Source of the DNA: Thermoproteota archaeon | Lineage (GTDB): Archaea; Korarchaeota; Korarchaeia; Korarchaeales; Korarchaeaceae | Length of the DNA: 34,775 bases | Direction of reading: 5' to 3' | Assembly (NCBI GenBank): GCA_015522685.1 | Contig: WALU01000048.1 | Span: forward strand, 1-34,775 | Shown: one piece after another, positions 1 through 34,775 of the stretch | How positions within the stretch are numbered: position 1 is the stretch's first letter | Layout of the letters: every line of letters starts with the position of its first letter | Notes under the pieces: generated by a model | Told to the model about the DNA's origin: nothing | Databases searched by the model: none | Seen by the model: only the letters and a program-made list of their open reading frames with translations | Translations under genes and position numbers: made by a program

Positions 1-1
1 C

Positions 2-808
2 GCAGTCTATCACTGGCAGCTCAATTGGCTCTATCCGATGAATGCAACTGGAGTATTTGCTGGTATCTACGACAGAGTTGAGGACAGGAACGGTGATGGA
101 GTATTCACTGGAGCAACCGAGCTAGTACCGGTAACAACGCCCGAAGGAAAGACTGTATTCGAGGATGTAACACCCACAGGCTACAAGGATCTGAAATTCA
201 ACTTTACCAATCCAGAGGAGGTATTCAGCTTCGTAAGGGCTCCAATAGCCTACATGGACAGCTGGGTCTTCGATGGTAAGAAACTCAGCGAGGATGTGGT
301 GAACAAGAACCTAATACTCGTAGGTGGACCTCTGGTCAACACGCTGGTGAACTACCTGAATGATACTGGTAACCTATACGTACTCTACAAGACTGATGGA
401 AAGACCACTTGGCTCTATAACCCACAGGGAGCTCCAGGCGAGAGAGACATCAACTTGAGCTACGCGATAAAGCTCATAGATCCAACGATAGATACTTCCT
501 ACGTCTACAAAGTCGAGGGTGGCAACGGCCTCGGTGTGGTACAGTACGCTAAGAGCAACCCGTGGAACAGCGACAAGCTCGTACTCGTAGTGGCTGGTAC
601 CGATAGGTACGGTACTCTTGCTGCTAGCATAGCCCTATCTGATCCAACCAAGCTTGCTAACACCACCATACAGACCTTCTACCAGGCTGGCATGGACAAA
701 GATCACGCTCCTGCAGTCATAGTCGTAGGAATAAGGCCAACAACTGTACCGACGAGGGTTTCCGTATCTCCTGTGCTGGTAGTTCCTGTCGGACTACCTA
801 GCAGCTAA
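2..808 (+). CDS. S-layer protein, C-terminal part (cut by left edge)
   Basis: The frame is open to the left edge, so this is the last ~268 codons of a longer protein. The sequence contains LILVGGPLVN (around 310-340), typical of the C-terminal domain of archaeal S-layer glycoproteins, followed by a segment on sugar/cation-dependent folding type beta structure that I can only describe as Asn/Thr/Tyr-rich. It ends in a Val/Pro/Thr-rich tail (VPTRVSVSPVLVVPVG) without a transmembrane anchor. Codons are strongly biased to C-ending forms (AAC, TAC, ACC, AAG, CTC), unlike the genes that follow, which suggests very high expression as expected for the main lattice protein. A T-rich tract follows the stop. 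The S-layer assignment rests on the LVGGP motif, composition, codon bias and the surface-protein neighbours; other secreted proteins remain possible. Confidence 0.7.
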   Translation, partial: AVYHWQLNWLYPMNATGVFAGIYDRVEDRNGDGVFTGATELVPVTTPEGKTVFEDVTPTGYKDLKFNFTNPEEVFSFVRAPIAYMDSWVFDGKKLSEDVVNKNLILVGGPLVNTLVNYLNDTGNLYVLYKTDGKTTWLYNPQGAPGERDINLSYAIKLIDPTIDTSYVYKVEGGNGLGVVQYAKSNPWNSDKLVLVVAGTDRYGTLAASIALSDPTKLANTTIQTFYQAGMDKDHAPAVIVVGIRPTTVPTRVSVSPVLVVPVGLPSS

Positions 809-811
809 ATC

Positions 812-846
812 CTCTCCTTCCTTCCTTTTCTTTTTTCTTTTCTGTT
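812..846 (+). terminator. Oligo-T/pyrimidine tract terminator after the S-layer gene
   Basis: Immediately after the stop codon the plus strand becomes a long pyrimidine run with several T5-T6 blocks. Archaeal RNA polymerase terminates at such T tracts without needing a hairpin. The position after a probably very strongly expressed gene fits. Confidence 0.6.
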
Positions 847-962
847 CCTATTTTATTCTTATTCTAAACCACTTCCTTGTCTATGTTATAGGTTCTATTG
901 CATAATTATTCAGTGAATTTAGTCATTCAGCCTATATCCATTTCACATTTTACGTAACTCAC

Positions 963-972
963 CTTATATATT
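963..972 (+). promoter_or_regulatory. TATA-box promoter for the 803-aa surface protein gene
   Basis: A CTTATATATT element ends about 30 nt before the ATG at 1002. With an archaeal start site some 25 nt downstream of the box, the leader would be about 10 nt or shorter. Confidence 0.55.
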
Positions 973-1001
973 CAGCCTTCATTACCTAAGCGGGTATTGA
1001 A

Positions 1002-3413
1002 ATGAGGAAAGCATTGATCCTCTCCTCGCTTTTAATGGCTTTAATTCTACTTCAAATTCCTCTATCTTTAGGGCAGAGTTCAAGGGAATCTATAGAACGT
1101 GCTATAGAATCCCCTCTTAAGAGTGTAAGCTCGGCACCTGACTACGGATCATCAAGTGATATATCTCAGGGTGGCTACGGGTTCGTCAATGGGATATTAT
1201 ATGTAGATAAAAGTGGGTTCACGTTCGGCCCCATACCGGATCTAGAAATGAATATTTACGCTTCTCTTATACTATCTGAGGCGCTTCAGGCTTCAAGTTT
1301 CATGACCTTAGATGAAAGAGATGTTTCTAGAGCTAGAGAGAGATTAACTTCCATAAACACTTGGATACTTGATAATGCAAAGGCAGGAGGTCTTTGGGGA
1401 TCTGATGTCAGTGGCAGACTCGTAGACGTATATTTCAGCTCCTTGGCTATAAGATCCGTTGCTGGTGCTCTATCATCGGGGGGTCTTCCTAAGGAGAAGC
1501 TTAGCGATCTCGCAAGGGCTGTATCTCAGTTGATAAAGTACCAGGACAAAGGAGGCGGATGGGGAAGAATACCAGAGGCCGATGTGTTTCAGCTGAAGGA
1601 GCCATCCCCTGATATAACTGCACAGGTACTCAAGTCCATCTTAGCAGCTAGGGAGACAGGAATCAAAGCTAGCGGTCTAGACGAAAGTATAAGGAAGGCA
1701 GTATCATACCTAGAGGGAACTGCTAGGAGGAATAAGAATTTCGTCTACTGGCAGGAGAAAAAATCATCCTCAGCTCAGATTACAGGAGATGTGGCTGATG
1801 CCCTAGCAGAAGCTATGTTTCAAGGATTTGATGTGGATAGTAATAATATAATTCAGGGTATCATCAACTACTTGGAGAACTATGTGAAGGAATCGTACTC
1901 ATCTGGCGCCTACGACATATTCACTGGTTTGGCTCTCAATGCACTAGCTAAGTTCTCCTCTCTAGGATTCCTAGAGACTGATAAGTTTGTTTCGAGCTGG
2001 GAACCCTTAATTGAAGACTTAGCCCATACAATAAAGTCAGATGGTTTGTTTACTAGCCTTCCCTTCATATGGCTCAGGTATTCCTTCACCTACACTTACG
2101 TATCAATCTTCGCTTACTGGTTAAGGGTCTCCTCCGTCTCATCGCAAGCTTACTTCGTTGGTGGATATGGAAGCTTCAACCCACCAGTTGTCGTTGAAGG
2201 AACGGACATAACCCTGAAGATAAAGGTGGAAAATAAGATAGGCAAGACTTTGGCTCTTCTCATGAGCCTTAATGTGGAATCCCCTGCTATCGTCAAAACG
2301 AGCCTTCCTTCTAGATTGGCCCTATCTGGAGGGAAATATAAGGAGTTTTCAATAAAAATAGCCGCTCCGGATAAGATTTCATCCCCCAAAAACGTATCTG
2401 TCAAGCTATATATAAAAGATAGTTCGGGTAAGCCTTTATTCACTAAAGCGCTCTCTTTCAGGATCCTCAGGAATCCCAGACTTTCTCTAGAGTCAAAGGT
2501 AGTCCATCCAACGGCGGTTCAGATTAGAAAGCCTGTTAACGTTACCTTAACCATGTCTAACATAGGAGATCTGCCTATATCTGATATAAGCATAATAGAG
2601 AAGCTGGGAGCTGGTTTTGAACTTGTTACGAATTTCCCTGGGAATGGGACTGCATTGGTCACATCTACTAATAGCTTGGGAAGCTACGTGATTCCTACAC
2701 CCCTCAATCCTGGATCAAAAATGACTTTGATCTATCAGGTCATGCCTACTGATGTTGCTCCTGGTCCTCAAACCGTATCAACGACGCTCATTGCATACAC
2801 TGATGCTAGAGGAGAAACTCATAACATCAGTAAAGAGGTCAAAGTAACTGTCCTCAGGCCTTATGTCATCCTTTCCTCTAACGCTACCTCCCTGAAGATG
2901 GAGTGGGATGAGGAAAGGAGCTTGGTTATAGCAGTATCCAACACTGGTAATGAGGACGCTACGGATGTGGAGCTCAAGGTAGCGACGGGAGAGGGAGCGA
3001 ACCTGAACCTAAGCATGGTACCGAAGAACGTCCTTATGAGACCGAATCCAGATGGATCTATGCTCCTGAGAGTAGATAAGCTCAAGTCAGGAGATACCCT
3101 GAGCATACCCCTTAGATTAAAGGCAACTAATTTCTACCCTGCTACTGAGCTTGGCAGCTTTCTCAGCATAGGCTACGATTACAAGGACTCGATAGGGAGG
3201 AGCATGCCATACTACTCGGGTTCCACCATCGTCAAGGTGGATATAACAGTGTCCAAGAATTTCATATATCTGGTGTCAGCGATAATACTAGCAATAGCTG
3301 CGCTTCTAGCCATAAGAATTTACAATAGATCAAGGAGAGCTAGAAGAGAGAGAACGTCCCCTCTTATAAAGCTACAAAAGAAGAGAAAGGGGAGGAGTCC
3401 TTTTGGAAGCTAA
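1002..3413 (+). CDS. Secreted membrane-anchored protein with alpha/alpha-toroid and CARDB/DUF11-like domains
   Basis: Residues 1-24 form a signal peptide (MRKALIL..., cleavage near LGQS). About 60-370 is helical, with repeats that include GGGWGR and GGLWGSD; these resemble the prenyltransferase/squalene-cyclase alpha/alpha-toroid fold, here outside the cell and without recognisable catalytic residues. About 375-745 is beta-rich, in two or three repeats of the CARDB/DUF11 kind (NTGNEDATDVEL, NIGDLPISDISI) with several N-glycosylation sequons. A single transmembrane helix lies near 751-771, followed by a basic ~32-residue cytoplasmic tail. The next gene begins inside its last codons, so the two are probably translated together. 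The architecture suggests a protein standing out from the membrane towards the S-layer; binding partner and function are unknown. Confidence 0.85.
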   Translation: MRKALILSSLLMALILLQIPLSLGQSSRESIERAIESPLKSVSSAPDYGSSSDISQGGYGFVNGILYVDKSGFTFGPIPDLEMNIYASLILSEALQASSFMTLDERDVSRARERLTSINTWILDNAKAGGLWGSDVSGRLVDVYFSSLAIRSVAGALSSGGLPKEKLSDLARAVSQLIKYQDKGGGWGRIPEADVFQLKEPSPDITAQVLKSILAARETGIKASGLDESIRKAVSYLEGTARRNKNFVYWQEKKSSSAQITGDVADALAEAMFQGFDVDSNNIIQGIINYLENYVKESYSSGAYDIFTGLALNALAKFSSLGFLETDKFVSSWEPLIEDLAHTIKSDGLFTSLPFIWLRYSFTYTYVSIFAYWLRVSSVSSQAYFVGGYGSFNPPVVVEGTDITLKIKVENKIGKTLALLMSLNVESPAIVKTSLPSRLALSGGKYKEFSIKIAAPDKISSPKNVSVKLYIKDSSGKPLFTKALSFRILRNPRLSLESKVVHPTAVQIRKPVNVTLTMSNIGDLPISDISIIEKLGAGFELVTNFPGNGTALVTSTNSLGSYVIPTPLNPGSKMTLIYQVMPTDVAPGPQTVSTTLIAYTDARGETHNISKEVKVTVLRPYVILSSNATSLKMEWDEERSLVIAVSNTGNEDATDVELKVATGEGANLNLSMVPKNVLMRPNPDGSMLLRVDKLKSGDTLSIPLRLKATNFYPATELGSFLSIGYDYKDSIGRSMPYYSGSTIVKVDITVSKNFIYLVSAIILAIAALLAIRIYNRSRRARRERTSPLIKLQKKRKGRSPFGS

Positions 3414-4011
3414 ATATAAGTATATAATTTTGATTGCAATTTTGGCTTTGGCTATTACCTTAGTATACTTTTTTACTCTTCAGAAGAAGGAAAAACCAAA
3501 GAGAGAAGTATGGTCTATTACTATAACTTATCCACTCAATCAGACGATGAAGGAAGGATCTGGAAGCTTAGGACTTTCCTCTTATGCTTTAACAATGGCA
3601 ATATCTTTCTTCTCGAAGGGTAAGCTCAATGAAACTAACATACATGTAGGCCCACTAGGCACGGTTCCAAGGGGAAATGTAACCGTAGTTCTCTCCTTAT
3701 CTGGAGGGACTGGTGTGGTAGTATTCACTAAGAATTCAACGATCCGATTACAGGGAAGTGATCAAAACGGTCTCTCCGCATCTACAGATAGGATGATACT
3801 AGCTATTGCTGGCGAATATGCTTTAGATTTAGATGAGAGTGGTAACTACTTGGTAGTGATCCATCCGGAGCAAGGTAATAAGGTGGGTCTGCAATGGTTA
3901 GATAAGATTCCTATATCTCTAGTCAAGAAGGTTCCTATCTACCTATACGATAGCAGGGAGGTTAACCTCAGAAAGATGCTGCTAGGGCCGTACTCTCCAG
4001 CGAATCATTGA
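3403..4011 (+). CDS. Uncharacterised membrane-anchored extracytoplasmic protein
   Basis: The start is TTG, supported by a purine-rich site (GGGGAGGAG, about 3389-3397) and by an 11-base overlap with the preceding gene, which points to translational coupling. Residues 6-27 are one hydrophobic helix; after a short basic stretch (QKKEKPKRE) the remaining ~165 residues look soluble and extracytoplasmic, with several N-x-S/T sequons (NQT, NET, NVT, NST). I recognise no family. The coupling suggests a physical or functional partner of the 803-aa surface protein. Confidence 0.75.
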   Translation: MEAKYKYIILIAILALAITLVYFFTLQKKEKPKREVWSITITYPLNQTMKEGSGSLGLSSYALTMAISFFSKGKLNETNIHVGPLGTVPRGNVTVVLSLSGGTGVVVFTKNSTIRLQGSDQNGLSASTDRMILAIAGEYALDLDESGNYLVVIHPEQGNKVGLQWLDKIPISLVKKVPIYLYDSREVNLRKMLLGPYSPANH

Positions 4012-4070
4012 TTATTTTCTTACTTAACTACTTTCTTTACTTTATGAGATTTACAACTTTGACAAGGCAA

Positions 4071-4080
4071 TACTTTTTAT
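4071..4080 (+). promoter_or_regulatory. TATA-box promoter for the Mrp gene
   Basis: A TACTTTTTAT element ends 28 nt before the ATG at 4109. It predicts a leader of only a few nucleotides and separates the Mrp gene from the surface operon upstream. Confidence 0.5.
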
Positions 4081-4108
4081 CAGCCATGGGGCTTATCGGA
4101 AGACACAA

Positions 4109-5005
4109 ATGAATATAAGAAAAGTAAATGTAAAATCATTAAAGAGTGTAGCTGACAGAAGAAGGAGAATTAGGGAAAAAGAGAAGAGATGGAGGCACAA
4201 AATAGCGGTATTGAGCGGTAAGGGCGGTGTAGGAAAGACTACGGTGGCTGTTAATATGGCTATTGCTTTAGCAAGGAAGGGGTACAGAGTAGGCCTTCTT
4301 GATGCTGATATTCATGGCCCTGATGTAGCTAAAATGTTAGGAATAGATAGTCCGAAGCTTTCAGCGGAGAAAATGGAAGATCATTCCGAGCTAATACCCC
4401 CCGAAGTCGATTTGGGATATAAAATTACGCCAATGAAGGTGATTACGCTGGGGTTCTTGGTGGAGGAAGATCAACCCATAATTTGGAGAGGTCCTGTCAT
4501 TATGAAAGCTATTTGGCAGCTTTTAGGGGATGTAAAGTGGGGAGAGTTGGACTTCTTCATCGTGGATTTTCCTCCTGGTACTGGAGACGAGATATTGACT
4601 GTAGTCCAAAGCATGGATGTAGACGCATCCATAATCATAACAACGCCTCAGGAAGTATCCTTGCTCGATTGCGGCAAAGCAATTAACTTCATGAAGAAGA
4701 TGAAGATTCCTTACATAGCTGTAACTGAGAACATGAGCTATCTGATCTGTCCTCACTGTGGAAGTAGAATAGATCTATTTGGTAGAGGAGGTGGGAGGAG
4801 GCTAGCTAAAAAGGAGGGCGTAGATTTCTTAGGAGAGATACCCTTTGATTTAAATGCTAGAGAGTTATGCGATAGAGGTAGACCTGTAGTACTGGACAAA
4901 GACTCGCTTGCCGGAAAAGCGTTGTTAGAAGTGGTTAATAAGTTGGAAAGAAGATGTCTAAGAATCTCCGAGATGGAGGATAAGCAACTTAACCAATTAA
5001 ATTGA
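4109..5005 (+). CDS. Mrp/NBP35-family Fe-S carrier P-loop ATPase
   Basis: This is a cytosolic ATPase of the Mrp/ApbC/NBP35 family, which hold a [4Fe-4S] cluster and pass it to apoproteins. The deviant Walker A motif GKGGVGKTT is at residues 37-45, DADIHGPD follows near 66, and FIVDFPPGTGD carries the Walker B region. The conserved cluster-binding pair CPHC is at C214/C217. The length (298 aa) is usual. Residues 1-30 form a very basic N-terminal extension (RRRRIREKEKRWRHK) with no Cys motif, so this is not the N-terminally cysteine-bearing NBP35 subtype. It has its own promoter and sits alone between surface-protein genes; no other Fe-S assembly gene is nearby. Confidence 0.93.
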   Translation: MNIRKVNVKSLKSVADRRRRIREKEKRWRHKIAVLSGKGGVGKTTVAVNMAIALARKGYRVGLLDADIHGPDVAKMLGIDSPKLSAEKMEDHSELIPPEVDLGYKITPMKVITLGFLVEEDQPIIWRGPVIMKAIWQLLGDVKWGELDFFIVDFPPGTGDEILTVVQSMDVDASIIITTPQEVSLLDCGKAINFMKKMKIPYIAVTENMSYLICPHCGSRIDLFGRGGGRRLAKKEGVDFLGEIPFDLNARELCDRGRPVVLDKDSLAGKALLEVVNKLERRCLRISEMEDKQLNQLN

Positions 5006-5042
5006 TCAATTTGATTGCCTTATTATTGAAATTGCAATAGAA

Positions 5043-5117
5043 CGGGCCCGGGGGGACTTGAACCCTCGACCTGCGGCTTAGAAGGCCGCCGCTCTATCCT
5101 TGCTGAGCTACGGGCCC
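5043..5117 (-). tRNA. tRNA-Arg (anticodon UCU)
   Basis: Read on the minus strand this folds as a 75-nt tRNA. The acceptor stem is GGGCCCG/CGGGCCC, the D stem GCTC/GAGC with GG in the loop, the anticodon stem GCGGC/GCCGC with loop CTTCTAA (anticodon TCT), a 5-nt variable loop follows, and the T loop is TTCAAGT. The discriminator base is G and CCA is not encoded. No intron is present. The T stem (GAGGG/CCCCC) has one A-C mismatch, at positions 50-64. Confidence 0.95.
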
Positions 5118-5139
5118 ATCTTTTACGACCATAAACGAA

Positions 5140-5154
5140 GATATAATTAATATC
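5140..5154. promoter_or_regulatory. Near-palindromic TATA element shared by tRNA-Arg and the 728-aa surface gene
   Basis: The element GATATAATTAATATC is almost its own reverse complement. Its near edges are about 23 nt from the 5' end of the minus-strand tRNA and about 30 nt from the plus-strand ATG at 5184, right for a TATA box in both directions. It is the only AT-rich box in the 66-nt divergent gap. Confidence 0.5.
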
Positions 5155-5183
5155 CTCCTCTCTAATTCACCTCGGATGTAGAA

Positions 5184-7370
5184 ATGGATCATGTCAGGTT
5201 AATAATGTTACTCTTGATATTAGCGCTGCTTACTCCCACTTATCCTTCTATTCATATGGCTAAGGCTCAAGTAGTTAAATATGACTGGACAGGCCTATCT
5301 ATGAAGAATGGGACAAGATATAACCTCCCTGGAGGATTCCAAATGGAATGTACGATAGAAAAGCAGGGAGGATTTCCTACTGGAGTTGCTACAAGAATTC
5401 TTAAGAACGGAGAAGTTTGTCTTAATTACCAGTTTACATTAATAGAAGGTGATAATACAAGATCGAAAATTCCTGTTAAGGAAGGTTGTACTAGTGGGAG
5501 AGTCTTATACAAAGTTTTGATAAAAGGAGATTTAACAGATATAAATAATGGAATAATTTATTTTGATATAGTAGACTCAATACTACCTCCTACAACAAAT
5601 TTGGCGATGAACATAAACTTTCCTAGGACTAAAGAGTTCGATGAACCCTACGCTCAATTCCAGGTACCTGTAATAATAAAGAATTTAGGTCCTTGGGACG
5701 TAAAGTGGGTTAAAGTTTACTCTAACTGGTTTAGGCTTGATGGGGAGGGGAGTATAAGCCTTTCCAGCATAATACCAGTAGAAGGAGTTAAAAGAGGAGA
5801 TAATGATGTTAATATAACCTTAAATGGATTGCATGCCAATGAATCGCAACAAGTTACATTTAATTTTCATGCAGGCCCAGGAGAGGGAAAATACGGAAAT
5901 TATACAGCTGCTTTCGTCGTAACTTATCCCGTTACCTTCAAATATGATAGAACGGAAAGCAGAGGGTCTGGTGTTAACCAATATCAAGCCATGATCTACG
6001 AGTATGATCCTAATGCAACCAAATCCCTAAATGGCTCAATAAATGTAGTCTTTGGCCTTAGGTATAAAGGTCATACAGGTAGACCTAGAGTCGTTCTGTC
6101 AATATCGAGGCCAACAGGAGATCTTGAGGTCAATCCTGGGACACCGATAACATTCGATTTCAGGGTGCAGAATATAGGCAATGACGATGCCTATAATGTT
6201 ACAATAAATGCTAAGGTAGACCCTAACCTACCAATAGATATAACTAAACCCTCGAGCATAGCTGGGCATACTTTCCCAATAGTTGTTCATTCTGACATGC
6301 CTCCGAGGGCCATGACCGATGAGATAGCGTTCAGAATAATAGTACCATCGGATGCTGAGGGGATGACCTATCATGCAAACATTTCCGTCGGTTACTTTAA
6401 CATTAGAAGCGAATATAATAGAACTTTCAGGCTATTCACTATAAGTGTCAAGAAGTTTGGTACTTCAAAGCTCTATGTAACAAAGAGTATTTCATCAACT
6501 ACGATACCAGTAAATGGAACCATAGATGTAAATGTCATAGTTGGCAATAATGGTACAGCAGCAGCCACCAACGTAGTCGTTGAGGATAGCTATCCCTCCG
6601 ATATATTCAAGCTTGTTTCTGGTAAGACGAAGGTTAGTACGAGCAAGTTAAATCCAGGAAGCATGATTCCTCTATCCTATAAGCTGAAAGCTGTTAGGGA
6701 AGGGGTAGCTAACTTTGGACCAGCAAAGGTAACTTATATAGATCCTAAGGAGGGCCAAAGAGTGGTGCTCTCTGCTCAGAAATCTCCCGTTGTCATTACC
6801 ATAGTAAGGCCAGAGCTATCGGTTAGGGTTGAGGATATTCCTCAAAACGTCACCGTCGTGAACTCATTGGCTGGTTTCTCAATTTATATGATAAATAGAG
6901 GAAGTGGTGACGCTAAGGATCTGACCTTGGACATGGAGCTATCTCCTGGCTTCTATATGGTCAGCCCACCTACAATAAAGAAGGGTGAAGGGGTATCTTG
7001 CGATCAGCCAGTCTGGGAGCCAAAGGAGAATGAGATAAGGGTAAAGATGGTATGTGATACAGTGAAGCCAGAAGGTTTTGTTAAGCTTATACTCACACTG
7101 AAGACCCAGACCACTGGAAAGCAGTGGATAAAGGTGAAAGATATCTATTACAAGTCACCAGATGGCCTTACCACTCTAGAGGTACCTACATCCTCTTACA
7201 GGTATGAAGCAGTTGTAGTGACCCCATTAGAGCTGAGAATGTTCTATCTAGCTATCTTCACGTTCTCAGTACTTATAGTGGCTATGTTTGTCATAGGCGT
7301 AACTAGGGGGTTCAGGGTATCCATTGGTAGGAAGAGGCCAAGGACAAGGTTTGGTGCATTGGAGAGCTAG
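5184..7370 (+). CDS. Secreted membrane-anchored CARDB/DUF11-repeat surface protein
   Basis: Residues 1-28 form a signal peptide (MDHVRLIMLLLILALL...). The ectodomain is beta-rich, with repeated NEW/CARDB-type segments that carry hallmark phrases such as NIGNDDAYNVTI, NNGTAAATNVVV and NRGSGDAKDLTL, and many N-glycosylation sequons. Two cysteine pairs in the first 100 residues and one near 615-630 could form disulfides. A transmembrane helix near 683-706 is followed by a short basic tail (GRKRPRTR). The layout matches the C-terminal two thirds of the 803-aa protein encoded upstream, but there is no toroid domain here, so the two look like related surface proteins. The function is probably adhesion or S-layer attachment; this is inference. 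Confidence 0.85.
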   Translation: MDHVRLIMLLLILALLTPTYPSIHMAKAQVVKYDWTGLSMKNGTRYNLPGGFQMECTIEKQGGFPTGVATRILKNGEVCLNYQFTLIEGDNTRSKIPVKEGCTSGRVLYKVLIKGDLTDINNGIIYFDIVDSILPPTTNLAMNINFPRTKEFDEPYAQFQVPVIIKNLGPWDVKWVKVYSNWFRLDGEGSISLSSIIPVEGVKRGDNDVNITLNGLHANESQQVTFNFHAGPGEGKYGNYTAAFVVTYPVTFKYDRTESRGSGVNQYQAMIYEYDPNATKSLNGSINVVFGLRYKGHTGRPRVVLSISRPTGDLEVNPGTPITFDFRVQNIGNDDAYNVTINAKVDPNLPIDITKPSSIAGHTFPIVVHSDMPPRAMTDEIAFRIIVPSDAEGMTYHANISVGYFNIRSEYNRTFRLFTISVKKFGTSKLYVTKSISSTTIPVNGTIDVNVIVGNNGTAAATNVVVEDSYPSDIFKLVSGKTKVSTSKLNPGSMIPLSYKLKAVREGVANFGPAKVTYIDPKEGQRVVLSAQKSPVVITIVRPELSVRVEDIPQNVTVVNSLAGFSIYMINRGSGDAKDLTLDMELSPGFYMVSPPTIKKGEGVSCDQPVWEPKENEIRVKMVCDTVKPEGFVKLILTLKTQTTGKQWIKVKDIYYKSPDGLTTLEVPTSSYRYEAVVVTPLELRMFYLAIFTFSVLIVAMFVIGVTRGFRVSIGRKRPRTRFGALES

Positions 7371-7405
7371 CAATAGTGAACTACCCTATCTGCTATAAAC
7401 GTAGA

Positions 7406-7426
7406 GGCCCCCTTCACAGGGGGGCT
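7406..7426. repeat. GC-rich hairpin (inverted repeat)
   Basis: GCCCCC pairs with GGGGGC around a 7-nt loop, with one more G-T pair at the base. It lies just past the stop of a minus-strand open frame and about 20 bases from the end of the upstream surface-protein gene. It could act as an RNA processing or termination signal, or be the end structure of an element. Confidence 0.55.
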
Positions 7427-7623
7427 TACCCTTCAATTGTCGCTTTAGCGATAAAGATGAGTAGAGGCCACAGGCTGACAGGGCCATCCCGCTCCCCCTC
7501 TATTTTCTTCACAGAATGAGCTGGAATGTAATCTCTATATGGGAAACCTCCCTCTTTAGCGGAGAGAGGAGGGATTAGTATAAGAGCCTGAATATCCTTT
7601 GGTTTTAGCTTCCCGCCGATAGA

Positions 7624-7633
7624 GTTAAAAAGT
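7624..7633 (+). promoter_or_regulatory. TATA-like promoter for rpl12
   Basis: GTTAAAAAGT lies about 31 nt before the chosen ATG at 7665 and would give a leader of about 10 nt that still includes the GAGGTG ribosome-binding site. Confidence 0.45.
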
Positions 7634-7664
7634 GAGATTAACTGTATCACGAGGTGTGATAAGA

Positions 7665-7985
7665 ATGGGAATGGAGTACATATATGCAGCTCTTATGCTC
7701 CATGAAGTGAAGAATAAAGTAGAAGAATCAGACTTAGAGCAAGTACTCAAGGCTGCTGGTGTAGAGCCTGACCCCGCTAGGATAAAGCAGCTAGTTAGCA
7801 ATTTATCCAGCTTAAACATAGATGAGATTGTAAGTCAGGCAGCGGTAACAACAACTGCTCCAGCTCCAGCACCAGCTCCTACTGAAGAATCTAAAGCTGA
7901 AGAGAAGAAAGAAGAGAAGAAGGAGGAGAAGGAGAAAGAAGAGGAAGAAGCAGCCCTTGCAGGCTTAGGAGCATTATTTGGTTGA
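7665..7985 (+). CDS. rpl12: Ribosomal protein P1/L12 (archaeal stalk protein)
   Basis: This is the archaeal P1-type stalk protein, which binds the L10 C-terminus as dimers and recruits translation GTPases. The start [14 protein letters not shown] matches the family N-terminus, followed by the helical dimerisation domain and an Ala/Pro hinge (APAPAPAP). A long Glu/Lys-rich stretch leads to the invariant C-terminal tail [10 protein letters not shown] that contacts elongation factors. The ATG at 7665 has a GAGGTG site 8 nt upstream; the frame could run from 7632, but that would add residues foreign to the family. In many archaea L12 follows L11, L1 and L10; here only the downstream neighbour alaS is kept. 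Confidence 0.97.
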
Positions 7986-8032
7986 GACCATCTAATTTTT
8001 ATCCCTCCCTCACAACTTTTCGAGGATGACTA

Positions 8033-10747
8033 ATGGGTCTAGGAGATCCTATAGAAATAAAATTCCTCATTGATAGAGGTTATGTGAGGAAGAAATGCCC
8101 TAAATGTGGCGAGTATTTCTGGACGCTGGATCCAGACAGAGAAACTTGTGGTGAAGCTCCTTGCGAACCTTATTCCTTCATAGGAAGAAGAATATCGGAT
8201 AAGAGCTTAGATGAAGTAAGAGAAGATTTCTTAAGGTTCATGGAATCTAAAGGGCATACAAGAATAGGTAGATATCCTGTCATAGCCAGATGGAGGGATG
8301 ATCTTTTTCTCACAAGCGCTTCTATAGTTGATTTTCAGCCTTTTATAACAGCAGGCCTCGTTCCACCTCCAGCAAATCCTCTCACCATATCGCAGCCATG
8401 CATTAGGCTAAAGGATGTAGATAAGGTAGGACCGACAATGGGCAGGCATCTCACTATATTTGAGATGATGGCCCATCATGCTTTTAACTCCAAAGAGAAG
8501 TTTATTTACTGGAAAGACAGGACCGTTGAACTCTTTCATGAGTATGCAACTCGAGTTCTGGGAATACCTGAAGAAGAGATAATCTACAAGGAGGGAATAT
8601 GGAAAGGAGGAGGTAATGCAGGGCCTGATCTAGAACCGATAGTTAGAGGGTTGGAGATAGCCACACTAGTTTTCATGGAATACAGAGGTGAGGACGGGAA
8701 ATATGTGCCAATGGATACCAAAGTGGTGGATACGGGATATGGCCTCGAGAGAATAACTTGGCTTCTAAGAGGAGATCCTACCGGATTTCATTCGGTTTAT
8801 GGTACCCTAGTTGATGAATTCCTGTCTGAACTAGGCATAGAGCAAATCGATGGTAGTCTGCTTAACAAATACTCAGAGGTATCCTCTATCTTAAGAGAAC
8901 TCGAGAAAGGTGAGAGAGTAGATACTCTTAGGAGGAAAGTGGCTGATATACTGGGAGTGGATTTCTCCTACCTCGACTCTAAGATAGGACCCTTGGAGAG
9001 GGCCTTCGCATTGCTCGATCATACCAAGGCCATAGCCTTCATGCTCGCCGATGGCCTAGTCCCTTCTAACGTAAACGAAGGCTACTTGGGAAGGTTGCTT
9101 ATAAGGAGATCACTTAAAATCCTCAGACTCCTTGGATCAGAGATACCTCTATCGGAATTTGTTGCAAAACAGGTCGGCTTTTGGTCCAGAGAGGGCTTCC
9201 CAGAGCTGGAGGATGCTCTCGGTAGAATCGTGGAGATAACGAACCTCGAAGAGAAGAGGTACAGTGAGATATTAATGAAAGGAGAGGGCATTGTTAGGGA
9301 CATTGTAAGGAGTAAGAAGAAACTGAAGCTGGAAGATCTAATAATGCTCTATGATTCGCACGGAGTTCCTCCTGAATTACTTCAAAATTTGGCTAATAGC
9401 CTCGGAGTAGACGTTGAAATTCCAGATAACTTCTATGAGCTAATAGCTGCTAGACATGAATCTAAAAAGCCAGAAGCTCCAAAGCTACCCTCATTCATCG
9501 ATCAACTGGATAATTATCCTCCTACAAGGCTCCTCTATTATCAAGATCCCTACAAGATGGAGTTCAATGCTACGGTAGTAGGGCATATAAATGGCATGGT
9601 GATTCTAGATTCAACGGCCTTCTACCCGGAGGGCGGTGGACAGCCAAGTGATGTAGGCAAACTTATTTGGAGCAATGGAATCGCAGAAGTATCTAAGGTT
9701 GAGAAATATAAGGGAAGAATACTTCACAAAGTAAGTGAGCTACCCTCTGTAGGAGAAAGGATACATGGCAAGGTAGATGAAGCTAAGAGACTTGCAAGAA
9801 TGAGGCACCACACTGCAACTCATATAATTTTAGAAGCTGCAAAGCAAGTACTGGGCTCTCATGTTTGGCAATGGGGCGCTCAAAAGGGAGATGAAGAAAG
9901 CAGGCTGGATATTACCCACTATAAACCAATATCTGCTGATGAATTGAAGGAGATAGAGATTCTGGCTAATGAGGCAGTTATGAAAAACATTCCGGTTAGG
10001 GCCTTCTGGCTCCTTAGAACGGATGCTGAAAAGAGATATGGCTTCATATTATATCAAGGAGGAGTAGTCCCCAATTCCGTCCTCAGGATAGTAGATATAG
10101 AAGGATTTAACGTCCAGGCATGTGGAGGGACCCATGTTAAGAGAACAGGAGACGTTGGGGTTATAAAGATATGGAGAGCTAGGAGAATACAGGATGGCGT
10201 GGTAAGACTTGTATTCTCAGCCGGGAAGCCAGCTGTAAAGAGATTGATTGGTGCCTACTCTAACCTAAAAGAGATTGCCAATGAACTGGGGGTAGATGAG
10301 GAAAATGTGGCCGAGACGTTCAGTAATGCTATGAAAGAGCTTAGGGATTTAAGGAGAGAAGTCAGGAAGCATAAGAGAGAGCTTGAGGAAACTAGAATAA
10401 AGCAAGCATTATCTCAACCTAAACTCGTTGGGAACTACAATGTTTCTGAAGTAGAACTAGTCTATCTAAGCTTGGATGACGGTATAAAGATAGCTGACAA
10501 GCTAGCTGGCAGTGAAGAGAGGATTATAATCCTCAAGAAGCTTGGAGGCAATAGAGCAATGATAGCTCTTCTAGTAACAGGAGGCTTGGACTCGAGAATT
10601 CATGCAGGTAATCTAGTTAAGGGAGTCACAGGAGATCTCGGAGGCGGTGGTGGAGGAAACTCAAGGCTTGGTAGAGGATCTATACCAAAGGAGAAGCTTG
10701 CTCGCTTCATAGAGGTGATCCTTAAACGATTAGGAGGGAGCTTATAG
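8033..10747 (+). CDS. alaS: Alanyl-tRNA synthetase, archaeal type
   Basis: AlaRS charges tRNA-Ala and clears mischarged Ser/Gly. The archaeal form has an N-terminal zinc knuckle, seen here as C22-x2-C25 with C39 and C44. The class II catalytic core follows (GRYPVIARWRDD, GPTMGRHLTIFEM, DTGYGLERI). The editing domain shows HHTATH at residues 592-597 and CGGTH at 697-701, its zinc ligands. The C-terminal DHHA1/oligomerisation domain ends with a Gly-rich motif (GDLGGGGGGNSRLGRG). The length of 904 aa is normal for archaea. The gene lies 47 nt after rpl12, a conserved archaeal pairing, and has a GAGG site before its ATG. Confidence 0.98.
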   Translation: MGLGDPIEIKFLIDRGYVRKKCPKCGEYFWTLDPDRETCGEAPCEPYSFIGRRISDKSLDEVREDFLRFMESKGHTRIGRYPVIARWRDDLFLTSASIVDFQPFITAGLVPPPANPLTISQPCIRLKDVDKVGPTMGRHLTIFEMMAHHAFNSKEKFIYWKDRTVELFHEYATRVLGIPEEEIIYKEGIWKGGGNAGPDLEPIVRGLEIATLVFMEYRGEDGKYVPMDTKVVDTGYGLERITWLLRGDPTGFHSVYGTLVDEFLSELGIEQIDGSLLNKYSEVSSILRELEKGERVDTLRRKVADILGVDFSYLDSKIGPLERAFALLDHTKAIAFMLADGLVPSNVNEGYLGRLLIRRSLKILRLLGSEIPLSEFVAKQVGFWSREGFPELEDALGRIVEITNLEEKRYSEILMKGEGIVRDIVRSKKKLKLEDLIMLYDSHGVPPELLQNLANSLGVDVEIPDNFYELIAARHESKKPEAPKLPSFIDQLDNYPPTRLLYYQDPYKMEFNATVVGHINGMVILDSTAFYPEGGGQPSDVGKLIWSNGIAEVSKVEKYKGRILHKVSELPSVGERIHGKVDEAKRLARMRHHTATHIILEAAKQVLGSHVWQWGAQKGDEESRLDITHYKPISADELKEIEILANEAVMKNIPVRAFWLLRTDAEKRYGFILYQGGVVPNSVLRIVDIEGFNVQACGGTHVKRTGDVGVIKIWRARRIQDGVVRLVFSAGKPAVKRLIGAYSNLKEIANELGVDEENVAETFSNAMKELRDLRREVRKHKRELEETRIKQALSQPKLVGNYNVSEVELVYLSLDDGIKIADKLAGSEERIIILKKLGGNRAMIALLVTGGLDSRIHAGNLVKGVTGDLGGGGGGNSRLGRGSIPKEKLARFIEVILKRLGGSL

Positions 10748-10761
10748 AGGAGGCATCCCCG

Positions 10762-11415
10762 CTGGTTTATCTCCTCTTCATTTTAGGCTTTCCTGATGCT
10801 ATAGAGATAACTGCAAGGAGGCTATCCCTGAACAAGAGGGAGGCTATAGCTCTATCCAAGTTAGTAAGGTCTCCCCGCGAGTCCCTTAGGAACTCACTCA
10901 AAGTCGCTCCTCTATCCTGCGCTTCAGATAAGGATCTTGGAATAGATGGTTTCAACGTTCTAATAACAGTAGAAAGCGCTCTTCAGGGAAAACCTGTGTA
11001 TACATGCTCAGATGGATTAGTTAGAGATCTTAGCCTAGCTTATTCGTCGTATAAACCATCAGACAGATTTGAGGAGGTTACTAAGATGTTAAGAGAGCTC
11101 CTAGCTGAAATCAAGCCTAAGCCTAGATCAGCGACTCTGTATCTAGATGCCCCTATATCCAAAAGCGGGCTTATGGCTCTCCATATGAGGAAGATCCTTG
11201 ATATAAAGGTAGTTACATCGAAGCATGTAGATTCCGATCTACTAAAGCATGAGGTGGTGGCTAGCAGTGATTCCTTAGTGATCTCAAAGGCTAAATGTAT
11301 AGTTGACTTGCCTAGAGAGATTTTAAGGAGAGTCAATATATCTCCGATACCATTATTTCCATCTAATGGTCTGGTTGAGGGGTTGATACTTGATAGATCT
11401 TCCAAGGACAGTTGA
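10762..11415 (+). CDS. DUF434 (COG2454) protein with a probable CTG start
   Basis: The frame contains the family core, GIDGFNVLITVESALQGKP followed by VYTCSDGLVRDLS, and runs to the stop at 11413-11415. The biochemical role of DUF434 is unknown; the acidic residues suggest a nuclease-like or nucleotide-binding fold, which is only a guess. The first ATG/GTG/TTG in frame is GTG 10996, in the middle of the conserved core, while the frame stays open and family-like back to 10726. A strong GAGGAGG site at 10747-10753 sits 8 nt before CTG 10762, so I place the start there. ATA 10744 or ATT 10729 are less likely. It starts just past the alaS stop and its last 26 bases overlap mtnA. Confidence 0.75.
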   Translation: MVYLLFILGFPDAIEITARRLSLNKREAIALSKLVRSPRESLRNSLKVAPLSCASDKDLGIDGFNVLITVESALQGKPVYTCSDGLVRDLSLAYSSYKPSDRFEEVTKMLRELLAEIKPKPRSATLYLDAPISKSGLMALHMRKILDIKVVTSKHVDSDLLKHEVVASSDSLVISKAKCIVDLPREILRRVNISPIPLFPSNGLVEGLILDRSSKDS

Positions 11416-12421
11416 TTTTGATGGAAACAAGGTCATTCTAGTAGATCAAAGGAAGCTTCCAGAAAAACTTTCATTCTTGGAATGTGAAAGCGTGGATTGT
11501 GTGGCAAACGCCATAAAAAGCATGGCTGTTAGAGGAGCCCCTGCGATAGGAGCCGCCGCAGCCTTTGGTATGGCCCTCTATGCATCTAGGTTCGAAAGTG
11601 GTAGGGAGAATTTCCTGAGTGGATTGAAGACGGTAGCGGAAAAATTAAAATCGACTAGACCTACGGCTTACAACCTATTTTGGGCTGTAGACCGAGTTAT
11701 TAGCAGTATTAAAGGAGCAACTGATCTAGACGAGATGAAGCGTAGGGTATTAGAGGGAGCTAGGAGAATCGCTGAGGAAGATGTTGAGAGCAATAGGAAG
11801 ATAGGAGAGAATGGATATAGACTGATAAAGGAGGGATATAGGGTTATGACTATATGCAACGCTGGCTCATTGGCTACAGTATGGTATGGCACTGCTACAG
11901 CGCCTATGTATAGAGCTCATGAGGAAGGAATAGAATTCAAGGTAATAGCCTTGGAGACAAGACCAGTACTTCAAGGAGCTAGAATAACTGCTTTTGAATT
12001 AAACAGAGCTGGTATCCCAGTTAAGCTCATAGTGGATGGGGCAGCAGGCTATGTCATGTCCAATCTAGGTGTAGATCTAGCGATAACTGGAGCCGATAGG
12101 ATACTAGCAGATGGTACGACATTTAATAAGATAGGGACCTACTCACTTTCAATTCTAGCAAAAGAGCATGGAGTCCCCTTCTATGTAGCAGCTCCTACAT
12201 CGACGTTTGATCTTAAATCGAAACCTAAGGATGTGAGAATAGAAATGAGGGACCCTAAGGAGGTTGCCTTCATAGGGAACAAGAGGATAGCTCCCGAGGG
12301 AGTGGAAATACTTAATCCTGCATTCGATAGAACTCCTCCAGAGAACATAACTGGAATAATAACTGAAAAAGGAGTAATAATGGGATCGTTGGCAGAAAAA
12401 ATTAATAGACTGCTGAAATGA
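11390..12421 (+). CDS. mtnA: S-methyl-5-thioribose-1-phosphate isomerase (MtnA/aIF2B-like)
   Basis: The eIF2B-alpha/beta/delta-like fold is plain (MAVRGAPAIGAAAAFGMALY; ETRPVLQGARITAFEL). The M1Pi catalytic Cys is C156, in CNAGSLATVWYGTA, and the catalytic Asp is D236, in ITGADRI. It converts 5-methylthioribose-1-phosphate to the ribulose form in methionine salvage; archaeal homologues can also isomerise ribose-1,5-bisphosphate, but the RGAPAIG N-terminal motif favours M1Pi. The length (343 aa) is typical. The TTG start has a GAGGGG site 7 nt upstream, inside the end of the DUF434 gene, suggesting coupled translation. Confidence 0.9.
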   Translation: MIDLPRTVDFDGNKVILVDQRKLPEKLSFLECESVDCVANAIKSMAVRGAPAIGAAAAFGMALYASRFESGRENFLSGLKTVAEKLKSTRPTAYNLFWAVDRVISSIKGATDLDEMKRRVLEGARRIAEEDVESNRKIGENGYRLIKEGYRVMTICNAGSLATVWYGTATAPMYRAHEEGIEFKVIALETRPVLQGARITAFELNRAGIPVKLIVDGAAGYVMSNLGVDLAITGADRILADGTTFNKIGTYSLSILAKEHGVPFYVAAPTSTFDLKSKPKDVRIEMRDPKEVAFIGNKRIAPEGVEILNPAFDRTPPENITGIITEKGVIMGSLAEKINRLLK

Positions 12422-13420
12422 TCAGCTGAATCCTGGAGGTCTTACTTTGATGACCTCCTTATTCATTAAAGTTGGGGGTACCTCACCATTTAGGAATGCT
12501 ATGAGATTCTTAGCTACTATTTCGGCCATCTTAGATCTGGTCTCATAACTAGCGCTTGCTGCATGAGGTGTCAGCACAACATTATTTAACTGGAGGAGAG
12601 GATCATCAGAAGGTATAGGCTCTTGCTCAAAGACATCTAGGCCTGCTCCAGCGATCCATCCTTCTTTTAACGCCTTGTAGAGAGCCTTTTGATCTACAAC
12701 TTTACCTCTAGATGTATTTATTAGGAAGGCAGTTGGCTTCATTTTCCTAAATTGCCCCTCTCCCATTAGGTGATAGGTCTCTGGAGTTAGTGGAACGTGA
12801 AGGGATATGAAGTCTGATCCCTCAAGCAATTTATCCATATCAGCATACTCAACCCCAAGCTCCTTCTCGAGATCTTCTCTTCTTGTTGCATCATAGTAAA
12901 GCACTCTCATTCCAAACCCTTTGGCCCTTTTGGCTACAGCGCTGCCAATTCTCCCCATTCCTACGATTCCCAAGGTTCTCTCATAAATATCCGCTCCTAT
13001 CATCATCAAGGGATGCCAGCCGACCTTCCACTTTCTATTTCTGATGTATCTATCCGCTTCTACGACTCTCCTAGCCACTGCAAGCATTAGAGCAAATGTG
13101 AAGTCTGCTACGGTCTTAGTTAGTACCCCTGGAGTGTTTGTGACATAAATTCCTCTTTTTGTGGCTTCCTTTATGTCTATATTATCATATCCCACAGCAT
13201 ACTGCGAAACTATCCTGAGCTTAGGAGCCGCATCAAATACCTCGACATCTATAGGATCTGTCAGAAGAGAGACAAGAGCATCCGAATCTCTAACTCTCTC
13301 TATAATTACGCTCTTAGGTGGAGGAGCCTCATCAGTCCATAGATTGACATCGAAAAATTCCTTTATCTTAGAGAGGCCTCTCTCCGGTATTTCTCTAGTA
13401 ATGAAGACCTTGGGCTTCAT
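12422..13420 (-). CDS. gyaR: Glyoxylate/hydroxypyruvate reductase (D-2-hydroxyacid dehydrogenase)
   Basis: This cytosolic NAD(P)H-dependent enzyme reduces glyoxylate to glycolate (or hydroxypyruvate to D-glycerate). It shows the Rossmann motif GMGRIG at 154-159 and catalytic R238 (INTSRGK), E267 (DVFEQEP) and H286 (TPHAAS). It is 332 aa, close to thermococcal GyaR, and lacks the regulatory ACT domain of serA-type PGDH. SQYAVGYDNID is the usual substrate-loop motif. It is transcribed convergently to mtnA and the two stop codons abut, TGA on one strand and TCA on the other, with no spacer. Substrate preference within the family cannot be read from sequence alone. Confidence 0.9.
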   Translation of the reverse strand: MKPKVFITREIPERGLSKIKEFFDVNLWTDEAPPPKSVIIERVRDSDALVSLLTDPIDVEVFDAAPKLRIVSQYAVGYDNIDIKEATKRGIYVTNTPGVLTKTVADFTFALMLAVARRVVEADRYIRNRKWKVGWHPLMMIGADIYERTLGIVGMGRIGSAVAKRAKGFGMRVLYYDATRREDLEKELGVEYADMDKLLEGSDFISLHVPLTPETYHLMGEGQFRKMKPTAFLINTSRGKVVDQKALYKALKEGWIAGAGLDVFEQEPIPSDDPLLQLNNVVLTPHAASASYETRSKMAEIVAKNLIAFLNGEVPPTLMNKEVIKVRPPGFS

Positions 13421-13425
13421 CGGAT

Positions 13426-13445
13426 CGCCTTATTAATTTAAGGCG
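13426..13445 (-). promoter_or_regulatory. Inverted repeat (possible operator) upstream of the glyoxylate reductase gene
   Basis: Seven-base arms CGCCTTA and TAAGGCG flank a 6-nt AT core. The repeat lies 6-25 nt before the ATG. With the likely TATA box GATTAAAAG (complement of 13451-13459), the predicted transcription start falls inside it, where a repressor would block initiation. Confidence 0.4.
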
Positions 13446-13568
13446 GAAAGCTTTTAATCAATTTCTTCCAGGAGATAGTCAATTATTTTTAAGGCTGCAT
13501 AATCGAGAACTTGGTGATCAGTATTTAGATTTGAACCTGAGAAGGAGGAAGGCAATCAGGAGTATAAA

Positions 13569-15098
13569 TTGAGACTCAATCCTAAATCTGAAGATCGCAT
13601 AATAAAACTGGCCACTCAACTGAATTACAGGCTAAATGAAGGAGGGGGGGAAGCATTTTATGAGCTTGGGATATCTAATGATGGTCTTCCAGTTGGTATA
13701 ACAGAGGAGGAAGCAAGAAGATCGCTTGAGATCATAGACAGAATTGTTGAAAGCTTAGGCGCTAAATATATGATAGTTAGAAAGGAGAAGGCTACAAGGG
13801 GATATGTATATGAACTACTCATAAGAAAAACAATAGATGTGCCTCCGATTCAGATATCCGTCGTGATGCTCGGAAACGTGGATGCTGGTAAATCAACCCT
13901 TAAGGGAGTTCTAGTATCAGGGATGCTAGATGACGGCGATGGCTTAGCTATGAGCCAAGTAGCTAGATACTTACATGAGCTTAAGTTCAGAAGGTCTTCA
14001 TCAATCACTTATCATATACTCGGGTTTGATGATCTTGGAGCATCAGTTAACGATGGACTTCAAGGCTATAATGAATCAGGAATCTATCTAAGATCATCAA
14101 AAGTTATTGTTTTGGTCGACCTAGCCGGCCATGAAAGGTACCTTAAAACGACGCTGAAAGGGATCTTAGGGTCAATTCCCGACTATGCAGCCTTGATAGT
14201 TGCAGGGAACGCTGGACCAATAGGTAGCTTCAGAGAGCACCTAGGAATCTCTGTAGCTCTGGGCATTCCTTCCTTTATCGTAATCACAAAGATAGATATG
14301 ACACCTAAGGAAGTACTCTCCTCCAATATAAGAAAAGCAACAGAGATACTTAAGCTTCCAGGCGTGAATAAAATACCTTTTCCCGTGAAAAGTGAGAACG
14401 ATTGCGCTATAGCAGCTAGAAATATGCCTCATGGAAGAGTAGTTCCTATATTTCTCATATCAAATGTAACTGGCGAAGGATTGGATCTACTTAAGAGATT
14501 CCTGAATCTCCTTCCTCCGAGATTGAATTGGTCTGATAAGGGAAAGGAGAAGTTTCTAACGTATGTGGATGACAAGTTTAATGTGTCTGGAGTAGGTGTT
14601 GTAGTCTCTGGATTAGTTGAATCAGGATCTCTCTCAATAGGCCAGAGAGCTTTGCTCGGCCCATTCGATGATGGGAGCTTCAGGACAGTGAGAGTGAAGT
14701 CTATCCATGTTAGCAGAGTCTCTGTGGAAAGGGCTACAGCAGGCCAATTTGCAACATTCGCAATAACTAACGTAGAATATGAGGAAGTAAGAAAAGGAAT
14801 GGTTCTTCTCAATATAGATTCTAAGCCTAGAGCTGTAAGAATTTTCAAGGCAAGCATAAGAGTGCTTCACCATCCAACGACAATAAAGGTCGGATACGAA
14901 CCAGTTATACAACTTAGAACTATAAGACAGCCGATTAGGTTAATTCAATCCCCTAGGCCATTCCTCAGGACTGGAGATAAAGCAGAAGTAGTCTTTAAGT
15001 TCATAAGAAGACCTGAATATATTAGAGCAGGAGATACATTTGTTTTCAGGGAAGGTAAGACGAAAGGTCTCGGCGAGATAACTAAAATATTGGAGTAG
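13569..15098 (+). CDS. GTPBP1/GTPBP2-like translational GTPase (COG5258)
   Basis: This is an EF-Tu-superfamily GTPase of the GTPBP1/GP-1 group. A ~95-residue N-terminal region precedes the G domain: G1 GNVDAGKST 102-110, G3 DLAGHERY from D184, G4 TKID 240-243. Two beta-barrel domains follow (about 330-509), like EF-Tu domains 2 and 3. Eukaryotic relatives act in ribosome rescue and mRNA turnover; the archaeal role is not settled. The TTG start is backed by an AGGAG site 6 nt upstream, and there is no ATG between the in-frame stop at 13515 and the conserved region. A ~50-nt leader follows a TATA-like box near 13483. The helicase gene follows 6 nt downstream. Confidence 0.9.
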   Translation: MRLNPKSEDRIIKLATQLNYRLNEGGGEAFYELGISNDGLPVGITEEEARRSLEIIDRIVESLGAKYMIVRKEKATRGYVYELLIRKTIDVPPIQISVVMLGNVDAGKSTLKGVLVSGMLDDGDGLAMSQVARYLHELKFRRSSSITYHILGFDDLGASVNDGLQGYNESGIYLRSSKVIVLVDLAGHERYLKTTLKGILGSIPDYAALIVAGNAGPIGSFREHLGISVALGIPSFIVITKIDMTPKEVLSSNIRKATEILKLPGVNKIPFPVKSENDCAIAARNMPHGRVVPIFLISNVTGEGLDLLKRFLNLLPPRLNWSDKGKEKFLTYVDDKFNVSGVGVVVSGLVESGSLSIGQRALLGPFDDGSFRTVRVKSIHVSRVSVERATAGQFATFAITNVEYEEVRKGMVLLNIDSKPRAVRIFKASIRVLHHPTTIKVGYEPVIQLRTIRQPIRLIQSPRPFLRTGDKAEVVFKFIRRPEYIRAGDTFVFREGKTKGLGEITKILE

Positions 15099-15104
15099 AG
15101 AATC

Positions 15105-16964
15105 TTGAAGATAAAAATAGCTGGAAGGATATATGAGAGGTCCATCCCTGAGGGAAAGTTTTCTATCATAAAGGAAAAAGTGAAATCTGTATGTAAATTT
15201 GAGCCTAAAATGAAAACATGGGTTTTTGACCCTAGAAAAGCAATATGTAGAGACTCTGACATACTCATGGAATTTGGAGTTCCTAGTAATGTAATCAAGT
15301 CTGAGATAGAGAAATTCAAGGGTAAGGTCAAGAAGCTGCTCATAGAGAGGATGAAAAGAGGACAGTTCGCTTTTATACCTTGTAAGGAGGTAAGAGACCC
15401 ATTTAAGATAGATGAAGAATTTTCTATCATAGACTTGAATGATATTACAAGATTGATATCGAAGGAAGGGCCCATTAAGGCATATGAAAAAGTGATCAAC
15501 TCGATTAATGGCTACTATCTGGAGGATCACCTGAGAAAAATTGAAAATCTATTTTCCCTGAAGAAGGAGATATTACTAAAAGATAATGAAAAGAATATGC
15601 TTATACATATACCCTATTCAGAAGAATCTATCCTTAATGATTTAGAGAAGATATCCAAGATAAAATATTATGTTAAAACTCTGAAGGAAATTCATGTTAG
15701 AAAAATAAATATATTAAGGAAGAGGGATGATGTCATATTTGAAGCACCTTTCTTCCTCTTCTACAAAATCAGGGAGATAGCAGCTACCCATGGTTATGAA
15801 TTGAAAGATGAAGTGAAGTGGCCGGAGGAGGATGTAGCTCTCTATAGGAATTTTTCCTTATATAACTTTCAGAAGGATGCAGTTGATAGATGGGAGGATA
15901 ATGGGAGATTTGGCACGGTAGTCATGCCTACGGGCGCGGGGAAAACATATGTAGGTCTGGAAGCGTTATTCAGAACATCTAAAAATGCTCTTATATGCGT
16001 AGTAACTGAAGAGCTAGCTAAGCAATGGTCTGAATTGATAAAAGAGAAGCTTTCTTATTCCCCGGGGATATTTACAGGCAGAAAAAAAGAGTTAAAGCCC
16101 ATAACCGTGGGAATATACAACTCAATAGCTAAACATATCAATGAGCTTTATGATCACTTCTCCCTTATAATATTCGATGAAGTCCACCATGTACCGGCTT
16201 CAACTTTCAAAGAAGTGGCATTTCTGTCTAAAGCTAAGTATAGACTCGGTCTCTCGGCTACACCGGAGAGAGCCGATGGTAACAATCATTTGATTTTCTT
16301 AACATCAGGGAATGTGGTATATAAAGTTGACTATGAGAAGCTACTCAAAATGGGCTTCTTATCCCCTCTGAGGCATCATGTGATCTATGTGGAGCTATCA
16401 GAGAAAGAAAAGAGATCTATGTCAAAGGAAATTATGCTAGCAAGGGATGATGAGAGAAGGCTGATTGAGAAGAAGTATGCCCTTAAAGCTAGGGCTAAGG
16501 TGGATAAAGTGATGGAGCTCCTTCGCAACCTTAAGGGGAGAAGAATATTGATATTCACTGAATACATTGGTCAGGCAGAGGAGATATATAAAAAGGCTAA
16601 AGAGAGAGGCTATAAAGTCGAATTACTTATAGGAAAAACTGTAGGCAGATCTAAGATATTTGATAAGTTTAGGAAGGGAGAAGTTAATGTGATCGTGACA
16701 ACTAGGGTCTTGGATGAGGGGATAGATGTACCTGATGCTGATGTCGCTATAATAGTAAGCGGGTCTGGGTCAAAGAGGCAAATGGCCCAGAGAGTTGGTA
16801 GGATAATTAGGAGAAGCCCTAGAAAGATAGCTGATGTTTATGAGCTGGTAACGAAGGGTACTATAGAAGAAATTCTCTCTAAAATTAGGAGGAGAGGCCT
16901 TCCCTCATATAAAAGAAGAGGGGCGCGAAGTTTTAATTCATTATATCCTCCCAAAGTCAGCTGA
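15105..16964 (+). CDS. Superfamily 2 helicase, XPB/Rad25-like
   Basis: A DNA-dependent ATPase/helicase with motif I MPTGAGKT at 274-281, motif II DEVH at 358-361, motif III LSATP near 383, and motif VI QRVGRIIR at 562-569. The first ~250 residues are Lys/Ile/Glu-rich with no domain I can name; at 619 aa it is longer than typical archaeal XPB (about 450-500). XPB homologues work in nucleotide excision repair or transcription, often with the nuclease Bax1, which is not encoded next to it here. The start is TTG with a GGAG site 9 nt upstream. A 6-nt gap from the GTPase gene makes an operon likely. Confidence 0.85.
   Translation: MKIKIAGRIYERSIPEGKFSIIKEKVKSVCKFEPKMKTWVFDPRKAICRDSDILMEFGVPSNVIKSEIEKFKGKVKKLLIERMKRGQFAFIPCKEVRDPFKIDEEFSIIDLNDITRLISKEGPIKAYEKVINSINGYYLEDHLRKIENLFSLKKEILLKDNEKNMLIHIPYSEESILNDLEKISKIKYYVKTLKEIHVRKINILRKRDDVIFEAPFFLFYKIREIAATHGYELKDEVKWPEEDVALYRNFSLYNFQKDAVDRWEDNGRFGTVVMPTGAGKTYVGLEALFRTSKNALICVVTEELAKQWSELIKEKLSYSPGIFTGRKKELKPITVGIYNSIAKHINELYDHFSLIIFDEVHHVPASTFKEVAFLSKAKYRLGLSATPERADGNNHLIFLTSGNVVYKVDYEKLLKMGFLSPLRHHVIYVELSEKEKRSMSKEIMLARDDERRLIEKKYALKARAKVDKVMELLRNLKGRRILIFTEYIGQAEEIYKKAKERGYKVELLIGKTVGRSKIFDKFRKGEVNVIVTTRVLDEGIDVPDADVAIIVSGSGSKRQMAQRVGRIIRRSPRKIADVYELVTKGTIEEILSKIRRRGLPSYKRRGARSFNSLYPPKVS
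16930..16950 (+). promoter_or_regulatory. TATA-like promoter for feoAB inside the end of the helicase gene
   Basis: An AT-rich stretch (TTTTAATTCATTATATCC) lies 22-40 nt before the possible GTG/ATG starts of feoA, so feoAB may be transcribed separately from the helicase. Confidence 0.35.
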
Positions 16965-16986
16965 ACCTAGTGTGGGGAAGGAGATC

Positions 16987-17226
16987 ATGGATCACAACCA
17001 AGGTCTAGTTCCACTAAGCATAATGAGGTCTGGACAGAGAGGAAGGATCATTACACTAAATGTAGGAAGAGGACAAGCGAGAAGACTTATGGAGATGGGT
17101 CTTCTTCCCGGTGAAATAGTGGATATTCTCTCTAATTCAGCAGGTCCTATAATAATACGAGTTAGGGACGTTACACTCGCTTTAGGAAGAAATATCGCAT
17201 CTCGCATATGGATTGAGGCGATGTGA
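16987..17226 (+). CDS. feoA: Ferrous iron transport protein A
   Basis: A small cytosolic SH3-like protein that supports FeoB. The sequence has the family pattern: LSIMRSGQRGRI at the N-terminus, the turn RRLMEMGLLPGEIVDI, and the closing RDVTLALGRNIASRIWI. I chose ATG 16987 (79 aa), which has GGAAGGAG a few bases upstream; GTG 16972 in the same frame would add five residues and is possible for a leaderless message. Its stop TGA overlaps the feoB ATG by one base, so the two are translationally coupled. Confidence 0.9.
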   Translation: MDHNQGLVPLSIMRSGQRGRIITLNVGRGQARRLMEMGLLPGEIVDILSNSAGPIIIRVRDVTLALGRNIASRIWIEAM

Positions 17227-19322
17227 TGGCTAAGATTCTCGCAGCCCTTGCTGGCACACCAAATGTCGGAAAAAGCACCTTATTTAATAGGATAACGGGA
17301 GGGGATGTCCATGTTGCTAATTGGCCTGGAGTTACGTTGCAGAGGGCGGAAGGCAAAACAGTCCATCACGGCATTGAGATAAATATAGTAGATCTCCCAG
17401 GAACTTACAGTTTATCTGCTCGGGATATTGGAGAGAGGGTTGCGAGGGATTTCATAGTTAGGAAAAAGCCAGATGTATTAGTTGTTGTGGTAGATGCCAC
17501 TTCTCTGAAGAAATCTCTATACTTTGCTGTTATGGCTCTAGAGCTTTACACAAGGGTCGTAATTGCCTTGAATATGATAGATGCTGCTGATAAAAGAGGC
17601 ATTCATATAGATGTCGATGGAATGGAAGCAAAGCTTGGTGTTCCCATAGTTCCCATTTCAGCCTTGAAAGGTATAGGGATAGGGGTCCTCCTTGATAGAA
17701 CACTAGATGTGGCTCAAGGGATAAAGACAAGGAAAGAGCTCCTTAAAGTGAATTACAATGGTCTTGAACCTTACATATACAAGATCGAGAAGATTCTCAA
17801 GAATGAGAATGCATTGAATCACTATCCAAGGATATGGACGGCAATTAGACTGTTCGAAGGTGATGAAGTAATAGTAGAGGAGTTAAGAGAGGAGAAACCT
17901 GAGCTTTTACCAAAAATCGAGGCATTAAAAGAAAAGGCACGTCTAGAGTTAGGAGAAGACTTAGGGAGGCTGGCAATAAGCTCTAGGTATTCCTTTATAG
18001 ATGATATAACCAAGTCCTCAGTAATAGAGGTGAGGCTAGCTGCCCCCTCCTTCTCAGAAAAGCTTGATAGGCTAATGCTTCATCCATTGTTAGGGCCTAT
18101 AATCTCCGCATTTGTAATACTCATCACGTTCTTTCTAATATTTGCTATAAATACAGGTTTTCCTCTTAATTTATTGCTAGAATATGCAGGGTATAAGGAA
18201 TTAGCAAGCTTGGTAGAGGAATATAGTCTCTCTGGCATCTTAGGGTCGGCATTTGACCTACTATCCTCAGGGATTAAGGCATGGATGACTTCAATAGGAT
18301 ACAGTGGCTGGACTGTAGGCTTACTAGCCGATGGTATAATTGATAGTTTAGGGACCCTAATTTCTTTTGTTCCCCTTTTGTTACTGGCCTATATATTCTT
18401 AGGTGCCATGCAGGACAGTGGCCTCTTTCCTAGAGCTGCAGTTTCATTTGACAGCTTATTTAGAAAATTTGGTTTAAGTGGCAAGGCTTTTTTCCCAGCA
18501 GCCTTAGGCATGGGATGCAGCGTTGCCGCTGTAACATCAACAAGAGCAATGGATGATGACAGAGAGAGAAGGGTAACCGCAATGACTTCACCTCTTATTC
18601 CATGCCAAGCTAGGTTATTGGTTCTCCTTACTATCGCATCAGCGGTCTCCTCAGATCCTCTCTCGCAATCTGCCCTAACAATATTCATATATGTGCTAAG
18701 CTTTATCCTCTACCTACTAACATCGAATCTCCTCAATAAGCTCGTGTTTAAGATAGAATATGCACCTGATCTCCTTATGGAGCTTCCTCCCTATCACAGA
18801 CCAAGTCTTAGAGTAGTCTGGTGGTATGCTAGAAGTAATACAGAGCACTTCCTGAGGAAGGCAGGACTTCTTATATTGGGATTAGGGATAGTAACATGGT
18901 TTCTACTTAATTTTGGATCGCTTGGTTATCTCTCCGGTGATATAGCAAATAGCTTTGCTGCTTATATAGGCAATATACTGAGTCCAATTACATCTCTCAT
19001 AGGACTGCCTGATTGGAGATATGCTCTGGCATTCGAAGTTGGTTTTGTGGCTAAAGAAGGACTTTTGATAACATTTTCTAGTGTTACAGGAGTATCTGAT
19101 CCTGTAGAAGCTCTTAGAGTTATAGGCCTAACACCATTAAAGGGAGTATCTATGGCCTTGGCTATGAGTTACTATGTTCCCTGTATGGCTACTGTAGCAG
19201 CTCTGATAACTGAACTCAGAGTTGGTAGATATGTGCTCTTGACGATATTAATGGAGCTAATGATAGCTTTCGTTTTGGCTGCTACAGCCTATTGGACTGG
19301 ACTGATGCTTGGCTTTACTTGA
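17226..19322 (+). CDS. feoB: Ferrous iron transport protein B
   Basis: FeoB is the GTPase-coupled Fe(II) importer of the cell membrane. The N-terminal G domain has G1 GTPNVGKST (10-18), G3 DLPG from D56 and G4 NMID from N116; Thr replaces the usual Asn at the second position of G1. A helical GDI-like domain follows (about 170-270). The C-terminal half has many membrane helices with two Gate repeats, containing GCSVAAVTS / IPCQARLLVL and YVPCMATVAA, the latter two with the conserved Cys that lines the iron path. The length of 698 aa is typical. The ATG overlaps the feoA stop; GTG at 17223 is the alternative. Confidence 0.96.
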   Translation: MAKILAALAGTPNVGKSTLFNRITGGDVHVANWPGVTLQRAEGKTVHHGIEINIVDLPGTYSLSARDIGERVARDFIVRKKPDVLVVVVDATSLKKSLYFAVMALELYTRVVIALNMIDAADKRGIHIDVDGMEAKLGVPIVPISALKGIGIGVLLDRTLDVAQGIKTRKELLKVNYNGLEPYIYKIEKILKNENALNHYPRIWTAIRLFEGDEVIVEELREEKPELLPKIEALKEKARLELGEDLGRLAISSRYSFIDDITKSSVIEVRLAAPSFSEKLDRLMLHPLLGPIISAFVILITFFLIFAINTGFPLNLLLEYAGYKELASLVEEYSLSGILGSAFDLLSSGIKAWMTSIGYSGWTVGLLADGIIDSLGTLISFVPLLLLAYIFLGAMQDSGLFPRAAVSFDSLFRKFGLSGKAFFPAALGMGCSVAAVTSTRAMDDDRERRVTAMTSPLIPCQARLLVLLTIASAVSSDPLSQSALTIFIYVLSFILYLLTSNLLNKLVFKIEYAPDLLMELPPYHRPSLRVVWWYARSNTEHFLRKAGLLILGLGIVTWFLLNFGSLGYLSGDIANSFAAYIGNILSPITSLIGLPDWRYALAFEVGFVAKEGLLITFSSVTGVSDPVEALRVIGLTPLKGVSMALAMSYYVPCMATVAALITELRVGRYVLLTILMELMIAFVLAATAYWTGLMLGFT

Positions 19323-19330
19323 ACAACCAA

Positions 19331-19340
19331 TTTTTAATTT
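19331..19340 (+). promoter_or_regulatory. TATA-like promoter for the Lrp/AsnC gene
   Basis: TTTTTAATTT ends 19 nt before ATG 19360, which implies a leaderless or nearly leaderless message and supports that start over the in-frame start at 19309. Confidence 0.5.
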
Positions 19341-19359
19341 CTTGATACACAATAATTCG

Positions 19360-19863
19360 ATGGATGAACTAGATGCCCGCATACTCGATGAGATAGTTAA
19401 GAATGGGAGAGTAACTCTTACTGAGTTAGCTAAGAGAGTTAAGGCTCCAAGAACAACCCTAACCTCTAGATTCAGGAAATTGATAGATTCAGGCTACATC
19501 AGAGGTTTTACGGCAATACTGAACTTCAAGAAATTGGGATATAACTTGACAGCGTTTGTTCTAGTTCAGATAAGAAGAGGCAAACCTGCTCAGGGCAAAT
19601 CAAATCAAGAAATGTTCATCGATAAAATCACTAAGGAATCTGAGAATCGATCAGATCTACCTTGGGTAGAAGAGGCTCATATAATAACAGGGGACTATGA
19701 CATCCTTTTGAAGGTTAGAGCTAGAAATATGGACGAGTTAACAAAGTTTCTCATAACGGAGCTGGCTCAGCATCCGGACGTAGAGAAGACTCATACCTTA
19801 ATGGTCCTGAAGAGTCCATATGAAGGCCTCTTTCCCATAGCAAAGACCATCATCATACCATAA
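19360..19863 (+). CDS. Lrp/AsnC-family transcriptional regulator
   Basis: A 167-aa DNA-binding regulator. MDELDARILDEIVKNGRVTLTELA starts the winged helix-turn-helix and KAPRTTLTSRFRKLIDSGYI is the recognition helix and wing. The C-terminal RAM/AsnC domain (about 65-160) contains TGDYDILLKVRARNMDEL, with the Gly-Asp-Tyr-Asp turn involved in effector binding and octamer assembly. An in-frame start at 19309 would add 17 residues foreign to the family and overlap feoB. It follows feoB on the same strand but has its own promoter; control of feoAB is possible but unproven. Confidence 0.92.
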   Translation: MDELDARILDEIVKNGRVTLTELAKRVKAPRTTLTSRFRKLIDSGYIRGFTAILNFKKLGYNLTAFVLVQIRRGKPAQGKSNQEMFIDKITKESENRSDLPWVEEAHIITGDYDILLKVRARNMDELTKFLITELAQHPDVEKTHTLMVLKSPYEGLFPIAKTIIIP

Positions 19864-19926
19864 GACTCCTCAGCAGGGGTATCTCAGAGGGAATTTCCTC
19901 ATTCATCTATCTTTCCTCAGATTATT

Positions 19927-20200
19927 CTAGGGTTTCCCAAGGCTCCAGTTCTTATGACCCTTGTAGGTATAGCTATCAAATATACTGGCATATCTCTGTG
20001 GAGAATCTGGATTAACAAAGATTACATAAGAAGTTCTCCACTCATCTTGAAGCATTAAATTAATTGCTGATCTCTCTACTCCCCTAAAATTATGGATTCT
20101 TCCCTTTATTGGCTTTAGAAAGAGAACTAACTGCTACTTTACTTTTCTCTAGGAGATTCCATACCTTTTCTATAATTTGCTACTTCTCCTCCAACTTCAC
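19927..20200 (-). pseudogene. Possible decayed gene in the 369-base gap between the Lrp and HTH/Zn-ribbon genes
   Basis: No intact gene is visible in 19864-20232. On the minus strand, from GTG at 20198-20200, the reading VKLEEK-stop-QIIEKVWNLLEKSKVAVSSLS runs into a stop near the middle. A second frame continues with NFRGVERSAINLMLQDEWR and later FVNPDSPQRYASIFDSYTY, ending at the stop at 19927-19929. The two pieces look protein-like but need one in-frame stop and one frameshift to join. I recognise no family. Chance open frames in AT-rich DNA are a real alternative. Confidence 0.3.
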
Positions 20201-20203
20201 ATG

Positions 20204-20213
20204 AAATTATATC
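20204..20213 (+). promoter_or_regulatory. TATA-like promoter for the HTH/Zn-ribbon regulator gene
   Basis: AAATTATATC ends 19 nt before ATG 20233, suggesting a leaderless message. The closer TTTAAATA at 20222-20229 is too near the start codon to serve. Confidence 0.4.
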
Positions 20214-20232
20214 CTTCTGACTTTAAATATTC

Positions 20233-20547
20233 ATGGGTAAATCTCCTTCGATGAGCCTAAGGGAGAGAATATTGGAACTCTTGCTAGCTGTGGAAGAGCC
20301 TCTCTCTATTGATGATATAGCTAGAGATCTGGGATTGGACCCGAGGATGACCAATGAGATATATGGGCATCTAGAGCACATAGCTAAAACCGTAAAGAGA
20401 AAATATGGGAAGACCCTGATGATGGAACCTCCTAGATGTAGGAGATGTGGTTACATATTCTCAAGCCTTAGAAAGCCTAAAAAACCAAGTAAATGCCCTA
20501 AATGTGGGAGTGAGTGGATAGAACCCCCCAGATTCATAATAAAGTGA
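20233..20547 (+). CDS. Predicted transcriptional regulator, HTH fused to Zn ribbon (COG3357-like)
   Basis: A 104-aa protein: residues 8-60 form a winged helix-turn-helix (SLRERILELLLAVEEPLSID...), and the C-terminal third is a zinc ribbon with C69-x2-C72 and C88-x2-C91 (CRRCGYIF ... CPKCGSEW). This domain pair is a conserved archaeal family of unknown target. ATG 20251 is a possible later start. It is convergent with the M20 peptidase gene; the two stop codons are about 10 nt apart. Confidence 0.88.
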   Translation: MGKSPSMSLRERILELLLAVEEPLSIDDIARDLGLDPRMTNEIYGHLEHIAKTVKRKYGKTLMMEPPRCRRCGYIFSSLRKPKKPSKCPKCGSEWIEPPRFIIK

Positions 20548-20557
20548 GTTAGAAGCC

Positions 20558-21751
20558 CTATGACATGAGATCTACTAAGAGATCCCTCACTTTGACTATT
20601 ATTTCTTCCTTAACGTTCTCTAAATTGCCATGAGCATTGCTCTCATTCTCTATAGTCCCCACCGAAACCGTTGGAATTCCTCTTCTAGCGAACACAAAGC
20701 CATCATTTCCACCTAAAGACCCAGCCAGTCTCCCTTCACCGAAATATCTCTCATAACTCCTGAGAACTTCTTTCACGAACTCATGGTCAGGCTCGGTCAT
20801 CCATCCCGGGTTGAGTGTCTCCTTAATTTTGATTTCAACGTTAGCTCCTATCTTAAGAGCTGCTGTCTGTACAGCAGCCTTAAATCTTTCAATAACATCC
20901 ATCCTGTCATCATCTGGAATGAATCTTAGGTCGAAGCCAAGCTCAGCTTTGCTTGGGATAACATTATGCTTATCACCCGCTTTCATTATGGTAAAGCTGA
21001 ATCTTCCCCACAGCTTAGATACGGGCGATCCCGGTGGAGCGGGAATTATTGAAACCTTGGATGAGTGCTGCTGGGCAAATCCCATTAAAATTTCATTAGC
21101 TAGCTCCATAGCTATATGAACTGGATTAACGGCTATAAAAGGTCTTCCTGCATGCCCTCCCTTTCCTTTGATAACTAAGCTTCCATGTATAACGCCACTA
21201 GCCCCTATGCCAACGAAGTCAGGTGCGGCGTCAATTACAATGACCCTATCTGGTCTTATGCCGGCTTCTCTGAATCCCTTCTCAGCAACCGCAAATACTC
21301 CCGTTCCACCAACTTCTTCATCCCCTACAACCACAACAACAGGGTTATACCTTCCCTTACCTTTATCTAAGATTGCCTTAGCGGCAGACAGGCTAAGTGC
21401 TATAGCTGACTTATCATCAGCAGCTCCTCTCCCATATATCCTGCCGTTCAAGCGAAGAGGCTCGAATGGGCTAAATTCCTTATAATCTAGCTTCCATAGT
21501 CCCTTAGCAGGTACTACATCGTAGTGAGATAAAAGAATCAAGTTCTTCTCTGCACCGATGCTTTCCCAAGCTATGATATTAGGTAATTCTCCTCTCTCAT
21601 CACTATGAACGTGTATGTGCGTTTTTAGGCCTAATTCCCTTGCCTTATCCTCTATCATCCGAGATACTTCCCAATAGTTCTTCCTCTTCATGGAATTGGT
21701 GTCAAGCTTTATCAAATCCATCAGGAATTGAAACATCTCTTCATCGTTCAT
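20558..21751 (-). CDS. M20-family metallopeptidase (ArgE/DapE/carboxypeptidase group)
   Basis: A zinc-dependent amidohydrolase/peptidase of 397 aa. The metal ligands and catalytic residues are in place: H76 and D78 in LLSHYDVVP, bridging D112 in GRGAADDK, general base E145 and ligand E146 in VVGDEEVGG, and a C-terminal His in NESNAHGNLENV. The dimerisation lid follows GKGGHAGRPF. Family members cleave succinyl-diaminopimelate, acetyl-ornithine or dipeptides; no arginine or lysine synthesis genes are nearby, so I leave the substrate open. ATG 21751 is supported by a TATA box (complement of 21772-21781, CATATAAAAA) 21-30 nt upstream. Confidence 0.9.
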   Translation of the reverse strand: MNDEEMFQFLMDLIKLDTNSMKRKNYWEVSRMIEDKARELGLKTHIHVHSDERGELPNIIAWESIGAEKNLILLSHYDVVPAKGLWKLDYKEFSPFEPLRLNGRIYGRGAADDKSAIALSLSAAKAILDKGKGRYNPVVVVVGDEEVGGTGVFAVAEKGFREAGIRPDRVIVIDAAPDFVGIGASGVIHGSLVIKGKGGHAGRPFIAVNPVHIAMELANEILMGFAQQHSSKVSIIPAPPGSPVSKLWGRFSFTIMKAGDKHNVIPSKAELGFDLRFIPDDDRMDVIERFKAAVQTAALKIGANVEIKIKETLNPGWMTEPDHEFVKEVLRSYERYFGEGRLAGSLGGNDGFVFARRGIPTVSVGTIENESNAHGNLENVKEEIIVKVRDLLVDLMS

Positions 21752-21771
21752 ATATGGTATTACCTCAGCAT

Positions 21772-21812
21772 TTTTTATATGCTTTGGTCGTACTGGCGCA
21801 CAAATTATATTA
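21772..21812. promoter_or_regulatory. Divergent promoters for the M20 peptidase and adenylate kinase genes
   Basis: Two boxes lie in the 90-nt divergent gap. TTTTTATATG (about 21772-21781) reads CATATAAAAA on the minus strand and serves the peptidase. AAATTATATT (about 21802-21811) lies 30 nt before the adk ATG at 21842. Both predict short leaders. Confidence 0.5.
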
Positions 21813-21841
21813 ATTGGATGATGGATCTTAGCGGGTACTTC

Positions 21842-22492
21842 ATGCTCAGATTAGTGCTTTTAGGTAGGCCAGGGGCTGGTAAAGGAACGCAAAGTGAATT
21901 CATATCTGAGAGCTTCAATACACCTAAGCTCGTAATGAGTGGCCTCCTGAAAGAGGAGGTAAATGAGGGTAGCAGCCTAGGAGAGATCATAAGAAGCTAT
22001 ATGGAGGAAGGCAAGCTGGTTCCTGATAAAATAGTCTATCAAGTTCTGCAAAAGAACATAATGGAAGTTGTTGGCAAGGGATTTATACTAGATGGGTTTC
22101 CAAGAAACCTAAAGCAAGCTGAATGGCTTGATAATTTTCTGAAATCTAATGAAATAGAACTATCCGCCGCTATCTACTTTGATGTGGATGAGCTAACTGT
22201 CCTCAGGAGGATAATGGGCCGCTTGATCTGTGAATCCTGCGGCCGAGCATATAATATATTCTATGATCCACCACTGGACATCAGAAAATGTGAATGCGGA
22301 GGGAAGCTTTATCAGAGAAAGGATGACTGCTATGAGAAGATATTGAGGAGGCTAAACATATTCAATGAAGAGACATTATCTCTAGTGGAGTACTATAAGA
22401 GAAAAGGGTTACTACTATCCATCGATGCAAGTAAGGATATTAAAACAGTTAAAGAAGAGACATTCTCTACGATATCGGCTCTTCTCTCCTGA
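21842..22492 (+). CDS. adk: Adenylate kinase, bacterial-type with zinc LID domain
   Basis: This enzyme equilibrates ATP + AMP with 2 ADP. It shows the P-loop GRPGAGKGT at 8-16, the AMP-site phrase GFILDGFPRN, and a long LID domain with zinc ligands C130-x2-C133 and C150-x-C152. This is the long, bacterial-type Adk, not the short AdkA of many archaea. The length of 216 aa is normal. An in-frame start exists at 21728, but the family N-terminus MLRLVLLG and the TATA box at about 21802 fix the start at 21842. Its last 26 bases overlap the 3' end of the convergent MFS gene. Confidence 0.93.
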   Translation: MLRLVLLGRPGAGKGTQSEFISESFNTPKLVMSGLLKEEVNEGSSLGEIIRSYMEEGKLVPDKIVYQVLQKNIMEVVGKGFILDGFPRNLKQAEWLDNFLKSNEIELSAAIYFDVDELTVLRRIMGRLICESCGRAYNIFYDPPLDIRKCECGGKLYQRKDDCYEKILRRLNIFNEETLSLVEYYKRKGLLLSIDASKDIKTVKEETFSTISALLS

Positions 22493-23654
22493 GGGTCTCA
22501 GGTATCCTGATGAAGAAGAGGCTCGAAAGCAGCCGAGTGAATCCTAATATTAGCATGGCCTCTCTAATGCCAAGGACATCACCAAGTGATCCACCTATAA
22601 GCGGAGCAATGGACTTAGTAAGCGAAGTTAGTGCATTGAATGTCGAAACGGCAGCCCCTCTCTTGGAGGGTGAAGAAGCATCTAGTAAGTAGGTAGGCGA
22701 AGCCGTATAATACATAGAGAACCCTATCATACCAACAGTAGTTCCAATTAGCAAGTGTGCAAAGCTGCTTCCAATGGCATAAGAAAATGGAATTGCCGCC
22801 GCAAAAGCCGGTGACATTAGAAGGAAGGGCTTTCTTCCTATTTTGTCAGCTGCATATCCCCAGATAGGCTGAAGTATAAGCCTTGTTGCATTTGCTGCTG
22901 TACCTATAAGGCCTATTTCCGCCTTAGATAGCTCATATATCCTTATCTGAGCTACAGAAAATAATGGCCATGCTAGAGACCATATAAGAGACCATAGAAC
23001 ACTCGCTATTAAGAAGGGCTTATAACTTCCCTCCGCATATCCTTCTAATTCCTCCTTATCCTCCTTAATGTACAAACTCGATGGTTTGGGAATAAGATAC
23101 ACAGTTAAAGCTGCAAGTAAGAACTGAGATGCTCCAACTAGACTAGCTAAGTGATAGCCGTACACGTCCATGATTAAGCCGGCAATTGGGAGGAAAAGAG
23201 CGCTTCCAACAGTTGATAGTGTAACGGTAATTCCTGAAATTCTCCCTCTCTCCCTCAACTGCGTCAGATCTCCTAATGCAGCGAGCCATGATGAGTTAGA
23301 TAGCCCCATAAAAGCATTAAGCATGGAATTGGCGAAGTAATACTCGAGAGCTGACCTAGAGTTGAATATCTCATAGATGAATATACTTGAGGCTAGGAAG
23401 CCAAGTAATATGAGAAGCCTCCTCTTCTTAGTCTGATCTACAACCCATCCCCAAAGTGGCTGAGTAACTGCTGTTGAGAGTCCCCCTAGTGATATATTGA
23501 TCGCTATCTCCACGGCAGAGAGGTTCAGTACCTCCACACCATATACTTGAAGCAGGAAAAAGGTGAAGCTCATGGATGTACCTTGAAAAAAAGAATTAAC
23601 TGAGAGACCGAGTAATTTACGTCCGGTTCTATGGCTTGAGGCCAAGCGAGTCAC
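22467..23654 (-). CDS. Major facilitator superfamily transporter
   Basis: A 395-aa membrane protein with about twelve helices in two six-helix halves. The inter-helix loop motif between TM2 and TM3 is seen as WGWVVDQTKKRRLL in the first half and WGYAADKIGRKPFLL in the second, both classic MFS signatures. The substrate cannot be read from sequence. The start is GTG and overlaps the DUF1634 stop in GTGA, so the two genes are translationally coupled. It is the last gene of a three-gene minus-strand operon with DUF1634 and a TauE/SafE permease. Confidence 0.88.
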   Translation of the reverse strand: MTRLASSHRTGRKLLGLSVNSFFQGTSMSFTFFLLQVYGVEVLNLSAVEIAINISLGGLSTAVTQPLWGWVVDQTKKRRLLILLGFLASSIFIYEIFNSRSALEYYFANSMLNAFMGLSNSSWLAALGDLTQLRERGRISGITVTLSTVGSALFLPIAGLIMDVYGYHLASLVGASQFLLAALTVYLIPKPSSLYIKEDKEELEGYAEGSYKPFLIASVLWSLIWSLAWPLFSVAQIRIYELSKAEIGLIGTAANATRLILQPIWGYAADKIGRKPFLLMSPAFAAAIPFSYAIGSSFAHLLIGTTVGMIGFSMYYTASPTYLLDASSPSKRGAAVSTFNALTSLTKSIAPLIGGSLGDVLGIREAMLILGFTRLLSSLFFIRIPETLRREEPIS

Positions 23655-23923
23655 CTAAGTGATATAACAACTGAGAGGGCCATGATCAATAGCGTGGCTA
23701 TGGCTAGGGAGCTTATCTCTCTATCCCCCTCTCTAAGCTCCTTAACTGAGAGAAGGGCTAGAAAAGATATGGGCGTCCCCATTATCACCATAAATCCGAC
23801 ATTCTCAAAATAATAGCCTAAATTGGCACCTATAGAGCTGAGAACTAAGCCAGCAGCTAATATTACTAATCCAGTTATTACACCAAGCCTAAGGAAATTT
23901 GAAAGCCTTTCTCCGACTATCAC
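23651..23923 (-). CDS. DUF1634 small membrane protein
   Basis: A 90-aa protein with three predicted membrane helices (about 13-33, 41-58, 70-88) and a short Glu/Arg-rich loop (KELREGDREI). DUF1634 genes are regularly found next to TauE/SafE permeases, as here, which supports the assignment and suggests a subunit or accessory of that permease. It begins 9 nt after the permease stop and overlaps the MFS start. Confidence 0.85.
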   Translation of the reverse strand: MIVGERLSNFLRLGVITGLVILAAGLVLSSIGANLGYYFENVGFMVIMGTPISFLALLSVKELREGDREISSLAIATLLIMALSVVISLR

Positions 23924-23932
23924 TTTTATCCC

Positions 23933-24682
23933 TCAAAGGAGAAGCTTTATTCCAGCATACATCAATATTAGAGAGAATATTAATTTGATATACTTTGATT
24001 TTATTCCTTTGAGCGACTTAGCCCCTAATGTAGCACCGGGGAGTATACCAGAAGCGAACCCTAAAACCAAAACTGGGTCCACCAGTTTTTTAAGAGAATA
24101 AATTATGCTACCTGATGCCGCTGTCAGGCCTACCATGAACGAACTAGTAGCTACTGCCTCCTTTATTGGAAGATCCATTACTAGATTCATTATTGGTACT
24201 TTAAGAACTCCTCCGCCTATTCCAAACATCCCCGAACTCATTCCTGCGAAAAATGATGAAAATACCCCCCAGAACCAGTGCTTCACTTCACCGCTTACTT
24301 TAGGTTTTGTGAAGATCCTCAACAACATCAACATTGATATCGCAACTAAACCGGCTCCAAACACTCTCTCTACAATATATGAAGGCAATCCTATCGTCAA
24401 AATGGCTCCTGAAATTGCCCCTAAGGCAGTTGTTGGCTCTAAGGTCAGGGCCACCTTGAGATTAACTAGTCCTTCCCTCAGATAGACTGATGAACTTGAG
24501 GCAGATGTCACTATTATTGTGAGGAGGCTGGAGGCAATAGCTACTTTTACATTTATTCCCAATATTAGCACCATCAGAGGGACCATTAAGGTTCCTCCTC
24601 CTATACCAGCTATGGCGGATATTAGTCCTATCCCCACTCCGCTGAACATGACTTCTATGAATTTCATTAGTACCATGCTCAA
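23933..24682 (-). CDS. TauE/SafE-family anion permease
   Basis: A membrane protein of the TauE/SafE (sulfite exporter, DUF81) family. It has two repeats of the glycine motif, IAGIGGGTLMVPLM near the N-terminus and FGIGGGVLKVPIM in the middle, each opening a bundle of three to four helices. Members move sulfite, sulfoacetate or other sulfur anions; the exact substrate is unknown. An AAGGTGG site lies 5 nt before TTG 24682, which I chose; ATG 24676 or 24667 are alternatives, and the open frame extends to TTG 24715 without support. It heads the operon with DUF1634 and MFS. Confidence 0.9.
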   Translation of the reverse strand: MSMVLMKFIEVMFSGVGIGLISAIAGIGGGTLMVPLMVLILGINVKVAIASSLLTIIVTSASSSSVYLREGLVNLKVALTLEPTTALGAISGAILTIGLPSYIVERVFGAGLVAISMLMLLRIFTKPKVSGEVKHWFWGVFSSFFAGMSSGMFGIGGGVLKVPIMNLVMDLPIKEAVATSSFMVGLTAASGSIIYSLKKLVDPVLVLGFASGILPGATLGAKSLKGIKSKYIKLIFSLILMYAGIKLLL

Positions 24683-24843
24683 GTGGTCCACCTTGCCGCA
24701 TGGGCCTAACTTCAAGATTCTTAATAACTTTCAATGCTATCTAGCTTGGTGATAATCTGATCCTAAGTCTCCTTTCTACAAATGCTGGATCTCATCTACT
24801 GAGAGAGGAGGGAATACTCAGAATAATAGGGGAATGCATACCG

Positions 24844-25173
24844 GTGGAGTGGCCGAAAATATCTGAGAAATTGTGTGGTAAGCCGCTCTGCCTTTCCTCC
24901 TGCCCTGAACATGATCATATAAATATTATAGCTCTTAAGACGTCCTCGATCCTCGCTAGGGTCAATCTAAAGGAGATTCAGGTCATTACAGTGGATGGAA
25001 GCCCTCACTGCTTACACCTCCATCATGCAGTGGAAGAGGCCCTGAAGATAACTGGAAAGAATATCAAGGTGAGGCATATAGTTATTTACAAAGGTAAGTT
25101 GCTTCAAGTCAGCCGCGATGCCGTGAAGATAGCCCGATTTCTGCATAAGATAGATAACTTATTAAAAGGTTAA
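24844..25173 (+). CDS. Small uncharacterised cysteine/histidine-rich protein
   Basis: I do not recognise this 109-aa protein. It has a metal-binding look: CGKPLCLSSCPEHDH near the N-terminus (C11, C16, C20 plus two His) and SPHCLHLHHAVEEALKI in the middle. The rest is alternating beta/alpha (IQVITVDG, IKVRHIVIYKGKLLQV). The start is GTG. The frame remains open for 33 more codons upstream to a stop at 24742 with protein-like content but no ATG, GTG or TTG, so the true start may be non-canonical. It sits alone between the divergent permease operon and the ribosomal cluster, at the place where S17 would be expected. Confidence 0.55.
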   Translation: MEWPKISEKLCGKPLCLSSCPEHDHINIIALKTSSILARVNLKEIQVITVDGSPHCLHLHHAVEEALKITGKNIKVRHIVIYKGKLLQVSRDAVKIARFLHKIDNLLKG

Positions 25174-25287
25174 TAATCTTTTACAGACTATTTCGTGAGC
25201 AAACTATTATTATTTTTAATATATTACCTAAGGTATCTAATTAATTTGAACATTGTTTTGGGTCTCGTTGAACATGTTCCCAATATC

Positions 25288-25297
25288 TTTTTTATAT
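25288..25297 (+). promoter_or_regulatory. TATA-box promoter for the ribosomal protein cluster
   Basis: CTTTTTTATATC ends about 30 nt before ATG 25328, in an AT-rich 154-nt gap, and probably drives the L14-L24-S4e-L5 run. Confidence 0.55.
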
Positions 25298-25327
25298 CGG
25301 TCATCACCTTGGTGTTGAGGATGGTCT

Positions 25328-25753
25328 ATGTCAAGGGTAGCAAGGAGAAAGAAGATAGAAGGCGTAAAACCGAAAATCTCTAGAGGATTGCCAATAATGG
25401 CTAAGCTTAAATGCACAGATAATACTGGAGCTAAGGTACTCATGATAATTGGAGTTCAAGGATATAAGGGGCGGAAAGGTAGAATTCCATCCGCTAGCAT
25501 CGGGGATATGGTCCCCGTTGTCGTTAAGAGAGGAAAGTACGATCTAATGCATAAACCAGCAAAAGCCATCATTGTGAGGCAAAGGAAGCCCTATAGGCGG
25601 AAGAATGGACAGTGGATTATTTTCGAGGACAATGCTGCAGTACTAGTAGATGATGATGGCACTCCAAAGGGATCAGAGTTCCGTGGTCCTATCGCTAAGG
25701 AGGCGATAGAGAGATGGCCTATGCTAAGCGCCATCTCAGCTCAAGTGGTATGA
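25328..25753 (+). CDS. rpl14: 50S ribosomal protein L14 (uL14)
   Basis: A universal large-subunit protein at the subunit interface, also the docking site for aIF6. It has the signature [29 protein letters not shown] and ends in the usual ISAQVV. The 141 aa match the archaeal length. An own TATA box and the lack of S17 upstream make it the first gene of the cluster here. L24 follows after 15 nt. Confidence 0.97.
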
Positions 25754-25768
25754 GCGTAAGGTGATCTA

Positions 25769-26290
25769 ATGAGAAGCATATCATATAAACCAAGCAAGCA
25801 GAGAAAATACCTGTATAATGCACCGTATCATCATAGAGGAAAAATAATGTCTGCTCCTCTATCTCCTGAGCTTAAAGGGAAATACGGGATAAGGTCTCTT
25901 CCCATTAGGAAAGGAGATAAAGTAAGAATTATTAGAGGAGACTACAGGGGAACTGAAGGGGAGGTTCTCAGTGTATTTAGGAAGAAATATAGAATAGCTA
26001 TAAAAGGGCTCACTAGAAAGAAAACGGATGGAACTGAGATACCTATACCGATCCATCCATCAAAGGTTGTTATAACAAAGCCTAATTTAGGAGATAATGC
26101 TAGAAAGGACATCTTAGAAAGGAGAGGAGTTGAAGTAGAAGAGATTGAAGAGGAAGAAGCCGAAAAGGTGGAAGAGCCTTCAGAAGAGGAAGTGGAAGAG
26201 AGTCAAGAGGAGCCTACTGAAGAAGAGATTAATAAGAATGGAACGGAGGAAGATGAATATGGGAAAGATAGGAGGAAGCAGGCGCCTTAA
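25769..26290 (+). CDS. rpl24: 50S ribosomal protein L24 (uL24) with acidic C-terminal extension
   Basis: An assembly-initiating protein that binds the 5' domain of 23S rRNA. Residues 1-110 are the archaeal L24 core, with the KOW motif at [18 protein letters not shown] and the basic N-terminus [15 protein letters not shown]. Residues 118-160 add a Glu-rich tail ([20 protein letters not shown]), longer than most archaeal L24 proteins. An AGGTGATC site 8 nt before the ATG is near-perfect. The last 32 bases overlap the start of S4e in another frame. Confidence 0.96.
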
Positions 26291-26981
26291 GAGGCTTGCA
26301 GCTCCTGGATACTGGCCTATGGCCAAGAGAGAAAAGACTTGGGTTGCTAAGCCAAATCCTGGGCCTCATCCCTTGGACCAAGGCCTTCCACTACTCATGA
26401 TAATCAGGGATGTTTTAGAACTCGCAACAACAGCTAGAGAAGCTAAGAAGATATTATATATGAAGAAAGTAAGGGTGGACGGTAAGCCAAGGTATATTCC
26501 TAGATATCAAGTTGGATTGATGGATATCATATCAATACCTGATTTAGGAAAGCATTATAGAATGGTACCAGATCCCTATAGATTCCTTAAACCATTAGAG
26601 ATCCCTGAAAGCGAAGCTAATATAAAGGCAGTTAAAGTAATAGGCAAGAGAACTATAAAGAAAAGTAAAATCCAAGTCACTACGCACGACGCTAGGAACT
26701 TCATAATGGATCCTAATTCAGAACTGGCCAAATCTGTAAGGGTTGGCCATTCTCTCCTGATAAAAGTGCCTTCCCAGGAGATAAAAGCGGTTCTACCACT
26801 TGAAGTAGGCGCAGTTGGATTGATGGATAGAGGCAGGATGGCAGGACATGTAGGAATAATCAAAGAAATGGCTGAATTCATAGAGCTACAAGATCTAGAT
26901 GATCCGAATTTGAAATATAGAGGTATATCTAAGAACATACTGATAGTTGGCAAGGAGAAGCCGGCAATAAAGGTGAGATGA
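26259..26981 (+). CDS. rps4e: 30S ribosomal protein S4e
   Basis: An archaeal/eukaryotic small-subunit protein of 240 aa. The start [16 protein letters not shown] is canonical, followed by the S4-like RNA-binding domain ([16 protein letters not shown]), the S4e central domain and a C-terminal KOW segment (GHVGIIKEM). The frame is open upstream to 26145, but this is the shadow of the L24 acidic tail; GGAGGA at 26245-26250 positions ribosomes on ATG 26259. Confidence 0.97.
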
Positions 26982-26985
26982 TCTC

Positions 26986-27546
26986 ATGATAAGCGAGTTA
27001 GCCGAGACGATAGAAAACAGGTGGGGAAGCAATCCAATGCTCATGCCTAGGGTGATGTCTGTTACTTTAAGTATAGCAGTAGGAAGAGGCGGTGAGGTTC
27101 TGCTTAGAGCTAGCAGAGTACTAGAGGAGCTTACTGGACAGAAACCGGTGCAAAGAAGAGCTAAGAGAACTATAAGAGAATTTGGTATAAGGAGGGGGGA
27201 GCCAATAGCTGTGACCGTAACTGTAAGAGGGAAAAAAGCTGTGAAGCTCCTTGATAGAGTAGCTAACGCTGTAGATCGAAGGATAAAAGCTAGTGCCTTT
27301 GATGAATTTGGGAACTTTGCTTTTGGTATAAAGGAGCATATAGAGATCCCAGGAGTTAGATACAAGGCAGATATAGGCATATTCGGGATGGATGTGATAG
27401 TGACAATGGGAAGAGCTGGCTATAGAGTTGCTAAGAGGAGAGTGAAGAGAGGTAGGATACCTAAGAGACATAGGCTCAATAAGGAGGAATCTAAGGTATT
27501 TGCGGAAAAGTACTTAAAGCTGAATCTCATATCTGATAGCGAGTAG
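26986..27546 (+). CDS. rpl5: 50S ribosomal protein L5 (uL5)
   Basis: This protein binds 5S rRNA and contacts P-site tRNA. Family hallmarks are NPMLMPRVMSVTLSIAVG at the N-terminus, LEELTGQKPVQRRAKRTIREFGIRRGEP, and IEIPGVRYKADIGIFGMDV. It is 186 aa, usual for archaea. It starts 4 nt after the S4e stop, within the operon. Confidence 0.97.
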   Translation: MISELAETIENRWGSNPMLMPRVMSVTLSIAVGRGGEVLLRASRVLEELTGQKPVQRRAKRTIREFGIRRGEPIAVTVTVRGKKAVKLLDRVANAVDRRIKASAFDEFGNFAFGIKEHIEIPGVRYKADIGIFGMDVIVTMGRAGYRVAKRRVKRGRIPKRHRLNKEESKVFAEKYLKLNLISDSE

Positions 27547-27555
27547 GTGAAGAAA

Positions 27556-27720
27556 ATGGCAAAGCCAAGGAGGAAGGTTAGAACAAAGGGGAAAGGTATC
27601 TACGTATGTAAAAGATGCGGAAGAACCGGAAAGGGGATAATTCGGAAGTATAACCTCTACCTTTGCAGACAGTGCTTTCTTGAGGTAGCTCCTCTGATGG
27701 GATGGAAAAAATATGAATGA
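27556..27720 (+). CDS. rps14: 30S ribosomal protein S14, zinc-binding type (uS14)
   Basis: A 54-aa protein, found by reading the gap between L5 and S8. It has the zinc ribbon CKRC ... CRQC ([36 protein letters not shown]) and the basic start [20 protein letters not shown] site is just before the ATG. The place between L5 and S8 is conserved in bacteria and archaea. Confidence 0.96.
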
Positions 27721-27729
27721 GATGATCTC

Positions 27730-28122
27730 ATGGCAAGACTAGATCTTTTAGCTGATGCTATGAGTACCCTAACTAATGCTTCTCGGGTCGGTAAGAGAGA
27801 AGCAGTAATTAACGCTGCTTCAAAGCTGGTAGGTAAGGTGCTTAAAATACTTGAGGAGGAAGGGTACATAAAGGAACTTGAATATATAGATGATGGTAGA
27901 GCAGGAAAGTACAGAGTTGAACTGAGTGGAAGGATAAACAGAGCGGGAGTTATAAAGCCTAGGTTCTCTGTCAAGAAAGATGAATTTCTGTACTGGGAGA
28001 AGATACACTTACCTGCAGAGAATGTTGGTGTACTAGTAGTTTCTACTAATTACGGTATTATGAGTCATAGAGAAGCCAAAAGAAGAGGACTGGGAGGAAT
28101 TCTCTTAGCTTATTGTTACTGA
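27730..28122 (+). CDS. rps8: 30S ribosomal protein S8 (uS8)
   Basis: A central-domain 16S rRNA-binding protein of 130 aa. It starts with LLADAMSTLTNASRVGKREA and ends with the conserved STNYGIMSHREAKRRGLGG and a final LLAYCY, as in archaeal members. It begins 9 nt after S14. Confidence 0.97.
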   Translation: MARLDLLADAMSTLTNASRVGKREAVINAASKLVGKVLKILEEEGYIKELEYIDDGRAGKYRVELSGRINRAGVIKPRFSVKKDEFLYWEKIHLPAENVGVLVVSTNYGIMSHREAKRRGLGGILLAYCY

Positions 28123-28155
28123 GCAAAGTGAAATGAATATGAATGGGTGATTGCA

Positions 28156-28707
28156 ATGGCTAAGTATCCTAAAGTTATAACTCAGGTTCAGGAAGCTGAA
28201 ATTCCCATATTGGAAGGGGTGGAAGTTGAAGTAGAGGGAACTAAGGTGAAGGTAAAGGGACCGAAGGGATCCTTGGAGAAAGAATTTCATAAAGATTTAG
28301 TTGAGATAGTGAAGGAAAAAGAAAAAATAAAAATAAGGGTTTATGGTAAAAGAAAATTTCATTATGCATATCTAGGCACGGTATCTTCACACATAAGGAA
28401 CCTAATGAAGGGCGTTACTGAGGGATTTTCCAAGGAGATGATCATAGTATATGCTCACTTTCCAATGAGAGTGGAAGTGAATGATAAAAATAAACTTGTC
28501 AAAATATCTAACTTCTTAGGCGAGAGGGCTCCCAGATATGCTAAAATAGTTGGAGAAACAAAAGTGAGAGTAGAAGGAGATAGGGTATATATAGAAGGAA
28601 TCTCAAAGGAGGATGTAGGTCAGACTACTGCCAATATAAAGCAGGCCACTAGGATAAAGGGTAAGGATCCAAGAGTATTTATGGACGGTATTTATGTGGT
28701 GAAGTAA
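28156..28707 (+). CDS. rpl6: 50S ribosomal protein L6 (uL6)
   Basis: A large-subunit protein near the GTPase centre, with two similar domains: VEVEVEGTKVKVKGPKGSL first and VKISNFLGERAPRYAKI second. The C-terminus GKDPRVFMDGIYVV is typical. I use ATG 28156 (183 aa), with a GGGTGAT site 4-10 nt upstream; the in-frame GTG at 28147 overlaps that site and is unlikely. Confidence 0.97.
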   Translation: MAKYPKVITQVQEAEIPILEGVEVEVEGTKVKVKGPKGSLEKEFHKDLVEIVKEKEKIKIRVYGKRKFHYAYLGTVSSHIRNLMKGVTEGFSKEMIIVYAHFPMRVEVNDKNKLVKISNFLGERAPRYAKIVGETKVRVEGDRVYIEGISKEDVGQTTANIKQATRIKGKDPRVFMDGIYVVK

Positions 28708-28708
28708 T

Positions 28709-29116
28709 ATGGTTAAATCTATTAATGATGCTAAGGAAAATAAGAAACTCTTAGAAAGATTAAAAAAGAAAAAACCAGTATTCATAAATTTGGCTAGGTA
28801 TTGGAGAAAAGGGGCCGTCAAGAGCTGGAGGAAGCCTCGCGGAATAGATAATAAGCAAAGGCTTAAGCTAAAAAGTAGGCCGAAAAATCCTGTAATAGGA
28901 TATAAGAATCCTGAGAAAATAAGGGGACTTCACCCATCAGGCAGGAGGCCTGTGATTGTGCATAATGTGAAAGAACTGAGGAAAATGGCTCAGGAGCAAA
29001 AAATTGCTCTTATATATATAGCAGGAGGCGTTGGGGCTCGAAAAAGGGAGAAAATTCAAGAAGAAGCTGAAAAACTTGGTTTAGTTATAGCCAACAGGAA
29101 GGTGAAGATAGAATGA
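28709..29116 (+). CDS. rpl32e: 50S ribosomal protein L32e
   Basis: An archaeal/eukaryotic protein of 135 aa. Recognisable stretches are ARYWRKGAVKSWRKPRGIDN, KSRPKNPVIGYKNPEKIRGL and HPSGRRPVIVHNVKEL. It starts one base after the L6 stop, and its own stop overlaps the L19e ATG in ATGA. Confidence 0.97.
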   Translation: MVKSINDAKENKKLLERLKKKKPVFINLARYWRKGAVKSWRKPRGIDNKQRLKLKSRPKNPVIGYKNPEKIRGLHPSGRRPVIVHNVKELRKMAQEQKIALIYIAGGVGARKREKIQEEAEKLGLVIANRKVKIE

Positions 29117-29538
29117 AGTTAGATTACCAGAAGAAACTTGCTGCTAAAGTATATGGTGTAGGACTAGATAGAGTTAAGCTCGATCCTGATAAAGTGGATA
29201 TAATATCAGAAGCGATAACCAGAAGCGATATAAAGAGGCTCATAAGATCTAGAGCAATTAAGATATTGCCAAAGAGAGGTACCAGCAGAGCTAGGTCAAG
29301 AGAAAAACCCAAGAGAAAGGGGCTTGGAAGGAGAAGGGGAGGAAAATATTCAAGACTTTCCAGAAAGAGCAGATGGATAACTAAGGTCAGGGCTCTCAGA
29401 AGGGAACTTAAGGATATGAAGGAGAAGGGAATAGTTGATATAAAGACGTATAGATATCTCTATAGGAGATTATCTAGATTCGAGAGCACAGCTCATCTAA
29501 GGTCTTATGTAATAAGAGAGGTGCAGAAAGGTGGCTAG
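29113..29538 (+). CDS. rpl19e: 50S ribosomal protein L19e
   Basis: An archaeal/eukaryotic protein of 141 aa that forms an inter-subunit bridge. It begins DYQKKLAAKVYGVGLDRV and contains the very basic GTSRARSREKPKRKGLGRRR. It overlaps L32e by 4 bases and L18 by 8, so it sits in a coupled run. Confidence 0.97.
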   Translation: MKLDYQKKLAAKVYGVGLDRVKLDPDKVDIISEAITRSDIKRLIRSRAIKILPKRGTSRARSREKPKRKGLGRRRGGKYSRLSRKSRWITKVRALRRELKDMKEKGIVDIKTYRYLYRRLSRFESTAHLRSYVIREVQKGG

Positions 29539-30136
29539 ATCAGGAAGGTATAAGGTAAAGTTCAGGAGAAGGAGAGAAGGTAAAACAAATTATAAGAAGA
29601 GGCTGGCTCTTCTTAAGAGTGGTAAGCTGAGAGTTGTTATCAGGAGAACAAATAGGTATATAATAGTTCAGTTCATGAAATTCAAGCCAGAAGGAGATGA
29701 AGTAGTAGCTCAAGCATACTCCAAGGAACTAAATAAGTTTGGATGGATCTACGGTAGCAAGAACCTACCGGCTGCTTATTTAACAGGATACTTAGCTGGA
29801 CTTAGAGCCAAAAGCAAGGGGATAAATGAGACTGTGCTTGATATAGGCAGATTCCCTTCTACAAAAGGTTCTAAAATTTATGCTGCTCTTAAAGGAGTAT
29901 TAGATGCTGGGATAGAGGTACCACATTCTCCTGACATTTTGCCCAGTGAGGAGCGAATAAAAGGGGAACATATAGCCTCCTGGGCTTCCTCTCTAAAGGT
30001 CGGAAATGAAGAGCTCTATAAAAAGCAGTTCTCTCTATATCTTAGCAAAGGAGCCAATCCAGAACTGATATCCGAATTCATGGAGAAAGTTTTCTCTCAG
30101 GTAGAGCAAGCCTTCAATATCAATAGAGAGAGTTAA
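29531..30136 (+). CDS. rpl18: 50S ribosomal protein L18 (uL18)
   Basis: This protein binds 5S rRNA together with L5. The 201 aa are of the long archaeal/eukaryotic L5-type: KVKFRRRREGKTNYKKRLAL at the N-terminus, then AAYLTGYLAGLRAKSKG and LDAGIEVPHSPDILPSEERI. The start is GTG 29531, inside the end of L19e, with AGAGAGG upstream. Confidence 0.96.
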   Translation: MARSGRYKVKFRRRREGKTNYKKRLALLKSGKLRVVIRRTNRYIIVQFMKFKPEGDEVVAQAYSKELNKFGWIYGSKNLPAAYLTGYLAGLRAKSKGINETVLDIGRFPSTKGSKIYAALKGVLDAGIEVPHSPDILPSEERIKGEHIASWASSLKVGNEELYKKQFSLYLSKGANPELISEFMEKVFSQVEQAFNINRES

Positions 30137-30167
30137 ATAGGTTTATTGTTCATGGAGGTTGAGAGAA

Positions 30168-30812
30168 ATGTCAACAGGAGGTAGTTCTGGAACAGGACTT
30201 GAGAGATCTTGGACTCCAAAAACTAGAGTAGGCAGACTCGTAGCTGAAGGAAGGATAAAGAGCATAGATGAGATCCTTAGGAGAGGTATACCAATACAGG
30301 AACCTGAAATTGTGGATACTCTTATTCCTGGACTTAAAGAGGAGATAATAGGAGTGAGAAGAGTCCAAAGGCAAACTGATGCAGGAGAAATGACACAGCT
30401 AAGAATCGTAGCTGCAATTGGAGATGGCATGAGTTATGTAGGCGTGGGAAAAGGTAAGGGAAAGGAGTTCAGGATGTCTCTAGCAGATGCCATCAGAAAC
30501 GCTAAGATAAATGTAGTTAAGGTCAAGAAAGGATGTGGATCTTGGGAATGTAGATGTGGTAGGCCTCATTCTATACCAACAACCGTCTCAGGAGCTTCTG
30601 GTTCAGTTAGGGTTACTTTAATGCCTGCTCCAAGGAAGTTAGGTATAGTTGGTAATGAAACGGCTAAGGTAATCCTCAGCCTTGGAGGCCTCCAAGATGT
30701 TAGGGTATTCTCTAAGGGCCAAACTAAGAATAGGATGAATTACGCCTTTGCGATACACAATGCTCTCTGGAAACTTCTTCTAATGACTCTTCCTCAGGAT
30801 TGGAAATTATAA
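30168..30812 (+). CDS. rps5: 30S ribosomal protein S5 (uS5)
   Basis: A decoding-fidelity protein of the small subunit, 214 aa in its archaeal form. The S5 N-terminal RNA-binding domain is GVRRVQRQTDAGEMTQLRIV with VGVGKGKGKEFRMSLADAI; the C-terminal domain has AKVILSLGGLQDVRV. ATG 30168 has GGAGG 9 nt upstream; the in-frame TTG at 30159 is too close to this site. Confidence 0.97.
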   Translation: MSTGGSSGTGLERSWTPKTRVGRLVAEGRIKSIDEILRRGIPIQEPEIVDTLIPGLKEEIIGVRRVQRQTDAGEMTQLRIVAAIGDGMSYVGVGKGKGKEFRMSLADAIRNAKINVVKVKKGCGSWECRCGRPHSIPTTVSGASGSVRVTLMPAPRKLGIVGNETAKVILSLGGLQDVRVFSKGQTKNRMNYAFAIHNALWKLLLMTLPQDWKL

Positions 30813-30820
30813 TCCAAAGC

Positions 30821-30829
30821 ATTTTTATT
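30821..30829 (+). promoter_or_regulatory. Internal TATA-like promoter before rpl30
   Basis: ATTTTTATT lies in the 60-100-nt gap after S5. With the usual spacing, transcription would begin near 30850, just before the leader hairpin at 30856-30896. It could give L30-L15-secY a transcript of their own. Confidence 0.4.
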
Positions 30830-30855
30830 CCTCTTAATCTGAACTAAAAAGAGGT

Positions 30856-30896
30856 GCGCATTCGTTAGGCGTGAGTACGCTCGATGCCGGATGCGC
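30856..30896 (+). promoter_or_regulatory. Structured 5' leader (two-stem hairpin) upstream of rpl30
   Basis: GCGCATTCG (30856-30864) pairs with CGGATGCGC (30888-30896) over nine pairs, one of them G-T. Inside, GCGT (30869-30872) pairs with ACGC (30877-30880) around GAGT. The element is GC-rich in an AT-rich gap and lies between a TATA-like box and the likely start of L30. It could be a binding site for a ribosomal protein or another leader control element; this is inference. Confidence 0.45.
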
Positions 30897-30909
30897 CCAT
30901 TTAGAGGTG

Positions 30910-31395
30910 ATGAGTTTGGAAGAGGCCCCTCTAATGGCTGTGGTTAGAATTAGAGGTAGAATTGATATAAAGCCTGACATCAGATATACGCTTGATATGC
31001 TTCATATTAAAAGGAAATTTTGGGCGACTATAGTACCTCTGACACCTTCTTACAAGGGGATGTTGTATAAAGTGAAGGATTACACTACCTATGGAGAAAT
31101 AGATAGAGAAACATTAGAAAAGATCCTGAGGAGTAGAGCTGAATTATCTGATGGAGGGAAGCTAACTGATGAGTGGCTTAGGAATAATGCAGAATTTGAT
31201 AGTATCAGTGAATTCGCTGACGCTATCATCTCTGGGAAGGTGGGTATTCATAAATTAAAGTGGATTAATCCTTGTTTCAGACTTACCCCTCCAAAAGGTG
31301 GTTTTAAGAAATCCACTAAAAGATCATGGAACAATGGCGGGGAATTGGGTTATAGAGGAATAGAGATAGATAAGCTTCTAAGGAGGATGATATAA
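30910..31395 (+). CDS. rpl30: 50S ribosomal protein L30 (uL30)
   Basis: The archaeal long L30: APLMAVVRIRGRIDIKPDIR, the LHIKRKFWATIVPLTPSYKGML core, and a C-terminal extension with FRLTPPKGGFKKSTKRSWNNGGELGYRG. The frame opens at GTG 30871, but that codon lies in the loop of a strong hairpin and the residues it adds are not family-like. ATG 30910 or TTG 30916, the latter 6 nt after GAGGTG (30904-30909), are better starts. L15 begins on its last base. Confidence 0.95.
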   Translation: MSLEEAPLMAVVRIRGRIDIKPDIRYTLDMLHIKRKFWATIVPLTPSYKGMLYKVKDYTTYGEIDRETLEKILRSRAELSDGGKLTDEWLRNNAEFDSISEFADAIISGKVGIHKLKWINPCFRLTPPKGGFKKSTKRSWNNGGELGYRGIEIDKLLRRMI

Positions 31396-31850
31396 TGCGA
31401 ACCATACCTAGGAGAGAGAAAAAGAGTAGAAAGCTCAGAGGTCATAGGCTTCATGGTTATGGTCAGCAGAGGCAGCACAGGAGGAGTGGGAGGCAGGGAG
31501 GGTTTGGTAAAGCAGGAGTTAAGAAGCATCTATGGACTTGGATAACTGCCCATGAGCCTGATTACTTTGGAAGAGGTAGAAGAGGGTTTAAGAGACCTAG
31601 AGCTGTTATTAGAGAAAGAAAAACGATAAATGTAGGAGAACTGGAGAAAATGATCCCTTATTTAACGACTCTCGGCTGTGCTAAAGAGGAGAATGGTAAG
31701 ATAGAGGTGAACTTGGATGAAGCGGGGTATGATAAACTGCTAGGAAGAGGTAGCATAAAGATCCCCCTAATTGTGAGGGTAAGAGTTGCTAGTAAGAATG
31801 CTATCAGGAAACTTAAGGAAGTAGGTGGTTCTATAGCTATCACATCCTAG
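31395..31850 (+). CDS. rpl15: 50S ribosomal protein L15 (uL15)
   Basis: A late-assembly protein of 151 aa that links rRNA domains. It has the Gly/Arg-rich N-terminus KLRGHRLHGYGQQRQHRRSG and GGFGKAGVKKHLWTW, then an L15e/L18e-type globular domain closing with LKEVGGSIAITS. The ATG overlaps the L30 stop by one base. secY follows after an AGGAGGGG site. Confidence 0.97.
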   Translation: MRTIPRREKKSRKLRGHRLHGYGQQRQHRRSGRQGGFGKAGVKKHLWTWITAHEPDYFGRGRRGFKRPRAVIRERKTINVGELEKMIPYLTTLGCAKEENGKIEVNLDEAGYDKLLGRGSIKIPLIVRVRVASKNAIRKLKEVGGSIAITS

Positions 31851-31865
31851 AGGAGGGGAATATTA

Positions 31866-33269
31866 ATGAGCTGGATCAGGGAGATAACCGCTAAAATCAA
31901 TAAAGTTATACCAGAAGTGGAGAAACCTAAGCAGACACCTTCTCTAAAAGAGAAGATGATATGGACCGGCATAGTTCTCCTTGTTTACTTCTTCCTAACT
32001 GAGGTTCCCCTCTATGGAGTTCCTAGGGGAGGACTGGATTTCCTGGCCCAGCTCAGGATAATATTTGCTGGCGCCCAGGGGAGCATTGTTGAGCTCGGGA
32101 TAGGGCCAATCGTAACAGCGGGTATAGTTTTGGAACTATTAGTAGGTAGTAAGATTGTTCAACTCGATCTAACTGATCCAGAGGACAGAAAGTTCTTCCA
32201 GGAAGCGGAGAGAGTAGCAGCAATATTTTTCATATTATTCGAAGTATCAGCTTATACTCTCGGTGGAAGGTTCGGAAACCTCACAACAAATCAGGCACTG
32301 TTAGCTATAACTCAACTCTCACTAGGTAGCTTCTTATTAATGATGCTTGATGATTTAACAAGTAAATGGGGGATAGGTAGTGGTATAAGCCTCTTCATAT
32401 TAGCTGGTGTGGCACAGAGGGTTATCTGGGGAACTTTATCTCCAGCAGTAGAGAAGCAATCTGGAAGGTATGTCGGCGTTATACCCGCTCTTCTCACCGA
32501 AGGGATAGGAGCTCTATATAGAGGAGCGCTTCCCGATCTTCTTGGACTTATAGCAACATTTGTCGTATTCATAGCAGTGGTATGGGCTTATGAAATTAAG
32601 GTAAATATACCCATAGCCCATGCTCTCTATGGCGGATATAGAACTAAGTATCCCATAAGGCTCCTTTACGTAAGCAATGTCCCTATTATATTCGCTGCTG
32701 CTCTCCTAGGAGACGTTAATATAATGGCCAAGATTATGTGGGTTAGATTTGGAGCTAATCCTCAGGGCTGGGTTAAGTACCTAGTAGATATCATGGGCAA
32801 GTTCGAAGCCGACCCCATAACGGGAAGTGTAGTACCTGTATCAGGGTTGGCTTACTATCTCACGACACCTAGGGGGCCAAGTGTTCTAGTTCAAGATCCA
32901 CTGAGGGCGCTAATATATCTAGCAACACTTGTCGGAGCGAGCGTCGTTTTCGCAAAGGTATGGGTAATGACTTCGGGTATGGATCCAAGGTCTGTAAGTG
33001 AGCAGCTTGTTGGTCAAGGGATAGTTGTTCCTGGCAGGAGATCTTCTGTTAGGATAATAGCTAGGACAATAGAGAGCTACATAGAGGCAGTTACATATCT
33101 TGGAGGCTTTATAGTTGGACTGCTAGCAGCACTAGCAGATTTCTCAGGAGCTTTAGGGACAGGAAGCGGGATATTACTCGCTGTTACTATAGTTGCTGGC
33201 TTCTATGAGACACTCATGCGTGAACGTGCGTTAGAGATGTATCCAAGACTTAAGAGATTTATAGGGTGA
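31866..33269 (+). CDS. secY: Protein translocase subunit SecY (Sec61 alpha)
   Basis: The pore subunit of the Sec translocon, with ten membrane helices. Sequence marks are an N-terminal amphipathic region, TM1 from MIWTGIVLLVYFFLTEVPLYG, the plug/TM2 region with VELGIGPIVTAGIVLELLVG, and the cytosolic loops that dock ribosomes (YRTKYPIRLLYVSNVPI; GMDPRSVSEQLVGQGIVVPG). The length of 467 aa is archaeal. AGGAGG at 31851-31856 is 9 nt before the ATG. It follows L15, as in nearly all prokaryotes, but no adenylate kinase gene follows. Confidence 0.98.
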   Translation: MSWIREITAKINKVIPEVEKPKQTPSLKEKMIWTGIVLLVYFFLTEVPLYGVPRGGLDFLAQLRIIFAGAQGSIVELGIGPIVTAGIVLELLVGSKIVQLDLTDPEDRKFFQEAERVAAIFFILFEVSAYTLGGRFGNLTTNQALLAITQLSLGSFLLMMLDDLTSKWGIGSGISLFILAGVAQRVIWGTLSPAVEKQSGRYVGVIPALLTEGIGALYRGALPDLLGLIATFVVFIAVVWAYEIKVNIPIAHALYGGYRTKYPIRLLYVSNVPIIFAAALLGDVNIMAKIMWVRFGANPQGWVKYLVDIMGKFEADPITGSVVPVSGLAYYLTTPRGPSVLVQDPLRALIYLATLVGASVVFAKVWVMTSGMDPRSVSEQLVGQGIVVPGRRSSVRIIARTIESYIEAVTYLGGFIVGLLAALADFSGALGTGSGILLAVTIVAGFYETLMRERALEMYPRLKRFIG

Positions 33270-33273
33270 TGAA

Positions 33274-33780
33274 ATGCTAGGACTAGAATGGATACTCTTC
33301 CCTCCAGGCTCTATAATATTCCTCACAGTGCTGGCCTTCGCAATAAGCTTAGCGATAATAATTCTAAACAAGAGGACTATAGATTACTCTAGATTGAGAG
33401 AACTTCAAAAGATAGTGAATGAATATACAAAGCTTCAAAGAGAATTTCTGAAAGATCCAGAGAACAAAAAGCTGAAAAGAAAAATGGATAGAATAAAACC
33501 CCAGTTTGATGCAGCGAGATCAGAGATGACTAAGATGAACATGAAGCCAATGCTTTACACGACCATACCAATACTTCTCATTTTCTGGGCACTAGGCAGC
33601 TTTTACTCAGAGATACCCGTATTGATATTGCCCTTTCCAATACCTTTCATAATGGGCTACTTTCATGGTAATAGCGCTCTTTCAGATCAGACACTTGGAT
33701 ACTTGGGCTACTATATAATAGCATCATACTTCTTCTCCCTAATCCTTCAGAAAATGTCAGGAACTTCTCTAACAGAATAA
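33274..33780 (+). CDS. DUF106 / EMC3-type membrane protein (YidC/Oxa1 superfamily)
   Basis: A 168-aa membrane protein: TM1 about 13-31, a cytosolic helical hairpin (about 35-85, rich in Lys/Arg/Glu: RLRELQKIVNEYTKLQREFL ...), then two further helices about 90-115 and 140-162. This is the layout of archaeal DUF106 proteins, distant relatives of YidC/Oxa1 and EMC3 that help insert membrane proteins. The gene 4 nt after secY is a conserved archaeal context, which matches that role. Confidence 0.9.
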   Translation: MLGLEWILFPPGSIIFLTVLAFAISLAIIILNKRTIDYSRLRELQKIVNEYTKLQREFLKDPENKKLKRKMDRIKPQFDAARSEMTKMNMKPMLYTTIPILLIFWALGSFYSEIPVLILPFPIPFIMGYFHGNSALSDQTLGYLGYYIIASYFFSLILQKMSGTSLTE

Positions 33781-33915
33781 CATTTCTTCCATAATCACTC
33801 ATTATTAAAAATGATTTCCAATTAATCTACTATAACGGCGCTATCTTGAAATTACACTCGAGAGTAAACATTAAGAATACAGATCTTCCTGTTACTCCTA
33901 GTCGCGGAGGTGCAG

Positions 33916-34224
33916 TTGTTGGTAAGAGATATAAACAAAAGTGAGAGGAACCGTTCGCTTAAGAAGCCAAGAATGGCAATTAGAACTCCAGGTGGAAAGG
34001 TAACCTATCGCCATAGGCACAAAAGATATTCTGCTGCAAGGTGCTCTAGATGCGGAATGCCTCTCAACGCAACACCTACAGAATCAAGATGTATCATGAA
34101 TAAGATTACCTATAGCCAGAGGAGGCCTAATAGGCCCTATGGAGGTAATCTCTGCTCTAGATGCCTCCGCGAATTAATGATCTCTAAAGCTATAGAGGAG
34201 GGAATGGCCCTCCTAGCGTCCTAA
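33916..34224 (+). CDS. rpl34e: 50S ribosomal protein L34e
   Basis: An archaeal/eukaryotic protein of about 100 aa. It has RTPGGKVTYRHRHKRYSAAR and a zinc ribbon CSRCG ... C ... CSRC, and ends with the usual helix. GGAGGTG at 33906-33912 sits before three possible starts: GTG 33910 (inside the site), TTG 33916 and TTG 33919. I chose 33916; 33919 is nearly as good. A 129-nt gap before it has no gene and no clear signal beyond AT-rich boxes. Confidence 0.93.
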   Translation: MLVRDINKSERNRSLKKPRMAIRTPGGKVTYRHRHKRYSAARCSRCGMPLNATPTESRCIMNKITYSQRRPNRPYGGNLCSRCLRELMISKAIEEGMALLAS

Positions 34225-34259
34225 GGGACGCCTATCCCACTCGTGAGAGGGATGTAAAC

Positions 34260-34568
34260 ATGCCTGTGATAGAAGTAGGAAGAGTTTGTAGGAAGATAGC
34301 TGGTAGAGAAGCCGGTAGGGCGTGCGTCGTTGTTAAGGTAGTAAGTAGCAATTTCGTCGAGATTACGGGGCCTAAAGAACTTACAGGTGTAAGGAGGAGA
34401 AGGATAAATATAAAGCACTTAGTACCTCTTCCAATAAAGTTAGAGATATCTGAAGGAGCCAGCGATGATAAAGTCCTCAATTCCCTCAAAGAGACGGATC
34501 TATACCAAGATCTACTAAGAGAAAAGGAAAAGAGGGAGAAAAGAAGAGGTAAGCCTAAAAGAAAGTAA
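34260..34568 (+). CDS. rpl14e: 50S ribosomal protein L14e
   Basis: An archaeal/eukaryotic protein of 102 aa with a KOW/SH3-like fold: MPVIEVGRVCRKIAGREAGR, then CVVVKVVSSNFVEITGPK and the motif LTGVRRRRINIKHLVPL. The C-terminal ~25 residues are a Lys/Arg/Glu tail. It starts 35 nt after L34e; cytidylate kinase, which often lies between these genes in archaea, is missing. Confidence 0.95.
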   Translation: MPVIEVGRVCRKIAGREAGRACVVVKVVSSNFVEITGPKELTGVRRRRINIKHLVPLPIKLEISEGASDDKVLNSLKETDLYQDLLREKEKREKRRGKPKRK

Positions 34569-34570
34569 AA

Positions 34571-34590
34571 TAAGGTAAAGTAAGGTAAGT
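34571..34590 (+). repeat. Short tandem-like repeat (TAAGGTAAAG/TAAGGTAAGT)
   Basis: Two imperfect 10-base copies lie between L14e and cbf5. They could help load ribosomes (AAGGTAA is a partial ribosome-binding site), but slippage-born noise is as likely. Confidence 0.5.
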
Positions 34591-34606
34591 TAGAGGCATT
34601 TAAGTA

Positions 34607-34775
34607 ATGAAACTATCTCAAGCAGATACATATGAGGAATTGATCATAAAAAGCTTAGCTGAACCAGGACTATACGGTTATAGGCCTTATGAGAGGCCTA
34701 CTTCTTTTTATCTCGATAACGGAATAATAAACATAGATAAACCTCGTGGACCCACGTCCCATATGGTCACTAAAC
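34607..34775 (+). CDS. cbf5: tRNA/rRNA pseudouridine synthase Cbf5 (N-terminal part, cut by right edge)
   Basis: The catalytic subunit of archaeal H/ACA guide RNPs, which also makes pseudouridine 55 in tRNA. Only the first 56 codons are in the window. The archaeal N-terminal extension ([14 protein letters not shown]) is followed by the TruB-family motif [16 protein letters not shown], just before the catalytic Asp, which is beyond the edge. The place after L14e is conserved in archaea. Confidence 0.93.

Follow-up and report, generated by a model that had tools for sequence, protein, structure and literature searches.

A probable ACG start codon for the DUF5616 gene that overlaps alaS in one genus of Korarchaeaceae

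Start codons that differ from AUG by a single base are known from bacterial infC, which uses AUU, and from yeast ALA1 and some viral and plant genes, which use ACG. For archaea, a review of initiation lists AUG, GUG and UUG as the only start codons (PMC7531240), and translational coupling in prokaryotic operons has been reviewed separately (PMC12548453). The window, a 34,775-nt stretch of DNA (contig WALU01000048.1), harbors alaS at 8033-10747 on the forward strand (alanyl-tRNA synthetase, 904 amino acids, TIGR03683 with 1102 bits), which ends with a TAG at 10745-10747. The likeliest translated extent of the following gene is 10726-11415 on the same strand, 229 codons from an ACG to a TGA at 11413-11415, based on a PF18481 match, orthologues, alignment and a structural model. 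This gene lies in the -1 frame relative to alaS and overlaps it by 22 nt. Its 3' end is overlapped by an mtnA-like gene for S-methyl-5-thioribose-1-phosphate isomerase with a TTG start (11390-12421, forward strand).

The preliminary description had assigned the downstream gene to DUF434. This holds as a loose name for a gene of the family type: the predicted protein matches PF18481 (DUF5616) over residues 67-197 with 118 bits against a cut-off of 27.6 (E 4e-34, profile positions 5-139 of 140), whereas PF04256 (DUF434) gave no match up to E 10 in a profile search of the window protein, in which DUF5616 was the sole match. The motif IDGFNVLI lies within the protein, and its IDGFNVL portion presumably recalls NYN/PIN-like nucleases. 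Orthologues were present in 21 of the 26 genomes sampled from the class, which indicates a real gene. An AlphaFold2 model of the protein read from the ACG reached a pLDDT of 88.8, with values of about 90 for residues 1-10, and its first helix spans residues 4-19. Judged by this model, part of the fold would be lost with a start at CTG 10762 or at GTG 10996. Foldseek comparison of the model with the PDB returned nothing at E <= 0.001, and a profile search of solved structures gave a single match with an E value of 0.27.

Reading of the frame from 10726 to 11415 on the forward strand confirmed the earlier observation that no ATG, GTG or TTG precedes GTG 10996, which is codon 91. Taken alone, the absence of NTG over 90 codons is not decisive. 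It exceeds chance, since the other congeners conserve the N-terminal sequence that precedes any NTG and since five of the 13 congeners with this junction (the window, G014, G011, G009 and G012) contain no NTG within the first 18 codons. These 13, which include the window, belong to the class sample; a further congener, G002, differs. A search for related loci over the genome contigs returned an 80% relative as its sole match. A frameshift or sequence error, which had been considered as an explanation, is excluded, because the same bases occur at the junction in 13 separately assembled genomes, one of which (G009) consists of one contig with 1,590,757 bases.

All 13 congeners read ACG ATT AGR AGG GAD YTN RTN GAR from codon 1 on, with ACG ATT AGR AGG GA invariant. 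In the window the ACG is located at 10726-10728, the ATT at 10729-10731 and the AGGAGG at 10732-10737, all on the forward strand. The pattern GRGGTG-N8-ACG ATT AGR AGG GA is complete in 12 genomes, each of which contains it a single time. Likewise, GGTG-N8-ACGATTAGRAGGGA was found once in each of 12 genomes, in none of the 14 others of the class and in no control; in G010, the 13th congener, the contig ends inside this pattern. An in-frame stop is present at codon -1 or -2 in the window (TAA, 10723-10725, forward strand, immediately 5' of codon 1), G014, G013, G009 and G007. Due to these stops the gene must start at the ACG or later in the window, G014 and G013, while those of G009 and G007 also permit a start at codon -1 (GAA or AGC). 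No NTG fits the conserved N-terminus downstream of the stop. In G002, the most divergent congener, the aligned codon is AAA and no NTG follows for 27 codons, so that neither ACG nor NTG is available and the ACG is not universal in the genus. At the same junction of G002 (locus L014, about 1470-1585) an ATA overlaps the alaS TAG as ATAG, as in the window and in G019 (L020).

Lineages outside the genus show where a normal start is located. The GTG start of G017, from another genus (MQVKVLLSAAREL), and the ATG start of G038, which shares only the domain (MRINVLCEAAEDL), both fall on codon 1 when the sequences are aligned by eye without gaps. The ATG of the sister genus g2 (G016 and G020) lies one codon earlier (MPVRIDLV) and forms a TGATG with the end of alaS. 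Three outgroup lineages hence start at the position of the ACG or one codon before it, and the outcome that the preliminary description had named as refuting, relatives whose protein begins at the equivalent of GTG 10996, was not seen. In G018, a member of another genus, the aligned position is a CTG (CTG AGG ATT GAG CTC GTG; L019, 1501-1520) with no NTG upstream, and its gene may start at either this CTG or the GTG. The comparison establishes that the gene is real and conserved, that no NTG is available to it at its N-terminus in the window and that outgroup starts map to the site of the ACG.

A Shine-Dalgarno-like sequence, SD1 (GAGGTGATCC, 10712-10721, forward strand), precedes the ACG and over 10 nt matches the complement of the 16S tail (..GGATCACCTCC), which was read in G009 and G011. 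Its core GRGGTG is invariant at the same distance from the ACG wherever it can be read in the genus, including the wobble base of an alaS Val codon. Calibration on 400 kb of G009 gave a peak at 5 nt between GGTG and the start codon with a tail to 8 nt. The ACG is positioned 8 nt and the ATT 11 nt from the GGTG of SD1. This spacing favors the ACG over the ATT, although it falls short of proof, as 8 nt is the edge of the calibrated range and the numbers there are small.

The bases of the overlap were also analyzed for changes that alaS would tolerate. On a genus tree of 13 taxa, of which 12 have alaS, 490 ungapped third positions (about 500 codons) changed 3.4 times on average, and only 27 of them (5.5%) never changed. 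Five successive unchanged third positions occupy alaS codons -6 to -2, from the A of the ACG on, and overlap codons 1-5 of the DUF5616 gene; no other run of even three exists among the positions compared. The Arg codon of alaS over the ACG (10727-10729, forward strand) is CGA in all 13 species, whereas CGA makes up about 1-4% of Arg codons; in the counted stretch each species has about 46-71 Arg codons, of which one or two are CGA, and in most species this CGA is the sole one. No other column among 13 invariant alaS Arg columns keeps an identical codon, and none of the others has CGN in more than a single species. The same is true of the Val GTG within SD1, which alone among 11 invariant Val columns has an identical codon. 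As alaS itself leaves the bases of the run free to vary, something other than alaS holds them. The A and C of the ACG fall outside the AGRAGG that precedes codon 7.

The constraint in the DUF5616 frame begins exactly at the ACG, and codon -1 varies between TAA, AGC, AAC, GAG, GAA and GGG. Downstream of it, the DUF5616 protein is unaffected by the changes seen in codons 3 and 6 and by most of those in codons 5 and 7, although several of them alter the AlaS protein (G/E, S/N/I). The run of invariant third positions and the constancy of the CGA together indicate that the ACG is held by selection in the downstream frame. The near-cognate codon is kept beyond what the other coding explains in 13 of 13 congeners with the junction, and G002 differs. 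We infer the exact position of the start from species that share ancestry; kinship alone is unlikely to explain the run, given about three changes per silent site on the tree. As judged from these alignments, both the ACG and the SD1 core are shown to be under selection beyond alaS coding.

On the basis of these comparisons, translation of the DUF5616 gene probably starts at the ACG 10726-10728. The ACG has one mismatch to AUG and would be used as the start codon, the ribosome being positioned on it by the strong SD1 sequence GAGGUGAUCC (10712-10721) within the last alaS codons, and the initiator tRNA presumably inserts methionine as the first residue. The base that follows codon 1 is an A, so that any NTG at this position makes a TGA in alaS; a T at 10727 gives a stop. 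With an NTG at codon 1, alaS would lose five to six residues from its end (R-L-[GE]-G..). Evolution appears to have left the ACG unchanged because a normal start there would shorten alaS. The ACG keeps both frames open and appears to have been fixed before the 13 species diverged. In the likely history, g2 retains the ordinary TGATG and a shorter alaS, while in the present genus the T became a C and alaS reads on to the TAG. A start of low efficiency and the overlap may tie the output of DUF5616 to translation of alaS.

The second SD-like sequence, AGRAGG, and the GTG that eight species harbor at codon 7 count against the ACG. They would fit a start at codon 7 (AUA 10744-10746 in the window, GUG in eight of the 13 congeners), driven by the AGRAGG 6 nt upstream and by ribosomes fresh from termination at the end of alaS. 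The stop/start overlap at this codon (TAGTG, ATAG) is the usual layout of coupled genes, and the alaS genes of G002 and G019 likewise end in ATAG. However, codon 7 is ATA in the window, GTA in G014, GTC in G011 and GTT in both G009 and G012, which would require that GTG was lost three times independently and that AUA, GUA, GUC and, twice, GUU then served as starts. Such a pattern suits a Val/Ile codon within a protein. In addition, the constancy of the A, C and A in ACGA and of the SD1 wobble bases would be left unexplained, and the outgroup starts fall at codon 1. Initiation at codon 7 is thus unlikely. Somewhat less likely still is a near-cognate start at codon 2, the AUU at 10729, which none of the 13 congeners has changed even though several of these species seldom use it for Ile. 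Both of its Ts are largely forced by a Leu TTA of alaS, the preceding ACG would have no cause to be conserved, and the distance of 11 nt from SD1 is beyond the calibrated peak.

Two further explanations are very improbable. C-to-U editing of the mRNA would convert ACGA into AUGA and thereby create the DUF5616 start and an alaS UGA stop together; the sequence is exactly one such change from the common AUGA overlap, with a genomic C in 13 of 13 congeners. The tail of alaS past the site is open in all species, though, and to our knowledge no mRNA editing of this kind occurs in archaea, which counts against it. A -1 frameshift from alaS, with SD1 as stimulator, would produce an AlaS-DUF5616 fusion. 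The gene does lie in the -1 frame, and bacterial -1 frameshifting is known to be stimulated by a Shine-Dalgarno sequence some 10 nt upstream. Direct reading of the 22-nt overlap (10726-10747) revealed no slippery heptamer (X XXY YYZ), no supported structure accompanies the site and the outgroup genes possess start codons of their own, so that the fusion was rejected. An RNA element was rejected as well: RNAalifold gave no convincing conserved fold over the site, only a weak consensus of -4.1 kcal/mol with one pair showing a compensatory change.

Least probable of all is the start proposed in the preliminary description, CTG 10762-10764 behind GAGGAGG 10747-10753 on the forward strand: both elements are present as described, with suitable spacing and in phase with the DUF5616 frame, but only the window and G014 carry a CTG as codon 13 (five congeners have CTC, G013 has AAG and the rest have CCN), GAGGAGG is confined to the window (GAGAGAG in G014), and the amino acids encoded upstream of this CTG, with which the predicted first helix begins, are conserved; about the first half of that helix would be deleted. 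The idea of non-canonical initiation in that description is supported, whereas the site it chose is unconserved and contradicted by relatives.

aIF1 disfavors non-canonical starts (PMC6237735), which counts against initiation at the ACG. The factor (SUI1) is present in 24 of the 26 genomes, including that of the window, which refutes its absence as a cause of the odd start. The initiator-like tRNA of G009 has the usual CAU anticodon; no odd initiator tRNA was seen in this genome, and its tRNA set looks ordinary.

Orthologous pairs from G009 and G011 (1216 in total) were compared for signs of coding sequence conserved ahead of the first NTG, and a strict test left three genes: the DUF5616 gene, Kae1 and a GTPBP1-like GTPase. 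The starts of the latter two in other congeners were examined by pattern searches only. In the GTPase, GTA or ATA stands before a conserved FRLE in eight congeners including the window (GTA in seven, ATA in one), and the window gene (13513-13569 and 13569-15098, forward strand) contains no NTG at its conserved N-terminus. Its GTA at 13521 follows a GGTGAT, and the first NTG, TTG 13569, lies within conserved sequence. A TATA-like sequence about 30 nt upstream of the GTPase start suggests a very short leader. In Kae1 (KEOPS), ATA or ATC is found in the pattern searches where G005, G006 and G013 have GTG, and five other congeners have an NTG one codon earlier. An AUA/AUC start is therefore a candidate for Kae1 in several species, including the genome of the window (G000, contig C38, about 23560, reverse strand; G009, 1457323, reverse strand; G011, contig C1, 240893, forward strand). 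Both genes are leads for near-cognate initiation. Taken together with DUF5616, they might reflect a relaxed start-codon rule in the genus (ACG in DUF5616, GUA/AUA in the GTPase, AUA/AUC in Kae1) that would be stable and inherited despite aIF1 and an ordinary initiator tRNA, a tentative and rather doubtful generalization.

If initiation at the ACG is real, it would represent a naturally selected ACG start codon common to 13 species of one archaeal genus, and an example of a gene overlap that forces a start codon away from NTG. It would also provide a clean natural case for the joint setting of start-codon stringency by aIF1 and the Shine-Dalgarno sequence. Gene finders restricted to NTG would start the DUF5616 gene too late, at a TTG around codons 19-20 in G014, G011, G009 and G012. 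In the window they would choose codon 91, and more than one third of the protein would be lost.

The DUF5616 gene of the window resembles other members of the PF18481/DUF434 family in its PF18481 domain and its IDGFNVLI motif, whereas members outside the genus have canonical starts wherever these can be judged (G016, G017, G020 and G038). With ATGA, TAATG and TGATG overlaps, the last of which is found in g2, it shares the arrangement of two co-oriented genes that overlap by a few bases. It differs from them in that ATGA has become ACGA in this genus, alaS continues for another five to six codons and no NTG is available there to the downstream gene. Like the AUU of infC and the ACG of yeast ALA1, the proposed start would be a codon one base from AUG that is kept by selection. 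In contrast to these, it would be an archaeal ACG that serves an internal operon gene, is led by a Shine-Dalgarno sequence and is maintained through dual coding with the upstream gene.
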